This document shows, in pieces, positions 1 through 64,000 of a DNA stretch of 64,000 nt (position 1 is its first letter; the number at the start of each line of letters is the position of its first letter). Source of the stretch: Lachnospiraceae oral taxon 107 str. F0167 (lineage in GTDB: Bacteria > Bacillota > Clostridia > Lachnospirales > Lachnospiraceae); assembly GCA_000209465.1 (NCBI GenBank), contig GL890585.1, positions 166,506 through 230,505 on the forward strand, written 5' to 3'. The position numbers and the translations under genes are program-made. The notes under the pieces are model-generated. The model did no database searches. It saw nothing but the letters and a program-made list of their open reading frames with translations, and had not been told where the DNA came from.

Positions 1-294
1 GAAGCACTGGGACTTGATAAAAGGCAGACATTTATATATATTATCATTCCGCAAACTGTAAAGAGGCTTATACCGCTTTCAATAAACCTGATTACAAGAA
101 TGATAAAGACCACATCACTTGTACTTATGATCGGGGTGGTCGAGGTGATAAAGGTTGCGCAGCAGATAATAGAGGCAAACAGGACATCCAGTCCCAATGC
201 AGCTTTTGGAGTATATTTGGCGGTATTTATAATGTATTTTATTGCATGTACACCTATCAGTATGTTTGCAAGATATTTGGAAAAGAGAAATTAA
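1..294 (+). CDS. Polar amino-acid ABC transporter permease, C-terminal part
   Basis: The reading frame is already open at base 1, so only the last 97 codons are visible. The first residues form the EAA loop of an ABC importer permease (Glu-Ala-Leu-Gly near the edge, then Ile-Ile-Pro-Gln), which docks onto the ATPase in the membrane. Two hydrophobic membrane segments follow. The ATPase and binding-protein genes downstream are of the glutamine/cystine type, so this is the matching His/Glu/Gln-family permease. The gene ends 32 bases before the ATPase start, consistent with one operon. The N-terminus and the substrate cannot be read here. Confidence 0.88.
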   Translation, partial: EALGLDKRQTFIYIIIPQTVKRLIPLSINLITRMIKTTSLVLMIGVVEVIKVAQQIIEANRTSSPNAAFGVYLAVFIMYFIACTPISMFARYLEKRN

Positions 295-326
295 TAATGA
301 AGATTGGAATGATGGAAGGAGAGAAT

Positions 327-1100
327 ATGCCCCCATTATTGGAAATAAAAAATGTTGTAAAAAATTATGACGGAAAAACGCCTGTTCTTGAGGGAGTCAG
401 CCTGGAACTTAATAAGGGAGAGGTAATAGTACTTATAGGACCAAGCGGTTGCGGAAAGTCAACACTTCTTCGATGTATCAACGGATTGGAAGAAATACAG
501 GGAGGAAGCATCAGCCTTGACGGAGAGGTGATTGATTATAAGAAAAAGGATTTGACAAAGCTTAGGCAAAAAATAGGAATGGTATTCCAAAGTTATGAGC
601 TTTTTCCTCATATGACCATAATTGAAAATATTATACTTGCACCTACAAAGGTGGGAGGAGTTGGCAGAGAGAGCGCAAAAAAGGAAGCATTAAAGCTTCT
701 TGAAAAGGTGGGGCTTGCACATAAAGCAAATGCCTACCCGAGGGAACTCTCAGGAGGTCAAAAACAAAGGGTTGCAATAGTTAGAGCACTTGCAATGCAT
801 CCGGAGATTTTATTATTTGATGAGGTTACTGCGGCACTTGATCCTGAAATGGTCAGAGAAGTGCTGGATGTAATGCTTGAACTTGCAAAGCAGGGTTCAA
901 CTATGATGATTGTTACTCATGAGATGCAATTTGCAGAGGCGGTTGCGGACAGAGTATATTTCCTTGATAAGGGGAATATAGTGGAAACGGGCAGACCGAA
1001 GAGCTTTTTCACATCACCAAAGACTGAAAGAGCAAGACAATTTTTGAATATTTTTGAGTTTGAATCTATTAAAGACGAAAATGAAGAATATAATATATAG
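327..1100 (+). CDS. Polar amino-acid ABC transporter ATP-binding protein (GlnQ-like)
   Basis: This 257-residue protein is a complete ABC ATPase energising amino-acid import. Walker A (GPSGCGKST) is at residues 38-46, the Q-loop (VFQSYELFPHMT) at about 86-97, the signature LSGGQ at 141-145, Walker B (ILLFDE) at 161-166 and the H-loop (VTHE) near 196-199. The start at 327 is chosen because GGAAGGAGA lies just upstream; in-frame ATGs at 297 and 312 have no comparable site. Length and motif spacing are typical of the GlnQ/HisP family. It sits between the permease and the binding protein in one operon. The exact amino acid is unknown. Confidence 0.92.
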   Translation: MPPLLEIKNVVKNYDGKTPVLEGVSLELNKGEVIVLIGPSGCGKSTLLRCINGLEEIQGGSISLDGEVIDYKKKDLTKLRQKIGMVFQSYELFPHMTIIENIILAPTKVGGVGRESAKKEALKLLEKVGLAHKANAYPRELSGGQKQRVAIVRALAMHPEILLFDEVTAALDPEMVREVLDVMLELAKQGSTMMIVTHEMQFAEAVADRVYFLDKGNIVETGRPKSFFTSPKTERARQFLNIFEFESIKDENEEYNI

Positions 1101-1121
1101 ATTTTATTGGAGGAATTTAGA

Positions 1122-1973
1122 ATGAAAAAAGGTAAATTAATAGGATTATTAGGTATTTTAACAGCAGGTGTTTTGGCACTTAGTGCATGTGGTTCATCTT
1201 CAAAGCAGGCAGGTAAAAACAATTTCAGAACTTTGGATGAGATAAAAAAATCAGGAACTATAAATATCGGAGTGTTCTCAGATAAGCACCCGTTCGGATA
1301 TGTGGATGAAAACGGTGAATATCAGGGATATGATATTTATTTTGGAAACAGACTTGCAGAGGATTTAGGAGTTAAAATAAATTATGTCAGTACAGAGGCG
1401 GCAAACAGAGTGGAATATCTTGAGACCGGAAAGGTGGATATTATACTTGCAAACTTTACGGTTACACCTGAAAGAGCGGAGGCTGTAGATTTTGCACTGC
1501 CATATATGAATGTAGGACTTGGAGTGATTTCATCTGAAAAGGATGCCGTAGCAAGTCTTGATAACTGGAATGCAGATGATGAAATGATTGTAATTTCAGG
1601 AACAACAGCAGAACCGTATATGACTAAAAACTACCCAAATATCAAACTTCAAAAGTATGATACCTATGCAAATGCCAAGAATGCATTATTAAACGGAACA
1701 GGCAAGGCATGGGTAAATGACAATACAGAGGTTATCGCATTTGCAAACAGCAACCCGGGCTATGTGGTGGGTATTGACAGTCTTGGTGTAAACGACACTA
1801 TTGCACCGGCTGTTACAAAGGGAAACAGCAGTCTGCTTGAGTGGATAAATACGGAGATTGAAAATCTCGGCAAGGAGAATTTCTTCCACAAGGATTATGA
1901 AGAAACACTTACCGATACATATGGAAGTGCTTATGCGGATACTCTTGTAATCGAAGGCGGAAAAACAAAGTAA
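1122..1973 (+). CDS. Amino-acid ABC transporter substrate-binding lipoprotein
   Basis: The 283-residue product begins with a lipoprotein signal peptide: Lys-rich start, hydrophobic core, lipobox LSAC with Cys23, then a Gly/Ser linker. The rest reads as a family 3 extracellular solute-binding protein, with the usual opening (sGtinIGvfsdkhPFGyvDe, residues about 45-65) and the segment 'vdiilANFTVTPERAEAVDFALPY' in the middle. It captures an amino acid outside the cell for the upstream permease and ATPase. The ATG at 1122 is preceded by TTGGAGG at 1107-1113. It is the last gene of the operon, followed by a terminator. Ligand specificity (glutamine, cystine or other) is not resolved. Confidence 0.9.
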   Translation: MKKGKLIGLLGILTAGVLALSACGSSSKQAGKNNFRTLDEIKKSGTINIGVFSDKHPFGYVDENGEYQGYDIYFGNRLAEDLGVKINYVSTEAANRVEYLETGKVDIILANFTVTPERAEAVDFALPYMNVGLGVISSEKDAVASLDNWNADDEMIVISGTTAEPYMTKNYPNIKLQKYDTYANAKNALLNGTGKAWVNDNTEVIAFANSNPGYVVGIDSLGVNDTIAPAVTKGNSSLLEWINTEIENLGKENFFHKDYEETLTDTYGSAYADTLVIEGGKTK

Positions 1974-1999
1974 AATCGGAAATCCTTATTTAAATATAT

Positions 2000-2032
2000 A
2001 AAAAAGAACCTCAAAAAAGGGGTTCTTTTTTA
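2000..2032. terminator. Bidirectional intrinsic terminator
   Basis: AAAAAGAACC pairs with GGTTCTTTTT across a 10-base loop, with an A run on one side and a T run on the other. It can end the amino-acid transporter operon on the plus strand and the DUF421 gene arriving from the minus strand. Confidence 0.85.
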
Positions 2033-2056
2033 ATACATATAAAGTCTATATAAATA

Positions 2057-2692
2057 TTATATTTTCGGATAGGTGGTCAGGTTTAATTCACCATTTACAT
2101 ATTCGCCAAGAAATATTTGCTGTATATGTTCGATGCCCTGCTCTTTTACAGATGAGAGCAGCCATTTTTCATCATGTCCGATAAGCTCAAGTATATCCTG
2201 ATTTATTTTCCCGTTTGAGATAATGGGGAACTTAGGTGTAGCGGATTGCATATCTATAATGGTCAGCTTGCCGTTAGTCTCCATAATAGCCGATTTAACC
2301 TCCTTTGTAGAGACCAGCCCTTCCATTCTGATATGAAGCATAAGCTGCTCGGCGGATATACCGACCTTTGCACAATTTGCCACATTGACCTTGCCGTTTT
2401 TTATCAGAATAACAGGATTGCCGACTACCAATGATTTAATAAATTTGATATTAATAAGCAGCTTTACAATAATAACCACCAAGGACCAGATAAGTATAAA
2501 TATGAGGAAGGTTAAAATAGAAATAGATGTATTATAAATAACTCCACCTATAATACCTCCGAGTACATAGTTTTGAATCTGGTTTAGCGGAGTGTTTATT
2601 GAGAACTCATATTTGCCCAGTATATGTATTTGTAAAATCATCACCATAATACCAAGTATAAATTTGATTCCTACGAGTAAATATATATTCAT
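2057..2692 (-). CDS. DUF421 (YetF-like) membrane protein
   Basis: The 211-residue protein has three predicted hydrophobic segments in its first 90 residues, followed by a soluble region with the pattern typical of DUF421/YetF proteins (a GNPVILIKNGK turn near residue 95, then 'lmlhIRmEGl' and 'vksAIMEtNGKLtiid'). Members of this family are inner-membrane proteins with a cytosolic C-terminal domain; their biochemical role is not settled, although YetF-type proteins have been linked to spores and stress in Bacillus. It starts four bases after the DUF3290 gene ends, so the two are almost certainly cotranscribed and translationally linked. Confidence 0.85.
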   Translation of the reverse strand: MNIYLLVGIKFILGIMVMILQIHILGKYEFSINTPLNQIQNYVLGGIIGGVIYNTSISILTFLIFILIWSLVVIIVKLLINIKFIKSLVVGNPVILIKNGKVNVANCAKVGISAEQLMLHIRMEGLVSTKEVKSAIMETNGKLTIIDMQSATPKFPIISNGKINQDILELIGHDEKWLLSSVKEQGIEHIQQIFLGEYVNGELNLTTYPKI

Positions 2693-2695
2693 AAA

Positions 2696-3145
2696 TTATC
2701 TCTCCCCATTTATATATACATTGTGATCGATTACATGTGTGCGCTCCAAAGTATAGGAATTATTGTCGGAATTCAGATGAACTCTGTAGTCCTCTTCATT
2801 ATATCTGACGATAATGTCGTCCTTTAAAGTGGTGGAATTTACCATTACTTCATCAGGTGAAATATGATTATCGATAGCAACACTTTCAATAAATTTTAAA
2901 AGTACATGAGACTGTGAAAAATCTCTGTGATTTTGCTTATAGCTTTCGACCTGAATACCTAAAAGTATAAATGTCAGGACTACAATGCCTATTGCAATAT
3001 CTCTCAATCTGGTTTTCATCCTGTTTTTCATAAATTTGAGTGCTGTCAGTATAAAGACGGCTAAAAGTACAATTATAACAGCTGAACGCAGTATCAAAGC
3101 TGTTGACTGATTTTTGGTGATATATTCTAAAGTATAAAAATTCAT
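2696..3145 (-). CDS. DUF3290 membrane protein
   Basis: This 149-residue protein has two hydrophobic segments (about residues 20-40 and 48-66) and a soluble C-terminal part with alternating strands. Size, topology and the immediate neighbour match DUF3290, a small family that commonly precedes a DUF421 gene in Firmicutes. I recognise it mainly from that pairing and from the 'YitkNqs' start followed by a membrane segment. Function is unknown; the conserved pairing suggests a shared membrane complex. The first gene of a two-gene minus-strand unit; about 130 bases separate it from the ABC operon end downstream. Confidence 0.75.
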   Translation of the reverse strand: MNFYTLEYITKNQSTALILRSAVIIVLLAVFILTALKFMKNRMKTRLRDIAIGIVVLTFILLGIQVESYKQNHRDFSQSHVLLKFIESVAIDNHISPDEVMVNSTTLKDDIIVRYNEEDYRVHLNSDNNSYTLERTHVIDHNVYINGER

Positions 3146-3273
3146 ATGGCAATAACACTCCCTTCTGTAAAACTTCGTATTTTATAGCATAAATAGAATA
3201 GGGATTCAATAACTTTTTTATGTTTTATAAAAAAGTTATTTTTAAAGCAAATAGGTTACTTTGTCCTGCTGTA

Positions 3274-4026
3274 TTAATACATATTTGAAGCTTCTATAAG
3301 TGCTTTTGTATATTCATTATCAGGATGATGAATGATTCTTGAGGTGACATCTTTTTCCACAATATGTCCATCCTTCATAACAGCCACATCATCACACATA
3401 TGATGAACAAGGGATATGTCATGACATATAAAGAGTATTGCCATGCCAAGTTCTTCCTTTAATTCATTTAACAGTGATATAATTTTTCTTTGTACTATCA
3501 TATCAAGAGCAGAGGTGGCTTCATCACAGATAAGAAGCTTTGGAGAACTTGCTATGGCTCTTGCAATAGCTGCCCTTTGACATTCGCCTCCACTTACCTC
3601 ACCGGGATATTTATTATAAAATGTAGAGTCAAGACCGCAGCGCTTTAGCAGTGAAACTGCCTGATTTTTTAAATCGCCATTAAATCCGAAATTTTTTAAA
3701 TTTAAAACTATACTCTCTCCAAGACTTCTGACCGGATTAAAACTCTCCCTCGGAAGCTGAAAAATCATCTGCAAATCCTTATAGATCTTTTTGTACCGGG
3801 CAGGTGAAAAGCGGCTGATACAATTATTATCAAATATTATCTCTCCGGAAGTTATGGGAATAAGTCCTGTAACCGCTCTTGCAAGTGTGCTTTTTCCGGA
3901 ACCGCTTTCCCCTACTACACCAAGGCATCTGCCTGATTTTAAATTAAAATTTATATTTTCTATACTGGGCTTTTTTTCGCCTTTAAACTGTTTTGTAAGA
4001 TTTTTTATAATTAAAATATCATTCAT
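3274..4026 (-). CDS. Peptide/nickel-type ABC transporter ATP-binding protein (DppF-like)
   Basis: A 250-residue ABC ATPase with Walker A (GESGSGKST) near residues 39-47, a Q-loop (MIFQLPRESFNP), signature VSGGECQRAA near 142, Walker B (LLICDEATSALD) and a switch His (ICHD). The ESGSGKST variant and the Q-loop 'QlPreSFNP' are typical of the second ATPase (DppF/OppF/NikE) in the peptide/opine/nickel importer family. It powers uptake together with the partner ATPase just upstream. AGGAG precedes the ATG at 4026. It is the last gene of a five-gene minus-strand operon. The transported compound is not determined from this subunit. Confidence 0.9.
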   Translation of the reverse strand: MNDILIIKNLTKQFKGEKKPSIENINFNLKSGRCLGVVGESGSGKSTLARAVTGLIPITSGEIIFDNNCISRFSPARYKKIYKDLQMIFQLPRESFNPVRSLGESIVLNLKNFGFNGDLKNQAVSLLKRCGLDSTFYNKYPGEVSGGECQRAAIARAIASSPKLLICDEATSALDMIVQRKIISLLNELKEELGMAILFICHDISLVHHMCDDVAVMKDGHIVEKDVTSRIIHHPDNEYTKALIEASNMY

Positions 4027-4083
4027 ATATACTCCTAAATATATCGGAAAGGGTTCTGTTAAAACAAAAGGGAAGACAAAAGT

Positions 4084-4848
4084 CTACCCTAAAGTGGAAA
4101 GTATCAACTCCTTTGTAAAATCACTTTTAGGAGAGGAGAGAACTTCTTTCGCATTTCCATAATCAAGTGTTTTACCATTATTTAATACCAAAATATTGTC
4201 GGTGATACTTTTTGCTATTTTTATATTATGTGTTACCAGAATAATAGCAGTATTGTATTTTTCACGCAGAGATTTAAGTTCATTTACAATCTGTACGGCA
4301 ACTATTGGATCAAGTGCACTGGTAGGTTCATCAGCCAGTATAAGTGAGGGATTATTTAACATTGCCAGCGCAATACCCACCCTTTGGTTCATACCTCCTG
4401 AAAGCTCAAAGGGATAGGCATTTAAAATTCTTTTAGGATCCGGCAATGAAAGGTTTTCAAAAATATTTAAAGCTGTATTTAATGCATCATCTTTTGAAAT
4501 CTGTTTATGTGCTTTCATACTTTCAAAAACGGTATCACCGATGGTCTTTAAAGGATTGGTATGAATTCCTGATTCCTGAAAGACCATGCTGATGCGGCAA
4601 CCTCTTATACTTCTCATTTCATTGGTACTTAGTGAAAGCAGGTCTTTATTTTCAAATAAAATCTTACCGCTAAGCACCTTGGGACCTGAAAGCCCCAAGA
4701 TACTTTTTAATAATGTGGATTTGCCGCAGCCGCTGTTTCCTACTATGCCAAGAATCTCCCCCTCGCCCATTGAAAATGATAAATCATATAAAACCTGTTT
4801 TTTATCATATGAAATATTTATATCTTCAAATTTCAAAAGTTCTTTCAT
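4084..4848 (-). CDS. Peptide/nickel-type ABC transporter ATP-binding protein (DppD-like)
   Basis: A 254-residue ABC ATPase with Walker A (GNSGCGKST) near residues 37-45, Q-loop (MVFQESGIHTNPLKTIG), signature LSGGMNQRV, Walker B (LILADEPTSALD) and H-loop (VTHN). The LSGGMxQRV signature is characteristic of the DppD/OppD/NikD subunit. The ATG overlaps the stop codon of the binding-protein gene (TAATG), so translation is coupled. It is expected to form a heterodimer with the ATPase encoded downstream. It lacks the long C-terminal iron-sulphur-like extension found in many OppD proteins, which fits the shorter NikD-type members. Confidence 0.9.
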   Translation of the reverse strand: MKELLKFEDINISYDKKQVLYDLSFSMGEGEILGIVGNSGCGKSTLLKSILGLSGPKVLSGKILFENKDLLSLSTNEMRSIRGCRISMVFQESGIHTNPLKTIGDTVFESMKAHKQISKDDALNTALNIFENLSLPDPKRILNAYPFELSGGMNQRVGIALAMLNNPSLILADEPTSALDPIVAVQIVNELKSLREKYNTAIILVTHNIKIAKSITDNILVLNNGKTLDYGNAKEVLSSPKSDFTKELILSTLG

Positions 4849-6428
4849 TATTCTATTACCAGATCCTTGCTGAATTCATAGTAATCGCTTGGCATCGGAA
4901 CAAGTCCTTTTATATTATTCTTGCTTACAAGGCTCATCTGCAAATGAGAAACGAATATAAATCCGTAATCATCCACTAAAATATCGCTCATTTTCTGAGC
5001 TGTTTCATCACGCTTTTCACTGTCAAAGGTGGTGGAAAGAGTTTTTGCAAGCTCATCCAGTTCGCTGTTTGAATAATGCCCTCTGTTCTTTGATGATTCT
5101 GTAAGAGATGTTGTTTCAAAGAAATAAGCTTTATTTCCTGTAGGATTTGTAACCATAGCACTTGCAAGTATATCCCAGGCGCTGCTGTCTTTTACTACTT
5201 CAAGATAGTTTTCGGTACTGTTTATATTCAGCTTTATACCGATATCTTTAAGATTTGACTGCACACTCTGTGCCAGTATAGGAAGCTCGCTTCTTCCGGG
5301 ATAGGTAAGGAAGTTTAATTCAAAATTTTTACCGTCCTTATCCACGTATCCGTCACCGTCACTATCCGACCAGCCTGCAGCATTTAAAAGTTCCTTGGAT
5401 TTTTCGGGAGAGAAGCTGTAGTTTGGAGTTTCACCGTCCTTCATAGGGAAAGGCCCGTTTGCCACCTTGCCATGTCCACCCAGAAGTACATTTACAAATC
5501 CTTCCTTATCTACTGCCATAGCAATAGCCGATCTTATATTTTTATCCTTGAGCAGTTCATTTTCAAAATTCAGCTGCATAAAGAATGCTCTGCTGGTAGC
5601 AGATGAGTTTATAGTATAGTTATCATTTTCAAAAAGCGGATAGCTTGCGTATGGAAGTCCATAAGTAGCGTCAAGTTCTCCTGACTGTAGCCCCATAGTA
5701 AGAGTATCTCCGTCAGTGATGGATTTTACTGTGATATTTTTCTTTGCAACCGGACCTTCCCAGTAATCATCCCTTGATTCAAGTTTTATCTCGGTGTCTG
5801 ATACACTTATTGCCTTATATGGACCTGTACCTGATACATTCTTTGTTTCATCCACACCTACCTGCATATCTATAATTGCGGAATAAGGCTCTGCAAGGAA
5901 GTTTATAAGAGCAGGGTTTGGCTCTGTGCTAATAAATGTAAGAGTCCGGCCGTCAGCCTTTATCTCCTTGATTTTCATATCAGCGGGTGCTCTGTCATGT
6001 ACAGCTATCAAATCTTCAAAACATTCCTTTGCGGCGGCGGCATCAAGTTTTCTTCCTGATGAGAAATTTATGCCATCCTTTATTATAACTTCTAAAGTAT
6101 TGTCATCTAAAAATTTATAGGACTCGGCAAGCCACGGAACAAGCTCTATATTTTCATTCAGTTTAAATAATGTTTCACCTACACCATATCGTACACAGCT
6201 CCATCCGGAATAGTCGGCATGGGGATTAAGTCCTGCATCAGACATTCCCACACCATAGCTTGTGGTACCATAGACCATTGTTTTTACATCTGAGGTACTG
6301 TCTGAATTTGCTGCCGTAGTTTCGGCATTTGTAGTATTTTCATTTGCCTGCTTATTGGGAGCGGCACATGCACCCAGCAGTAAGGCTGTACTAATCGCAG
6401 CAGAAATTAATTTCATTTGTTTTCTCAT
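4848..6428 (-). CDS. Family 5 substrate-binding lipoprotein of a peptide/nickel-type ABC importer
   Basis: The 526-residue product has a lipoprotein signal (lipobox LGAC, Cys21) and a Thr/Ala/Ser/Asn-rich linker to about residue 50. The body follows the SBP_bac_5 layout: 'gvGETLFKLnenieLvPWLAESYkflDdntLevIiKdGInFSsGrkLDA' in the N-terminal lobe, 'GTGPYk' near residue 200, and 'nirsAIAMAVDKEgfvn' near 300. Family members bind peptides, opines, haem or metal chelates outside the cell. The gene context, two short ATPases and two permeases, also fits NikA-type nickel-chelate uptake, but I cannot choose. Unusually the binding protein sits third, after the permeases, rather than first. Confidence 0.9.
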   Translation of the reverse strand: MRKQMKLISAAISTALLLGACAAPNKQANENTTNAETTAANSDSTSDVKTMVYGTTSYGVGMSDAGLNPHADYSGWSCVRYGVGETLFKLNENIELVPWLAESYKFLDDNTLEVIIKDGINFSSGRKLDAAAAKECFEDLIAVHDRAPADMKIKEIKADGRTLTFISTEPNPALINFLAEPYSAIIDMQVGVDETKNVSGTGPYKAISVSDTEIKLESRDDYWEGPVAKKNITVKSITDGDTLTMGLQSGELDATYGLPYASYPLFENDNYTINSSATSRAFFMQLNFENELLKDKNIRSAIAMAVDKEGFVNVLLGGHGKVANGPFPMKDGETPNYSFSPEKSKELLNAAGWSDSDGDGYVDKDGKNFELNFLTYPGRSELPILAQSVQSNLKDIGIKLNINSTENYLEVVKDSSAWDILASAMVTNPTGNKAYFFETTSLTESSKNRGHYSNSELDELAKTLSTTFDSEKRDETAQKMSDILVDDYGFIFVSHLQMSLVSKNNIKGLVPMPSDYYEFSKDLVIE

Positions 6429-6512
6429 TTTTATTGATACTCCTTTATATAGTATTGGATATATGATGGCTAAAATTATTGTGTGTATATTTATAAAAAA
6501 CTTTTACAAAAT

Positions 6513-7307
6513 CTATATATTGTAATAATCTCTTAGAGCTTCTCCAAATATATTAAATATAGATACTGTAATAAATATGGCAACACCGGGAGAAAGAGTA
6601 ATCCAAGGTGCGATTTGAAGCAGACTTCTGCCTTCATTTATCATGCTTCCCCATTCAGGCGTGGGAGGTGTAGCACCAAGCCCAAGAAAAGAAAGTGCGG
6701 ACAGTTCCATCAGGCTTGTACCTATATCAAGGCTTGCCGTTACCGCAATCTGTCCTATTATATTGGGCAGTATTTCGGTAAACACTATCTGAACGGTATT
6801 GCTGCCGCTGAGTCTGGCGGCATTTATATATGTGGATGTTTTGGTAGAAAGTACCAGCCCTCTTGCAAGTCTTGCATATCTTGGCCAGCCCACCGATGCC
6901 AATGCGATTATCGCACCGAACATTCCGTTTTGGAAAAGTCCCGCAGCTGCAATTGCAAGCACAAGCCCCGGGAATGCCAGGAATATATCTGAAACTCTCA
7001 TAAGTACGGTATCGGCTATGCCGCCAAGATATCCGCAAAAAAGACCGACTATAACACCTGTAATTGACATTAAAAGTACCACAGCCAATGCAGAAAATAC
7101 ACTTATTCTGCCTGCGGCAATTACTCTGGAAAACATATCTCTTCCATAGATATCCGTTCCCATTATATGGGATAGAGAAGGAGCATTTTTTGCAATCATA
7201 AGGTTTTGCTCGGATATATCAAAGGGTGTAAGCTTCGGTGATAAAAAGGCAAACAAAAGCAGTGATATAACAAGTATTGAAGGAATAAGGATTTTTTCAG
7301 TTCGCAT
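6513..7307 (-). CDS. Peptide/nickel-type ABC transporter permease (DppC-like)
   Basis: A 264-residue membrane protein with about six hydrophobic segments. The early motif 'SHIMGTDIYGRDMFSRVIaaGRiSV' is the hallmark of DppC/NikC permeases, and 'aarlsGSntvqIvfteILPNI' is the EAA loop. It forms the channel with the DppB-like partner. I chose the ATG at 7307 because GAAGGAGG lies seven bases upstream; an in-frame ATG at 7322 lacks such a site. With this start the gene overlaps the end of the partner permease by about 11 bases, as expected in a tightly coupled operon. Confidence 0.9.
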   Translation of the reverse strand: MRTEKILIPSILVISLLLFAFLSPKLTPFDISEQNLMIAKNAPSLSHIMGTDIYGRDMFSRVIAAGRISVFSALAVVLLMSITGVIVGLFCGYLGGIADTVLMRVSDIFLAFPGLVLAIAAAGLFQNGMFGAIIALASVGWPRYARLARGLVLSTKTSTYINAARLSGSNTVQIVFTEILPNIIGQIAVTASLDIGTSLMELSALSFLGLGATPPTPEWGSMINEGRSLLQIAPWITLSPGVAIFITVSIFNIFGEALRDYYNI

Positions 7308-8247
7308 ATTTGCCTCCTTCAATTCTAAGTCTCGGATCTAAAAAGTAATAGGAAATATCAGCCAACAGATTTATAAAGACATATATAAATGCCATCCAAA
7401 GTACATAGGCTAAAATCACGGGATAATCTCTAAGCTTTATAGATTCTATAGCCAGTTTACCGATGCCGTCCCACATAAAAATACTCTCAACTATAGCACT
7501 GCCGCCCAGCAGACTGCCAAAGCTTAATGCCATAAGTGTAATAAGAGTAAGCGAGGTAAGTCGTAGAACATTAAAAAATATAATAGTATTTTCCTTTATT
7601 CCTCTGGCTCTTGCACCGCTTACATAGGGTTTTGACAGCTCGGATATAATAAGAGCACGAATCTGCCTGATATACTTTGCACTCATTGCAAGTGAGAGTG
7701 TAAGCGTAGGCAGTATAAGGCTTTTAAAGCTTGTGCCCTGTGAAATCACGGGTAGAAGCTTCATCTGCAATGCAAAAACATAGGAAAGCACAAGTGCTAC
7801 AAAAAAATTAGGGAGTGAATTGCCTATAAAGGACATTGCCTTGATAATATTATCAAATATACTATTTCTTTTTATTGCTGAAAGTATTCCAAGAGGCAAA
7901 GAAATAAGTATGGTTGTGATTAGAGAGCTGATACTTAAAAGCAGTGTATTCGGCAGTTTACCTATAATATAGCCAAAAACCGGTTTGCCGGATACATAGC
8001 TTACACCCATATCACCCTTTATTATGCTGGACAGCCAGCTTAGGTATTGAATTATAAAGGGGCGGTTTAAGCCCAGTTCCTCTCTTTTTTGATTTATAAG
8101 TTCAGGGGAAAGCATTCCTCCTATAGCTTCATATCTTACAGCCACAGCATCACCTCCGGTAAAATAGATGAGAGCAAAGGATATAAAGCTGATACCTATA
8201 AGTATAGGTACCAATGATAACAATCTTTTAAAAATATATTTACACAA
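7297..8247 (-). CDS. Peptide/nickel-type ABC transporter permease (DppB-like)
   Basis: A polytopic permease of about 316 residues with the DppB/NikB pattern: N-terminal 'yifKRLLSLVPiLiGIS', a large extracytoplasmic loop containing 'eeLGLNRPFIIQYLSWLssiikGDMGVSY', and a C-terminal 'DPRLRiegGk'. It pairs with the DppC-like subunit. No ATG fits the start. A TTG at 8247 has AGGTGG five bases upstream and gives the usual 'cKYIfKRLL' beginning, so I prefer it; an in-frame GTG at 8256 overlaps that ribosome site and is less likely. First gene of the operon, downstream of a consensus-like promoter at 8307-8335. Confidence 0.88.
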   Translation of the reverse strand: MCKYIFKRLLSLVPILIGISFISFALIYFTGGDAVAVRYEAIGGMLSPELINQKREELGLNRPFIIQYLSWLSSIIKGDMGVSYVSGKPVFGYIIGKLPNTLLLSISSLITTILISLPLGILSAIKRNSIFDNIIKAMSFIGNSLPNFFVALVLSYVFALQMKLLPVISQGTSFKSLILPTLTLSLAMSAKYIRQIRALIISELSKPYVSGARARGIKENTIIFFNVLRLTSLTLITLMALSFGSLLGGSAIVESIFMWDGIGKLAIESIKLRDYPVILAYVLWMAFIYVFINLLADISYYFLDPRLRIEGGKYAN

Positions 8248-8306
8248 TTTTGCCACCTAAAAAGGTAAAATTTATTTGTTTAAGCCTTGGCTGTAAACAT
8301 GATAAT

Positions 8307-8335
8307 AGAATATAAAAGTGGAGAGAATATGTCAA
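8307..8335 (-). promoter_or_regulatory. Sigma-A type promoter of the peptide/nickel ABC operon
   Basis: On the minus strand TTGACA (8335-8330) is followed by a 17-base spacer and TATTCT (8312-8307). Start of transcription would be near 8300, about 50 bases before the TTG start of the first permease. No clear operator was recognised beside it. Confidence 0.72.
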
Positions 8336-8386
8336 GAGAAAATGAAAACGAGTTTCATATTAGAAAAGATAAAATTTAGAAAAGAT

Positions 8387-8442
8387 AAAAAACTTACTTT
8401 ACAATCTTAAAGTCGCCTTTAGATTTGCAAAGTAAGTTTTTG
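8387..8442 (-). terminator. Terminator hairpin after the 2-hydroxyacid oxidizing enzyme gene
   Basis: AAAAACTTACTTT and AAAGTAAGTTTTT form the outer stem, and the interior also pairs (AATCTTAAAG with CTTTAGATT around a four-base loop). A and T runs flank both sides, so it can work in either direction; the gene ending four bases away on the minus strand is the obvious user. Confidence 0.82.
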
Positions 8443-8445
8443 ATA

Positions 8446-9384
8446 TTATTTTATATATAAGACGGAAGAGTCAAAGGAGTCGGTATCCTTTATACCTGTG
8501 TACATCATAAGCTCTGAAAGCTCTTCATTCATTTTATTTATTTTTTCGATTACACCGCTCTCACCATACTTTAAAAGCTGTGGAAGTATGCCCCTTCCTA
8601 CAGATACGGCATCAGCACCAAGTGCCAGAGCCTTGTAAGCATCATAGCCTGTATCCATTGAACAGTCTACAAATATTTCCATTTCTTTTAGAACTTCCCT
8701 TATTCTTGGAAGTATCATAAGCGGTGGGATACCGAAAGGTATTCTGCCATGATGATGTGATACAACTATTGCGCTGCAGCCGACCTTCTTTACTTTTATG
8801 GCATCCTGTACAGATAAAACACCCTTTGCCACAAAAGGTATTTTTGCAAATTTCACATATTCCGTGAGGTCGGATTGTGTAACAGGTCCCATAGGTATTC
8901 CGTCAACTATATCATATTTGCCGTCAGTTCCGGGAACATGATCTATATCTATACCTACCGCAATCGCACCGCATTTTTTTGCAAATTCTATTTGCTCAAA
9001 GATAATATCATGGTCTGCAAAGGGCTTTATGATTCGTACAGTCTTTGCACCGATATCCGTTATTTCTTTAAACTCATCATCAGGCTCCATACCTACCCAG
9101 TTTAAAATATTTAAAGCCTTTGCAGCCTTGGCATACTCAAGCATAGGCTTTTTTCCGTCCTTACCGACCTTATTCAAATGTGAAAAGGCAGGCATCATTA
9201 TAGGAGAGTCAAATTCTATTCCGAATATTTTTTTATGCTTATCGGGCAGTACAGAATCTATTGCTCTCATTTCAACTAAAATATTGTTCAGATAATTTCT
9301 GTTATGAACATTTGCATCCTCGGGTTTTCCGCTTGTTACTGGGATAAGACCGGCAGGTCCCGGCCATTTAATATTTTCCGACAT
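8446..9384 (-). CDS. FMN-dependent alpha-hydroxy-acid oxidizing protein
   Basis: A 312-residue TIM-barrel flavoprotein of the FMN-dependent 2-hydroxyacid oxidase/dehydrogenase family (lactate oxidase, LldD, glycolate oxidase). Recognisable parts are 'PIMMPAFSHLNKVG' near residue 60, the lysine strand 'vPFVAKGVLSVQDAikv' near 180, the active-site segment VVSHHHGR near 207-214 (normally SNHGGR, with catalytic His and Arg), and the FMN-phosphate loop 'aLGADAVSVGRgiL' near 258. The likely reaction is oxidation of a 2-hydroxyacid to a 2-oxoacid in the cytosol; the natural acceptor in an anaerobe is unclear. It is shorter than typical members (about 350-380). Monocistronic. Confidence 0.85.
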   Translation of the reverse strand: MSENIKWPGPAGLIPVTSGKPEDANVHNRNYLNNILVEMRAIDSVLPDKHKKIFGIEFDSPIMMPAFSHLNKVGKDGKKPMLEYAKAAKALNILNWVGMEPDDEFKEITDIGAKTVRIIKPFADHDIIFEQIEFAKKCGAIAVGIDIDHVPGTDGKYDIVDGIPMGPVTQSDLTEYVKFAKIPFVAKGVLSVQDAIKVKKVGCSAIVVSHHHGRIPFGIPPLMILPRIREVLKEMEIFVDCSMDTGYDAYKALALGADAVSVGRGILPQLLKYGESGVIEKINKMNEELSELMMYTGIKDTDSFDSSVLYIK

Positions 9385-9678
9385 ACTGATCCTTTCTAAA
9401 ATACATTATCACCATGTGATATTTTATAGTAGTTTTAAGCTAATAATAGCATAGTTAAAACATTATTTTCAAATCTAAATTTAGTCAAAGGGAAACTATA
9501 TTTTGTATGAAATAAAAATTTTAGGCACAAGATATAAAGGTTTCAAAACAGATAAAAAAGAATAGTGAACTGTAGATTGTTAAGTTTTTTATGGTCAAAA
9601 ATTCCAATAAAATTGTATTTATTTTGTATTTTGAAAATTTTAGATGTGTTTTTGGTGTATTTCATACATAAAGTTTTA

Positions 9679-9731
9679 ATACATTATGTGGTAAAATACG
9701 CATTGACCAAACACTACATATTGTGTATACT
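9679..9731 (+). promoter_or_regulatory. nrdD promoter with NrdR-type boxes
   Basis: TTGACC (9703-9708), a 17-base spacer and TATACT (9726-9731) form a good promoter. The spacer holds ACACTACATATTGTGT (9711-9726), nearly the published NrdR-box consensus, so a bound repressor would sit between -35 and -10. A weaker match starts at 9679, exactly 32 bases upstream, fitting the usual paired-box spacing of about three helical turns. The leader to the nrdD ATG is about 165 bases. The remaining spacer from 9385 to 9678 is AT-rich with nothing else I can support. Confidence 0.8.
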
Positions 9732-9902
9732 ATGAAAACATAAGCGCTAAAGCTTGATTTAGGTATGTGTTCACAAGAAAATATCAGACGGATTTAGGCA
9801 ATACCTTAGCATACATAAAAGCTTGGCAAAAAAATAACTGCGAGAATTCGTAGATAATATATAGTAATAATTTTTGAGGAAGGTTTGAGGAAGGATTCAG
9901 AT

Positions 9903-12071
9903 ATGAGAATCATAAAAAGAAGCGGTGCAGAAGTAGATTTTGATATTTCAAAGATTATAGCTGCCATATATAAGGCAAATGCTGTAGTAGGCGAAGATGA
10001 TAAATTAAAGAAATCTCAGGTAGACCGTATTGCCAATACTGTAGAAAATCAGTGCATGAGCATGAACCGTGCTATGAGTGTGGAAGAGATACAGGATATG
10101 GTTGAGGATGGCATCATGAGAGAGAATGCTTATGAGGTTGCCAGAAAATATATTACATATAGATATGTTCAAAGTATTAAGAGAAAAAATAATACAACTG
10201 ACGATAAGATTTTATCACTTATCGAATGTGATAATGAGGAAGTAAAGCAGGAGAATTCAAATAAAAATCCTACAGTAGCTTCAGTACAAAGAGATTATAT
10301 GGCGGGAGAAGTTTCAAAGGATCTTACAGAAAGAATACTTCTTGACAGTGAGGTAGTGGAAGCTCACAAAGCCGGAATACTTCACTTCCATGATGCAGAT
10401 TACTTTGCACAGCATATGCATAACTGTGACCTTGTAAACCTTGAGGATATGCTTCAAAACGGTACTGTAATATCAGGTACTTTTATAGAGAAGCCGCATA
10501 GCTTCTCAACAGCTTGTAATATAGCTACACAGATTATTGCACAGGTGGCATCCAGCCAGTACGGCGGACAGAGTATATCTCTTACTCATCTTGCTCCTTT
10601 TGTGGATATCAGCAGACAAAAAATCCGTGATGAAGTGGAAGCTGAGATGTATGGTCTTAATGTATCAAAGGACAGAAAAGAAGAGATTATAGAGAACAGA
10701 CTTCGCAGAGAAATCACAAAGGGTGTACAGACTATACAGTATCAGGTAGTTACATTGATGACCACAAACGGTCAGGCTCCTTTCATTACAGTATTTATGT
10801 ATTTGAATGAGGCAAAGAATGAGCGTGAAAAAGAAGATCTTGCACTTATCATTGAAGAGATGATAAGACAGAGATATCAGGGTGTAAAGAATGAGAACGG
10901 TGTTTGGGTAACACCTGCATTCCCTAAGCTTATCTATGTGCTTGAGGAGGACAATGTTCGTCCGGGAAGCAGATATTATCATCTTACAAAGCTTGCTGCA
11001 AAATGTACAGCAAAGAGACTTGTACCTGACTATGTTTCAGAAAAGAAGATGTTTGAGTACAAGGTTGATAAAAACGGTAACGGAAATTGCTATGTACCTA
11101 TGGGATGCAGAAGCTTCCTTACACCATATGTGGATGAGAACGGTAAGGCAAAATACTATGGAAGATTTAACCAGGGTGTTGTTACAATCAACCTTGTAGA
11201 TGTTGCGCTTTCATCAGGTGGAGATACCACTAAGTTCTGGGAGATATTTGATGAAAGACTTGAACTCTGTCATCGTGCCCTAAGAGCAAGACATGAAAGA
11301 TTAAAGGGAACACCTTCGGATGTGGCACCTATACTCTGGCAGCATGGAGCTCTTTCCAGATTAAAGAAGGGTGAGCCTATTGACAAGCTTTTATATGGCG
11401 GATATTCCACAATAAGCCTTGGATATGCCGGACTTTATGAATGTGTAAAGTATATGACAGGAAAGAGCCATACAGATGATGTGGCAAAACCTTTTGCGCT
11501 CAGTGTTATGCAGAAGATGAATGATAAGTGTAATGAGTGGAAGAATGCGGAGAGTATCGACTATTCTCCATACGGCACACCGCTTGAGTCTACAACATAT
11601 AAGTTTGCAAAGGCTTTACAGAAGAGATTCGGTATCATAGAGGGTATTACAGATAAGAACTATATCACAAACAGCTACCATGTACATGTATCTGAGGATA
11701 TAGATGCATTTACAAAGCTTAAGTTTGAGAGTGAGTTCCAAAAGCTTTCACCGGGTGGTGCGATAAGCTATGTAGAAGTACCTAATATGCAGGATAATCT
11801 TGAGGCGGTAATGAGCCTTCTCGGATTTATCTATGACAATGTTATGTATGCAGAGCTTAATACAAAATCAGATTACTGTCAGGATTGCGGCTTTGACGGC
11901 GAAATCAAGATAGTTGAGGATGAGGGTAAGCTTGTATGGAAATGCCCAAAATGCGGTAATACAGACCAAAGTAAGCTCAATGTAGCAAGAAGAACCTGCG
12001 GTTATATAGGAACACAGTTCTGGAACCAGGGTAGAACTCAGGAAATTGCGGATAGAGTATTGCATCTATAA
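9903..12071 (+). CDS. nrdD: Anaerobic (class III) ribonucleoside-triphosphate reductase
   Basis: The 722-residue enzyme makes deoxyribonucleotides from NTPs without oxygen, using a glycyl radical. Residues 1-90 are an ATP-cone allosteric domain ('IIKRSGaeVDFDisKIiaAI'). The catalytic barrel contains 'HFHDADYFaqhmHNCDLVNL'. Near the C-terminus are two CxxC pairs (YCQDCG and KCPKCG) for the structural zinc, then RRTCGYIGTQ with the radical glycine at about residue 700. The ATG at 9903 is preceded by GAGGAAGGA; an upstream TTG at 9885 is less likely. The activase gene nrdG is 4.3 kb away at 16372 rather than adjacent. Regulated by the NrdR-type boxes upstream. Confidence 0.97.
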   Translation: MRIIKRSGAEVDFDISKIIAAIYKANAVVGEDDKLKKSQVDRIANTVENQCMSMNRAMSVEEIQDMVEDGIMRENAYEVARKYITYRYVQSIKRKNNTTDDKILSLIECDNEEVKQENSNKNPTVASVQRDYMAGEVSKDLTERILLDSEVVEAHKAGILHFHDADYFAQHMHNCDLVNLEDMLQNGTVISGTFIEKPHSFSTACNIATQIIAQVASSQYGGQSISLTHLAPFVDISRQKIRDEVEAEMYGLNVSKDRKEEIIENRLRREITKGVQTIQYQVVTLMTTNGQAPFITVFMYLNEAKNEREKEDLALIIEEMIRQRYQGVKNENGVWVTPAFPKLIYVLEEDNVRPGSRYYHLTKLAAKCTAKRLVPDYVSEKKMFEYKVDKNGNGNCYVPMGCRSFLTPYVDENGKAKYYGRFNQGVVTINLVDVALSSGGDTTKFWEIFDERLELCHRALRARHERLKGTPSDVAPILWQHGALSRLKKGEPIDKLLYGGYSTISLGYAGLYECVKYMTGKSHTDDVAKPFALSVMQKMNDKCNEWKNAESIDYSPYGTPLESTTYKFAKALQKRFGIIEGITDKNYITNSYHVHVSEDIDAFTKLKFESEFQKLSPGGAISYVEVPNMQDNLEAVMSLLGFIYDNVMYAELNTKSDYCQDCGFDGEIKIVEDEGKLVWKCPKCGNTDQSKLNVARRTCGYIGTQFWNQGRTQEIADRVLHL

Positions 12072-12080
12072 TATAAAACT

Positions 12081-12132
12081 AAAAAAAGCTGTTGCTTTAA
12101 CGATTGATAAATCGTGAAGCGACAGCTTTTTT
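12081..12132 (+). terminator. Intrinsic terminator after nrdD
   Basis: A long stem (AAAAAAGCTGTTGCTT with AAGCGACAGCTTTTTT, extended by ACGATT/AATCGT around GATA) followed by a T run. The spacer from there to 12234 shows no other gene. Confidence 0.9.
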
Positions 12133-12234
12133 ATATAAAAATCATTTATCCTTAAATAAAGAAGATTAGACATTTCGGCAAGTATTCTTTTTGCATACAG
12201 AGTAAAATGGATACTGGGTAAATCTGCAAAAATA

Positions 12235-12300
12235 TTGACAAAATAAATATAAAGCATTATACTATGAATGAATATAAGTGATTATTCATTCATAGTATAA
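12235..12300 (+). promoter_or_regulatory. Promoter and perfect palindromic operator of the TetR gene
   Basis: TTGACA (12235-12240), 17 bases, TATACT (12258-12263) form a near-consensus promoter. A perfect 18-base inverted repeat with an 8-base spacer covers 12257-12300, from the -10 through the start region; its core half-site is ATGAATGAATA. The same half-site recurs before the next gene at 12915-12943, so this is very probably the autoregulatory site of the encoded TetR protein. Confidence 0.85.
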
Positions 12301-12319
12301 AAAGAGGAGGTTTACAGCA

Positions 12320-12883
12320 TTGGACAAAAAAGGGGCGTTAAAGACAGCCGCCTATGAGATATTCTCTAAAAAGGGCTATAAGGCTACGGGTATTTCAGAG
12401 ATTGCTAAACAGGCGGGTGTGGCAGTCGGTTCTTTTTATAATTATTATGAAAGTAAAGAAGCTATTTTTTTAGATATTTATATAGATGAAAATAATCGTG
12501 TGAGACAGGCAATGATAAATGAAATGGACTTAAAACTTGATATGGTTGAACTTGTCGGTAAGATTTTTAAACAGTCAAGAAATTATGTTTCATCAAATAA
12601 AATTCTTGTGGAATGGTATAATCCTGTTATTTCCAAAGAATTGCACAGTTATTATTCTTCAGAGGAAGGAAAGGCAGCAAACCCCTTTCATCAGTTTTTG
12701 CTTAAGACATTTACCAATCGTATGGTAGAAGAAGGGTATTCGCAAGAGAAAATCCAAGATATTTTGCAGGTCTATAATTTGTTTTATTATATGGATATGA
12801 ATATTGCAGAAAATGAATTTCCGAATATTGGCAGAACTCTTGAAATACTTGCCACAAATTTTATCAAAGGATTTTTAAAATAA
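12320..12883 (+). CDS. TetR-family transcriptional regulator
   Basis: A 187-residue regulator whose first 50 residues are a clear TetR N-terminal helix-turn-helix ('aAyEIFSKKGYKaTgIsEIAKqAGVAVGSFYNYYESKEAIF'). The remainder is the variable, mostly helical ligand-binding domain; no specific inducer can be read. The start is TTG at 12320, with AGGAGG at 12305-12310 nine bases upstream, and no in-frame ATG lies nearby. It should repress itself and the downstream flavoprotein-like gene through the shared half-site ATGAATGAATA. A hairpin with a T run at its stop codon separates it from that gene. Confidence 0.92.
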   Translation: MDKKGALKTAAYEIFSKKGYKATGISEIAKQAGVAVGSFYNYYESKEAIFLDIYIDENNRVRQAMINEMDLKLDMVELVGKIFKQSRNYVSSNKILVEWYNPVISKELHSYYSSEEGKAANPFHQFLLKTFTNRMVEEGYSQEKIQDILQVYNLFYYMDMNIAENEFPNIGRTLEILATNFIKGFLK

Positions 12884-12907
12884 AGAATTTAATTCTTTAT
12901 TTTTTTA
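12880..12907 (+). terminator. Short intrinsic terminator after the TetR gene
   Basis: ATAAAGAA and TTCTTTAT pair around a short AT loop and are followed by seven Ts. It overlaps the stop codon, so the downstream gene probably depends largely on its own promoter. Confidence 0.65.
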
Positions 12908-12914
12908 AATATTT

Positions 12915-12943
12915 ATGAATGAATATAATATTTATTCATTCAT
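12915..12943 (+). promoter_or_regulatory. Second TetR operator, over the promoter of the flavoprotein-like gene
   Basis: ATGAATGAATA and its inverse TATTCATTCAT are separated by seven bases, matching the core of the operator upstream of the TetR gene (eight-base spacer there). A TATAAT (12924-12929) lies inside it; the -35 is poor. This links the regulator to the gene at 12976. Confidence 0.75.
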
Positions 12944-12975
12944 GAAATTTTGTAATCAATAAACAAGGAGTAAAA

Positions 12976-13776
12976 ATGAAAAGAGGTAAAAAAATGTTAG
13001 TAATTATTATATCTGTTCTTGGAGTTATAGGTCTCATCAGCTGGGGGATTATTGCATACCTTGGGGGTAGCCGGACTTTAGAAATCAAAGCTGTTGAAAG
13101 AATAAATGGAGATTTATACTTTATTCGCCTGACAAAACCTGAGTCTATTACATGGAAAGCAGGATCTTATGCCAATATCAGTATAGCTGAGAGCGGAAAA
13201 ATGACTGCGGATGCGGTATCAGGGGCTACAGACGGTGATGGAGATAAAAAAGAAAAAAGCCGTTGGTTGACAATTGCTTCAAATCCTGAAGAGAATGAGA
13301 TACTTATTTTGACACATAATAGCGGCAGTATATATAAGGAAACCTTGATCGGATTACCGGCAGGCAGTAAGGTTAAAATGAGTTGGCTTGGAGCCGGGCT
13401 ATCACCTTCAGATGATAAAAAAGTGATGGTTTGCTTTGCATCTGATGTGGGTATTGCAGCAATAAGACCTATTATCAAAGAATGGGCATATACACGAGAG
13501 ATTTACTTCACTCACTTAGATAAGGGGGTGAAAGCTTTTAATGGGGAAATATCAGAACTTACAAAGTCAGCGACAAGTTTGACCTATGAAACTTCAGACA
13601 GCATTTCTAAAAGTAAAGAACAATTAAAGAATGCAATAAATAAATATGGGAATGCAGCCATATATCTTTTAGCAGGACAACCTGATGATGTCGGTGATAT
13701 AAAGAAATTCCTCGCAGAAAACGGGATTGACAGCAAGAATATAAAAACGGACAGCTTTAGAGGACTGCAACAGTAA
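12976..13776 (+). CDS. Membrane-anchored ferredoxin-reductase-like protein with candidate flavinylation motif
   Basis: The 266-residue protein has a basic N-terminus and one membrane segment (about residues 8-30), which places the rest outside the cytosol by the positive-inside rule. The soluble part follows the ferredoxin-NADP reductase fold: a flavin-binding strand RWLTIAS (96-102), a glycine-containing nucleotide-binding stretch SDVGIAAIRP (156-165) and a C-terminal FRG. Between the first strands an insert carries DAVSGAT (79-85), which matches the ApbE flavin-transfer consensus Dxx(S/T)GA(T/S), with Thr85 as possible FMN acceptor. No apbE gene is in the window. ATG at 12976 follows AAGGAG. 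Electron-transfer partner unknown. Confidence 0.72.
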   Translation: MKRGKKMLVIIISVLGVIGLISWGIIAYLGGSRTLEIKAVERINGDLYFIRLTKPESITWKAGSYANISIAESGKMTADAVSGATDGDGDKKEKSRWLTIASNPEENEILILTHNSGSIYKETLIGLPAGSKVKMSWLGAGLSPSDDKKVMVCFASDVGIAAIRPIIKEWAYTREIYFTHLDKGVKAFNGEISELTKSATSLTYETSDSISKSKEQLKNAINKYGNAAIYLLAGQPDDVGDIKKFLAENGIDSKNIKTDSFRGLQQ

Positions 13777-13781
13777 ATAAA

Positions 13782-13837
13782 ATAGAATTAAGAAATACAT
13801 AACACTATCAGCGATTAAATGTGTTTCTTAATTCTAT
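13782..13837. terminator. Bidirectional hairpin between convergent genes
   Basis: ATAGAATTAAGAAATACAT and ATGTGTTTCTTAATTCTAT pair over 19 bases with one G-U pair, around an 18-base loop. It lies between the flavoprotein-like gene and the end of tyrS. T runs are weak, so efficiency is uncertain. Confidence 0.65.
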
Positions 13838-13853
13838 AATTGTTTTAAATGAA

Positions 13854-15080
13854 TTATTCCGACTTTACCTTGCAGAAATTCTTTTTACCTCTCTTAATGA
13901 GAAGTCCTTCACCTGCAAAGTCTTCTTTTGTGAAAGTCTTTTTTACATCCTTTATAACTTCACCTTCTATAGAAACACCACCCTGTTCAATATTTCTTCT
14001 TGCCTCGGATCTGGTATTTGAAAGTCCGCTGACTACAAGTACACCTGAAAGGTCGATAGTGCCGTCTCTGTAATCCTCAGGCTGCAAAATATATGTAGGA
14101 ACATTGCTCATATCGCCGCCTCCTACAAAGAGTGATTTGCTGGCAGCATTAGCCTTATCGGCTTCTTCCTTGCCATGTACAAGCTCTGTAAGATGCATTG
14201 CAAGGATTTCTTTGGCTTCATTTAGCTTAGCTCCCTCCCAGGCAGACATTTCCTCTATCTGCTCAAGCGGCAGGAAGGTAAGCATTCTAAGGCAGGTCAG
14301 AACATCCGCATCCGGAAGATTTCTCCAATACTGGTAGAACTCAAAAGGAGTGGTCTTATTAGGATCAAGCCAAACAGCACCGCCAACAGTCTTACCCATT
14401 TTCTTACCCTCTGAGTTAAGTAAAAGAGTGATTGTCATGGCATGTGCATCCTTACCAAGCTTCCTTCTGATAAGCTCTGTACCTCCAAGCATATTTGACC
14501 ACTGATCATCACCGCCAAACTGCATATTGCAGCCATAGTCAAGGAAAAGCTTATAGAAATCATAACTTTGAAGTATCATATAGTTAAACTCAAGGAATGA
14601 AAGGCCGTTTGCCATACGATTTTCATAGCATTTTGCTCTAAGCATATTATTGACAGAAAAATGCGGACCTATATCACGGATAAATTCCATATAATTGAGA
14701 TCTCTGAGCCAGTCGGCATTGTTTACCATTCTTGCCTTGTCCTCGCCAAACTCGATAAATCGGCTCATCTGCTTTTTAAAACATTCGCAGTTATGATCAA
14801 TATCTTCTATGGTAAGAACCTTTCTAAGATCGCTTCTGCCGGAAGGATCACCTATCATACCTGTACCGCCGCCTACTAAAGCAATAGGCTTGTTTCCTGC
14901 CATCTGGAGTCTTTTCATAAGGCAAAGAGCCATAAAATGACCTACATGCAGGCTGTCGGCAGTGGGATCAAATCCTATATAAAATGTAGCCTTACCGTTA
15001 TTTATCATTTTGCTTATTTCTTCTTCATTTGTAACCTGGGCAATAAGTCCTCTTGCCTTTAATTCATCATAACAATTCAT
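13854..15080 (-). CDS. tyrS: Tyrosine-tRNA ligase
   Basis: A 408-residue class I aminoacyl-tRNA synthetase that charges tRNA-Tyr. The HIGH motif reads HVGH at residues 45-48, the KMSKS loop reads KMGKT at 227-231, and 'YMILQSYDFYKL' and 'QFGGDDQWSNM' in the tyrosine pocket are characteristic of TyrRS. An S4 RNA-binding domain occupies about residues 340-400 ('lsGVLVVSGLsNTRSEARRNIEQGGVSI'). The ATG follows AAGGATGG. The 260-base upstream spacer was searched for a T-box (GGTGGNACCGCG-like sequence) on this strand and none was found. Transcribed alone. Confidence 0.97.
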   Translation of the reverse strand: MNCYDELKARGLIAQVTNEEEISKMINNGKATFYIGFDPTADSLHVGHFMALCLMKRLQMAGNKPIALVGGGTGMIGDPSGRSDLRKVLTIEDIDHNCECFKKQMSRFIEFGEDKARMVNNADWLRDLNYMEFIRDIGPHFSVNNMLRAKCYENRMANGLSFLEFNYMILQSYDFYKLFLDYGCNMQFGGDDQWSNMLGGTELIRRKLGKDAHAMTITLLLNSEGKKMGKTVGGAVWLDPNKTTPFEFYQYWRNLPDADVLTCLRMLTFLPLEQIEEMSAWEGAKLNEAKEILAMHLTELVHGKEEADKANAASKSLFVGGGDMSNVPTYILQPEDYRDGTIDLSGVLVVSGLSNTRSEARRNIEQGGVSIEGEVIKDVKKTFTKEDFAGEGLLIKRGKKNFCKVKSE

Positions 15081-15343
15081 AGATATCCATCCTTGATTTA
15101 TTGTATATTAAATTGGTAATTTTCATAAGGAGAAGTATAACAAAGTAATGAAAAAGAATCAAGTTTATACTTTGAAAATTTAAAGTTTAGAACTTTAAAC
15201 TGATAAAGACTTGATAATTTTTTCGTATTAATTTATACTGTTAAAATATTTATGTTGTTATGGGCTTTGTCTATGTAAGGGCATAAATTATAATAATAAA
15301 ATTTTGATTAAATTTTTAATATTACAAGATGAAAGAGGAAATA

Positions 15344-16372
15344 ATGGGAATAAAATATATCAGTAATCTTCCCACTCCGGAAGAAATCATAGATAAGTAT
15401 CCTTTAAGCAAAAAGCTGAAGGAAAAAAAGAAGGAGTTTGACAGGGAAATAGCAGATGTTTTTACAGGAAAAAGCAAGAAATTCCTTGCGGTAATAGGAC
15501 CATGCTCGGCGGATAATGAAGACTCCGTATTGGATTATGCAAGCAGACTTGTAAAGGTTGCCGAAAAAGTAAAGGATAAGATAATAGTTATTCCAAGAGT
15601 ATATACCAATAAGCCAAGAACCAACGGTGATGGATATAAGGGGCTTTTGCACCAGCCAAATCCCGAGAAAAAGCCTAATGTGCATGAGGGCATTATCGCC
15701 ATCAGAAAAATGCATTTGAGAGTGATAGAAGAAACAGGGCTTTTTACGGCAGATGAAATGCTCTATCCTGATAATCTGGGATATCTGGATGATCTTATGA
15801 GCTATATTGCGGTAGGTGCAAGATCTGTGGAGAATCAGCAGCACAGACTTACATCCTCAGGTGTGGATGTGCCTGTAGGTATGAAAAATCCTACAAGCGG
15901 TGATATGTCCGTTATGTTAAATGCCATATATGCGGCACAGCAGTCACATGAATTTATCTACAGAAATTTTGAGATAAAGACCGACGGAAATCCGCTCTCA
16001 CATGCAATACTTCGTGGAGCTGTGAACAAGCATGGACAGTGTTTGCCGAATTATCATTATGAGGATTTGAGATTACTACTAGATTTATATATGGAAAGAG
16101 ATATTGCCAATCCTGCTGTGATTGTGGATGCAAATCATTCAAATTCAAATAAAAAATATAAAGAGCAGATGCGTATAGTAAAAGAGGTATTACATTCTAT
16201 GAAATATTCCGATGAGATAGGAAATTTTGTAAGGGGTGTAATGATTGAGAGTTATATAGAGGAAGGAAACCAGAAAATAGAAGAACATATATATGGAAAG
16301 TCTATTACAGATCCATGTTTAGGCTTTGAAGATTCAAAGAAGCTTCTTTTAGAAATGGCAGAGATGTTATAA
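15344..16372 (+). CDS. 3-deoxy-7-phosphoheptulonate (DAHP) synthase, class I
   Basis: The 342-residue enzyme condenses phosphoenolpyruvate and erythrose 4-phosphate in the first step of the shikimate pathway. The AroF/G/H signature blocks are all present: IGPCSA near residue 52, KPRTNGDGYKG near 88, 'ARSVENQQHR' near 158, KNPTSG near 180, 'HAILRGavNKHG' near 215 and DANHSNSNKK near 258. The ATG at 15344 is favoured because AAGAGGA precedes it; an ATG at 15329 would overlap this site. The gene overlaps nrdG by one base (TAATG). Which aromatic amino acid inhibits it cannot be read safely. Confidence 0.94.
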   Translation: MGIKYISNLPTPEEIIDKYPLSKKLKEKKKEFDREIADVFTGKSKKFLAVIGPCSADNEDSVLDYASRLVKVAEKVKDKIIVIPRVYTNKPRTNGDGYKGLLHQPNPEKKPNVHEGIIAIRKMHLRVIEETGLFTADEMLYPDNLGYLDDLMSYIAVGARSVENQQHRLTSSGVDVPVGMKNPTSGDMSVMLNAIYAAQQSHEFIYRNFEIKTDGNPLSHAILRGAVNKHGQCLPNYHYEDLRLLLDLYMERDIANPAVIVDANHSNSNKKYKEQMRIVKEVLHSMKYSDEIGNFVRGVMIESYIEEGNQKIEEHIYGKSITDPCLGFEDSKKLLLEMAEML

Positions 16373-16920
16373 TGAATTATGCAAATATAAAATATGATGA
16401 TATAGCAAATGGTCCGGGAGTGAGAACATCATTATTTGTATCAGGCTGCACACATGCATGTAAGGGATGCTTTAATGAGGTGGCATGGGACTTTAAATAT
16501 GGAAAAGAATTCACACAAGAGACTGTTGAAGATATATTGGAGTCGGTAAAGCCGTATTATATAACAGGAATAACTATACTGGGCGGAGAACCGATGGAGA
16601 GAGCAAACCAGAAAGGTATTTTACCGCTTATAGAGGAGCTTAAGAAAAGATATCCGGAAAAAAGCCTTTGGATATATTCGGGATATACATTTGATGTGGA
16701 CCTTATACCGGGAGGTAGAGCGTATTGTGATGCCACACCAAAGATTTTAAAACTCTGTGATGTTATTGTTGACGGAAAGTTTGTGCAGGATCTTTATGAT
16801 ATTACATTAAGATTCAGAGGCAGTTCAAATCAAAGGATTATAGATGTAAAACAAAGCATTAAAGAAAATAAAGTTGTGCTTTGGGAAGGAGACAGTGTAT
16901 TTGCCACCCATAGTATGTAA
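16372..16920 (+). CDS. nrdG: Anaerobic ribonucleotide reductase activating protein
   Basis: A 182-residue radical-SAM activase that installs the glycyl radical on NrdD. The cluster-binding motif CTHACKGC gives Cys26, Cys30 and Cys33, the first residues 'DiaNGPGVRTSLFVSGC' are typical of NrdG, and 'ILGGEPM' near residue 70 is the GGE motif binding S-adenosylmethionine. Size is normal. Its ATG overlaps the stop of the DAHP synthase gene, so the two are translationally coupled, an unusual pairing, while its partner nrdD lies upstream in a separate unit under NrdR-type control. Confidence 0.95.
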   Translation: MNYANIKYDDIANGPGVRTSLFVSGCTHACKGCFNEVAWDFKYGKEFTQETVEDILESVKPYYITGITILGGEPMERANQKGILPLIEELKKRYPEKSLWIYSGYTFDVDLIPGGRAYCDATPKILKLCDVIVDGKFVQDLYDITLRFRGSSNQRIIDVKQSIKENKVVLWEGDSVFATHSM

Positions 16921-17581
16921 ATCTTTGGAAAATGATTTACTGATAAAAAATGGAAGTGAATATTATACCGGTGGAAATCAGTCATGGTTTTTTTGCCTTG
17001 GCTATAAGGATATTGCAGAGTATGGATGTGGAATAATTGCAATATGCAATTTTTTATTATGCTTTTGGAGGGCGGAGTATAAAAGTAAAAATATAATAAG
17101 TAAGGAAACTTTTACCGCCTTTGTTATGTACATATATAAGAAGTATTTATATATTTTAAACAATCCGTTTATAAAGGGCTTGACCGGTTTTAAACTTTCA
17201 AAGGGAATCAATAAATATTTTAGAGATAATAATATTTCAATGAAAGCTTTGTGGGGAAAAAGATACAATATACTCTCAAAGGTGCAAAAAAGTCTAAAAG
17301 ACGGTCTGCCGGTGATTCTTGGGGTTGGACCGGATGCTTTTGCTTTCTTAAAAAAGAAAAAGGGAATACAGGCATTAGATATAGATAATGGCAGTATTGC
17401 CGATATATATGCACATTATGTACTTATATATGATTGTAAAGAAGAAAATAAGGAAATATTTTTTTATATATCATCATGGGGTAGAAGATATAAGCTTTCC
17501 TATAATGATTTTAATAATTATCAAAAAAAGACTTTGTTCGGTTTTATATTGTCAAATATACTGGAAATACAAAAAGTATAG
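16901..17581 (+). CDS. Papain-like/C39-like cysteine peptidase-related protein
   Basis: The roughly 226-residue protein is not a family I can name with certainty. An early EYGCGIIAI segment (Cys43) looks like the nucleophile helix of C39/papain-like peptidases, a later 'AHYVLIYDC' supplies a candidate catalytic His, and 'YISSWGRRYKLSYNDF' resembles the NSWG turn of papain folds. No signal peptide is evident, so it is probably cytosolic. TTG at 16901 has AAGGAG nine bases upstream and is the preferred start; a GTG at 16895 is too close to that site. The coding region overlaps nrdG by 20 bases, so the two are coupled. Confidence 0.6.
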   Translation: MPPIVCKSLENDLLIKNGSEYYTGGNQSWFFCLGYKDIAEYGCGIIAICNFLLCFWRAEYKSKNIISKETFTAFVMYIYKKYLYILNNPFIKGLTGFKLSKGINKYFRDNNISMKALWGKRYNILSKVQKSLKDGLPVILGVGPDAFAFLKKKKGIQALDIDNGSIADIYAHYVLIYDCKEENKEIFFYISSWGRRYKLSYNDFNNYQKKTLFGFILSNILEIQKV

Positions 17582-17582
17582 C

Positions 17583-17627
17583 TAAAGGATACTATGGAAG
17601 AAAACACTTTTCTGTAGTATCCTTTTA
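17583..17627 (+). terminator. Intrinsic terminator of the DAHP synthase-nrdG unit
   Basis: AAAGGATACTA pairs with TAGTATCCTTT around a 20-base loop, followed by TTATTAT. It closes the three-gene unit. Confidence 0.8.
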
Positions 17628-17693
17628 TTATACGGAAGTATTTGCCGTCAAAGGATTTTAGCCTAAATATCTGTAAATTTCAGGAAGGTATTT

Positions 17694-19157
17694 ATGAGAA
17701 AAAAAGTTTCAAAAAGATCTATAAAGGAAAAAATCGGTATTTTTATTATTGCCGTGGTACTGGCATTTACAATAAATCTATGCTTTGATTTTTTTATAGT
17801 AGAATATACATCTTCAGGCTTTGGAGAAATAATAAATGAAATATCACTTTGTTATGAGCTTTCGGATGCACTGGCAAAGGAGAAGTCGGATTTTGCCATA
17901 TTTATAAGAAACAGGGGCAATATAGAAACACTTATAGAGAGTTGCAAAAGGACTGATGAGATTGTAGATAAGCTTGAGCTTGATATTGAGCGCAGGGAAA
18001 GATATGCAAAGATTTGGAGCATAAAAAACAGTTATCCTATATATGCAAAAAGCAGACAGGAGATTATAGAATCCAAGTATGATGTAAAGGATTTTATAGA
18101 AAAAGTATATGATATATATGAAATGCAGGACTATCTTATAGGCTATGGAGAAAGGCTGATGGATGTAACCCTCAGTGAGAATAATGCGATATATCAAAAA
18201 AGGTCGGAGTTTTTTAAGAAAATGCCGCTTTTAATCGGTATAATACTGATACCGATTATAGTGCTGGTAGTTTATATGGCACTGAGACTGCAGACCTTGA
18301 TTATTTCACCTATAAATAAGATGGTGGAGGTTTCAAAAAATATTGCAAAAAATGACTTTTCGGATGATGATATAGTAATTAAAAACAATGATGAGATGGG
18401 GGATTTGACCAATGCTTTTAATAAGATGAAGCATGCTACCTCGGGATATATCTCAAGTCTTGAAGAAAGATATGAACTTTCCGAACTTTTACATAAGGAA
18501 GCTATGGAAAAGATGAATATGGAAAAAAGATTAAATGAGGCAAGATTTGATCTTTTAAAAAACCAGATAAATCCACATTTTTTATTTAATACCTTGAATA
18601 TTATAGCGGCATCAGCCAATCTGGAGGATGCAAAAGATACGGAGAATATGATAAGGGCGCTTGGAAATATATTTCGTTACAGCCTAAAGACGGATGAAAA
18701 GCAGGTGAGTCTTGAAAGAGAATTAAGCATAGTAAAGGACTATATGTATATTCAAAAAATGCGTTTCGGAGAACGTGTTTTTTATGATATTGATTCAAAG
18801 GTGGAAAATGACAGAGCATTTATACCTTCATTCTCACTGCAGCCCATAGTGGAAAATGCCATAGTACATGGAATCTCAAAAAAAGAAGAGGGAGGAAAGG
18901 TGGTAATAAGAGTATGGGAAAGGGAGAATGTGCTGCATATTATAGTGGCTGATACCGGTGTGGGAATGAGCGAGGAAAGACTGGAAGAGCTGAGGGATTT
19001 TATGCAAAAAAGGTCTACATCAAAGATTGGAATAGGTTTTGGAAATATTTATAAGCGCATAAAAAATATGTATAAAAACGGTGATTTGAGAATATATTCA
19101 AAAGAGGGTAAAATGACTGTAGTATATTTTTTGATACCACAGTCGGATTATTTATAG
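17694..19157 (+). CDS. YesM/LytS-type sensor histidine kinase
   Basis: A 487-residue membrane kinase: one membrane segment near residues 14-34, an extracytoplasmic helical sensor of about 140 residues, a second segment near 177-197, a HAMP domain, then the His_kinase motif NQINPHFLFNTLN with the phosphorylated His near 293. The ATPase domain contains QPIVENAIVHGI (N box) and DTGVGM (G box). It phosphorylates the response regulator encoded 16 bases downstream. The pair directly precedes a TRAP transporter, so control of that transporter is the likely role. AGGAAGG precedes the ATG. Confidence 0.93.
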   Translation: MRKKVSKRSIKEKIGIFIIAVVLAFTINLCFDFFIVEYTSSGFGEIINEISLCYELSDALAKEKSDFAIFIRNRGNIETLIESCKRTDEIVDKLELDIERRERYAKIWSIKNSYPIYAKSRQEIIESKYDVKDFIEKVYDIYEMQDYLIGYGERLMDVTLSENNAIYQKRSEFFKKMPLLIGIILIPIIVLVVYMALRLQTLIISPINKMVEVSKNIAKNDFSDDDIVIKNNDEMGDLTNAFNKMKHATSGYISSLEERYELSELLHKEAMEKMNMEKRLNEARFDLLKNQINPHFLFNTLNIIAASANLEDAKDTENMIRALGNIFRYSLKTDEKQVSLERELSIVKDYMYIQKMRFGERVFYDIDSKVENDRAFIPSFSLQPIVENAIVHGISKKEEGGKVVIRVWERENVLHIIVADTGVGMSEERLEELRDFMQKRSTSKIGIGFGNIYKRIKNMYKNGDLRIYSKEGKMTVVYFLIPQSDYL

Positions 19158-19173
19158 TAGTAAAGGAGAAGAT

Positions 19174-19890
19174 GTGAATTTACTGATAGCAGATGATGAG
19201 AATCTGGAATTAAAGGTCTTAGAAAAAACTATCAAGAAGTACTTTATAAATGAACTGAATATTTTTATGGCAAGCAATGGGAAAACGGCATCAAAAATCA
19301 GTGAAGAAAGTGATATAAATATAGCTCTTTTGGATATTGAGATGCCGGGAATGAACGGTATAGCTTTGGCTAAACTGCTCAGAGAAAAGAATCCGGAATG
19401 TATTATTATTTTTGTAAGTGCCTATGACAGATTTGATTATGCAATAGAGGCAATGCATATAAAGGCATTTGATTATCTTTTAAAACCATGGAATGAGGAA
19501 AAGCTTTGCTCACTTATAAGTGAAGCCATAGCAAGTATCAAAAATGTGGAGGAGAGTTCGAATGAGAATTTACAGGGTTCCCAAAAAGCGGTAATTAAAA
19601 AATATATAAAAGAGAATTACAAAAGGGATATAAGTGCGGGAGATGTGGCAGGAATACTGGGATATTCCGATGTTTATTTTTCTAAAATATTTAAGCAGCT
19701 TTTTGATGATACATTTATAAATTATCTTACAAATGTAAGGATTGAAAAGGCAAAGGTATTGTTAAAAGATGTGAGTTTTAATATAAAAGAAGTGGGTGCA
19801 AGTGTGGGATATACGGATTCCAATTATTTTACCAAGGTGTTTAAAAGGGCGGTGGGTATGAGCCCTTCCGAGTACAGTGGTAATTTATAA
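19174..19890 (+). CDS. YesN-type response regulator with AraC DNA-binding domain
   Basis: The 238-residue regulator has a receiver domain with the acidic pocket at residues 6-8 (DDE), phospho-acceptor Asp in 'ALLDIEMPGMNG' near 52, and Lys in 'LLKPW' near 103. The C-terminal 100 residues are two AraC-type helix-turn-helix motifs ('dvAgiLGYSDVYFSKIFKQLF' and 'VGYtDSNYFTKVFKRavGMSPSEY'). Start is GTG at 19174 after AAAGGAGAAG. It is expected to activate the TRAP genes that begin 130 bases further on. Confidence 0.93.
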   Translation: MNLLIADDENLELKVLEKTIKKYFINELNIFMASNGKTASKISEESDINIALLDIEMPGMNGIALAKLLREKNPECIIIFVSAYDRFDYAIEAMHIKAFDYLLKPWNEEKLCSLISEAIASIKNVEESSNENLQGSQKAVIKKYIKENYKRDISAGDVAGILGYSDVYFSKIFKQLFDDTFINYLTNVRIEKAKVLLKDVSFNIKEVGASVGYTDSNYFTKVFKRAVGMSPSEYSGNL

Positions 19891-20022
19891 CGGTTATATT
19901 AAAAATTTACTTATTATATTAAAATATTACCATTCACATAATTTTTTCTTAAATATACAATGTAATACAGAAGATGTAAGACTATTTAGATAGTCTTTAG
20001 TATTTATTTTTTGGAGGAAAAA

Positions 20023-21081
20023 ATGAAAAAGAGATTTTTTGCATTGGCAATTGCCACATTGGCATTATCTGCATGTGGACTTAAGAGTCCGGAGACTACA
20101 ACAACAGCCGCAAAGGCGGATAACGCGGAGACAACAGCCGCAAAGGCGGACGCAGGAAGTGCAGAGGTAACTTTGGTTTATGCAGAGGTAAATCCGCTTG
20201 ATACAATTGTAGGACAGACCGGAACCGCATTTAAGGAGAAGGTGGAAGAGCTTTCAGGAGGGAAAATCCATATTGATGTTCAGGCAAGCGGAGTACTCGG
20301 TTCGGAGAATGATGTACTTGACGGAATGCTTGGAGGTACAGGTACTGTAGATATGTCAAGAATTTCAGCTTTCGCTCTTACAAGTTATGGTGCAAAGAAG
20401 GCTTCACTTCTTGCTATGCCATATACATTTAATACAAGAGAGCATTTCTGGAAGTTTATTGACAGTGATCTTTCAAAAGATTTTTTAAAGGAAACATCAG
20501 ATTTGAATCTCGGTATTAAGAGTCTTTACTATGGTGAGGAAGGATTCAGACATTTCTTTACAAAGAATCCTGTAAATTCGGTAGAAGATTTAAAGGGAAT
20601 GAAGATGAGAGTGTCAAATGATCCTATCATGAACGGTATGGTAGAGGGACTTGGTGCATCACCTACAGTAGTTGCATTTAATGAGCTTTATTCGGCACTT
20701 CAGACAGGAGTTGTAGACGGTGCGGAGCAGCCTATAACAAACTATCAGTCAAATGCATTCCCTGAGGTAGCACCTAATATTATACTTGACGGTCATACAC
20801 TTGGAGCATTCCAGGTAGTTATTACAGATGATGCATGGAATAAGTTAACACCTGAGCAGCAGGATATTCTTGTAAAGGCGGGAGAGTATGTAGGTCAGGT
20901 AAACAGAGATATTGCACAAAAGGCTGAGGACAAGGTATTGGAAGAACTTAAGGCTGCAAATGTAAATGTTGTAGAGGTAAGTGATAAAACACCTTGGAAG
21001 GAAGCAACAAAGAATGTTATTGAAAAAAATACAGCAGATCAAAAAGAGCTATATCAGCAGTTACTTGATTTAGACAAATAA
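20023..21081 (+). CDS. TRAP transporter substrate-binding lipoprotein (DctP family)
   Basis: A 352-residue binding protein with a lipoprotein signal (LSAC lipobox near residue 16) and a linker in which the block TTAAKAD is repeated twice. The body is DctP-like: 'vEeLSGGKIhIdvqaSGvLGsenDvldgmLgGTgtvdms' near 75-115 and 'LKGMKMRVSNDPimngmveglGASPTvvaFnELYsALQTGVVDGAEQP' near 190-240, where the Arg that clamps the carboxylate of organic-acid ligands is in KMRV. It gathers an organic acid or sugar acid for the two membrane subunits downstream. TTGGAGG precedes the ATG at 20023. Confidence 0.93.
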   Translation: MKKRFFALAIATLALSACGLKSPETTTTAAKADNAETTAAKADAGSAEVTLVYAEVNPLDTIVGQTGTAFKEKVEELSGGKIHIDVQASGVLGSENDVLDGMLGGTGTVDMSRISAFALTSYGAKKASLLAMPYTFNTREHFWKFIDSDLSKDFLKETSDLNLGIKSLYYGEEGFRHFFTKNPVNSVEDLKGMKMRVSNDPIMNGMVEGLGASPTVVAFNELYSALQTGVVDGAEQPITNYQSNAFPEVAPNIILDGHTLGAFQVVITDDAWNKLTPEQQDILVKAGEYVGQVNRDIAQKAEDKVLEELKAANVNVVEVSDKTPWKEATKNVIEKNTADQKELYQQLLDLDK

Positions 21082-21139
21082 TGTATTTACCTCTTGGAGA
21101 TTTCTTCAAGAGGTTTATTAATAAATAAAAGAGGTATTT

Positions 21140-21676
21140 ATGTCAGGATTTTTTAAAGCTGTGGACAGGATAAAACCGGCATATGATGCAACATATAAGT
21201 TTGTTCTGTTACTATGTAAACTATTATTGATTGTGGATATAGCAATCACAACTATGGCGGTAGCCGGAAGATATATTTCATTTATACCGGATCCGGCATG
21301 GAGTGAAGAAATTGTTCTTACCTGTATGGCATATATGGCGGTGCTGTCGGCGGCACTGGCTATCAGAAGAGGGGCACATATCAGAATGACCGCCTTTGAC
21401 ACCTATCTGCCTAAGGGGGTTGTAAGATTTTTGGATATATTATCGGATATTGCCGTTTTGATACTTGCGGTTGTAATGATAGTGGTAGGTTGGAATTACG
21501 CTATGAAGATAGGTGCAAAGGGAACTTATGTAAGTATGCCGAAGCTGTCAAAGTTTTGGCAGTATTTCCCGATTCCGCTTGCAGGTGCGGCAATGCTGAT
21601 ATTTGAACTTGAAGCACTTTATAATCATATAAAGGCTATTTGCTTAAAAGAAGATTCACAGGAGGTAAAGGCATGA
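21140..21676 (+). CDS. TRAP transporter small membrane subunit (DctQ family)
   Basis: The 178-residue protein has four hydrophobic segments, the DctQ topology, with the conserved 'PDPaWSEEIvLtCMaYMAVLsAALAIRRGAHIRM' block near residues 50-85. It works with the large subunit to move the substrate by sodium-coupled symport. Its stop overlaps the large-subunit start by four bases (ATGA). Confidence 0.92.
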   Translation: MSGFFKAVDRIKPAYDATYKFVLLLCKLLLIVDIAITTMAVAGRYISFIPDPAWSEEIVLTCMAYMAVLSAALAIRRGAHIRMTAFDTYLPKGVVRFLDILSDIAVLILAVVMIVVGWNYAMKIGAKGTYVSMPKLSKFWQYFPIPLAGAAMLIFELEALYNHIKAICLKEDSQEVKA

Positions 21677-22968
21677 GTACAGAAGTGGCAATAGCGGTAT
21701 TGCTTATCAGTTTTTTTGTAATGATATTTTTACGCTTTCCTATTGCATATGCGGTAGCACTTTCATCTCTGCTCTGCCTTTTGGCGCAAGGGCAACCGCT
21801 TTCAACTATCTGTCAGCAGATGGTAAAGGGTATATCTTCATTCTCACTTATGGCAGTACCTTTCTTTATAACAATGGGCTGTTTGATGGGAAGCGGCGGT
21901 ATATCCGAGAAGTTGATAGCACTTGCAAATGCCTGCGTAGGATGGATGCGTGGCGGAATGGCAATGGTAAATATCGTAGCATCTTACTTCTTTGGAGGTA
22001 TTTCGGGTTCAGCAGCGGCTGATACGGCTTCACTCGGTTCAATACTTATTCCTATGATGGTGGATCAGGGTTATGATGCGGATTTTTCCACAGCTGTAAC
22101 AATTACATCATCATGTGAGGGACTTTTAGTACCTCCGTCACATAATATGGTAATATATGCGACAACAGCAGGTGGTATATCTGTAGGAAGTTTATTCCTT
22201 GCAGGATATATTCCGGGCGCATTACTTGCGGTATCACTTATGATCGGTTCATATATTATTTCAGTTAGAAAAAAGTATCCAAAGGGTGATAAGTTCTCAT
22301 TAAAGGTTCTTATAAAGCAAATCAGTGTGTCATTCTGGGCATTGGCGGCAGTGCTTATAGTTGTGTTCGGAGTGGTCGGAGGAATTTTTACCGCTACGGA
22401 ATCAGCTGCGATTGCAGTTATCTACAGCCTTATTGTCAGTGTATTTATATACAAAGGTCTTGACTGGAAGGGTGTATGGAAAACTCTTGAGGAATGTGTA
22501 AATACTTTATCCATAGTACTTATACTTATTTCAACATCAAGTATTTTCGGATATTGCCTTACAACACTTCATGTGCCTGATATGGCGGCAAGTGCAATTA
22601 CAGGATTTACAAATAATCCTATAATACTTGCATTACTCCTTAATCTTATTTTGCTGATACTCGGATGTATTATGGATATGGCACCTATTATACTTATTGC
22701 TACACCTATACTTCTTCCGATAGCAAATTCCATAGGAATCGGACCTATACAGTTTGGTGTAATGGTGATTCTAAACTGCGGTATAGGGCTTCTTACACCA
22801 CCGGTTGGAGGAGTACTCTTTATCGGTTCAGCAGTAGCAAAACTGCCTATGGAAAAGGTGGTAAAGGCGACATTGCCTTTCTATCTTTGCATGATAATTA
22901 CACTTTTACTTATAACATTTATACCTGTGATAAGCCTTGGACTGCCAATGCTTTTGGGTAGTTTATAA
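21673..22968 (+). CDS. TRAP transporter large membrane subunit (DctM family)
   Basis: A 431-residue polytopic protein with about 12 hydrophobic segments. DctM markers include 'FalMAVPFFItMGclMGsGGIsekLI' near 57-80, 'SGSAAADTASLGSILIPMMvdqGYda' near 115-140, 'ESAAIAVIYSLIVS' near 245 and 'PPVGGVLFiGSAVAKLPMEKV' near 375. It is the ion-coupled translocation subunit. AGGAGG sits just before the ATG at 21673, inside the end of the small subunit gene. Confidence 0.94.
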   Translation: MSTEVAIAVLLISFFVMIFLRFPIAYAVALSSLLCLLAQGQPLSTICQQMVKGISSFSLMAVPFFITMGCLMGSGGISEKLIALANACVGWMRGGMAMVNIVASYFFGGISGSAAADTASLGSILIPMMVDQGYDADFSTAVTITSSCEGLLVPPSHNMVIYATTAGGISVGSLFLAGYIPGALLAVSLMIGSYIISVRKKYPKGDKFSLKVLIKQISVSFWALAAVLIVVFGVVGGIFTATESAAIAVIYSLIVSVFIYKGLDWKGVWKTLEECVNTLSIVLILISTSSIFGYCLTTLHVPDMAASAITGFTNNPIILALLLNLILLILGCIMDMAPIILIATPILLPIANSIGIGPIQFGVMVILNCGIGLLTPPVGGVLFIGSAVAKLPMEKVVKATLPFYLCMIITLLLITFIPVISLGLPMLLGSL

Positions 22969-22973
22969 AAGAT

Positions 22974-23036
22974 AATAAAGGGCTGTTATTTATGGATTAT
23001 CCTCGGATTATATCCTTAAATGGCGGCTCCTTTTGT
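22974..23036 (+). terminator. Possible hairpin after the TRAP operon
   Basis: AAAGGGCTG and CGGCTCCTTTT can pair imperfectly around an internal GGATTAT/ATATCC element, followed by four Ts. The structure is plausible but not clean. The rest of the spacer to 23116 shows nothing else. Confidence 0.35.
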
Positions 23037-23116
23037 ATAAGGTAAAATTTAGAATACGAAAAGTTTTAACAGATATATTTTTTATTGAGGTTTTCACATA
23101 GCTAAGTTTTAAATAT

Positions 23117-23163
23117 AAAAACCGTGTATCAAAAATTGGAGGATTTTTTGATACACGGTTTAT
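23117..23163 (-). terminator. Intrinsic terminator of the PTS operon
   Basis: AAACCGTGTATCAAAAA and TTTTTGATACACGGTTT form a perfect 17-base stem around nine bases. On the minus strand the stem is followed by TTTTTATATTT, so it ends the PTS genes. Confidence 0.85.
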
Positions 23164-23186
23164 TGTATTATATATTAAATATTTCC

Positions 23187-24632
23187 TTATTTATGCTTAG
23201 CAAGCTTTTTAAACTCATCCGCTACAAACTGAACCTTTGTACCGATAATAACCTGTACGGCAGTCTTTGAAGGTCTGATAACACCTGCTACACCTGCTGA
23301 TTTAATCTTCTTTTCATCAACCTTTGTGTAATCCTTGATTTCAAGACGAAGTCTGGTAATACAGTTGTCAATAGATGTAAGGTTTTCAGGACCGCCAACA
23401 CCTTCAAGTATGATAGCTGCAACAGCGGTAAAATCATCATTTGATAAAACAGCCTTCTTCTCTTCTTCCTCATCGTCCTCTCTACCGGGAGTCTTAAGGT
23501 CAAACTTTGTTATAACAAAGCGAAAGATTGCATAATAGAGGGCACCGTAAACAACACCGATTGGAATTAAAAGCAATGGATTTTGTGCAAATGGCGCCTT
23601 AAAGCTGAGTACCCAGTCAACAAGACCTGCACTGAAGTTAAAGCCTGCTCTAACAGGAAGAAGTGATACGACAGCAAGTGAAATACCTGTTAAAAGAGCA
23701 TGGATAACATAAAGTAGCGGTGCAAGGAACATAAATGCAAACTCAAGCGGCTCTGTAACACCTGTAAAGAATGAAGATAGGGCGGCAGCAAGTAAAAGAC
23801 CGTAAGCAGCCTTTTTTCTGGCATCCTTAGCTGTGTGATACATTGCAAGAGCCGCACCCGGAAGACCGAACATCATTACAGGGAAGAATCCTGACATATA
23901 CATACCTGTTTGTCCGAGGATACCACCCTCAGCGCTTCCCCAGAACTTACCGATATCATTGATACCTGCCACATCAAACCAGAATACCGAGTTGAGTGCA
24001 TGGTGAAGTCCGAATGGAATTAAAAGTCTGTTAAAGAAACCGTAAATACCTGCACCTATCGCACCTGTGCTTAGAATTGCCTCACCGAAGCTTACCAATA
24101 CACCGTAAACAACAGGCCAGATAAAGAATAATATAATAGCTGCAATAAGTGAAAAACCTGCTGTAACAATAGCTACACTTCTCTTACCGCTAAAGAATGA
24201 AAGTGCATCAGGAAGCTTTGTAGTCTTAAACTTATTGTAGCAAACAGCACCGATAAGACCGCAGATGATTCCTATAAACTGAGTCTGTGTTTTACCGAAT
24301 GCAGCAGGAACCGCGTCAGCTTCAACACCCATAAACATAGCAACCGAACCCTTGGATAAAAGAGTTGTGACAACAAGCCATGAAACAAGTCCTGCAAGTG
24401 CTGCAGCACCGTCACCATCATCACTCATACCGACAGCAACACCTATGGCAAATAAAATAGCCATATTATCGATTATGGCACCGCCTGCCTTTAGAAGGAA
24501 AGCTGCCACAATATTATTACCGCCCCAACCGGTCGGATCAATCCAATAACCGATACCCATTAAAATCGCCGCCACAGGAAGGCAGGCTACAGGAAGCATT
24601 AAAGACTTCCCAAGTCGTTGTAAATACTTCAT
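23187..24632 (-). CDS. nagE: PTS sugar transporter EIICB, N-acetylglucosamine/glucose family
   Basis: The 481-residue permease imports and phosphorylates a sugar. Residues 1 to about 385 are the EIIC domain, with 'GLHHALNSVFWFDVAGINDIGKFW' split over the substrate loop, 'SGFFPVMMFGLPGAALAMYHTA' and 'GVTEPLEFAFMFLAPLLYViHALLTG'; these, and 'FDLKTPGRED' at the domain end, resemble the N-acetylglucosamine permease NagE more than PtsG. The EIIB domain follows, with the phosphorylated Cys in 'sIDNCITRLRLEI'. The EIIA domain is encoded separately just upstream. ATG at 24632 follows AAGGAG. Glucose remains possible as substrate. Confidence 0.88.
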   Translation of the reverse strand: MKYLQRLGKSLMLPVACLPVAAILMGIGYWIDPTGWGGNNIVAAFLLKAGGAIIDNMAILFAIGVAVGMSDDGDGAAALAGLVSWLVVTTLLSKGSVAMFMGVEADAVPAAFGKTQTQFIGIICGLIGAVCYNKFKTTKLPDALSFFSGKRSVAIVTAGFSLIAAIILFFIWPVVYGVLVSFGEAILSTGAIGAGIYGFFNRLLIPFGLHHALNSVFWFDVAGINDIGKFWGSAEGGILGQTGMYMSGFFPVMMFGLPGAALAMYHTAKDARKKAAYGLLLAAALSSFFTGVTEPLEFAFMFLAPLLYVIHALLTGISLAVVSLLPVRAGFNFSAGLVDWVLSFKAPFAQNPLLLIPIGVVYGALYYAIFRFVITKFDLKTPGREDDEEEEKKAVLSNDDFTAVAAIILEGVGGPENLTSIDNCITRLRLEIKDYTKVDEKKIKSAGVAGVIRPSKTAVQVIIGTKVQFVADEFKKLAKHK

Positions 24633-24689
24633 AAGATTCTCCTTGTTATAGTTGTAATCCCTTTGCCGGCCGGTCAAAGAGAAAATTTA

Positions 24690-25169
24690 TTAATTTGGTA
24701 TTACTACCAATATTTCATTATCATTTGTCACAGATATATCTGTGATACTTTCAACAGATTTAAAATCCGCACTGTTGCAAACAAGCATTATTGTAACAGG
24801 ATTAAACCCTGCCGACTTTATTTTTTCCAAATCCGCCTGTATAAGTGGATCCTTTGCCTTGACAATATCCCCGGGCTTTACGAAGGAAGAAAAGCCCTCA
24901 CCATTCATCTTTACGGTATCAAGCCCGATATGAATAAGTATCTCTTCACCGGTATCGGCTAAAATACTTAAAGCATGCAAGGTCTCAAAAACCATTGTAA
25001 CCTTACCGTTTGCAGGAGATGTGACAAGACCTTCACTTGGAATAACGGCAACACCCCTTCCAAGCATCTCGGATGAAAAAGTCTCATCAGGTACCTCCTT
25101 TATAGATACAGCCTTACCCTTCATAGGGCTGAGAAAGCTGTTTTTCTTTTTCTTAAATAAACCAAACAT
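24690..25169 (-). CDS. PTS EIIA component, glucose family (Crr-like)
   Basis: This 159-residue single-domain EIIA passes phosphate from HPr to the EIIB domain. The first residues are a Lys-rich, hydrophobic tail, then 'sPMKGKAVsIkEVPDetFSSEMLGRGVAViPseGlvtSPanGKVtmvFeTLHAlsI' with the first active-site His, and 'EiLIHIGLDTVKMNGEGFssFVKpGD' with the phosphorylated His. It starts three bases after the antiterminator gene ends and supplies the domain missing from the EIICB protein. Confidence 0.93.
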   Translation of the reverse strand: MFGLFKKKKNSFLSPMKGKAVSIKEVPDETFSSEMLGRGVAVIPSEGLVTSPANGKVTMVFETLHALSILADTGEEILIHIGLDTVKMNGEGFSSFVKPGDIVKAKDPLIQADLEKIKSAGFNPVTIMLVCNSADFKSVESITDISVTNDNEILVVIPN

Positions 25170-25172
25170 ATT

Positions 25173-26009
25173 TTACTCCTCTGCCATAGTTACTCTTTTT
25201 ATATGAATTGCCAAGTAAGTCATTTCCATCCTTGTTATTTTAGAGTTGGTCTCGACTTCTATATACTTTGCAATCTTTTTTCCGCAGTCAAATTCCTTGG
25301 GATATTTATCTCTCATCATATCTTCAAAAATCATATCCTCATCATGGAGCATTTCATTTCTATAAAGCCTTTGAATAAGAAACTTCACATGAGTTACAAA
25401 TCTTTCATAATGAATGGAATTTTCATTTAACTCGACATTCAGCTCACTCTTTACAATGTCCATTATATCTCTCATAAGATGTGGAAGACTTAAGGTCTCC
25501 TTCATATGAGTGCTATACTGTGCATTTACAAAGTGAAGTGCAATAAAACCCGCTTCGGAATCAGGGAGCGAAAGTCCCATTCCATCATGTATAAGCCTAA
25601 GTGTATAGAGCCCAAGAGCATATTCCTGAGGATAAAATCTCTTGATTTCCCACATAAGTGCATTTTCGGGAGTCATACCTTCCTTGAATCTCTCAATAGC
25701 AAAATTTATATGATCCACTAAAGTAATATATATATTTTGACTCAGTTTAAGCTTTTCTACATTGACGGCATAGGAAATAACATCATCTGTAAGTCTTATT
25801 CTTTCTATGGGTATGTCGGCAATCATATCCTGAAACTTAAGAAGAATCTCATTTTCATTGATTTTAAATACCTTCTCTATTTCAGACTCGGATATTGCAT
25901 CTCCTTTTTTTCTGCCAAACCCGATGCCCTTACCCATGGCAATAATTTCTCTGTTTTTATAGTCATGTGTTAAGACTATATTATTATTGATAATTTTTTC
26001 AATGATCAT
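25173..26009 (-). CDS. BglG/LicT-family transcription antiterminator
   Basis: A 278-residue regulator: an RNA-binding CAT domain in residues 1-55 ('iekIINNNIVLthdyknrEIIAMGKGIGFGrKKGDaI') and two PRD domains, with phosphorylatable His residues around 'DHinFAiERfkegm' (PRD1), 'GFIALHFVNAQ' and 'TYLAIHIKRV' (PRD2). When active it binds the RAT sequence in its own leader (26145-26172) and prevents the terminator at 26106-26150. PTS phosphorylation of the PRDs signals sugar availability. ATG at 26009 follows GGTGGTGAT; an upstream start at 26027 is possible but has no better site. Confidence 0.93.
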   Translation of the reverse strand: MIIEKIINNNIVLTHDYKNREIIAMGKGIGFGRKKGDAISESEIEKVFKINENEILLKFQDMIADIPIERIRLTDDVISYAVNVEKLKLSQNIYITLVDHINFAIERFKEGMTPENALMWEIKRFYPQEYALGLYTLRLIHDGMGLSLPDSEAGFIALHFVNAQYSTHMKETLSLPHLMRDIMDIVKSELNVELNENSIHYERFVTHVKFLIQRLYRNEMLHDEDMIFEDMMRDKYPKEFDCGKKIAKYIEVETNSKITRMEMTYLAIHIKRVTMAEE

Positions 26010-26105
26010 ATCACCACCGTAAAGCAAATCAAACAGGGTATATACCCGCTTATCTAAAGGGATTCAAACCGCTGTAAAGCTAAATTTCCATACCCTCTAG
26101 TGATA

Positions 26106-26172
26106 ACAAAAAGACCAAATAAACCATATCACTATGGTGTATTTGGTCTTGCCTGTTACCAGTAACAATCCT
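26106..26172 (-). promoter_or_regulatory. RAT antiterminator site overlapping a leader terminator
   Basis: Read on the minus strand, the RAT element begins GGATTGTTACTGGTAACAGG and continues CAAGACC (26172-26145), very close to the known LicT/SacY/BglG target. Its last bases are also the first arm of a terminator (AAGACCAAATA ... TATTTGGTCTT, then a T run, 26150-26106). The two structures exclude each other, the classic arrangement for PRD antiterminators. Confidence 0.9.
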
Positions 26173-26195
26173 AAAATATTAGAATTTATGTAAGT

Positions 26196-26224
26196 ATTAT
26201 GACAGAATTCTTAAGATAAATCAA
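26196..26224 (-). promoter_or_regulatory. Promoter of the antiterminator-PTS operon
   Basis: On the minus strand TTGATT (26224-26219), 17 bases, CATAAT (26201-26196). Transcription would start near 26189 and enter the RAT element at once. Confidence 0.6.
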
Positions 26225-26454
26225 TCGGCAAAATGTAGGAATAAATTTTGGAAAATTAGAGAATATATATAAAAGTAGAGGAAACAGATATAAAAGAAAG
26301 AGAGGAATGGAGTTTCGGAGGAAATTTAACTGTCTTTATAGTATCGAATACAGTATAATATAGTTATAGATAAAAGAGATTTGGATAATTATTAAAACAG
26401 CGCAACAGAGGATATATTTGGAGTGCAACTCCCGGAGTGCCATAATGCATTTAC

Positions 26455-26485
26455 ATAAGCATTTGATAATGAGTAAAATGCTTAT
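26455..26485. repeat. Inverted repeat before the small exported-protein gene
   Basis: ATAAGCATTT and AAATGCTTAT form a perfect 10-base inverted repeat with an 11-base spacer, about 30 bases before the ATG at 26513. It may be an operator or an mRNA hairpin; there is no T run. The spacer 26225-26454 shows only a duplicated GGAGTGC and no gene. Confidence 0.45.
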
Positions 26486-26512
26486 TGACTTTTGTAGAAG
26501 GGAGAAACTTTT

Positions 26513-26839
26513 ATGATAATATTTTCGAAAAACGGTGGTAGAAAAATGTCAATAGCCGCAATTTTGTTATCTCTTATTTGTCTGTTTACCTTGATAAATA
26601 TGAGCAGAATCAAAGCTGATACATTGGATGGTGTGGTTATAAAAATACAGGATAGTTGCATTTTAATGGATTCACTTGATGAGAATGAACCGGGACCGGT
26701 TGAAGTATCATATCCTGATAAATTTGATGTTTCAGAGATTATGGCGGGAGATAGAATAAGAGTATATTATACCGGAGGTATTGCGGAATCCCATCCGTGC
26801 CAAATCAATAAAACAATAAAAATAAAGAAGATAGAGTGA
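26513..26839 (+). CDS. Small exported or membrane-anchored protein of unknown function
   Basis: A 108-residue protein with a hydrophobic stretch at about residues 12-30 that could be an anchor or signal sequence, followed by 75 residues with regular beta-strand pattern ('LDGVVIKIQDSCILMDS', 'MAGDRIRVYYTGGIAES', 'QINKTIKIKKIE'). This resembles the small OB-like domain of DUF3221/YobA-type secreted proteins, but I am not sure of the family. GAAGGGAG precedes the ATG. It stands alone between the PTS operon promoter and a terminator. Confidence 0.65.
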   Translation: MIIFSKNGGRKMSIAAILLSLICLFTLINMSRIKADTLDGVVIKIQDSCILMDSLDENEPGPVEVSYPDKFDVSEIMAGDRIRVYYTGGIAESHPCQINKTIKIKKIE

Positions 26840-26877
26840 AAATTTATATTTGGAGAAGGGTATAAAATATATTCAGT

Positions 26878-26913
26878 AAAAATCGTTCGTATATTTTTCG
26901 GGCGATTTTTTTG
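26878..26913 (+). terminator. Intrinsic terminator
   Basis: AAAAATCGTTCG and CGGGCGATTTTTTT pair (two G-U pairs) and end in a run of seven Ts, 40 bases after the small exported-protein gene. Confidence 0.85.
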
Positions 26914-27000
26914 ATACTATAATCTATATGAAAGTTTAGTGCAAAGCATACTGTTATTGTTCTACAAAATTTAAAGTAATACATTTTAGTAAAGATTTAA

Positions 27001-27226
27001 AGTTGTATTATATAAAACTGCTAAAACCATCTGCAAAAGATATTTTTACAATAAAAGCAACAATAAAACAAGAAAAAATCCGCCTAAAACTAATATTTAA
27101 CTATATTAAATTGTGAATAAAATAATTATTGAATAAACACTGTATTTATATACCTCTATTTTAATACAACTTATAATAGATAAAAAGATGTATTATATTG
27201 TTTTGGGAAATGAGTTGTTTTAATAT
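27001..27226 (+). promoter_or_regulatory. Promoter region of the sugar/arabinose operon with repeated candidate operators
   Basis: The 10-mer AGTTGTATTA occurs at 27001-27010, in inverse form (TAATACAACT) at 27162-27171, and as AGTTGTTTTA at 27213-27222. The last copy overlaps the -10 of a plausible promoter: TTGTTT (27198-27203), 17 bases, TAATAT (27221-27226). These may be sites for the AraR-like regulator encoded at 35875, which is inference. The rest of 26914-27267 is AT-rich with no gene. Confidence 0.45.
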
Positions 27227-27267
27227 AAAAACATCATATAAGTTTTCGTGTATTTTAAGGAGGAAAA

Positions 27268-28446
27268 ATGAAAAAGGTATTTAAAAGGATGGTAGCTTTG
27301 AGTGTGGTAGCAGCTATGGCACTTCCATTGGCGGCTTGCGGAAACAGTAACAATGCCGGTAGTAGTGCAGCCGGTGACACAAAGGGAATAAAGGCGATTG
27401 ATAACAAGGATATTAAAATTGGAGTATCCATATGGTCATCTACCGATGTACTTGGTTCACAGTGTAAAAAAATACTTGATGAGGCTGCAGATGCATTAGG
27501 CGTTCAAGTTCAGTATGTAGACCAGGGACATGTTTCAGAGAAAGTTACTTCATCAGTAGAACAGCTGGTGGCAGCAGGTTGCCAAGGTATCATAATTTGT
27601 AATTCTTCAGATACTGAGATGACTTCAGCTATAAAGACTGCAAATGACAATAAGGTATATCTGTCCCAGTTTTTTAGAATAATAGATAAGGAAAAAAGTG
27701 CGGATATTTATAAGTTGGCAACTGATTCACCATATTATATAGGAGCGGTACATGAGAATGAGCCTGAAAACGGTGAGAAGCTGGTAGAGATTTTGCTTAA
27801 TAAAGGAGATAGAAATATAGGTCTGATTGGCTGGGAACAAGGTGATGCCACATGGCTTGGCAGATGGGAAGGATATAAAGCAGGGGTTGAAAAGTGGAAC
27901 AAAGAGCATCCGGATGATCAGGCAAAACTTTCCGAACCGCAGTATGCCGGAACGTCATCTGAAGGCGGTTCTAAGGCGGCAGAAGCTCTTATGGCGGCAG
28001 ATCCGAACTTAGATGCACTTATACCTGCAGGCGGTGGTGGCGATCCTCTTCAGGGTGTTATCGCGGCAGTGGAAAGAGCAGGCAAGACAGCCGATATAGA
28101 TATAGTTTCAACAGACTTCTTACCGGATCTTGGTGAGAGGCTTAAAAACGGCTCAATGGCGGGTGAATCAGGAGGACATTATTGTGATCCTTTATTCTCA
28201 TTTATGATGGTTTACAATGCAATAAAGGGAAACTATACAGGTATTGAAGGTAAGTTTGAAGATGTATTGTTCCCGTATTTATATGTATCTTCACCGGAGG
28301 ATTATGTCGATTATGAAAAGTATTTTGTAGAGAAACTTCCATATACAAAAGAGGAACTTGTGAGCATGTCGGAACTTAGTTTGGATGATCTTAAGGCAAG
28401 TGCCGCTAAGCTTTCTATACAGGATGCTATGGAGAGAGCAAAGTAG
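27268..28446 (+). CDS. Sugar ABC transporter substrate-binding lipoprotein (LacI/RbsB-like fold)
   Basis: A 392-residue binding protein with lipobox AAC near residue 24 and a Gly/Ser/Asn linker. The two-lobed periplasmic sugar-binding pattern is evident: 'dIKIGVsiwsstDVLGsQCkkIldEAadaLGVqVqyvDqG', 'LVAAGCQGIIICNSSDtEM' near 105-125, and 'aLMAADPNLDALIPAGGGGDPLQGVIAAVERAGK' near 235-270. The genes downstream for two permeases, a double ATPase and arabinose metabolism suggest L-arabinose or another pentose as ligand, which is inference. AAGGAGG precedes the ATG. Confidence 0.9.
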   Translation: MKKVFKRMVALSVVAAMALPLAACGNSNNAGSSAAGDTKGIKAIDNKDIKIGVSIWSSTDVLGSQCKKILDEAADALGVQVQYVDQGHVSEKVTSSVEQLVAAGCQGIIICNSSDTEMTSAIKTANDNKVYLSQFFRIIDKEKSADIYKLATDSPYYIGAVHENEPENGEKLVEILLNKGDRNIGLIGWEQGDATWLGRWEGYKAGVEKWNKEHPDDQAKLSEPQYAGTSSEGGSKAAEALMAADPNLDALIPAGGGGDPLQGVIAAVERAGKTADIDIVSTDFLPDLGERLKNGSMAGESGGHYCDPLFSFMMVYNAIKGNYTGIEGKFEDVLFPYLYVSSPEDYVDYEKYFVEKLPYTKEELVSMSELSLDDLKASAAKLSIQDAMERAK

Positions 28447-28515
28447 TTAAAAATTATGGTTAAGTAATATATGTTTTGAGTAAAATATATATTTTGTTTA
28501 TAGGCAGATTGAAAT

Positions 28516-28611
28516 GGGCTGTTGCATTAAAGATAAATAACACTCGGTACCAATGGTTTTAAATTATACGCCGTGGTAATTTGAGTATTATATTCTTAAT
28601 AGTGACAGCCC
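28516..28611 (+). repeat. Long imperfect hairpin between binding-protein and permease genes
   Basis: GGGCTGT at 28516 pairs with ACAGCCC at 28605, and the arms go on pairing inward (ATTAAAGATAAATAACACTC against GAGTATTATATTCTTAAT, then TACCA against TGGTA). The whole 96-base element can fold into one stem. It lies within an operon at a point where binding-protein mRNA is often stabilised or transcription attenuated. It could instead be a miniature repeat element; no target-site duplication is obvious. Confidence 0.7.
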
Positions 28612-28639
28612 CTTTCTAAAAGGTAATGAGGATTGTAGA

Positions 28640-29608
28640 ATGGATTTTATTACATCAATAAAAAATAAAAAAAATATATCTGCAAAATGCTCGGGATATC
28701 TTATACTTGTGTTTTTGGTGATATTATCATGGGCGGTATTTAAAATACTTTCACCTGAAAACTTTGGTTCTCCGACTAATTTATTAAGTTATTTTCAGGC
28801 AAGTCTTATAGCGACAACAGGTGCTGTAGGATTTTATTTTGTAATGGTAATGGGCATGTTTGATTTTTCTATCGGTGCAAATATTATGCTCTCAGCCATA
28901 GTTGGAAGCGTTTTTGCGGGTAGATTGGGAATGGGATATTTCGGACTTATATTAGGCTGTGTACTTACAGGAACAGTAGTAGGTTTCTTAAACGGATTTT
29001 TCTATGTGAATTTAAGAATTCCATCAATGATAGTTACTACAGGACTGGCACTTATATATGAGTCTGTTGCAAACTATATTGCCGGCGGAGTTGAACAGAC
29101 ATTGGCATCTGAACTGAGAATTTTCGGAAGAATGCCGGGAGATATTATATTGGCATTGATAGCATTTATAACAGCATATTTGATATTAAATTATACTAAA
29201 ATCGGTACTTATACATATGCGATAGGAAGCAATGAGTTTGTAGCAAAGAATATGGGTATCAATGTAAAAAAATACAAGGTTATTGCATTTATAATTTCAG
29301 GTGCTTTTTTAGGGGTTATGTCAATACTTACAATAAGTTATGGTTCATCAATGGTAGCAGTGACCGGAATGGCATCTATGAGCAGAAACTTTATACCTAC
29401 AATGGGATGTTTTTTCGGTTTGGCATTTAAAAAATACGGCATGCCTTTACAGGCAATTATTATAGGTGAGTTCGTAATAAATATAATATTCTTCGGATTT
29501 ATTGCATTGGGTGCACCGACTGCAATTCAGGATGTTATTACAGGTATTACATTATTGATTATTATAACATTGACAACCAAGGTAAATAAAGGCGAGATAG
29601 TTAAGTGA
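28640..29608 (+). CDS. Sugar ABC transporter permease (RbsC/AraH family)
   Basis: A 322-residue polytopic protein of the BPD_transp_2 permease family, with about nine hydrophobic segments. Markers include 'GavGFYFVMVMGMFDFSIGANIMLSAIVGSV' near 75-100, 'NGFFYVNLRIPSMIVTTGLALIYES' near 118-140 and 'AIGSNEFVAKNMGINVKKYK' near 195-215. It probably forms a heterodimer with the second permease downstream. The ribosome site is weak (GGTAATGAGG), and the long hairpin just upstream may affect its expression. Confidence 0.9.
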   Translation: MDFITSIKNKKNISAKCSGYLILVFLVILSWAVFKILSPENFGSPTNLLSYFQASLIATTGAVGFYFVMVMGMFDFSIGANIMLSAIVGSVFAGRLGMGYFGLILGCVLTGTVVGFLNGFFYVNLRIPSMIVTTGLALIYESVANYIAGGVEQTLASELRIFGRMPGDIILALIAFITAYLILNYTKIGTYTYAIGSNEFVAKNMGINVKKYKVIAFIISGAFLGVMSILTISYGSSMVAVTGMASMSRNFIPTMGCFFGLAFKKYGMPLQAIIIGEFVINIIFFGFIALGAPTAIQDVITGITLLIIITLTTKVNKGEIVK

Positions 29609-29643
29609 CGGATGCCTTTTAGGCATTTCCAAAAGGAGAGAAG

Positions 29644-31143
29644 ATGAGTGAAGTAAGATTACAGGTTGAACATCTATGTAAATCTTTTGGCATTACAAAG
29701 GCTGTCGCAGATGTTTCATTTAATATAAATAAAGGTGAGGTTCATGCACTGATAGGTGAAAACGGTTCGGGTAAGTCTACGCTTACAAATATGCTTACCG
29801 GAATTTATACAATAGACAGCGGTAAGTTTATTTTGGACGGTAAGGAAGTTAATCCCAAAAATCAGGTGGATGCAAATAATGAAGGTATTTCAATAATAGT
29901 ACAGGAACTTGGTACATTGTCGGGACTTACCGTTGCTGAAAACATTTTTTTGGGGCATGAAGATAAATTTACAAAGTTTGGAATAAAAAATACAAATTTG
30001 ATGAATAAAATAGCGACCGATCTTTTGAAAAAATACGGATTTGAGAGAATTAAAGCAGGAGAAATAATAGATCATTATAACTTTGAGGACAGAAAACTTA
30101 TAGAAATTGTAAAGGCAACATATTTTGATCCTAAAATCGTGGTAATAGATGAGACTACAACCGCACTTTCAAATGAGGGAAGACATGAACTGTACAAGCA
30201 TATGGAAAGAATAAAAAAGTCAGGGAATACGGTGATATTCATCTCACATGATTTGCCGGAAATACTTGAGAAGTCCGATACTATTACAGTACTAAGAGAC
30301 GGTGTATATATAGATACGGTTTTGTCTAAGGATATGGATGAAGAGGGGCTTAGAAAATTGATGGTCGGCAGAGAACTTGAAGGGGACTACTATAGAAAAG
30401 ATTATGGAGATTCAGTTCGTGATGAAGTAGTGCTTTCGGTGAAAAAAGTATCTGTCCCGGGTATTTTGAATGATGTGAGTTTTGAACTCCATAGGGGAGA
30501 AATATTGGGGTTTGGCGGACTGTCCGAATCCGGTATGCATGAGATAGGAAAGGCGGTTTTCGGTGCATCTTATGACAGAAGCGGAAGTGTTGTACTCGCT
30601 GACGGAACACAGATCAATGATATACCTACAGCAATAGCAAACTCGATAGCCTATACATCAAAAGACAGGGACAATGAATCTGTGGTAATGAATCAATCTA
30701 TCGGAGATAATATTTGTCTGCCATCGCTTGATAAGCTTACCTCAAAGTGGAAGTTTTTATCAGACAGAGCGATGAATGATTTTGCAAATGAATATGCAAA
30801 AAAGATGTCTGTAAAGATGGTAAATACAGAACAGTTTGTATCAGATCTTTCGGGAGGAAATAAGCAAAAGGTGGTACTTGCAAGATGGATAGGAAAGGAT
30901 TCGGATATTGTGGTACTGGATTCTCCGACAAGAGGTATTGATATAAAAGTAAAGCAGGATATTTATAATCTTATGAATCATATGATAAAAAACGGAAAAT
31001 CCATTATTATGATCTCAGAAGAACTGATGGAACTTATAGGTATGTGTGACAGGATAATCATTATGAAAGACGGGAAGATTTCAGGTGAAATAGACAGAAG
31101 CGTGGAGATAGGTGAGAATACTCTTATTTCCATGATGGTTTAG
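29644..31143 (+). CDS. Sugar ABC transporter ATP-binding protein with two ATPase domains
   Basis: The 499-residue protein has the fused double-ATPase layout of RbsA/MglA/AraG. The first half has Walker A GENGSGKST near residue 38 and Walker B 'IVVIDETTTALS' near 160-170, but its signature is degenerate (YNFEDRKLIEIVKA instead of LSxGxxQ). The second half has a degenerate Walker A (GFGGLSESGMHE), a good signature LSGGNKQKVVLARWI near 404 and Walker B 'IVVLDSPTRGID'. Such asymmetry is common in this family. AAAGGAGAG precedes the ATG. Confidence 0.92.
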   Translation: MSEVRLQVEHLCKSFGITKAVADVSFNINKGEVHALIGENGSGKSTLTNMLTGIYTIDSGKFILDGKEVNPKNQVDANNEGISIIVQELGTLSGLTVAENIFLGHEDKFTKFGIKNTNLMNKIATDLLKKYGFERIKAGEIIDHYNFEDRKLIEIVKATYFDPKIVVIDETTTALSNEGRHELYKHMERIKKSGNTVIFISHDLPEILEKSDTITVLRDGVYIDTVLSKDMDEEGLRKLMVGRELEGDYYRKDYGDSVRDEVVLSVKKVSVPGILNDVSFELHRGEILGFGGLSESGMHEIGKAVFGASYDRSGSVVLADGTQINDIPTAIANSIAYTSKDRDNESVVMNQSIGDNICLPSLDKLTSKWKFLSDRAMNDFANEYAKKMSVKMVNTEQFVSDLSGGNKQKVVLARWIGKDSDIVVLDSPTRGIDIKVKQDIYNLMNHMIKNGKSIIMISEELMELIGMCDRIIIMKDGKISGEIDRSVEIGENTLISMMV

Positions 31144-31151
31144 GAGGAAAT

Positions 31152-32069
31152 ATGAATAAGAATAATATTTTACGCGCTGTTTTACCTATAGCCGGTTTAT
31201 TTGTTATTTTTATAATCTTTAATATTTTTACAAACTGGAGAATGGTTTCTAATTTACCATTAGTATTGTCACAGGCATATGTGGTTATGATTTCCGCAAC
31301 AGGTGTATTTTTTATTATGACAATGGGTGGTCTTGATTTTTCACAAGGATCGATTCTGGGGATTTCCTCTATAGCGGTATGCATACTGTCAAAATACAAT
31401 ATACCTTTGGCAATACTTGGAGGTGTTTGTACAGGAGCAATTATTGGTGGAATAAACGGATATTTTTATGTGAACAGAAAAATACAGTCATTTATTGTGA
31501 CGATATGTACTATGTTTTTACTTAGAGGAGTAATAAGATATCTTACAACCAATGCACCTGTTGCAGGATCGGCAGCATTGGTAAATTTTGATACAATCGA
31601 ATTAAAGGTTGGGATTACAGTAATTATAGTTTTAACAGCATTTGTAATATTCAGATTTACAAAGTTCGGTAAATATCTAAAGGCTATAGGTGCGGGAGAA
31701 AAAGCCGCTATATTTGCGGGAATCAGAACTGATAATATGAAATTCCTGGTATATGTATTGGCAGGTGCTATGACCGGATTTGCCGCTTTTATTAATGTTA
31801 TAAAAGTAGGCTCGGTAACTTCCTCCGGAGGAAGCCAATTGGAAACTCAGATTTTAATAGCATTGGTACTTGGAGGTATGCCTATATCAGGTGGTGCAAA
31901 GGTAAGATTTGAGAATATAATTATAGGTTCATTATTATATATTGTATTAAACAGCGGATTGACAATGATGGGATTTTCTACACAGATGATGCAGCTTATA
32001 CAGGGCGTAGTTTTCTTGATATTTGTTGCGGTATTTGCCGACAGGAAATCAATACAGGTTATAAAGTAA
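31152..32069 (+). CDS. Second sugar ABC transporter permease (RbsC/AraH family)
   Basis: A 305-residue polytopic permease of the same family as the one at 28640 but clearly different in sequence. It shows 'TGVFFIMTMGGLDFSQGSILGISSIAV' near 55-80, 'INGYFYVNRKIQSFIVTICTMFLLRGVIRY' near 100-130 and 'AIGAGEKAAIFAGIRTDNMKF' near 178-198. Eight bases separate it from the ATPase gene. With two unequal permeases the channel is likely a heterodimer. Confidence 0.9.
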   Translation: MNKNNILRAVLPIAGLFVIFIIFNIFTNWRMVSNLPLVLSQAYVVMISATGVFFIMTMGGLDFSQGSILGISSIAVCILSKYNIPLAILGGVCTGAIIGGINGYFYVNRKIQSFIVTICTMFLLRGVIRYLTTNAPVAGSAALVNFDTIELKVGITVIIVLTAFVIFRFTKFGKYLKAIGAGEKAAIFAGIRTDNMKFLVYVLAGAMTGFAAFINVIKVGSVTSSGGSQLETQILIALVLGGMPISGGAKVRFENIIIGSLLYIVLNSGLTMMGFSTQMMQLIQGVVFLIFVAVFADRKSIQVIK

Positions 32070-32147
32070 TTATTAATGGTATGTTAAAAGATTACAGTTT
32101 AAAGATCGGATATAGCATATTTTAAAGGCTATAAGAAATGGAGCAAT

Positions 32148-33578
32148 ATGAAGAAGATATATTTTATAGTTGGCAGTCAGGATTTATATGGCAGAGATTG
32201 TTTAGATACTGTTGCAAAAGACAGTGAGGAAATGGTAAAATTTTTAAATGAAAAGCTTTGCTCTGTAGCAGAACTTGAACTGTTGCCTATTGTGGAAACA
32301 TCTGAGATTTGTATAGAAAACTTTAAGAAGGTCATGGTTGATGAGGAGTGTGTGGGTGTAATCACTTGGATGCATACATTTTCACCTGCAAAGATGTGGA
32401 TAAAGGGATTGTCATTGCTAAGAAAACCTTTATTACATTTACATACACAGTATAATGAAAAGCTGCCTTATGAGAGTATAGATATGGATTTTATGAATTT
32501 GAATCAATCTGCTCATGGAGATAGGGAATATGGCTTTATACTTGCAAGAATGAGCATTGTGCATGAGGTGGTTGCAGGATACTATAAGCATGAGAGAGTT
32601 ATATCACAAATAAGAAGATTTATAGAAGTGGCAAATGCTATTGATTTTTCAAGGCATTTGAAGGTGGCAAGCTTCGGTAACAATATGCGTGAGGTTGCGG
32701 TTACAGACGGAGACAGAGTTGAAAGCCAAATAAAATACGGCTGGGAATGCAATTATTATGCACTTGGGGATCTTGTAAATATAATCAGCTCTGTAAGTGA
32801 AACTGAGATAGATAAAAAGATGGATGAGTATCTTAAAAAGTATACTTTGAAAACTGACAATATAGCTGCGGTAAGGGAACAGGCAAAGTATGAGGTAGGG
32901 CTTGATAAATTCCTTGAAAAAAATAAAATAGGAGCTTTTACAGATACATTCCAGGATCTACATGGGCTTAGACAATTACCCGGTATCTCAGCACAGAATT
33001 TGATGGCAAGGGGTATAGGATTTGCTCCGGAGGGAGATTATAAAACAAGTGCTTTTTCCGCGGTACTTATGAAGATGGCACAGCATAGAGAGGGAGCGAC
33101 CGGTTTTATCGAGGACTATACATATGATTTAACTGAAAATGAGGAAATTGAACTTGCCAGTCATATGCTTGAAGTTCCGCCTTCATTTGCCGCTACAAAG
33201 CCGGAGATACAGGTGCTGCCTCTTGGAATAGGGGGTAAGGAAGATCCTGCCAGACTGGTATTTGACGGGGTGACAGGTGATGGAATACAGGTTACAATGG
33301 TGGATATGGGTGACAGGTTCAGGATTATTTGTGCAGATATTGAACTTATTAAGCAGCCGCATGAGATGCCGAAGCTGCCTGTTGCAAGAATTATGTACAG
33401 ACATAAGCCGAATTTTGAGATAGGAACTGCTGCATGGTGTTATGCAGGTGGAGCACATCATTCTATTGTATCCACTGCGCTCACAAGATATGATATTGCT
33501 ATGTTTGCCAAGCTTACGGGCAGTGAACTTATTACAATAGGTGATGATACAAGAATAGAGGATTTATTACGCCTATAA
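32148..33578 (+). CDS. araA: L-arabinose isomerase
   Basis: The 476-residue enzyme converts L-arabinose to L-ribulose in the cytosol. It opens with '[18 protein letters not shown]', a near-invariant AraA start, and contains '[19 protein letters not shown]' near 285-303 with the catalytic Glu, 'FIEDYTYDL' with the second Glu and '[13 protein letters not shown]' near 433-445 with metal-binding His residues. Full length for the family. It begins a tight araA-araD-kinase-regulator run directly after the transporter genes. Confidence 0.96.
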
Positions 33579-33589
33579 ACAGGAGATTT

Positions 33590-34282
33590 ATGTTAGAAAA
33601 ATTAAAAAAAGAAGTATATGAGGCAAATATGCTTTTGCCAAAGTATGGACTTGTAACATTTACCTGGGGAAATGTATCGGGCATAGATGAAGAAAGAAAG
33701 TACTTTGTAATAAAGCCAAGCGGAATAGAATATGACAGGCTTACCCCTGATGATATGGTGGTGATGGACTTGGAAGGTAAAAAGATTGAGGGGAAGTATA
33801 ATCCCTCATCCGATACAAAGACGCATCTTGTACTGTATCAAAATTTTAAAGATATAGGAGGCATTGTACATACCCATTCCCCATATGCCACAGGGTTTGC
33901 ACAGGCAGGTAGAGATATTGTATGTATGGGAACCACACAATGTGATTATTTCTATGGTGATATTCCATGTGTAAGGCATCTTACAAAGGAAGAACTTGAT
34001 GAGGACTATGAACTTAATACCGGAAAGGTGATAGTGGAAACCTTTAAGGATAGAAAGATTGATCCTTTATATATACCCGGATGTATATGTCACAGTCATG
34101 GACCTTTTGCATGGGGGAAGGATGCACATAATGCCGTACATAATGCGGTGGTTATGGAAGAGGTGGCAAAGATGAACCTTTTTGCATTGAGCATAAATCC
34201 TGATGCCGAAAGGGCGCCGAAGTATCTGCAGGATAAACATTTTTTAAGAAAGCATGGTAAGAATGCTTACTATGGGAACTAG
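33590..34282 (+). CDS. araD: L-ribulose-5-phosphate 4-epimerase
   Basis: A 230-residue class II aldolase/adducin-fold enzyme interconverting L-ribulose 5-phosphate and D-xylulose 5-phosphate. '[13 protein letters not shown]' near 22-34, the zinc-site [14 protein letters not shown] near 96-109, '[13 protein letters not shown]' near 124 and '[10 protein letters not shown]' near 165-175 are as in E. coli AraD, and the length is nearly identical. Eleven bases follow araA; AGGAG precedes the ATG. Confidence 0.96.
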
Positions 34283-34289
34283 GGGGAAT

Positions 34290-35885
34290 ATGGAAGTTAG
34301 ACAGATAATAGAGAGCGGAGATATATTTTTAGGTATTGAGCTGGGTTCCACAAGGATAAAGGCTGTGTTAACAGATGATTCGGGACTGGTGCTCGGCACA
34401 GGTATACATGATTGGGAAAACAGCTTTATAGACGGCATTTGGACATATCCTATAGATGAGATACTTTCAGGTATTTCAAGCTGTTATAAAAGTTTGAAAG
34501 CCGATATAAAGGAGAAATATGATATAACCATAAAGCAGGTAAAGTATATGGGCATCAGTGCTATGATGCATGGATATATGGCTTTTGATAAGGATATGAA
34601 TCTTTTATCTCCGTTTCAAACATGGAGAAACTCAAATACTGAAAATGCAGCCGGGGAGCTGAGTGAAGATTTTAAATTTAATATACCTCTCAGATGGACA
34701 ATAGCACATTTATATCAGAGGATTCTTGATAAAGAAGAGCATGTAAGAAATATTGATTTTGTTACAACTTTGTCTTCATATATTCACTATATGTTGACGG
34801 GAGAAAAGAATATAGGTATAGGTGATGCTTCAGGTATCTTTCCGATAGATTCGGTGGATAATAACTATGATGAAAAGATGCTTGGTATATTCGAAGAAAA
34901 AATAAAAGATCGCAATTATCCCTGGAAGATAAGAGAAATACTGCCAAAAGTCATGGTAGCAGGAGAATGTGCCGGTGTGCTTACAAAATCAGGTGCAAAT
35001 CTTTTGGATAAAGACGGTGATTTGATGGAGGGCAGTATACTTTGTCCGCCTGAGGGTGATGCAGGTACAGGTATGGTGGCGACCAATTCCATTGCAAAAG
35101 GCACCGGAAATATGTCGGCGGGTACAAGTATGTTTGCAATGCTTGTACTTGATAAGAAGCTTAATAACTATTATGAGGAGATAGATATGGTGACCACACC
35201 GAGTGGAGATCCGGTGGCTATGTCACATGCCAATAACGGTACGGGCGATTTGAATGCCTGGGTGGGACTGTTTAGAGAGTTCTCAAAGCTTCTTGGTATA
35301 AATGTATCTGACGGTGAGCTTTATGAAAAGCTTTATACAAATTCTTTAAAAGGCAGTGCCGACTGTGGAAATCTGATGGCTTTCGGATATTTTTCCGGTG
35401 AGGGTATTACAAAGTTGAATGAGGGCAGACCTCTGTTTTTAAGGAGCCCGAAGAGTGATTTTAATCTTGCGAATTTTATGAGAGCACATCTTTACAGCTC
35501 ACTTGCCGCCGTTAAGGTAGGACTTGATATTCTGACAGAGAAAGAGAATGTAAAGATCAAGAAAATGATGGGGCATGGAGGCTTCTTTAAAACAAAGGGA
35601 GTAGGACAAAGATACCTTTCAGCCGCCATAAATGCTCCTGTGGAAGTACTTGAAACGGCAGGTGAAGGCGGTGCATGGGGAATTGCACTTCTTGCATTAT
35701 TTACAAAGCATGCGACTGAATACAAAGGATTGGATGAGTTCTTGAAAAAAAGAATTTTTTCAAATAATTCCGGAAGTGAAATTATGGCAGAAGAAAAGGA
35801 CGTGGATGGATTTAAACTTTTTACACAGAGATATCTTAAGGCTGTGGATATTGAAAGGTTAAGTGTAGAGAAATTTGCTGAGTGA
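34290..35885 (+). CDS. FGGY-family carbohydrate kinase, probable L-ribulokinase
   Basis: The 531-residue protein is an FGGY kinase: 'FLGIELGSTRIKAVLTDDSG' near 16-35 is the N-terminal phosphate motif, 'GISAMMHGYMAFD' near 89-100 is the substrate loop, and 'GNMSAGTSMFAMLVL' near 274-288 and 'GEGGAWGIALLALF' near 461 lie in the C-terminal lobe. Being between araD and an AraR-like regulator, it most likely phosphorylates L-ribulose, though it belongs to a branch distinct from E. coli AraB and araB should be assigned with care. ATG at 34290 follows AGGGGGA, eight bases after araD. Confidence 0.88.
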   Translation: MEVRQIIESGDIFLGIELGSTRIKAVLTDDSGLVLGTGIHDWENSFIDGIWTYPIDEILSGISSCYKSLKADIKEKYDITIKQVKYMGISAMMHGYMAFDKDMNLLSPFQTWRNSNTENAAGELSEDFKFNIPLRWTIAHLYQRILDKEEHVRNIDFVTTLSSYIHYMLTGEKNIGIGDASGIFPIDSVDNNYDEKMLGIFEEKIKDRNYPWKIREILPKVMVAGECAGVLTKSGANLLDKDGDLMEGSILCPPEGDAGTGMVATNSIAKGTGNMSAGTSMFAMLVLDKKLNNYYEEIDMVTTPSGDPVAMSHANNGTGDLNAWVGLFREFSKLLGINVSDGELYEKLYTNSLKGSADCGNLMAFGYFSGEGITKLNEGRPLFLRSPKSDFNLANFMRAHLYSSLAAVKVGLDILTEKENVKIKKMMGHGGFFKTKGVGQRYLSAAINAPVEVLETAGEGGAWGIALLALFTKHATEYKGLDEFLKKRIFSNNSGSEIMAEEKDVDGFKLFTQRYLKAVDIERLSVEKFAE

Positions 35886-36975
35886 TAAAAGAGCGGGCCT
35901 CAAGTATATGAAAATATATAATTGGGGAAAGACTATTATTATAAGCGGTGTTTTAAAATACGGCGCCAAATTTCCGAGTGAAAATATTCTTACAAGAAAG
36001 TTCGGGTTTTCCAGAGAAACTGTCAGGGGTGCATTGGAAAACCTGGAAAAAGAGGGTTTGATAGAGAGGATTAGAGGGAGTGGAACCTATGTTTCTTTTA
36101 AAATCGAGGAAACTTCCAAAAAGAAAGTCGGGTTGATACTCAGTTATCTTTCAGACTATTTTTTTCCGAGATTATATGACGGTATAAAGTCGATTATGGA
36201 TGAGGAGAATATACAAATAGAATTGGCTGTTACCAAAAACAATTTAAATGAGGAAGCATATTATCTTGAGAAATTCAGGAATATGAATATATCGGGAATA
36301 ATAGTTGAGGGGACAAAAAGCTCGTTTCCAAACCCGAATGTAAAGCTGTATGAAAATTTGATTCAGAAAAATATTCCGATTATATTTATTCATAATCACT
36401 ATTCAAATATGGACTTTGACAGTATAGAGATGAGTGATGCAAAGTGCAGCTATGAACTTACAAAATTACTGATAGATAACGGGCATAGAAATATCTGCGG
36501 TATTTTTAAATATGATGATATACAGGGAATAGAAAGATACAGAGGCTTTATGGAGTGTATGACCGAACATGATATTATTATCAATGATGATTTTATAAGA
36601 TGGTATTCCACAAAGGATTTTGATTATAAATTTTCAAAGTCAAGCTTGAATTCTTTTTATAAAAAAACGAAATATTGCAGTGCTATGATTGCCTACAATG
36701 ATGAAATAGCCTATAAGTATGCTGATTTTTTGGAAACGAGATCTGAAAAGTTTTTTAAGGAATTTTCGATGGTTTCGTTTGATGATGCCGTTTTAGGGGA
36801 TAGGGATTTTAAGATAATTTCAGGAATACATCCAAAGGAGAAACTGGGAAGACTTGCTGCAAGAAGTATTATAAAAATGCTGAATGATAATGATTGGATA
36901 AATAATAATTATTCATACAGATTTCCGGTAGCTATCAGTGAGGGTAATTCGGTGAAAAAATTAGTGGAAAAGTAA
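35875..36975 (+). CDS. araR: AraR-like GntR/LacI hybrid transcriptional repressor
   Basis: About 366 residues. The N-terminal 75 form a GntR winged helix ('kYGAKFPSENILTRKFGFSRETVRGALENLEKEGLIERIRGSGTYV'), and the rest is a LacI-type sugar-binding domain ('GLILSYLSDYFFPRLYDGIKSIM', 'NISGIIVEGTKSS', 'AMIAYNDEIAYKYADFL', 'MVSFDDAVLGD'). This fusion is the AraR architecture, a repressor released by arabinose. The TTG at 35875, overlapping the kinase gene by 11 bases, keeps the whole DNA-binding domain; an ATG at 35908 would trim its first helix and has no ribosome site. It may act on the repeats at 27001-27222. Confidence 0.88.
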   Translation: MLSDKRAGLKYMKIYNWGKTIIISGVLKYGAKFPSENILTRKFGFSRETVRGALENLEKEGLIERIRGSGTYVSFKIEETSKKKVGLILSYLSDYFFPRLYDGIKSIMDEENIQIELAVTKNNLNEEAYYLEKFRNMNISGIIVEGTKSSFPNPNVKLYENLIQKNIPIIFIHNHYSNMDFDSIEMSDAKCSYELTKLLIDNGHRNICGIFKYDDIQGIERYRGFMECMTEHDIIINDDFIRWYSTKDFDYKFSKSSLNSFYKKTKYCSAMIAYNDEIAYKYADFLETRSEKFFKEFSMVSFDDAVLGDRDFKIISGIHPKEKLGRLAARSIIKMLNDNDWINNNYSYRFPVAISEGNSVKKLVEK

Positions 36976-36988
36976 ATGCTTAGATAAA

Positions 36989-37028
36989 ATAGTGGCTGTA
37001 GCAAATTTTGCTGCAGCCACATTATTTT
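36989..37028. terminator. Bidirectional terminator between convergent operons
   Basis: GTGGCTGTAGCAAA and TTTGCTGCAGCCAC pair almost perfectly around a tiny loop. It is followed by ATTATTTTA on the plus strand and preceded by AGATAAAAT, so it can serve both the ara operon and the iron-type ABC operon. Confidence 0.78.
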
Positions 37029-38205
37029 AATAATATGTTCTACCAACACCCCTTACAGGATTAAGGATTGAGTTAACATCTTCTGTAGTAAGGTCCATGC
37101 CATAGAATTTTTTATAATATTCTTTAATTTTTTCTTCCATGTCTATATCTTCAAACTTTTCGGGATAGGTTGTCTTTGCAATCCACCAAAGAGAAAGAGG
37201 GGCATCTGTTGAAGGTGGCCACCAGCGGTGCATACCTAATGGGAATTTATATACCTGCTTATTTATAACAGCGGGTACTCCGCTCCAGTCGGCACCTTCG
37301 ACGGTAGTATTATTATAAAAATCTTCGGGGAAGAAGTCTGAGAGAGTTGAGATAAATATTATTTCAGGTGCCCAAGAGTAAACCTGTTCCATATTTACAT
37401 TTCCCTGAGTTCCCTTACCTACATGTATGCTTCCTGTTACAGAGGTCCAGTAGTCACTGAAACCGCCCAAGGTAAAGTTGGTACTGCTGTAATGACCTAT
37501 CATCAATACTTTTTTTCTTTGGTCATCAGGAATATCAGCAAGTCTTTTGTTGATTTCATCCTGGGCTTCCTTGGCATATTCTGTTATGCCGGTAACTTTG
37601 CTGTCTTCTTCAAATACCTGCTCCATAAGAGTTATCCATGAATTAAGTGTTTCAATAGTGTTTGGTCCGTTAGGGGTAACTGTGGAAAATCCGACAGCAG
37701 GTATTCCGGCATTTACAAACTGTTGCCTTTCTTCCTCTCCACCTGCATAAAATACCACATCGGGCTTAAGTTTTAACAACTCTTCCATATTTAGCTCACC
37801 ACCCTTGTAATAATCTGTGGAAACATTCAATATATCAGGGGCGTATTTTGCCAGAATAGAATTTTGTGCAGCATATAATGAGTCCGGTGGCATGGATATA
37901 AGTCCGTCCACATTTCCTCCCTTATAAACCGCATATACTGATGGCAGAGGAAGAAGCCTGTGTATAGCAATTCTTTTAATATCTTTTGCCGGAGGTAGCT
38001 CAACTTCAAAACCAAGCTGGTCTTTAATTATACGGGTGCCCTCATTTACCTCTTTTGAAACGCTTTCGGTTTCACTTGTAGTTAATGTCTCGGTTTTGCT
38101 TTCTGATGAAGTGAGAGTTGAATTAGTGTTATTACTTGAAGATTGGCATGCGGTTGTGGCAAACATTATAAAACCAACAGCTAATAAAAGCAGACTTTTT
38201 TTCAT
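37027..38205 (-). CDS. Iron-siderophore/cobalamin-type ABC transporter substrate-binding lipoprotein
   Basis: A 392-residue lipoprotein (lipobox TTAC near residue 20, long Ser/Thr/Glu linker to about 55) with the class III binding-protein fold of FhuD/BtuF: 'IKDQLGFEVELPpaKDIKRIAIHRLLPLPSVYAVY', 'MEELLKLKPDVVFYAGGEEER' near 145-165 and 'MEQVYSWAPEIIFIS' near 275. An unusual 'MHRWWPPSTDAPLSLWWIA' stretch near 325-345 may contact the ligand. It is the last gene of a three-gene operon. Ligand may be a siderophore, haem or cobalamin. Confidence 0.88.
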   Translation of the reverse strand: MKKSLLLLAVGFIMFATTACQSSSNNTNSTLTSSESKTETLTTSETESVSKEVNEGTRIIKDQLGFEVELPPAKDIKRIAIHRLLPLPSVYAVYKGGNVDGLISMPPDSLYAAQNSILAKYAPDILNVSTDYYKGGELNMEELLKLKPDVVFYAGGEEERQQFVNAGIPAVGFSTVTPNGPNTIETLNSWITLMEQVFEEDSKVTGITEYAKEAQDEINKRLADIPDDQRKKVLMIGHYSSTNFTLGGFSDYWTSVTGSIHVGKGTQGNVNMEQVYSWAPEIIFISTLSDFFPEDFYNNTTVEGADWSGVPAVINKQVYKFPLGMHRWWPPSTDAPLSLWWIAKTTYPEKFEDIDMEEKIKEYYKKFYGMDLTTEDVNSILNPVRGVGRTYY

Positions 38206-38265
38206 AAAATCTTTCCTTTCTTAAAATAGTAAACCATGTAAATGAATAATTTTTCAAATACATAC

Positions 38266-39054
38266 TCAGTCTGAAAGCTCCAATGCGGTTACAGTAGTGT
38301 AATCTGCAATGGGGGTGGTGTTATTTACAATATCCACATGAACTTTAAAAGTTTTCTCAATATTTTCCTGATTAAGCACATCTTTAATATTGCCGAATAT
38401 ACTTGTTTTATCCTTTCCTAACAGTATACATTTATCAGCAATAGAAAATGAGTGGGAGGGATAGTGTGTGTTAAAGATGCAAATCAGACCTTTATCAGCA
38501 AGTTTTCTTATTGTTTTTAATATGATAAGCTGATTTCTAAAGTCAAGATTACTTTCAGGTTCATCTAAAATAAGTATTGACGGTTCCTGAACGAGGGCTC
38601 TTGCAATTAAAAGCATTTGCAATTCACCACCACTTATTTGATGACAGTATTTGTCGCTCAGATGTGAAATGGAAAGTTCATCCATTACTTTATCCACCAT
38701 TTCATAATCCTTTTTGCCGGGTTTAGAAAAATTCCCGATATGAACGGAACGCCCGAGAATTACAAGCTCTCTGGCTTTAAATGCAAAGGCAGGAGCTTTA
38801 GCCTGAGGCACATAGGAGGCTTTTGAGAAAAATTCTTTGGGACTCATGGTTGATATATCCCTACCGTCTATGCTGCTAAAACCGCCTGTCCAAGAATGAA
38901 GTCCTGTAATACATTTAAGAAGAGTAGTTTTACCTACTCCATTAGGGCCAAGGATTGCCAATACTTCATTACTTTGAATGCTGAAATTAATATTTTCAAG
39001 GATAGTTTTGGATTTTTTATAAGCAAAACTTCCGTTTTTTGCTTCAAATATCAT
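38266..39054 (-). CDS. Iron-siderophore/cobalamin-type ABC transporter ATP-binding protein
   Basis: A 262-residue FecE/FhuC-like ATPase: Walker A GPNGVGKTT near 37-45, 'PQAKAPAFAFKARELVILGR' in the helical subdomain, signature ISGGELQMLLIARALVQEP near 142, Walker B 'ILILDEPESNLDF' and a switch His in 'FNTHYPSHSFSIADK'. The N-terminus overlaps the permease stop (ATGA). It drives uptake with the FecCD-type permease. Confidence 0.92.
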   Translation of the reverse strand: MIFEAKNGSFAYKKSKTILENINFSIQSNEVLAILGPNGVGKTTLLKCITGLHSWTGGFSSIDGRDISTMSPKEFFSKASYVPQAKAPAFAFKARELVILGRSVHIGNFSKPGKKDYEMVDKVMDELSISHLSDKYCHQISGGELQMLLIARALVQEPSILILDEPESNLDFRNQLIILKTIRKLADKGLICIFNTHYPSHSFSIADKCILLGKDKTSIFGNIKDVLNQENIEKTFKVHVDIVNNTTPIADYTTVTALELSD

Positions 39055-40064
39055 AAACTGTTTCCTGCCCTTCTAAGTAATGATAAAAATAGAGGAGCAC
39101 CTATTACAGCAGTAAGTATTGAAACAGGAATCTCCGTTACCGCCACACTTCTGGATAAAGTATCTACCAAAAGCAAGAAGGTTGCTCCGATGGATATGGA
39201 TGCAGGTATGACTTTTGATGTATCACTTCCAAAAAGCATTCTGCATATATGTGGAATCAAAAGTCCTACCCAGCCTATCTGCCCACACATGGAAACGACA
39301 GAAGAAGTGATCATGGCTGAACAGATAATAACGGTCATACGCATATAGCGTATATTCATACCCAAAGACTTAGCCTCATCCTCGGTAAGACTAAGCACAT
39401 TCATCTTCCAACGTATTAAAAGAAGTATTGATACTGCAATCAATATAGATGGAGTACCAAGTATAATACTTTTATAGTTGGAAGTGTATAAACTCCCCAT
39501 CAGCCAATATGTGATACTGGGAAGAATCTCTTCAGTATCCGCCACATATTTGACCAATGAAACCATAGCCTGGAATAGTGAGCTTATTACCAGACCTGAT
39601 AAGATGAGCATTATTGTTTTCTTTGCACCTCTTATATCAGCAAGAATATAAGTCAGGAAACATGCTAAAAGACCGAAACATAAGGCACTGAATTGTACTG
39701 TAATCATATTGGATCTAAAAAGCAATGCCAATGCGGCACCAAAACTTGCTCCCGATGCTACTCCCAAGGTATCCGGAGAGACCAAAGGATTGGAGAAGAC
39801 AGCCTGTAAGCCGACCCCCGCAACTGCAAGACCTCCACCACATATCATGGCAAGGATTATTCTTGGCAGACGCATATTTATAAGTACACTGTACTCATTT
39901 GCCGCAACGGATTCCTTTCCGTTTGTGATAATGGAATAAAGGATTTTGATACCGTCAAAAAGACTTAGAGAAAATCTTCCCACTCCTAAGCATATTCCTG
40001 CTACTATAAGAGGAAATGTAATTAAACCTATAATAAATATAAGTTTTTCACCCATAGTTTTCAA
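39051..40064 (-). CDS. FecCD-family ABC transporter permease
   Basis: A roughly 337-residue permease with about ten hydrophobic segments and the FecCD landmarks 'NMRLPRIILAMICGGGLAVAGVGLQAVFSNPLVSPDTLGVASGASFGAALALL' (about residues 62-115) and 'GWVGLLIPHICRMLFGSDTSKVIPASISIGATFLLLVDTLSR' near 268-310. It is the channel for iron-siderophore, haem or cobalamin. GGGAGG lies one base before an ATG (40070) but seven bases before an in-frame TTG at 40064; spacing makes TTG the likely start. First gene of the operon. Confidence 0.9.
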   Translation of the reverse strand: MKTMGEKLIFIIGLITFPLIVAGICLGVGRFSLSLFDGIKILYSIITNGKESVAANEYSVLINMRLPRIILAMICGGGLAVAGVGLQAVFSNPLVSPDTLGVASGASFGAALALLFRSNMITVQFSALCFGLLACFLTYILADIRGAKKTIMLILSGLVISSLFQAMVSLVKYVADTEEILPSITYWLMGSLYTSNYKSIILGTPSILIAVSILLLIRWKMNVLSLTEDEAKSLGMNIRYMRMTVIICSAMITSSVVSMCGQIGWVGLLIPHICRMLFGSDTSKVIPASISIGATFLLLVDTLSRSVAVTEIPVSILTAVIGAPLFLSLLRRAGNSL

Positions 40065-40133
40065 ATACATACCTCCCTACATATAATTTAGTAGTAAGAA
40101 AAACATTGTACGTATTGAAATTCCTCTTATTAA

Positions 40134-40162
40134 ACTATACTAAAATAGTAGGAATAAGTAAA
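40134..40162 (-). promoter_or_regulatory. Candidate promoter of the iron-type ABC operon with a small palindrome
   Basis: On the minus strand TTTACT, 17 bases, TATAGT (-10 at 40139-40134). ACTAT-N6-ATAGT (40134-40149) overlaps the -10 and could be a repressor site, though it does not match the Fur consensus. The rest of 40065-40360 is an AT-rich divergent spacer; a short ACGAC-AAA-GTCGT hairpin lies near 40197-40209 on the side of the kinase gene. Confidence 0.45.
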
Positions 40163-40360
40163 CACATTGAAAAAATAATTTAAAATGAATTATTTACGAC
40201 AAAGTCGTGAAAGTGGCTAGGGTTCACACAATAAATATATTTAAATTAATTTTAATTTAAATATTATGCCATGAATAACTCGAATTTTAGTATAAATTTT
40301 ATAAAAAATATGATATTTTTAAATTATAAAATATTGAATAAGGAGGGGTAGTAGATAAAA

Positions 40361-42187
40361 ATGCATAAAAATAAAACTACATTATTTGAGATTACATGTT
40401 CTTTTCTTTTGGTTATCACTTTTTCCAGCCTGGTGTTGGGGGTGTATTGCTTTAATACTTTAGGTCAATATATTAGTCGGCAAATTGATTTTTACCAAGA
40501 GCAAAACCTAAAGCAAATCGGAAAAAACCTGGACAGCTATGGTGAGAATATTCAAACGGCTCAGCGTATTCTTACAGGCATGGTAATAGAACAGGAATTG
40601 TTTCAAAAGGGTACAGGAAGCAGAGGGCAAAAAAATGCACTGTATTCACAGAATATTGAAAATGTATTAAGAAACATACGTAGAACCAGTCCTATCATCA
40701 GCAATATTTTCATGGTATATGATGGAGGCTCCTATACATCCGGCAGCTTTTTTTCCAAGGAGATTCTGGTACAAAAGCCATGGTATCAGGAGGTGTTTTT
40801 ATCCGGGGAAAATACGGTTACGGTACAGCGACATAAGGCGGACTATCAGGTGTTTTTTGGTGAGGGACCTGAGGTGATTTCCCTGGTCAAAAAGATTATC
40901 AGTCCAAATGACGCCAAAACTATAATTGGTGTGATTATGGTGGATTTGGATGCTCGTTTACTGGAGGAGACTCTTGGCAGTCACACATTTGATGATGATC
41001 ATTTGATACTTTTACGCAGCAGTGACGGAGAGCTTTTGGAAAGTGCCTGTGGGGAAGGAAACTATACGCAGGAGGATATAAAAAAAGTTGTAAAATGTCT
41101 GGATAGTGAAACCGGTGTAGAGCAAGGCGGATTTTTGAAAGAATTTTCTTTGTACCGATATGGAGTGGAAAGTTATGACTGGAAGCTTGAGGCTGTGGTT
41201 TCTAAGGAAAATTTCAGGAGTCGGTTTTTAATAGCAGGGGGAACCTTTGTGGGGATTACCCTTTTAACATTGCTTTTTTCAGCTGTACTTTCCTATTTGT
41301 TGGCCAGAAGAATAACCCGCCCCATGCAAAGGCTTTTGACCCATATGGAAGAGTTTTCAAGAGGTGATTTTTATGTTCGGGCAAAAGAGGAGGGGAATAG
41401 GGATATTTTGGCTTTATCCGGAGGGTTTAACAAGATGTCCCGGCGTATCAGGCACTTAATGGAGGACTTAAGGATTAAGGAACATGAAAGTGCTAATGCA
41501 AGGCTGAGGGAACTACAGGCCCAGATTAATCCTCATTTTCTTTATAATACTCTGGAAACTATTCGCAGTCTGGCTCTTCGAAACGGTGTGGAAAGTATTG
41601 CCGATATAGCCAAGTCTATGGCTTTGATTTTCCGCTATTGTATCAACAGCCGAGATGAGGTGGTAACCTTAAGAGAGGAGCTGGCACATGTAAAAAGCTA
41701 TATTAATATTCAAAAAATACGTTATAAAAACCGATTGCAGGTATATTTTTATGTGGATGATGAATTGTTGGATAACTGCATCATTAAGATTTTGGTGCAA
41801 CCTCTGGTGGAAAACGCTATTTATCATGGTATTGATCAAAAAAGAGAAGGTGGGAAAATTTCCATAGTTTGTCACAAATCACTTAAAGGAGTGGAAATTG
41901 CTGTGGAAGATAATGGTATGGGAATGAAGCCGGAGGTATTGCGCAGTTTACAAAAACAGTTGTATGAGTGTCAGGGTGAGAATTTGGGAGAGAGCATAGG
42001 TCTGAAAAATGTGCATTCAAGGCTGAAGCTTTACTATGGCAGAGAAAGGGGGTTGCATATAGAAAGTGTATACGGACAGGGAACCAGGGTTTCCTTTGAT
42101 ATTCCATCGGTAATGTACAGTGAAGAAAACAGACGGAAGGAAATGCAGACCGGCAGTATATTTGCAGAAAGGAGGGAAGATGTTTAA
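40361..42187 (+). CDS. YesM-type sensor histidine kinase
   Basis: The 608-residue kinase has a membrane segment near residues 12-32, an extracytoplasmic sensor of about 250 residues, a second segment near 287-309, HAMP, then the His_kinase motif QAQINPHFLYNTLETIRSLA with the phosphorylated His near 391, and an ATPase domain (QPLVENAIYHGID; EDNGMGM). It partners the regulator whose start it overlaps by eight bases, and should sense the substrate of the catabolic cluster downstream. Arginine is often CGN here, unlike the AGA-rich genes before it, hinting at a different origin. Confidence 0.93.
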   Translation: MHKNKTTLFEITCSFLLVITFSSLVLGVYCFNTLGQYISRQIDFYQEQNLKQIGKNLDSYGENIQTAQRILTGMVIEQELFQKGTGSRGQKNALYSQNIENVLRNIRRTSPIISNIFMVYDGGSYTSGSFFSKEILVQKPWYQEVFLSGENTVTVQRHKADYQVFFGEGPEVISLVKKIISPNDAKTIIGVIMVDLDARLLEETLGSHTFDDDHLILLRSSDGELLESACGEGNYTQEDIKKVVKCLDSETGVEQGGFLKEFSLYRYGVESYDWKLEAVVSKENFRSRFLIAGGTFVGITLLTLLFSAVLSYLLARRITRPMQRLLTHMEEFSRGDFYVRAKEEGNRDILALSGGFNKMSRRIRHLMEDLRIKEHESANARLRELQAQINPHFLYNTLETIRSLALRNGVESIADIAKSMALIFRYCINSRDEVVTLREELAHVKSYINIQKIRYKNRLQVYFYVDDELLDNCIIKILVQPLVENAIYHGIDQKREGGKISIVCHKSLKGVEIAVEDNGMGMKPEVLRSLQKQLYECQGENLGESIGLKNVHSRLKLYYGRERGLHIESVYGQGTRVSFDIPSVMYSEENRRKEMQTGSIFAERREDV

Positions 42188-42974
42188 AGCTGTTATTGTG
42201 GATGATGAGGAGGATATACGTTATTTGATTCGATATTTGGTGGAAAAAAGTAAGCACAAGGTAGAAATTGTGGGGGAGGCTAATGATGCCCTGAGCGGTA
42301 TTGCTCTTTGTGAAAAACTAAAGCCGGAGATCCTTTTTGCAGACATACGTATGCCGGGGATGGAAGGGCTGGAGATGATAGGGAGGATTAAGCAAAGTTT
42401 GCCGGATATGCAATCTATTATTATCAGTGGTTATAGCTATTTTTCCTATGCACAGGAGGCATTGCACAGAGGAGTTGCTGCGTATTTATTAAAGCCTTTG
42501 GAGGAGGATTTGTTGGAGGAGGCTCTTAAAAAGGTACAGAGGATTTTGGAGACTAAACAAAAAGAACTTCTGCATCAAAAGAGAATAAATGCAGAGTTAA
42601 AAAAGCTTCAAAGTTATTTGGAGACTCCAAGGGATACGGGTAAACAGAAGGAACCCATTCAAAGGGCAATTGAATACATCCGAGAGAATTACTGCAAGGA
42701 TATCACTTTGGAGGAGTTAGCCGGGGTGGTTTTTATGCATCCTACTTATTTTTCAGCATTATTTAAAAAGGAAATGGGGCAAAGTTTTGTGGTATATACC
42801 AATGGTCTTAGGATGGAGAAAGCGGGAAGGCTTCTATGTGAAGGGGGATTAAGGGCAGTTGAAGTCTCTCATATGCTGGGTTTTCGAGATGTAAGCTATT
42901 TTAATCGGGTATTTAAAAAATATTTTGGAAAATCTCCACTGGAATACAAAGAGGGAGAGAAAAAGGAAATATAA
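42180..42974 (+). CDS. YesN-type response regulator with AraC DNA-binding domain
   Basis: A 264-residue regulator: receiver domain (VDDEED at 6-11, phosphorylated Asp in 'ILFADIRMPGMEG' near 53, Lys in 'AYLLKPLEED' near 104), a coiled linker rich in Lys/Glu (about 120-155), and an AraC-type DNA-binding domain ('itLEELAGVVFMHPTYFSALFKKEMGQSF' and 'VSHMLGFRDVSYFNRVFKKYFGKSPLEYK'). ATG at 42180 follows AAGGAGGGA. It is the likely activator of the operon that starts at 43262. Confidence 0.93.
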   Translation: MFKAVIVDDEEDIRYLIRYLVEKSKHKVEIVGEANDALSGIALCEKLKPEILFADIRMPGMEGLEMIGRIKQSLPDMQSIIISGYSYFSYAQEALHRGVAAYLLKPLEEDLLEEALKKVQRILETKQKELLHQKRINAELKKLQSYLETPRDTGKQKEPIQRAIEYIRENYCKDITLEELAGVVFMHPTYFSALFKKEMGQSFVVYTNGLRMEKAGRLLCEGGLRAVEVSHMLGFRDVSYFNRVFKKYFGKSPLEYKEGEKKEI

Positions 42975-42988
42975 GGGAAATTAAGTTC

Positions 42989-43032
42989 ATGTCCCCGATA
43001 TTCTTTTAAATATGAATATCGAGGACATTTTT
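42989..43032 (+). terminator. Intrinsic terminator after the two-component genes
   Basis: ATGTCCCCGATATTC and GAATATCGAGGACAT pair over 15 bases with one mismatch, then TTTTT. The AT-rich stretch 43033-43261 before the next gene presumably holds the regulated promoter, but no clear elements stand out. Confidence 0.85.
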
Positions 43033-43261
43033 AAATTTATGCAAATGTTAATACAAATCTCTACTACAGAGCAGAACCTGACTAAAAGATATTTAATTAA
43101 ATTGAGTTTAAAAGCATAAAAAAGTACAAATAATCTAAAGAATATTCTATTGTAAATAAGATAGAAAAAAATTAAAGTAAATAATATAGAAATAGGGCAT
43201 AAGTACTTAGACAAATTTGCCTCATTTTTCATTTTGGACGTGCTCATTTATAGGAGGAAGT

Positions 43262-44683
43262 ATGAAAAAAGAAAGATCAGGGATTCAATTTGGCATTATT
43301 GTAAGCAGTAGGAATTTCTTCCCTATGGAACTGGCAAAAAAAGGAAGGGAAGCCATTTTGGAAAAAATGAAGGAAATGGGTTTTGGCTGCATTATTTTAT
43401 CTCCGACAGAAACTCCCTTGGGTGTGGTTGAAACCTACCAAGATGCAAAAAAATGTGCAGAACTTTTTGCAAAACATCGGGAGGAAATTGACGGTATTAT
43501 AATTGTTTTACCTAATTTCGGGGATGAGGCGGCGGTGACGGAGGCCATAGTTCGCTCAGGGCTTAGGGTACCTGTACTGGTACAAGCCTGTGACGATGAG
43601 AAAGATAAGTTGGATCTTTCACACCGCAGGGACTCTTTTTGTGGCAAATTATCCGTATGCAATAATCTTTACCAGAACCGAATTCCATTTACAGATACAA
43701 CTTACCATACCTGCAGCATTGACAGTAGGGAATTTACGCTGGATGTGGAGAATTTTGCCGGAATCTGCAAAGTGGTGAGAGGGTTAAAAAATCTGAGGGT
43801 TGGAGCTATCGGAGCCAGACCGTCAGCCTTTCGTACAGTCAGATATTCGGAAAAGCTTTTGCAGGAAGCGGGGATTACGGTGGAAACCACAGATTTATCG
43901 GTTATTTTGGCTTTAGCCGGGGAAAAAATGAAGGATTCCCGTGTTAAGGATGTGATGGGGAGTATCCGCCTCTATGGAAATATGGCATTTGAAGTCAGTG
44001 AGGAAAAGTTACGAAAACAGGCGGGATTTTTTTTGGCAGTGCAGGATTGGCTGGAGGAGAATGATTGTCAGGCCAGTGCCATTCAGTGCTGGGACTCTTT
44101 GGAAAAAAATTATGGGATTGCATCCTGCCTTGCCATGAGCATGATGGGAGAGATGGGAATGCCTAGTGCCTGTGAAATGGATATTATGGGTGCGGTTAGT
44201 ATGGCGGCTCTCAATCTGGCTTCAGGAAAGCCTTCAGGATATCTGGACTGGAACAACGGGTTTGCAGACAATAGAGATCGGTGCATGATGATTCACTGTG
44301 CTAACTATCCAAAAAGCTTTTTGGGTATGGAACCTGAAATCGGTAATTTGGACATACTTTCATTGGCTTTGGGTGAGGAAAACTGTTTTGGAGCATGTAA
44401 GGGGGTTATTGTACCGGGGGCATTCACCTTTGCAAAAATCAGTACAGATGATTTTGAGGGAAGAATTAAAGCCTATGTAGGAGAGGGAGAATTTGTACAT
44501 GAAGATATTTCCACTCCGGGAGGTCCGGGGGTAGTGGAAATAAAGGGTATGCAAAAGCTTATGAAGTATATTTGTCAAAATGGATTTGAGCATCATGTGG
44601 CTATGAATCGCTCCCACACATCAGGAATTTTAAAAGAGGCCTTTGAAAAATATATGGGATGGGAGGTATATCACCATGAATAA
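43262..44683 (+). CDS. L-fucose/L-arabinose isomerase-like protein
   Basis: This 473-residue protein resembles the FucI/AraA isomerase superfamily: an N-terminal Rossmann-like region ('EIDGIIIVLPNFGDEAAVTEAI', 'VPVLVQACDDE'), a central part ('vGAIGARPSAFRTVRYSEKLL'), and the catalytic-type region 'AIQCWDSLEKNYGIASCLAMSMM', 'PSACEMDIMGAVSMAALNLASG' near 300-330 with Glu and Asp residues suitable as metal ligands. It should interconvert an aldose and a ketose, as the first step of the cluster's pathway. It is not close enough to FucI or AraA for substrate assignment. AGGAGG precedes the ATG. Confidence 0.8.
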   Translation: MKKERSGIQFGIIVSSRNFFPMELAKKGREAILEKMKEMGFGCIILSPTETPLGVVETYQDAKKCAELFAKHREEIDGIIIVLPNFGDEAAVTEAIVRSGLRVPVLVQACDDEKDKLDLSHRRDSFCGKLSVCNNLYQNRIPFTDTTYHTCSIDSREFTLDVENFAGICKVVRGLKNLRVGAIGARPSAFRTVRYSEKLLQEAGITVETTDLSVILALAGEKMKDSRVKDVMGSIRLYGNMAFEVSEEKLRKQAGFFLAVQDWLEENDCQASAIQCWDSLEKNYGIASCLAMSMMGEMGMPSACEMDIMGAVSMAALNLASGKPSGYLDWNNGFADNRDRCMMIHCANYPKSFLGMEPEIGNLDILSLALGEENCFGACKGVIVPGAFTFAKISTDDFEGRIKAYVGEGEFVHEDISTPGGPGVVEIKGMQKLMKYICQNGFEHHVAMNRSHTSGILKEAFEKYMGWEVYHHE

Positions 44684-46238
44684 AATGTGGAAAGCGAAAG
44701 AAATATCAGAAAAAACACAGGTTATACAGTATCCGAAAAGTGTAGAAAAATGGGATATTTTTGAAATCACATTGTATTCTCACATTAAATACGAAAATCC
44801 TTTCCGTCAGGTATCTCTTTGGGGAGAGTTTAAAAGTAAGGAAACATGTGAAAAGGTGTGGGGATTTTATGATGGGGAAGGAAGATGGAAGATTCGCTTT
44901 ATGCCACAGGAAACAGGTGAATATGCATTTCACATTTTTTCCAATGATCCGAATATGAACGAACATAGCGGAGGATTCATCTCTTTGCCGGCAGGTGAAA
45001 ATAATCATGGGCCGGTATATCCTAATAAAATCCTACATTTTTCATATGCTGACGGTACACCGTTTTTTGTACTGGGAACCACAGCTTACGGTTGGACCTA
45101 CAGACCATATGACATAAAGATGAAAACCCTGGAATCTTTTGAGAAGTACAAATTCAACAAAATCCGAATGCTGTTAACTCCGAAATATTATCAGGGAGAG
45201 GATGGAGATGTGGACATTTCTTATGAGCCTGAATGTTACCCTTTTGAAGGGAAACCCGGAAATTTTGATTTTGAGCGTTTTATTCCCGCTTATTTTCAAA
45301 ACTATGAACGCTGCCTTTCAGATCTTAAAAAACGTGGAATAGAAGCGGATGTGATTTTGTTTCATTTTTATGATTTCGGACATTTTGGTATTGACCGAAT
45401 GGACGAAGAACAGGCCCTTTTCTATTTGCAGTATGTGATTCGTCGCTTTAGTGCCTTTAGGAATGTGTGGTGGTCCTTGGCAAATGAGTATGATGTATCC
45501 GTGGAAGCAGACGGTGACGGGGGAAGTATGGTACGCACCAGAGTAAATCGAAGAAACTGGGATGTAATAGGGGAATACATTAAGGCTAATGATCCTTATC
45601 AGCACCCACGCTCAATTCACAATTATCCTTCGGGGGAGATTTATCCCAATCGTAGCTGGATGACACATGTATCTTATCAGCATCCGAATACCTACCAACT
45701 TTTGATTGATCTTAAAAGGTGTTATCAAAAGCCCGTGGTGAATGATGAATACCAATATGAGGGGAATGTAAAGTATGAGTGGGGCAACAGTACCCCGGAG
45801 GAAGTGGTTTTTTCACACTGGCTGTCCTTTATGGCAGGTGGATATGCTACTCATGGGGAGGCTATTAAAATAAAGAATAATCGTGATATTTTCTGGACCT
45901 ATGGTGGTGAGATTACAGGGGAGAGTGCAAAGAGAATTCGATTCTTAAAAGAGATTGCTTTGGGATGCTCTTTTCAGGAGATGAAGCCGGATTGGAGAAA
46001 CACCGACGGTATAAATTACTTTTCGATTTCAAAAGAAGATATGGAGTACCTTTTGTTTTTCAGTACAGATATGCCCCGTAAAAGAATTTATCCGGGGAAT
46101 GCCAAAACCGGATTTTATAAGTATCGTGTGGAAGTGTTTGATGTCTGGAATTGTAAAAAAATACAGGAGTATGAAATTCATAAACAAACAGCGTTTGTTC
46201 CTGCCAAGTGGAAGGCGGTGAAACTTACAGCAATATAA
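44676..46238 (+). CDS. Cytosolic glycoside hydrolase-like protein (DUF5060/DUF4038 type)
   Basis: The 520-residue protein has an N-terminal beta-sandwich like DUF5060 ('YPKSVEKWDIFEITL', 'GEYAFHIFSND', residues about 15-110), a TIM-barrel catalytic region starting at 'FFVLGTTAYGWTYR' with 'NVWWSLANEYDVS' near 270 (acid/base Glu candidate) and 'KPVVNDEYQYEG' near 355 (nucleophile Glu candidate), and a C-terminal beta domain. Related DUF4038 enzymes include GH140-type apiosidases. There is no signal peptide, so it should act on an imported glycoside. It overlaps the isomerase gene by eight bases. Substrate unknown. Confidence 0.78.
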   Translation: MNKMWKAKEISEKTQVIQYPKSVEKWDIFEITLYSHIKYENPFRQVSLWGEFKSKETCEKVWGFYDGEGRWKIRFMPQETGEYAFHIFSNDPNMNEHSGGFISLPAGENNHGPVYPNKILHFSYADGTPFFVLGTTAYGWTYRPYDIKMKTLESFEKYKFNKIRMLLTPKYYQGEDGDVDISYEPECYPFEGKPGNFDFERFIPAYFQNYERCLSDLKKRGIEADVILFHFYDFGHFGIDRMDEEQALFYLQYVIRRFSAFRNVWWSLANEYDVSVEADGDGGSMVRTRVNRRNWDVIGEYIKANDPYQHPRSIHNYPSGEIYPNRSWMTHVSYQHPNTYQLLIDLKRCYQKPVVNDEYQYEGNVKYEWGNSTPEEVVFSHWLSFMAGGYATHGEAIKIKNNRDIFWTYGGEITGESAKRIRFLKEIALGCSFQEMKPDWRNTDGINYFSISKEDMEYLLFFSTDMPRKRIYPGNAKTGFYKYRVEVFDVWNCKKIQEYEIHKQTAFVPAKWKAVKLTAI

Positions 46239-46247
46239 GGAGGAATT

Positions 46248-47792
46248 ATGGCAAAATATCTGGCGGGACTTGATTATGGTACCGGAGGTGCCAAGGCTTG
46301 TATCATTGATGAGGAGGCAAGGGTTCTCTCCTATGCCTATCGTGAGTACCCTATAATAGTGGAGCATCCCGGCTGGTCGGAGCATGACCCCTTGGGTTAT
46401 TGGGAAGCAGCTTGTGAACTGTTAAAAGAATGTATTCAAAAGGCAAAAGTAGATCCAAAGGAGATTGTGGCAATTGCTGTCTCCTCTGCCCTACCCTGTT
46501 TGGTGATGCTTGATGAAAAGGGAGCACCTATTCAAAAAGCTTATAATCTTATGGATAAAAGGGCATGGATGGAAGCGAAGGAATTGATGGAAAATCCCGG
46601 AAAAGAGCAGATATTTGCCCTTTCGGGTAATCGACTGGAGGATCATCCTTCCATTGTAAACCTTCTGTGGGAAAAGAAAAACCGTCCTGAGGATTTCGCC
46701 CGAATTAAAAAAGTAAATACTATTGACGGATATATCCGTTATAAGTTGTGTGGAAGTCATACAACAAATCATTCCTGCGGAGTATTTTTAGGGGGATATA
46801 ATATTAGAAAAAACAGTTTTGATAGGACACTGCTGTTAAATCTGGGTATTAATCCGGATTGGATGCCGGAAATCTATGGCTGTGAGGATATTGTGGGAGA
46901 GGTGAATAAAACAGCAGCCAAGGACACGGGTTTATCACCGGGAACTTTGGTTAGTGCCGGACAATGCGATTTTAATGCGGGCTGTATTGGAGCGGGACTT
47001 TTCAAAGAGGGAGATATAAATATGAATTTGGGAACTTGCGGTAATTTTGGAGTTATTCACAAGGACAGTAACTTTCTGGACACAATGCTGGCCTGTGCCT
47101 TTACAGCAAATTCCAATAATACATATATTACCATTCCAACCACTACCACAGGTGGAGGAGCCATTCGCTATCTGCGAGATTTCTTCGGGGATGCGGAAAA
47201 ATCATTGGAAAAGCTCACAGGAATGAGTGCTTACACAATGATGGATATGGAAGGAGAAAGAATTTCACCGGGTAGCGAGGGGCTACTCATACTCCCATAT
47301 CTTATGGGAGAACGAACCCCATTATGGAACAGCGAGGCCAGAGGGGTAGTATTCGGTATGTCTTTTCACCATACCAAGGGGCATATGATAAGGGCAATGA
47401 TGGAGGGTGTGGCATATGCTTTGTACTCATCTTTTCTTTTAATGAAGGAATCGGGAAAAACCATGGGAAATTGCATTATTTTTAATGAGGGAGGAGCATC
47501 CAGCAGACTATGGAGAAAAATAATCACTGATGTGTTTGCAGTTCCGACCGCCATGGTGGAAAACCGGGTGGGAGCTCCTTACGGTGATGCAATTCTTGCG
47601 GGGGTGGCAGCAGGTGTATTTCCGGATTATCAGATTGCTAAAGATAAGGCAAACTACATTGATCCCATTGAACCGAATGAAAAGAATCACCAAATTTATA
47701 TGGAGTACTACAGGCTATTTGAAAAGCTCTACCGTGATGTTAAGGATGATTTTTCTATTTTAGCAAGGATTGTGAAAGGAGAAAAACTATGA
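46248..47792 (+). CDS. FGGY-family sugar kinase (xylulokinase-like)
   Basis: A 514-residue FGGY kinase: 'YLAGLDYGTGGAKACIIDEEA' near 3-23, 'AIAVSSALPCLVMLDEKG' near 74-91, 'INMNLGTCGNFGVIHKDS' near 255-272 and 'NEGGASSRLWRKIITDVFAVPTAM' near 410-433 with the adenosine motif. It phosphorylates a ketose or polyol, presumably the ketose made by the isomerase upstream. The stop overlaps the aldolase start by four bases, matching a kinase-aldolase sequence of reactions as in fucose or rhamnose breakdown. Confidence 0.9.
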   Translation: MAKYLAGLDYGTGGAKACIIDEEARVLSYAYREYPIIVEHPGWSEHDPLGYWEAACELLKECIQKAKVDPKEIVAIAVSSALPCLVMLDEKGAPIQKAYNLMDKRAWMEAKELMENPGKEQIFALSGNRLEDHPSIVNLLWEKKNRPEDFARIKKVNTIDGYIRYKLCGSHTTNHSCGVFLGGYNIRKNSFDRTLLLNLGINPDWMPEIYGCEDIVGEVNKTAAKDTGLSPGTLVSAGQCDFNAGCIGAGLFKEGDINMNLGTCGNFGVIHKDSNFLDTMLACAFTANSNNTYITIPTTTTGGGAIRYLRDFFGDAEKSLEKLTGMSAYTMMDMEGERISPGSEGLLILPYLMGERTPLWNSEARGVVFGMSFHHTKGHMIRAMMEGVAYALYSSFLLMKESGKTMGNCIIFNEGGASSRLWRKIITDVFAVPTAMVENRVGAPYGDAILAGVAAGVFPDYQIAKDKANYIDPIEPNEKNHQIYMEYYRLFEKLYRDVKDDFSILARIVKGEKL

Positions 47793-48637
47793 TAGTGCCA
47801 CTTGCAGTAATGCAAAAGGAGGCTAGGAAAAAAGGATATGCGGTGCCACATTTCCTTGGGGCAAATTTTGAAATGACACTGGCTGCCATAGAGGCTGCTA
47901 AAGAGTGTGGCTCACCCTTGGCTTTGGGATTTGCTCCTGAGGTATTTGCCATGATTCCGCTGGAGTATGCAGTGCCTATGTTACGGGAAGCTGCAGATAG
48001 AGCCACTGTGCCCGTGTCCATTCAGCTGGAGCATGGAAAAGGGTATGAAATATTGGCAAGAGCCATTTCTTTGGGAATGCAGTCCGTGATGTTTGACGGA
48101 TCCCATTTGCCTGTGGAGGAAAATATACAAAAAACCAAGGAAATTGTAAAAATGGCACATGCTTTTGGTTGCGATGTGGAGGCTGAGCTGGGTTATGTGG
48201 GAGGTTCCGCTCTTTGTGATATTGAGAGCGAAGAAAGTCGGGAAACAGATCCTGACATTGTGCTTGAGTTTATTCAACAAAGTGAGGTGGATTCCCTTGC
48301 TATTTCCTTTGGTAATGTTCATGGAAGGTATAGGGGAGAAGCAAAACTAAACTATGCATTGGTGGAAAAAATAGCGGGGATGACGGAAGTCCCATTGACT
48401 ATGCATGGAGGATCAGGTCTTACAAAAGAACAATATAAAAAAAGTATTGAGGCAGGAATCAGCAATATTCACTTTTATACTAATATTACTTTAGGATTGT
48501 GGAGGAGTTTGGAAGAACTTGCAAAAAAAAGAAACGGTCAGCCGGTGTATCATGAAATCTGTGGTGCTACCATTGCCTATTTTAAAAAAGAGATTCTAAA
48601 TATTATGGAGATTTGTAAAAGTGCCGGAATGGCATAA
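47789..48637 (+). CDS. Class II fructose-bisphosphate aldolase-family protein
   Basis: The 282-residue protein has the zinc-aldolase layout: 'LEHGKGYE' near residues 77-84 with a zinc His, 'SVMFDGSHLPVEENI' near 97-111, 'VEAELGYVGG' near 129-138, 'SFGNVHGRYRG' near 171-181 and 'TMHGGSGLTKEQYK' near 200-213. It resembles KbaY/GatY and FbaA. In those enzymes the first motif is LDH, and its Asp is the catalytic acid/base; here it is Glu. It probably splits a ketose phosphate to dihydroxyacetone phosphate and an aldehyde. ATG at 47789 follows GAAAGGAG. Confidence 0.85.
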   Translation: MIVPLAVMQKEARKKGYAVPHFLGANFEMTLAAIEAAKECGSPLALGFAPEVFAMIPLEYAVPMLREAADRATVPVSIQLEHGKGYEILARAISLGMQSVMFDGSHLPVEENIQKTKEIVKMAHAFGCDVEAELGYVGGSALCDIESEESRETDPDIVLEFIQQSEVDSLAISFGNVHGRYRGEAKLNYALVEKIAGMTEVPLTMHGGSGLTKEQYKKSIEAGISNIHFYTNITLGLWRSLEELAKKRNGQPVYHEICGATIAYFKKEILNIMEICKSAGMA

Positions 48638-48649
48638 GTAGAGGAGAAT

Positions 48650-49681
48650 ATGAAAAATGTATTAATTTTAGGGGGACCGGGGAATATCTCCGAATCTACC
48701 ATTCGTTATTTTTTAGAAAAAAAAGTACCTGTGGGTGTATTGACCCATGCTACCACCGACCTTTTAGGATTGGATGGAAAGATTTCCGTTTTTAGGGGAG
48801 ACCGAAATGATATAGAGGATTTGATGAGGGTATACAGGGAATTTGATCCTGAGGTTATCATTGATTTTTGTTGCTTTGAGCCATTTCAAGCCAAAGTGGC
48901 AGTGGAGGCGGTGAAGCAGATGCGCTGTGCCAGATATATCTTTGTGAGTACGGTGGATGTGTACGGATATCCTCTAAATCGTCTTCCAATGCGAGAATCG
49001 GATCCTTGGGGAGAACCGAACTGTCTGTATGCAAAGAACAAAAAAGAATGTGAACAGATTTTTAAGGAGGGATTTGCCGATACATCCACCTCCTTAACAA
49101 TTGCCAGACCTGCCTATTCAATGGGAAAAACCTTTGCACTGTCTGCTTTTGAGAGAAACAGGGGTAAACATATTGTGGCAAGAATCCGAGAGGGTAAGCC
49201 GGTGTATGTTCCGGGAGACGGAAATGCCCTTTTGCAAACCGGATCAGCCTATAATACAGGGCTGATGATTGCCCGTATTGCAGAAAATGATAATTGTAAA
49301 GATCAGGATTATACATGCGGACATGATAGATTGAATACCCAAGATGAATATATTAAGGCCTTTGCCAATGTTTTGGGAATGCCTGTAAAAATCGTGCACA
49401 TTCCAACGGATTTTATGTACAGTTTGGAGAGAAAAGAGGTGGAAGACAGTATTTTAAAGGATTTGTCTATCCATAATATTTACTTTTCCGTGGACAAATT
49501 TAAACAGGAATTTCCGGATTTTGTATGGGAGTATTCCATGGAGGATGCTGCAAGAGCTTTTATTGAACATCAGGATAAAATCGGTACCTTTGATAAGCCG
49601 CTTGAGGAGCAGTTTGAGGATAAGGTATTAGAAAAATGGGAAAAGGCCATGGAGGCTTTAAGGCAGGAAATTGACTTTTAA
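48650..49681 (+). CDS. NAD-dependent epimerase/dehydratase family protein
   Basis: A 343-residue extended short-chain dehydrogenase. The Rossmann start 'NVLILGGPGNISESTIRYFLEK' gives a GGxGxxS glycine motif, 'VSTVDVYGYPLNRLPMRE' near 103-120 is the catalytic Ser/Thr region, and the catalytic Tyr/Lys is seen as 'CLYAKNKKECEQ' near 127. The substrate could be a nucleotide sugar or, given this cluster, a free or phosphorylated sugar derivative. It is inside the same operon, twelve bases after the aldolase gene. Confidence 0.85.
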   Translation: MKNVLILGGPGNISESTIRYFLEKKVPVGVLTHATTDLLGLDGKISVFRGDRNDIEDLMRVYREFDPEVIIDFCCFEPFQAKVAVEAVKQMRCARYIFVSTVDVYGYPLNRLPMRESDPWGEPNCLYAKNKKECEQIFKEGFADTSTSLTIARPAYSMGKTFALSAFERNRGKHIVARIREGKPVYVPGDGNALLQTGSAYNTGLMIARIAENDNCKDQDYTCGHDRLNTQDEYIKAFANVLGMPVKIVHIPTDFMYSLERKEVEDSILKDLSIHNIYFSVDKFKQEFPDFVWEYSMEDAARAFIEHQDKIGTFDKPLEEQFEDKVLEKWEKAMEALRQEIDF

Positions 49682-49739
49682 AAGAATACGACGCAGTTCG
49701 TAATGTTTTTATAGAAAATTAATATTAACAGGAGGATGT

Positions 49740-51083
49740 ATGGATAAAACTTTAGAAAGAGCATGGAATTTGACGCCTGCACAAAGGGAAGAATATGCTA
49801 AGTATTTGATGCCGGCTTACCGTAAGCAAGGAGGATTTCCGTTAAAGGGAGCTAAGGGGATTTATCTGGAAGATCAGGACGGCAGGAGGTACATGGATTT
49901 TACCTCGGAAATGTTTGCCTGTATTTTGGGATTTGGAAATGAGGAAATAGCCGAGGTGATTTATGAGCAGGCAAAGGGGCTTACAATTGTAGCTCCTTTA
50001 CATCAAACAGATCTTCGTTACAGTCTGTGTCATAAAATCGCTCAGATTGCTCCTGAGAATCTGGATCGCATGTCATTTACCGTAGGAGGAGGTCCTGCCA
50101 TTGAATCTGCTATGAAGATCGCTTTAAAAAATGTGCCGGGTTCCAGAAATTTTGTCAGCCTTCAGGGAGGATATCATGGTACCACTTTTGGTGCAGCCAA
50201 TGCCACATTCCTAACAAGCAGGTTGCATGAGTGGGGGGAAGCCAATCCGGAATTGTTTCATTTTGCAGGGGTACTTTCCAATAATTGCATTCGTGTGCCT
50301 CGTCCCTATCCATATCGCTCTCCATTTTCAGGTAGCGAAGAAGAAATGGCAGAGTACTATGCAAATATGGTAAGAGACACTATTCTCAATGGAGTGCCGG
50401 GACCAACCGCAGGAGTGATTGTGGAGCCGGTACAGTCTGCAGGAGGACAGATTGAATTTTCTAAATTATATCTGCAAAAGCTACGTAAGATCTGTGATGA
50501 GATGGGAACATTACTGATTTTTGATGAATTTCAAACATATTGTCGCACAAATCGTTTCTTTGCGGCTCAGTACTATGATGTGGAGCCGGATATTATCACC
50601 TTTGCCAAGGGACTTGGGGGAGGCATCCCTGCAGCCGGTATTTTGATCCACAAAAGACTTCGAGGATTTGAAAACCTTATGGAGGATATGCAGACTTTCC
50701 AAAACAACCACATCGCCTATGCGGCTGCCTTAAAAACCATTGAGATAATTGAGCGTGATCATCTTTTAGAAAATGTGGAGACGGTGGGCGCCGCTATTAA
50801 AGACAGACTGAAAATTATGCAGGAAAGGTACCCGGAAATTGGAGATATTCGCGGTCCGGGACTGGCTATCGGTGTGGAGATGGTAAAGAACCCTGAGAGT
50901 AAGGAGCCTCTTTCCAATGAAACCATGCAAGAACTTTTTCACGCAGCCATTAAGCAGGGACTGTTTTATCAGTTGGCTGAAAATGTAATTAAATTAAAGC
51001 CACCTATTGTAATTACCTTAGAGGAAGCAAATACTGCCATGGATATGCTTGAGGCTTCATTTGAGGCTGTGCTGCGCAAGTAA
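49740..51083 (+). CDS. Class III pyridoxal-phosphate aminotransferase
   Basis: A 447-residue aminotransferase of the ornithine/GABA family. 'GGYHGTTFGAANAT' near 140-153, 'GVIVEPVQSAGGQIEF' near 224-240, 'GTLLIFDEFQTYCRTNRFFAAQYYDVEPDIITFAKGLGGGIPAAG' near 257-301 with the cofactor-binding Asp and the Schiff-base Lys in FAKG are clear. In a sugar cluster it may act on an amino-sugar aldehyde or a keto sugar, but the donor and acceptor are unknown. Preceded by AGGAGG and a 58-base gap that shows no terminator. Confidence 0.9.
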   Translation: MDKTLERAWNLTPAQREEYAKYLMPAYRKQGGFPLKGAKGIYLEDQDGRRYMDFTSEMFACILGFGNEEIAEVIYEQAKGLTIVAPLHQTDLRYSLCHKIAQIAPENLDRMSFTVGGGPAIESAMKIALKNVPGSRNFVSLQGGYHGTTFGAANATFLTSRLHEWGEANPELFHFAGVLSNNCIRVPRPYPYRSPFSGSEEEMAEYYANMVRDTILNGVPGPTAGVIVEPVQSAGGQIEFSKLYLQKLRKICDEMGTLLIFDEFQTYCRTNRFFAAQYYDVEPDIITFAKGLGGGIPAAGILIHKRLRGFENLMEDMQTFQNNHIAYAAALKTIEIIERDHLLENVETVGAAIKDRLKIMQERYPEIGDIRGPGLAIGVEMVKNPESKEPLSNETMQELFHAAIKQGLFYQLAENVIKLKPPIVITLEEANTAMDMLEASFEAVLRK

Positions 51084-51093
51084 AAGGAGGAGT

Positions 51094-52035
51094 ATGAAGG
51101 CGATTGTAAAATATGGACAGGCAGCCGGAGAGGTGGCACTTAGGGAAATCCCTGAACCTGTTTGCGGAAAAAAAGAGGTAAAAATTGAGGTTAAAGCCTG
51201 TGCTATTTGTGCTACAGACCTGCACATTCTGGAGGGAAGTTATCCCTGGGATGTGGGAAAAGTTTTGGGGCATGAATTTTCCGGGATAATCCGTGAGGTA
51301 GGAGCAGAGGTGACGGGCTTTAAGCCGGGTGACAGGGTGGCATCCTGTATGGAAGGGGGATTCGGAAAATATTGCGTAAAAGCTTTTGATGACTGGATAT
51401 TTCCCATCCCTGATTCTATTTCCTTTGAGGAGGCGGCTCTTTTGGAGCCACTATGCTCTGCAGCCAACAGCATTGTAAACAAATCCAAAATTTTGCCCGG
51501 AGATGTAGTTTTAATCGAAGGTCCGGGAGCTATAGGTCTGTTTGCAATGCAGATAGCAAAGCTTTCCGGAGCTATAACGGTTCTAACAGGAATTACAAAG
51601 GATGGAGGCAGGATGCAACTCGCAAAGGAGTTGGGCTGTGACTATACTTTGGATGTAAAAAGAGAAAATCTTCAGGAACTTGTTATGAATTTGACACAGG
51701 GACGTGGGGTAGATACTGTGATTGAATGTACAGGCAGTCAAGCCGGACTGGATACAGGATTGGCACTTTTAAAGACTGCGGGACAGCTCACACAAGTGGG
51801 AGTGTTTGGAAAGCATCCTCAGATAGATTTGGGGCGGGTGGTATATCACAGCCAGAAAATTATCGGAAGCATTGCCTTTGACAGAGAAACATGGATGCGG
51901 TGTATTGATCTTTTAGATAGAAAAAAAGTGCATGTACAGGAAATTATTTCACATACTTTTCCATTAGAGGAGTGGGAAAAGGGATTTGAAGTTACAAAAA
52001 ATCAAGAGGGATTGCGTGTTTTGTTAATTCCCTAA
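51094..52035 (+). CDS. Zinc-dependent medium-chain alcohol/polyol dehydrogenase
   Basis: The 313-residue protein is of the sorbitol/threonine dehydrogenase type: 'VKACAICATDLHILEGSYPWDVGKVLGHEFSG' (about 30-62) has the catalytic-zinc Cys, Asp and His-Glu. The usual structural zinc loop of four Cys residues is absent or shortened. The NAD site is 'DVVLIEGPGAIGLFAMQIAK' near 145-165. It may reduce the aldehyde released by the aldolase or oxidise a sugar alcohol. ATG at 51094 follows AAAAGGAGG. Confidence 0.9.
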   Translation: MKAIVKYGQAAGEVALREIPEPVCGKKEVKIEVKACAICATDLHILEGSYPWDVGKVLGHEFSGIIREVGAEVTGFKPGDRVASCMEGGFGKYCVKAFDDWIFPIPDSISFEEAALLEPLCSAANSIVNKSKILPGDVVLIEGPGAIGLFAMQIAKLSGAITVLTGITKDGGRMQLAKELGCDYTLDVKRENLQELVMNLTQGRGVDTVIECTGSQAGLDTGLALLKTAGQLTQVGVFGKHPQIDLGRVVYHSQKIIGSIAFDRETWMRCIDLLDRKKVHVQEIISHTFPLEEWEKGFEVTKNQEGLRVLLIP

Positions 52036-52047
52036 AGGAGGAGATTT

Positions 52048-53408
52048 ATGGCTTTACAGATAAAAAAAGAAATATCTTTTTAACCTTTACATTATGCTTT
52101 GCAATGCTTGGAGCGGCTTGTGGTGCTAAAACAAATGGAAGTTCTGCAACAGGAGCCGGTGGCGAGGGAGCAGCCGGGAGCAGTCAGCCTGTAACTATTC
52201 GTTTCGCACATGGTTGGTCTCCATCCGGGGATACCGCGGTGGGAGCAAAGTTTGTGACAGATTTTGCTCAGTCTCATAAGGACAGTATAAATCTGGTGGA
52301 AGAGGTTGTAGCAGGTGATGAGATGCTAACAAAAATAAAGGTGGATATTGCGGGAGATAATCTGCCGGATGCCTGGATGTACTGGGGTTCTATGGCAGAT
52401 AGCGGTAATTTAATCAAATCAGGACTTTTGGCAGATGTGGGAGAGTACTTTAAAGAGTCGGAAAAAGTAAACCAAAGTGATTATCCTGACGCAATGTTTG
52501 ATTCATTCAGGTTTAACGGAAAGATTTACGGGATTCCGACTGAGTCATACGTAGGATTTTGGTTCTGTAATAAAGAATTATTTGAAAAGTACAATTTGGA
52601 GTATCCCACTACCTATGAGGAACTGCTGGAAGTTTCTAAGGTGTTTAATGAAAACGGCATTGTACCTTTGGCTATGGGCTCAAAGGCCGGAAATCCCGCT
52701 CATTTTTTCTTCAGCGAACTGTTCTGCCAATATGCCGGGGCAGAAGAAAAATTTTCGGAGTTGACCGATGACTGGAAAGTAGACAATGAAAACTTCCGCA
52801 AGGTGGCAGAGCTGATTGCAGATATGAAAAAGAACAATGTATTTCCGGCAGATACGGTGGCAAATGGGGACTGGGGACCAAGTTTTGCGCTGTATGATGA
52901 GGGAAAGGCCGCTATGGTATACACTATGACCTGGCAGCTTAAAGCCTTAAGCCCGGAAACCGAGGCAAAAACAGTGCAGATCAATGCCCCGAAGATGCCG
53001 GGCAGTACAGTGGATCCTGCAGGCTTTGTCAGCAGCAACAGTACCTATGGTTTGGTATTTAATGCTAAATCTTTTGCAGATCCTGCGAAGAGAAAAGCTC
53101 TCATTGAGCTGGGAGATATGTTTACCTCCAATGAATGGGTGGAAACTATGTTTTATGAAACCGGCACATTAAATGCCAAGGATATTACAATTGATCCAAA
53201 CAAAGTACAAATGCCTATTTTATTTTCAGTGATTGACAACGCTAAGGGAAAGGAGAAAATGTCCTGCCACTGGTTGGCATATCCGGATGGAGAGCCTTTT
53301 AGCTATTTCATGGAAAAGCTGGATGAGCTGTTTGCAGGTTCAATGTCACCGGAAGAGTTTAGTGAAGGCTGTCAAAAAGCATTAGATGAGGCAAAAGAAG
53401 ACAGATAA
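52048..53408 (+). CDS. Family 1 sugar ABC substrate-binding lipoprotein, signal peptide out of frame
   Basis: From 52104 on, the reading frame encodes a typical family 1 solute-binding protein ('RFAHGWSPSGDTAVGAKFVTDFAQ', 'KIKVDIAGDNLPDAWMYW', 'GIPTESYVGFWFCNKELFEKYNLEYPTTYEEL'). The only start with a ribosome site is the ATG at 52048 (AAAGGAGG upstream), but it runs into TAA after eleven codons. A -1 shift at the tract A7 (52062-52068) would join the frames and give MALQIKK then RNIFLTFTLCFAMLGAAC, a proper lipoprotein signal. Without it the lipobox would have no start codon. So this is either a real slip site, a phase variant, or one missing A. It serves the two permeases after it. Confidence 0.82.
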
Positions 53409-53414
53409 GGGGAG

Positions 53415-54314
53415 ATGTCCGATTATGTATGCTACACAGACAAAAAAAGAAATACATTGATATCCGCCGCCTTTCTTTCCCCTGCAATGGTATTATACTT
53501 GGGTTTTGTGATTTTGCCCATTGCCATGTCAATATACTATTCCCTAACTAAGTGGTCAGGGGCAGGAATGCCGGAATTTATCGGACTGAGAAATTTTCAA
53601 AGGATTTTTAAAAATAAAGATTACTGGATCTGCTTTGGGAATACTGTGCAGTGCATTCTGTTTTCCTTGGCATTGCAATTGCCTTTAGGACTGATTTTTG
53701 CTTATTTATTAAGTCGTACCAAAATGTTTTACAGATTGTTTCGCTCTGTTTACTTCCTACCGGCAGTGATTTCACCTACTGCCATCGGCACAATGTTTTT
53801 GATATTTTTAAATGGGGATTTCGGACCTTTTAATCTGATGTTAAAAAACCTGGGGCTACATAGTCTCACAAGAAACTGGCTCTCAGATTCCGGTACTGTG
53901 CTTTATGCAGTGATGTTCCCCATGATTTGGCAGTATATCGGCCACTATATCATTATCTTTTTAGCAGGGGTACAGTCCATCCCCGAAGATATTTTGGAAA
54001 GTGCCAGAATGGATGGAGCCAATTCTTTCCAAATTTTTTTAAAAATTGTAGTTCCCATGCTGAAACATCTCATTGGAGTGTGTGTGGTTTTGTGCTTTAC
54101 AGGAAGCGTTAAGGCATTTGACCAAGCTTATGTTATGACAGGGGGAGGTCCCGGGGTAAAATCCTCTTATCTTGCAATACGTATGTATGAGAGAGCCTTT
54201 ACTGACAATAAGCTGGGGGAGGGTACAGCCATCGCTATTACAATGCTGGTATTTTCTCTTTTGTTTACCATTGTTTTTAATAAAATCAATAGAAGTGAAG
54301 GTCTTGAATATTAG
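53415..54314 (+). CDS. Carbohydrate ABC transporter permease (MalF-like)
   Basis: The 299-residue permease has about six hydrophobic segments. 'ISAAFLSPAMVLYLGFVILPIAMSIYYSLTKWSG' near 13-46 is the family start, 'ILESARMDGANSFQIFLKIVVPML' near 193-216 the EAA loop, and 'KAFDQAYVMTGGGPGVKSSYLAIRMYERAFTDNKLGEGTA' near 233-271 the end. It follows the binding protein gene by six bases, AAGGGGAG preceding the ATG. It imports the sugar or glycoside handled by the cluster. Confidence 0.93.
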   Translation: MSDYVCYTDKKRNTLISAAFLSPAMVLYLGFVILPIAMSIYYSLTKWSGAGMPEFIGLRNFQRIFKNKDYWICFGNTVQCILFSLALQLPLGLIFAYLLSRTKMFYRLFRSVYFLPAVISPTAIGTMFLIFLNGDFGPFNLMLKNLGLHSLTRNWLSDSGTVLYAVMFPMIWQYIGHYIIIFLAGVQSIPEDILESARMDGANSFQIFLKIVVPMLKHLIGVCVVLCFTGSVKAFDQAYVMTGGGPGVKSSYLAIRMYERAFTDNKLGEGTAIAITMLVFSLLFTIVFNKINRSEGLEY

Positions 54315-54323
54315 GAGAACACT

Positions 54324-55172
54324 ATGAAAACAGTAGAACAGTATAAAAAAGGAGTTTCTCTTCATCCTGTTACAGCTTTAAAATATCTGGCTTTAACCTT
54401 AGCAGGGTTTAGCTGTATTCTACCCTTTGTCTGGGTAGCACTTAGCTCTGTAAAACCGGATAGGGAAATATATAGCAATTCATTTGGTTTGCCTAAGGTA
54501 TGGGTTTGGAGCAATTACAAAGATGCATGGAAAGGTGCACAGGTGGCTACCAGTTTTTTAAACAGTATTTTTTATTCCTTTACATCTGTAGCTCTTTTGA
54601 TTTTAGTGGCTGCTATGGCATCCTATATTCTTGCCAGAGTGTGGACGGGAAAAATACTATACAACTTTTTTGCTTTAGGCATCATGATTCCTATCCATGC
54701 AGTGATCATTCCGATGCTGATGATTCTTAGAAGACTTGGGTTGGTAAATACCAGACTTGGAATTATTCTAGCCTATACTGTGGCAGAGCTTTCTTTCAGT
54801 ATTTTCATTTTGGTGGCTTTTATGAAAACTATACCGAGGGAAATTGAGGAAGCGGCTCAAATTGACGGGAGTTCAAGACTACGCACCTTTTTCCAAATCA
54901 TATTGCCTATCTCAAAGCCGGGGCTTGCCACCATTGGAACTTTTGCCTTCATTAACTCATGGAATGATCTTTTATTGGCTTTGGTGATTACATCCGGTCC
55001 TAAGCTAAGTACTTTGAATCTGGCATGTTTTAATCTTCGAGGGCTGTATGTACAGCACTATGGACTAATTACTGCCGGGCTGATGATTATGATGATTCCG
55101 GTAATTGTAATTTACATTTTCTTTCAGGAACAGTTGGTAAAGGGCATCACAGCAGGGGCGGTAAAAAGCTAG
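54324..55172 (+). CDS. Carbohydrate ABC transporter permease (MalG-like)
   Basis: A 282-residue permease with six hydrophobic segments; 'LAGFSCILPFVWVALSSVKPDREIYS' near 22-47, 'IPHAVIIPMLMILRRLGLVNTRLGIILAY' style loop near 110-145 and 'EIEEAAQIDGSSRLRTFFQIILPISKPGLATIGTFAFINSWNDLL' near 172-216 (EAA loop) are typical of MalG-type subunits. No ATPase gene accompanies the transporter, so a shared MsmK-type ATPase encoded elsewhere is likely. Confidence 0.93.
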   Translation: MKTVEQYKKGVSLHPVTALKYLALTLAGFSCILPFVWVALSSVKPDREIYSNSFGLPKVWVWSNYKDAWKGAQVATSFLNSIFYSFTSVALLILVAAMASYILARVWTGKILYNFFALGIMIPIHAVIIPMLMILRRLGLVNTRLGIILAYTVAELSFSIFILVAFMKTIPREIEEAAQIDGSSRLRTFFQIILPISKPGLATIGTFAFINSWNDLLLALVITSGPKLSTLNLACFNLRGLYVQHYGLITAGLMIMMIPVIVIYIFFQEQLVKGITAGAVKS

Positions 55173-55181
55173 GGGGTATAA

Positions 55182-55625
55182 ATGATGAGAATAGCTATAG
55201 GTTCAGATCCGAATGCAGCAGAGGAAAAATATAGACTGGTAGAATTTATAAAAAGAAATGAATTAGGTGAAATTGTAGATTTTGGAAGTGATGATGTAAT
55301 ATACGCAAATGTTGCAATAGAGGTAGCAGAACAGGTTGCTAACAAAAAATTTGACAGGGGGATATTGTTATGTGGTACCGGTTTGGGAATGTCTATTGCT
55401 GCCAATAAAGTGAAAGGTGCGTATGCTGCATTGATTTCAGATATTTATTCTGCCAAAAGAGCAGTGTTAAGTAATAATGCCAATATAGCATGTATGGGCG
55501 CATTTACTACCGGAGAAAAGCTTAGAGAAGAGTTGATATATGCATTCCTTACAAATAAATTTGATGAAAAAAGTGCATCAAATGCAAAGGTAAATGCATT
55601 TGTCTCATATGATATAAAGAGATAA
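55182..55625 (+). CDS. RpiB/LacA/LacB-family sugar-phosphate isomerase
   Basis: A 147-residue isomerase of the ribose-5-phosphate isomerase B/galactose-6-phosphate isomerase family: 'RIAIGSDPNAAEEKYRLVEFI' replaces the usual GSDHaG loop, so the conserved His after GSD is absent (Pro here). 'FDRGILLCGTGLGMSIAANKVKGAYAAL' near 61-88 has the catalytic Cys of RpiB, and 'SNNANIACMGAFT' near 104 follows. It isomerises a sugar phosphate or derivative. Its more AT-rich composition resembles the flanks rather than the cluster. AGGGGG precedes the ATG at 55182, or 55185. Confidence 0.85.
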   Translation: MMRIAIGSDPNAAEEKYRLVEFIKRNELGEIVDFGSDDVIYANVAIEVAEQVANKKFDRGILLCGTGLGMSIAANKVKGAYAALISDIYSAKRAVLSNNANIACMGAFTTGEKLREELIYAFLTNKFDEKSASNAKVNAFVSYDIKR

Positions 55626-55685
55626 TAAATTAGTTTAAGAAACTCCGGATAGTGAAATTAAAAAAAGTGAATTTTAGATATTTTT

Positions 55686-55716
55686 GGTGGTGTTGATTTT
55701 TCAACCCACCTTTTAT
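55686..55716 (+). terminator. Intrinsic terminator after the catabolic cluster
   Basis: GGTGGTGTTGA and TCAACCCACC pair with one bulge around five bases, then TTTTATT. It ends the long operon. Confidence 0.75.
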
Positions 55717-56134
55717 TGTATTTGTATGTTTTTAGCTAAAACTATAAGTTTTGTTTTAATTTAAAAATCTTATTACTTTAAACTAACTTATGTATTACAA
55801 AAAGAATAAAGATATAGTAATAAATTATTAAACTATTCTGTCTTGACAAGGATATGTCAAGGGAGTTACACTCGTGCTTAACAAAATTGATAATGTAATA
55901 GGAAGTAAATATTACATAGGGGAAAGTGTGAGTATCACAAATAAGATATGATTGTGAATTGTTTTGTGTGTAAAATAAAGTTATCTGTTGAGTAAACAAT
56001 ATACAAAAAAGTTTTGGTAGATATATATCTTATAGTGAGATATAATAGGATAATAATAAAGTATCAGTTAGTTAGAGAGTTAAGTAGATTTGATTTTTTG
56101 TAAATTTAAGAAAAGTAAAATAGGGGTGCAAAGA
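55717..56134 (+). promoter_or_regulatory. Upstream region of the SipW-type gene cluster, with a perfect palindrome
   Basis: About 420 bases without a gene. CTTGACA-N6-TGTCAAG (55842-55861) is a perfect inverted repeat whose left arm is a consensus -35 hexamer. TATAAT at 56041-56046 could be a -10 but has no good -35 at the normal distance. No terminator, RNA gene or start codon with a ribosome site was found. Confidence 0.4.
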
Positions 56135-57760
56135 ATGAATGATGGGGAAAGTTCTACATATATAAATATAAATGTATGGTGGCGAGCGGTTACCTTTATA
56201 CTATCTACGGTATTTTATATTTTAGTATCGCTATACAATAATGAATATATAAACAAAATAATAATTTTGGGAATACTTATATCCTGTGGTCTAAGTTGCT
56301 GGCTGTATAAGAGAGTTTGTGAGAACAGATTACATTTTAGGATAATGTTTGTGTTGGAAGTCTTTTCTTATGGAATTTTTATATTCTTGAGCGGAGGATT
56401 TAACAGCCCATATCTTTGGTATGAAGTAAACTGTATTTTACTTATGGTGGCTTTAGATAAAAATATATCTGTGACTTTTATTTCATGTGTCTGGTGTTTA
56501 TTCTGTGCGGTAGCGGGTAAAAGTATCGAAAATTCTTCTTATCAAGATATAAATATCATACTTGGAATGGCTATGCTGATGTGTGAGTTTTATATTGTTC
56601 GTTACTATATAACATATATCGGTAAACAAAAAGAAGAATTGGAAAGTTTAAATGCTGAACTTGAAAGAGAAAAGGAGCTTAGTAATTATGCTTTTTTGAT
56701 GTTGGCGGAGCTTAGTGACAGCTTCGGACTTTTTGCAATGACGGATCCTAAAAAGATAATGGAAAAGCTGTCAATGTTACTAAGAAAAAATAAGTTGTAT
56801 TCAGAGTTTATTCTTATAAAATTTGCAAGAGAAGGTGTTCCGGAGATTATAGAAAGTTATCAAACTGATAGGGAAAGGTTTGATGATATAGTAAAAAGGA
56901 TTAAATTTTGGAATGAGACATATACTAATACCATATCTAAAGAGGTATATAATGAAATATTTTATATGGAATCCGGAGGAAATAAGTATGAAGTAATATC
57001 TATTGGAGAGGCTACATATGTTAGCGGAGTTTTGGTCAGAAAAATATCTGAAATTTTTAAAGATGAAAAAGATTTTTATTTATATCTGATAAAGTCTGTT
57101 TTCAATAATCTTGATACATATTCTCAAGTTGAAAGGTTTGTTGCGGTAGAAGAACAAAACCGTATTGCAAATGAAATCCATGATACTGTAATACAAAAGC
57201 TTTTCGGTATTACCTGTAGTCTGGCTGTTTTGGAAAATAAAGTAAAAATGGCGGAGAAAAATATGGAAAAGAATGAAATTATAGATTCTATACATATGTT
57301 AAAAAAATCTGTCGAAAGTACTATGGCGGAACTTAGAGAAAGTATATACGGTAAAAGGTTTAAAGATAATTTAAACACTTTTATTCATACAATTTATGCA
57401 TATATGGAGGAAATAGAAAGATTAAATGATGTAAGGATAGATGTAGATTTAGATGAGCAGTCCGATTATATACCGATAGCACAGAAGATAGCTCTGTACA
57501 GGGTTGTATGTGAATCGACCAATAATGCTATAAAACATGGAAAAGCAAAAAATATAGAAATTGAGTTGAAGTTAAAGTCGGACACAATTGAATTAAAAGT
57601 AGAAGATGACGGAGGGGGGTTCTCGAAAGAAGACAAGAATTTCACAGAGGGAAATGGCTTGAGAAATATGAGGAGCATAGCGGTTTTGCTAAAGGGATAT
57701 TTGAGTATAGTACATAGTGATAAAAGCGGAGTTAGAGTTAAGCTTAGTTTACCAAGATAA
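56135..57760 (+). CDS. NarL/DegS-type sensor histidine kinase with multi-spanning N-terminus
   Basis: The 541-residue kinase has five to six hydrophobic segments in its first 165 residues, then a coiled coil ('KEELESLNAELEREKELSNYAF'), a GAF-like region, and a HisKA_3 domain with 'EEQNRIANEIHDTVIQKLFGI', the phosphorylated His near 347. The ATPase domain has 'STNNAIKHGKAKNIEIELK' and 'DDGGGFS'. It signals to the LuxR-type regulator that follows by 13 bases. The membrane-embedded sensor, lacking a large outside domain, suggests it detects a membrane or envelope cue. ATG at 56135 follows AGGGGT. Confidence 0.92.
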   Translation: MNDGESSTYININVWWRAVTFILSTVFYILVSLYNNEYINKIIILGILISCGLSCWLYKRVCENRLHFRIMFVLEVFSYGIFIFLSGGFNSPYLWYEVNCILLMVALDKNISVTFISCVWCLFCAVAGKSIENSSYQDINIILGMAMLMCEFYIVRYYITYIGKQKEELESLNAELEREKELSNYAFLMLAELSDSFGLFAMTDPKKIMEKLSMLLRKNKLYSEFILIKFAREGVPEIIESYQTDRERFDDIVKRIKFWNETYTNTISKEVYNEIFYMESGGNKYEVISIGEATYVSGVLVRKISEIFKDEKDFYLYLIKSVFNNLDTYSQVERFVAVEEQNRIANEIHDTVIQKLFGITCSLAVLENKVKMAEKNMEKNEIIDSIHMLKKSVESTMAELRESIYGKRFKDNLNTFIHTIYAYMEEIERLNDVRIDVDLDEQSDYIPIAQKIALYRVVCESTNNAIKHGKAKNIEIELKLKSDTIELKVEDDGGGFSKEDKNFTEGNGLRNMRSIAVLLKGYLSIVHSDKSGVRVKLSLPR

Positions 57761-57773
57761 TAGGAGGGCAAAA

Positions 57774-58421
57774 ATGGTGCTTGTGTTGGATGATCACCCT
57801 ATTGCTAGACAGGGATTGGAATCAATTATAAAACTTCATAAACCTGAGGAAGAAACGCTTCAGGCAGGAACTGTAAGAGAGGCAATTGATATAACAGAGA
57901 ACAGACCGATAGATACAGTGTTTGTAGATTTAAATCTACATAATGAAAGCGGCTTTGATTTTCTGGAATGGATACAAAAACAGAATAAATCCGTAAAGAC
58001 ATTTGTAATTACATCATCATCGAGTGAAAGTGATTTTGTTAAAGCAAAAAAACTTGGAATAGATGCCTATGTTTTAAAAGATGCTTTTATAGATGATATT
58101 ATGTACAGTATCAAAGTGGTAGATAGAGGGGGGAAGTTCTATTCAGCTGATTTGCTTGAAAATTTGGGCAATACATCAGAGGAAGAAAAAAAGATAGAAA
58201 CCCTAACAAAAAGAGAGCTGGAAGTAGTATTGCTTTTAAAGGAAGGCTATTCAAATGCAAAGATAGCTGAGGAATTGTTTGTATCTGAAGGAACTGTAAA
58301 AAAACATTTATCAAATATATTTGGTAAGTTGCAATTGTATAGCAGAACAGAAGTTTTGGTATTTGTTGAAAGGAATATAGATAAATTTCAAATGGCATTA
58401 GATTCTAATGAAAAATGTTAG
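57774..58421 (+). CDS. NarL/DegU-type response regulator
   Basis: A 215-residue regulator: receiver with 'VLVLDDHPIARQGL' at residues 2-15, phosphorylated Asp52 in 'TVFVDLNLHNESG' and Lys in 'AYVLKDAF', followed by a LuxR-type helix-turn-helix ('LTKRELEVVLLLKEGYSNAKIAEELFVSEGTVKKHLSNIF'). ATG at 57774 has GGAGGG upstream. Only 42 bases separate it from the first SipW-type substrate gene, so the two-component system and secretion genes likely form one operon and the regulator may act on the cluster itself or on the separate gene at 62000. Confidence 0.93.
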   Translation: MVLVLDDHPIARQGLESIIKLHKPEEETLQAGTVREAIDITENRPIDTVFVDLNLHNESGFDFLEWIQKQNKSVKTFVITSSSSESDFVKAKKLGIDAYVLKDAFIDDIMYSIKVVDRGGKFYSADLLENLGNTSEEEKKIETLTKRELEVVLLLKEGYSNAKIAEELFVSEGTVKKHLSNIFGKLQLYSRTEVLVFVERNIDKFQMALDSNEKC

Positions 58422-58463
58422 AATTTATGTATATAAAATATATTTTGTAGTAAAGGTAGGAGA

Positions 58464-59231
58464 ATGATGCATAAAAAAAGTATGTTTTCAAGAAGGTCAT
58501 GTGTTTTTTTAATTTTGTTTTTGGGAATGGCAGCCATGGGAGGAACTTATTCAAGCTGGTATTCAACCATATTTGCAGAAACTAAAGTTACAAGTGGAGT
58601 TATGGATGTGATTTTCAGCAGTAAAGTCAGTGAAAAATATTCAGCGTATATAACTGATATTAACGGTAATGATGAAACTCCATTGGAAGCGGAATTTAAC
58701 ACTACAGATAAGGAGCTTGAAGTAGTATTTAAGGAAGGTTTACCTGTAAATTCATTACTGGAAGGTAAGCTTTTAAAATTGGAATTTCCGTTAGATACTT
58801 CAGAAGACAGTACAGTTAATAAGTTAAATCATACAGAACTTGAGTTAACAAAAACCGGAGATATTATAGAGTTACAGGCTGATAGAGCGATGATGATCTA
58901 TAACGGAGTCGGTTATTCTCTTGATGAAAACAAGGAAGCATTTACACAACCGTTACAATTTGAAGTTTATAAGACTTTGGATGAAGAAAGTAAGAGTGAT
59001 ATTAGAGGGCAGATATATTTAAAAATGACCGGAGAAAGTATAAAAGAGGTAGGAGATTTACCTACAAAGTTAAATGTAGAGAGTGAAGCTCTTTCTGAAA
59101 TTGCCGATCTTGATTTAAATGAATATGAACTTATCGGAACAATGGTAGACGGTGTTATGGTCACATATTCCTGTGAAATACCTTTTGATGTATTTCAAAG
59201 CGGTTCCAAGGTAGAAAAAAGTGTGAGATAG
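58464..59231 (+). CDS. Exported protein with SipW-type signal peptide
   Basis: The 255-residue protein begins MMHKKSMFSRR, then a hydrophobic core and 'GMAAMGGTYSSWYSTIFAETKVTSGVMDVIFSS'. The pattern of small residues, aromatic and 'xxTxVTSGxxDV' just after the core is that of SipW-type substrates such as TasA and CalY (camelysin). The mature part, about 220 residues, is acidic with alternating strands and has no known catalytic motif, and Cys is nearly absent. It is probably a structural surface or matrix protein. Next in the operon are a second small substrate and the dedicated peptidase. Confidence 0.78.
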   Translation: MMHKKSMFSRRSCVFLILFLGMAAMGGTYSSWYSTIFAETKVTSGVMDVIFSSKVSEKYSAYITDINGNDETPLEAEFNTTDKELEVVFKEGLPVNSLLEGKLLKLEFPLDTSEDSTVNKLNHTELELTKTGDIIELQADRAMMIYNGVGYSLDENKEAFTQPLQFEVYKTLDEESKSDIRGQIYLKMTGESIKEVGDLPTKLNVESEALSEIADLDLNEYELIGTMVDGVMVTYSCEIPFDVFQSGSKVEKSVR

Positions 59232-59241
59232 GAGATTGCAT

Positions 59242-59535
59242 ATGAAAAAGAAAACTTATATCGTTACAGCAGCGACAGCTTTTGTCCTTTTATTCAGTAT
59301 AACATCATGGGCATATTGGAAAGATGAACTAAAAGTGAAAAGTACAATTCCGGTTGTTTATAATGTTGAAGTTGAGATAAAGGAAGAGGCGGAGAGTAAG
59401 GAAAATGATATAATTATTAAGTCTCAGAGAGAAGATGTTAATGCGGAAAATCCGAAAGAGAGTGTGGAAGAAAAGACAGAAGCAGAATCTGAGGAAAATA
59501 TAGAGAGCATAGGCACAGAATCAGAAAACGAGTAA
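59242..59535 (+). CDS. Small acidic exported protein with SipW-type signal peptide
   Basis: The 97-residue product has a basic start, a hydrophobic segment and 'SITSWAYWKDELKVKSTIPVVYNVEVEI', a SipW-type cleavage region with the typical AYW/AYF. After a short strand region the last 45 residues are almost entirely Glu, Ser, Asn, Lys and Asp, so they are probably disordered and strongly acidic. It may be an accessory or minor subunit, as TapA is for TasA, but no sequence similarity can be claimed. ATG at 59242 follows TAGGAG; it is 10 bases after the previous gene. Confidence 0.72.
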   Translation: MKKKTYIVTAATAFVLLFSITSWAYWKDELKVKSTIPVVYNVEVEIKEEAESKENDIIIKSQREDVNAENPKESVEEKTEAESEENIESIGTESENE

Positions 59536-59536
59536 T

Positions 59537-60730
59537 ATGAAAAAAATAAGCCCTGAAAAAAAATATACTATCTATGCGGCTTTTCTTTTATTGGGTGTTA
59601 TATTACCGGCATTACCATACTTAAAAGGTAAGATTTTTAGCATGCCACTAATTACAGCGGTTTATTGGTGTGTTCTTACAGCTATTATATTTTTTCTGTT
59701 ACCTGTTTTATATATACCTAAAAGTAATCCGGCAAGCAGAGATCTTGTAGGATATGGTGTATCCGGAGGAATAATATTTATAGCTTTGGAATTTGTTCCT
59801 GCATTATTTCTGAAAAAGTTGGGGGCAAGTCCTTATGATACATCTCCTATGGGAATATTGTTAAATATTTTTACAATATTTTCAGCGATTACAGCAAAGG
59901 AAATGATAAGACAGTATTCTTTTGCAGCAACATATAAGGGTGTTAAATATAAGCAAGCTGCAATAGTTATTATAACTATTATAATGTGTTTAATAGAAAT
60001 CAATTTTGGAAAGATTGCAAGTACCAAAGAACTTAAGGAGTTGTTTATATATATTGCGCAAACTGTAATACCTATAATAACAAAGAATGTTCTTTTGTCT
60101 GTATTTGTTTTTTATGGAGGAGTTTTGCCGGGTATAGTGTATTTGTGCATTATACAGCTTTTCCAAAAACTATGTCCTGTACTGCCCGAACTACCATGGT
60201 TGCTTGAAAGTGCAATAGGTATTGTGTTTCCGATTATTTATGCAATGTATATTTCGGAACATGCTTTTGCACAGGGATATCAGAGCCGTATGAGTAAAAG
60301 AGATGATATAATATACATATTATCTCTTTTTGCTTCAATAATGTTTGTTTGGTTTTGTGTAGGTGTATTTCCTATATACCCAACAATAATACTGACAGGA
60401 AGCATGGAGCCGTTAATTATTCCCGGAGATGTGGTTCTGGTAAAAAAAATAGTAAAAGAAGAGGAAATATATACTCTGTCAGAGGGGGATATTATAAATT
60501 TTAAGCGGGATAATATAACTATAACGCATAGAATTAAAGAAGTGTTTAAAGATGAGGCGGGAAATGTAAGCTTTGAAACCAAGGGAGATAATAATAATGC
60601 AGTTGATGAAAGAAAGGTAGTTCCTAATGATGTCAGAGGTATTGTTATAAAAGTGATTCCCAAAGTAGGTTTACCAATATTAATATTGAAAGGATCAGAC
60701 AATATTCCAAAAGGAGTTGTTGACAAATAA
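59537..60730 (+). CDS. SipW-type signal peptidase I with large polytopic membrane domain
   Basis: A 397-residue membrane protein. Residues 1-270 hold seven or more hydrophobic segments, unusual for a signal peptidase. The C-terminal part is an S26 peptidase: 'ILTGSMEPLIIPGDVVLVKK' with the nucleophile Ser near 289, 'DNITITHRIKEVF' with His near 330 replacing the Lys of ordinary type I enzymes (as in SipW and ER-type peptidases), and 'TKGDNNNAVDERKV' supplying the Asp pair. It should cleave the two substrates upstream and the one at 62000. The start, without its own ribosome site, is translationally coupled. Confidence 0.9.
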   Translation: MKKISPEKKYTIYAAFLLLGVILPALPYLKGKIFSMPLITAVYWCVLTAIIFFLLPVLYIPKSNPASRDLVGYGVSGGIIFIALEFVPALFLKKLGASPYDTSPMGILLNIFTIFSAITAKEMIRQYSFAATYKGVKYKQAAIVIITIIMCLIEINFGKIASTKELKELFIYIAQTVIPIITKNVLLSVFVFYGGVLPGIVYLCIIQLFQKLCPVLPELPWLLESAIGIVFPIIYAMYISEHAFAQGYQSRMSKRDDIIYILSLFASIMFVWFCVGVFPIYPTIILTGSMEPLIIPGDVVLVKKIVKEEEIYTLSEGDIINFKRDNITITHRIKEVFKDEAGNVSFETKGDNNNAVDERKVVPNDVRGIVIKVIPKVGLPILILKGSDNIPKGVVDK

Positions 60731-61836
60731 TGAGATTTATAAAAAAGAATAAAGAAAAAGAGACGCAAGCTTCCGATATAAATGCCAAAGAATATATTAA
60801 GCTGACAAAGAATATAAGAATCTTTTTTTACATTGTCGGTGCGATATTATTGATTATCAGTGCTGTTTTTTTATTTATAAAAGCAAGACCGCATATGGAG
60901 ACAAAGGATGAGATTATAAATTCTTATAATATTTCCACGGATGCTTCGTACAAAGTACATTTATTGGAAAACAGTGTATTTGAGGGTGAATTTTTAGAGG
61001 AAGGACGACTTTATTCGAGTGCAATTACAGATTTTATAAGAGTTGACTTTAAGTCTGAATTAACTCTGACAGGCTCGCTTAATATATCAGGAAACTATTC
61101 TATAGATGCAGTATTGCAAGGATATCAATCAAGCAATACTGATGAAAAAATTGTTATATATGAGAAAACATATCCTATTAAGGAAGGTGCAATAGATAAT
61201 AGTTTTATAAATTATGCTACTATAACCGAAAGTATGGACATAGATCGTTCGACTTATAGAGATTATGCAAAGGATATTGAGGCTGTACTTGGTGGAGAGA
61301 CTGAAAAAGACTTTTATATATTATTCAGCGGTAAATATGATGTAGGTGGAGAAGAAAAAGAATTTTCATATAAAATAGATATACCTGTCAGCAAGGACAA
61401 GTTTTATGAAATCAATAAAGACAGTATAGTTGTGGACAGTGGGGATTTTACAGAGCAGACCACAATAAAAGTGCAGCCGAAATTCGGTTCTTATGTAGTA
61501 TTTATTGCATTATTACTGGTTTCTACCGGATTTATAGCTTTTGTCAGATTCTTCACTGTGAATATGGAAGGCAAAGAACTTGCATTAAAGAAGCTTTCAC
61601 AGATGATGAGGAAATATGGAAGTAGAATGATATGTATTAAAGGCATACCTGATCTTAGTGAAAAGCCTGTAATAAATATAAAGAGTATGGCAGAAATGGT
61701 GGAACTTTCAGATGAAATCAGAGAAGCCATATTCTATGTAGAGAGTGAAAATGAATTGCCTAAGGATGGTAAGGCTTATATATTATCAAAAGATTTTGTG
61801 TATATTTACGATAGCGGTATACAGAATGAGATGTAA
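60730..61836 (+). CDS. DUF5305-like membrane protein
   Basis: The 368-residue protein has two membrane segments (about residues 32-52 and 255-275), with about 200 residues outside the membrane between them, rich in beta-strand ('RVDFKSELTLTGSLNISGNYSIDAVLQGY', 'FYILFSGKYDVGGEEKEFSYKIDIPVSK'), and a roughly 90-residue cytosolic tail. This matches DUF5305, a family of unknown function often encoded next to SipW-like peptidases. TAATG overlap with the peptidase gene indicates coupling. It may hold the substrates or the peptidase in an assembly complex; that is inference. Confidence 0.75.
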   Translation: MRFIKKNKEKETQASDINAKEYIKLTKNIRIFFYIVGAILLIISAVFLFIKARPHMETKDEIINSYNISTDASYKVHLLENSVFEGEFLEEGRLYSSAITDFIRVDFKSELTLTGSLNISGNYSIDAVLQGYQSSNTDEKIVIYEKTYPIKEGAIDNSFINYATITESMDIDRSTYRDYAKDIEAVLGGETEKDFYILFSGKYDVGGEEKEFSYKIDIPVSKDKFYEINKDSIVVDSGDFTEQTTIKVQPKFGSYVVFIALLLVSTGFIAFVRFFTVNMEGKELALKKLSQMMRKYGSRMICIKGIPDLSEKPVINIKSMAEMVELSDEIREAIFYVESENELPKDGKAYILSKDFVYIYDSGIQNEM

Positions 61837-61999
61837 TATACTACTTTAGTAGTAGTCTAAAATATGACTTGAGGGTGTTTTTATAGTTATATGAATGATG
61901 TATACTTGTTTCACAACGGAAAACAAAAATGAGTTTTTCAAAAGTTGAGTGTCATGACTCACAATTTATTTTTATTAATTTAATTCTCAGGAGGAAAAA
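61837..61999 (+). promoter_or_regulatory. Spacer with likely separate promoter for the repeat-tailed protein
   Basis: A short TACTAC/GTAGTA hairpin follows the DUF5305 gene. TATACT (61901-61906) may be a -10, without a clear -35. TTGAGTG-TCATGA-CTCACAA (61944-61963) is an imperfect palindrome. A strong AGGAGG (61989-61994) precedes the ATG at 62000, so translation is expected to be high. Confidence 0.4.
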
Positions 62000-63283
62000 A
62001 TGAGACGTTCAAGAAGAAATACATTAGTTGGCGGTATTGTAGCATTAGGTTTGGTATTAGCAGGTACAGGATATGCTTACTGGACAGATTCATTAAATGT
62101 AACAACTAAGGCTACAACAGGAGATTTCGGAGTTAAGTTTGTTGATTTAGGATTATACGGACAGTATGGTGATGAGACAATGAAGGGTGCCGGATGGTCT
62201 ATAGTAGACGGTATCGGTGAGACAGGATATGTTGGAGATCAGTTCTTCCTTAGAGGATCAAGTGATTACAATATTATAGCTAAGCCTGGCAGCATTGATG
62301 CTTACAAGGAGAGAGCAAAGGGACACAACAATGTTGATTTCAATGCAGAGCTTGTAGACAAAGAGGGATTATCAAAGGATATCGGAACAGCTTATAAGAA
62401 GGCTGTTACAGATGCAAGCGGTAAGATTTTACTTACAATCGACAATATGTATCCGGGATATGCTCAGGTATTCCGTTCAGATATCGTAAACGTTGGCGAT
62501 ATAGCAGCTAAGTTAGGCAATATCAAGTTTGAGACAAAGACTCTTGATGGCAAGGAAAAAGGAAATCTTGAGGATATGATAGGTGTTGCTGTTTATCTTC
62601 ACAGAGAGCAGTCTATACCTCAGTTCAAGGACAATGAGCCTACATTCAAGCTTGCTAAGGCAATTGCAAATAACGGTGCTGATGACAGCAGATTCTTCAG
62701 AGTTGGTGGAGTTGATTTTGTAAGATTATCAGCTTTAAATGACGCAGATGTTAAAGCAGCATTAGAGAACAATGTTATTATGTGTGCACCTGCTACAGAT
62801 CAAAGACTTGATATCTTCGTTGGTGTAGCTATGGATCCTGATGCAGAAGGTAAGTTTACAACAGGTACAGCAGCAGACAGAAAAGACAATGATGACAAGT
62901 TAAGCCAGGGCAAGGGTGTTCAGCTTTCAATGGATCTTCTTTGGGATCAGTTCAACGTTGGTAAAGATGCAGGTACAACAAACATCTTAGAGAAGCAGAA
63001 CAAGGATGCTGCTTCAAAGCCATCAACAAAGCCGGATGCAGGAAGCTCAAAGGGTTCAAGTGCAGGAAGCTCAGCTGGTTCAAGTGCAGGAAGCTCAGCT
63101 GGTTCAAGCGCAGGAAGCTCAACAGGTTCAAGCACAGGTAGCTCAAAGGGTTCAAGTGCAGGAAGCTCAAAGGGTTCAAGCGCAGGAAGCTCAGCAGGTT
63201 CAAGTACAGGAAGCTCAGCAGGTTCAAGTACAGGAAGCTCATTCGGTTCAAGCTTTGGTAGCTCAAGAAGAAGAGGTAGATAA
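62000..63283 (+). CDS. SipW-type surface or matrix protein with Gly-Ser-Ser repeat tail
   Basis: The 427-residue protein starts MRRSRRN, a hydrophobic core and 'AGTGYAYWTDSLNVTTKATTGDFGVKFVDLG', an excellent SipW-type signal peptide resembling TasA and CalY. Residues 30 to about 335 form a beta-rich domain ('YPGYAQVFRSDIVNVGDIAAKLGNIKFETKT' is reminiscent of the TasA region binding the next subunit). Residues 348-423 are 19 units of Gly-Ser-Ser-x, ending SRRRGR. No sortase or other anchor signal. Codon use and the ribosome site suggest high expression. I propose a fibre or matrix subunit; the tail could bind polyanions such as DNA or teichoic acid. Both are inference. Confidence 0.82.
   Translation: MRRSRRNTLVGGIVALGLVLAGTGYAYWTDSLNVTTKATTGDFGVKFVDLGLYGQYGDETMKGAGWSIVDGIGETGYVGDQFFLRGSSDYNIIAKPGSIDAYKERAKGHNNVDFNAELVDKEGLSKDIGTAYKKAVTDASGKILLTIDNMYPGYAQVFRSDIVNVGDIAAKLGNIKFETKTLDGKEKGNLEDMIGVAVYLHREQSIPQFKDNEPTFKLAKAIANNGADDSRFFRVGGVDFVRLSALNDADVKAALENNVIMCAPATDQRLDIFVGVAMDPDAEGKFTTGTAADRKDNDDKLSQGKGVQLSMDLLWDQFNVGKDAGTTNILEKQNKDAASKPSTKPDAGSSKGSSAGSSAGSSAGSSAGSSAGSSTGSSTGSSKGSSAGSSKGSSAGSSAGSSTGSSAGSSTGSSFGSSFGSSRRRGR
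63041..63268 (+). repeat. In-frame 12-base tandem repeats encoding Gly-Ser-Ser-x
   Basis: Nineteen 12-base units in which GGAAGCTCA and GGTTCAAGY forms alternate, so the DNA period is 24 bases. The fourth residue is Ala, Lys, Thr or Phe, with Arg last. All units keep the frame, so the number can change without breaking the protein. Reverse-strand frames through it are artefacts of the repeat. Confidence 0.95.
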
Positions 63284-63322
63284 TATTATAATGTCTGAAA
63301 TGTTATAATATTCTAAATAAGA

Positions 63323-63371
63323 TAAAAAGGGTGTGTGAAAAATGGTATTTCATTTTTCACATGCCTTTTTT
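63323..63371 (+). terminator. Intrinsic terminator after the repeat-tailed protein gene
   Basis: AAAAAGGGTGTGTGAAAAAT and ATTTTTCACATGCCTTTTTT pair with few mismatches and end in a T run. A second hairpin, AATATTATAA...TTATAATATT, lies just after the stop codon (63283-63312) and may protect the mRNA end. Confidence 0.85.
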
Positions 63372-63459
63372 GTGTATAAAATTATTATCACTTCATATTT
63401 GCCAACCTGTACTTTTTGATATAAAATATATACAATATATCATAGAATGCGGAGGATTT

Positions 63460-63927
63460 ATGAATTACAAATTCAAATATAAAAATACGGCTTTTGAATT
63501 GTTTAAGCTGTCTTTCTTTTTTCTTTATTCATCTCTGGTGGGAATTGTAAATATTATTTTCACATTTGCTATGTTGGCGCTTATATCTGTAAGATGGCAT
63601 GAAGCCAATAATTTTTTAAGAGTTATACTGGTGTTTGCAGTGCTTTTTTTCGTGTTGTTTCAGCCGGTTATGATGTATCAAAAGGCAGTAAAGAACGAAA
63701 AAAGTTTGAAGGAGCTTACCCTTGAGCTTGGAGAAAAGGGAATAAGTGTTGAAGTGGGCAGTGAGCATGATTTCATGGAATGGAGCAGGATAAAAGCCGG
63801 GAAGAGATTTCCGCAGATGCTGATTATTTTTACCGATAATACAAATGGATATATTCTTACAAAGAGAATAGTTGGAAAAGACTATAAACAGATATTTAAA
63901 GATATTTTGGAAAGAATAAAGAAATGA
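63460..63927 (+). CDS. YcxB-like membrane protein
   Basis: The 155-residue protein has two hydrophobic segments (about residues 16-40 and 48-68) and then a cytosolic domain ('LTLELGEKGISVEVGSEHDFMEWSRIKAGKRFPQMLIIFTDNTNGYILTKRI') that matches the small YcxB-like family of unknown function. The ATG at 63460 has GGAGG upstream; an open frame extends further 5' but without initiation signals. Its stop overlaps the next start (ATGA), so it begins a new operon that runs out of the window. Confidence 0.8.
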   Translation: MNYKFKYKNTAFELFKLSFFFLYSSLVGIVNIIFTFAMLALISVRWHEANNFLRVILVFAVLFFVLFQPVMMYQKAVKNEKSLKELTLELGEKGISVEVGSEHDFMEWSRIKAGKRFPQMLIIFTDNTNGYILTKRIVGKDYKQIFKDILERIKK

Positions 63928-64000
63928 AAAATAAACTTGTATGGCTTTTAGCTTTTACTGCTATGATTTTTAATATTTCATGTGTAAGAAAAAAGCCGGA
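63924..64000 (+). CDS. Start of a putative lipoprotein gene, cut by the window edge
   Basis: Twenty-five codons are visible: MKNKLVWLLAFTAM, then IFNISC, a basic start, hydrophobic core and Cys that together look like a lipoprotein signal peptide. The ATG overlaps the stop of the YcxB-like gene, so the two are coupled. Nothing can be said on function. Confidence 0.7.
   Translation, partial: MKNKLVWLLAFTAMIFNISCVRKKP

Follow-up and report, generated by a model that had tools for sequence, protein, structure and literature searches.

What is made, and under what control, by the run of seven genes close to one end of the 64,000-nucleotide stretch of DNA from Lachnospiraceae oral taxon 107 str. 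F0167 analysed here (the window)? A first-pass annotation had listed seven consecutive genes and read them as a candidate matrix or surface-fibre system with control of its own. The seven plus-strand open reading frames between 56135 and 63283 are confirmed (Table 1) and, with a probability that we put at roughly 70%, they form a conserved set for a predicted surface filament of the donor-strand, TasA/bundling-pilus type with its own peptidase, membrane protein and two-component system, in which the regulator likely switches on the SP3 gene through a 7-2-7 operator. Three features were absent from the earlier annotation, namely the dyad at 61839-61854, the hairpin at 63326-63369 and a second SP3 gene on another contig (C36).

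Table 1. Features of the filament locus, numbered from the first base of the window.
Feature	Position	Strand	Basis
Sensor histidine kinase HK (HisKA_3 + HATPase_c)	56135..57760	+	Pfam, hydropathy, motif
NarL-type response regulator RR (Response_reg + GerE)	57774..58421	+	Pfam/NCBIfam, recognition helix alignment
SP1, minor SipW-type substrate, 255 aa	58464..59231	+	hhalign vs SP3
SP2, 97 aa, signal peptide + strand-like segment + acidic tail	59242..59535	+	sequence
Polytopic SipW-type signal peptidase, 397 aa	59537..60730	+	Pfam, NCBIfam, alignment
DUF5305 membrane protein, 368 aa	60730..61836	+	Pfam, structure model
7-2-7 dyad TACTACTTTAGTAGTA, predicted NarL-type operator	61839..61854	.	sequence conservation
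SP3, predicted major filament subunit, 427 aa	62000..63283	+	structure match, TIGR04088
Terminator-like hairpin 3' of SP3	63326..63369	+	sequence scan

A search with the SP3 protein gave 303 relatives, 120 of them listed at 52-89% identity; the organisms named among the matches listed are Lachnoanaerobaculum, Peptoanaerobacter, Peptostreptococcus, Oribacterium, Filifactor and unclassified Bacillota. Scanning the named genomes with SP3 yielded 40 loci, several of which are interrupted by contig ends. The peptidase and DUF5305 are each present in 35 of these, the regulator in 33 and the kinase in 28, frequencies that do not fit the description of the embedded two-component pair as unusual in the first-pass annotation. 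The full order HK-RR-SP1-SipW-DUF5305-SP3 recurs in 23 of the 40 loci, hence the seven-gene arrangement is more than chance. SP3 precedes DUF5305 in two loci (L039 and L041), one locus is permuted (L043), and five (L044-L048) carry two TasA-like genes ahead of the peptidase. The distribution is patchy: DUF5305 exceeds its cut-off in 16 of 291 genomes of the class, our own included, and at the family level a relative is found in 3 of 100 genomes, two of which belong to the same genus. A survey of DUF5305 and SipW neighbourhoods had been proposed in the first-pass annotation, and it found a SipW-type match in 14 of the 16 examined; in three of these 14 (L094-L096) the match is weak, at 31-36 bits, and sits on the opposite strand. 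Neighbourhoods L084 and L086, which have no such match, lie on contigs of 8,216 and 3,151 bases. Twelve of the 16 are new, as three lie on contigs equal in length to contigs of the first set and one (L088) maps like another (L087).

TasA-type filaments are known in bacilli and archaea. The sole Foldseek match of the SP3 model at E ≤ 0.001 is the TasA fibre, and realignment ranks subunits of TasA, bundling pili and thread filaments in the first five places, two of these neighbours being matched from the first mature residue. SP3 is predicted on this structural match to be a filament subunit of the TasA/archaeal-bundling-pilus type. The first-pass annotation had considered that only the secretion logic was shared with TasA; judging from the model, the subunit fold would be shared too, and the comparison of the substrates with TasA that it had suggested came out in favour of TasA-type filament subunits for SP3, the substrate modelled. 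In the monomer model the first 18 residues are without secondary structure, and the core ends at 63007, followed by a GSS-rich basic tail of 91 aa (net charge +8). The SipW-type signal peptide scores 22.9 bits against TIGR04088 in the genome search (cut-off 19) and 17.7 bits, under the same cut-off, in an hmmscan of the protein. At E ≤ 0.01, PF12389 (camelysin/TasA) matches 10 of 36 members of the SP3 family and does not match the SP3 core of the window, and there is a weak sequence-profile match of SP3 to AbpX. The second SP3 gene is unlinked, encodes a protein 91% identical and is without the repeat tail. Matches of SP3, SP2 and the kinase to viral and plasmid families in Pfam were disregarded as weak.

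The main competing explanation, which we regard as unlikely, is that SP3 and SP1 are secreted surface proteins that share a TasA-like fold and do not polymerise, such as a coat, an adhesin or a camelysin-type enzyme, so that the locus would be a secretion or display module. However, the best structural neighbours of SP3 are subunits of filaments, and the two alignments starting at the first mature residue also argue against this explanation. A simple coat, furthermore, would leave unexplained why the three substrates appear to have a start segment in common and why one of them, SP2, consists of hardly anything else.

Comparison of the SP1 and SP3 profiles with hhalign gave 98% over 45 columns, and it is from this comparison that the SipW-type start of SP1 is known; what the two proteins share is confined to the signal peptide and the strand segment behind it. 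SP2 consists of a similar segment and an acidic tail, with a mature net charge of -14. Its SipW-type start was read from the sequence by eye, as was the resemblance of this start to the donor strand of the major subunit. In three loci SP1 and SP2 are fused. Neither protein reached the cut-off of any Pfam or NCBIfam family, and a PDB profile search with SP1 returned nothing usable, the best match being AbpX at E 0.4. Among 21 relatives of SP1, two matched the BsaA model of NCBIfam weakly, and these matches were not used.

The peptidase exceeds the cut-offs of Peptidase_S26 (25.9 bits, cut-off 22.9) and TIGR02228 (69.4 bits, cut-off 51.85); it lies below that of the SipW equivalog NF046067 (66 bits, cut-off 190). 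A simple hydropathy scan shows ten hydrophobic segments, and Ser289 and His331 are invariant in 24 aligned relatives. The DUF5305 protein matches its family with 122.2 bits (cut-off 29). Its model (pLDDT 87.9, pTM 0.62) comprises a helix (27-52), an Ig-like sandwich (55-248), a second helix (252-275) and a small C-terminal domain, and the Ig-like domain is predicted to be extracellular, between two membrane helices. We consider DUF5305 a putative anchor or assembly platform because of its constant gene company. Structural matches of the model to Kir channels, ASOR, transglutaminases, arrestins and CsgC reflect a generic Ig-like sandwich beside helices, and no function was drawn from them. A PDB profile search with DUF5305 gave nothing usable, and no paper on the family was found in the open-licence literature. 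A further DUF5305 match in the same genome (contig C28) was discarded, as it scored 20.7 bits, under the cut-off, and its reading frame appeared unrelated by eye.

The regulator has a receiver domain (72.1 bits) and a GerE domain (63.8 bits), both over the Pfam cut-off, and its closest NCBIfam family is NarL at 118.7 bits, which is under that family's cut-off of 250. In an alignment of 24 regulators the recognition helix is nearly invariant. The kinase combines HisKA_3 and HATPase_c with about five N-terminal transmembrane helices predicted from hydropathy, and carries the motif GGFNSPY at residue 87; GGxxSP[FY] is found in the membrane part of 24 of 27 kinases. RegB senses quinones through GGXXNPF (PMC8191878). 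Since the present kinase has S in place of the N of this motif and is of another type, we treat redox sensing as no more than a lead.

The dyad TACTACTTTAGTAGTA starts at the third base past the DUF5305 stop codon, and the identical 16 bases lie upstream of the unlinked SP3 gene. Allowing up to one mismatch, TACYACTTTAGTRGTA occurs at only two places in the genome, before both SP3 genes. The six genomes of the genus together hold seven copies, always exact and always 148-161 bases before an SP3 start, while the reversed control pattern gave one to three matches per genome (11 in total). As a single mismatch is near chance, the argument rests on exactness and position; with two mismatches the genome gave 11 rows and the reversed control pattern 31, and these sites were rejected as chance.

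We then considered 41 regions of up to 300 bases upstream of SP3: those of the window, of the second copy and of 39 loci, L029 being the one of the 40 omitted because its SP3 begins at a contig end. The relaxed consensus TACYNCYNNRGNRGTA is exact in 23 of them and present within one mismatch in 28, against 0.01 and 0.24 expected from dinucleotide shuffles, expectations that serve as a guide and not as P values given that the consensus was chosen after the sites had been seen and close kin are counted repeatedly. For this reason it is the distant loci that carry the argument, and in all five (L044-L048) TACYNCYNNRGNRGTA is exact before the second TasA-like gene. Eight of the 41 regions are without a site. 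In 742,807 bases there are 30 exact sites, 28 at positions upstream of SP3 or the second TasA-like gene and two elsewhere (window 21985 and L021 11184). Two results speak against an operator, namely the eight regions without a site and the 12 new DUF5305 neighbourhoods, in which no site was found near such genes. The E. coli NarL site TACCCCTAAAGGGGTA has inverted heptamers two bases apart (PMC4549865), and the SP3 target has the same layout. As far as sequence conservation can indicate, the dyad is likely the link between the NarL-type regulator of the cluster and the filament gene. Together with the SP3 model and the co-occurrence of the genes elsewhere, this predicted operator bears out the idea of a candidate fibre system with dedicated control.

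It is quite unlikely, in our judgement, that the dyad is instead an RNA hairpin, a by-product of the DUF5305 coding end or the site of another factor, with the two-component pair controlling something else. RNA folds of three sites give -5.1 to -6.6 kcal/mol (z -0.98 to -3.49), as a hairpin would; yet the arms are often not fully paired while the ends stay TAC/GTA. Coding may add to the conservation at the eight of 28 exact sites that overlap the end of a DUF5305 gene, but the other 20 lie outside it, some before unlinked SP3 genes. The consensus is missing from the regions before the kinase genes (0 of 26) and before the SP1 genes (0 of 22), which speaks against an operator of this regulator, whereas a NarL-site layout beside a NarL-like regulator with a nearly invariant recognition helix speaks in favour of one.

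A SipW fibre with its own regulator is not new, because the bsa operon of C. perfringens is known. PMC7395162 describes sipW-bsaABCRSD, in which SipW is needed for secretion, BsaA polymerises, the BsaR/BsaS pair is required for expression and purified BsaR binds the sipW promoter; this, too, takes away from the pair's supposed unusualness. Among open-licence titles on SipW and two-component control in Clostridium only this operon fits. Although in the bsa operon, too, SipW stands together with several secreted products and a two-component pair (PMC7395162), it is very unlikely that the present locus is simply of that type, as TIGR04090 (BsaA) matches neither SP1 nor SP3, nor anything in the genome at E ≤ 0.001, the six genomes of the class with BsaA over cut-off (of 291) and the 16 with DUF5305 over cut-off are disjoint, three of the latter (G214, G251 and G287) having weak BsaA-model matches, and the six BsaA loci have a short SipW in five cases, a kinase-regulator pair in one, and DUF5305 or the exact operator consensus in none.

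Three other known systems come close to this one. Like tapA-sipW-tasA of B. subtilis, the locus has a SipW-type peptidase with cognate substrates, a major subunit of similar predicted fold and a minor protein whose start resembles that of the major subunit. It differs in its 397-aa polytopic peptidase, its DUF5305 protein and its three substrates, and SP2 has no recognisable body at the Pfam cut-offs whereas TapA has an Ig fold. The B. subtilis operon is under SinR (PMC9674648), in contrast to the NarL-type pair present here. The archaeal bundling pili and thread filament (AbpA, AbpX and 0406) share the subunit fold by structure match, and it is to the archaeal AbpX system that the weak profile match of SP3 points. 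In B. cereus, sipW-calY/TasA with CapP is comparable as a sortase-independent SipW-type heteropolymer system with a chaperone-like helper, that helper being CapP rather than DUF5305 (PMC13082335).

The genes, their order, their conservation, the fold match and the conservation of the operator are observed directly, and on them we base the following model. The polytopic peptidase would cut SP1, SP2 and SP3 just ahead of the aromatic residue that starts each mature protein. SP3 would then polymerise, each subunit handing its N-terminal strand to the next, as its modelled fold suggests. By analogy with the role proposed for the N-terminal part of TapA with TasA, SP2 may start or cap the chain, and SP1 may be a second minor subunit. 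DUF5305 might hold the growing filament at the membrane, which is the weakest step of the model. Once phosphorylated by the kinase, the regulator would bind, at the sites observed, the operators in front of SP3 and its unlinked copies. A more far-reaching version is tentative and, we think, rather doubtful: a self-contained, sortase-independent filament machine of Clostridia in which SP2, a near-bare donor strand on an acidic tether, primes SP3 at a DUF5305 platform, while a GGxxSP[FY] sensor resembling the GGXXNPF of RegB signals to the NarL-type regulator and one operator also drives the unlinked subunit genes.

The locus carries a predicted TasA-type filament into anaerobic Clostridia (Lachnoanaerobaculum, Oribacterium, Filifactor and Peptostreptococcus are among the named relatives), points to a candidate regulon that would comprise one or two genes in each genome of the genus and gives DUF5305 a concrete context. 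Natural proteins that are almost strand only offer a handle on whether a bare donor strand suffices to start a filament. No paper on Filifactor alocis with SipW was found in the open-licence literature; of the Filifactor papers covered, one names the neighbouring gene FA796, and none names the SP3 gene.

No Rfam family matched within the 64-kb window at the gathering threshold. A promoter scan gave 49 sites against a shuffled mean of 39.3, and we claim no promoter for SP3. The view downstream ends with the window, which is the end of contig C3. A YcxB-like gene lies downstream of the hairpin, and upstream of the kinase gene are a sugar ABC transporter and an RpiB-like gene, both named by eye.

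A second SP3 gene, encoding a further copy of the predicted major filament subunit, lies on contig C36 of the same genome, unlinked to the cluster. Its core is 91% identical to that of the window SP3 and it is preceded by a predicted operator identical to the one in the window, but the GSS tail is missing. The reverse arrangement is found in L. saburreum, where the unlinked SP3 is tailed (L009) and the in-cluster SP3 untailed (L026). This swapped placement of tailed and untailed forms suggests that the SP3 copies have undergone exchange with one another.

Tails of the SP3 type are also present in P0037, P0041 and L009. The tail of SP2, one of the two smaller SipW-type substrates, is acidic (net -12) and opposite in charge to that of SP3; charge pairing or wall binding is a possible role for the basic tail.

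Coordinates of SP3 and SP1-SP2 features
Feature	Locus	Positions
Second, unlinked SP3 gene	L008 (contig C36, own genome)	664-1671
SP1-SP2 fused in a single protein	L019	6632-7549
SP1-SP2 fused in a single protein	L037	2060-3166
SP1-SP2 fused in a single protein	L038	2579-3676
SP3 outside any such cluster, with facing gene	L024 (Filifactor alocis MAG)	5023-6925
SP3 tail, GSS-rich, strongly basic (net +8)	Window	63008-63280

The Filifactor alocis SP3 gene also has a predicted operator, and the gene opposite it was recognised by eye as a superoxide reductase, named FA796 in the literature. In the MAG that holds both L021 and L017, a second exact operator match lies at 11184 of L021, 88 bases from the contig end, and the SP3 gene of L017 begins at 169, with the contig start 168 bases upstream; these are therefore probably tandem SP3 copies separated by an assembly gap.

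In the three fusion proteins the SP2-like segment, whose signal peptide is eroded, lies close to the C-terminus. L094, L095 and L096 represent a variant cluster with the order DUF5305-sensor kinase-response regulator, in which the other strand encodes a protein that matches the SipW type weakly; no substrate gene was recognised in these three variant clusters. At L008 3463-4351, a short response-regulator start continues directly into a BMP-type lipoprotein-like frame, a junction that is either a deletion or an assembly chimera.
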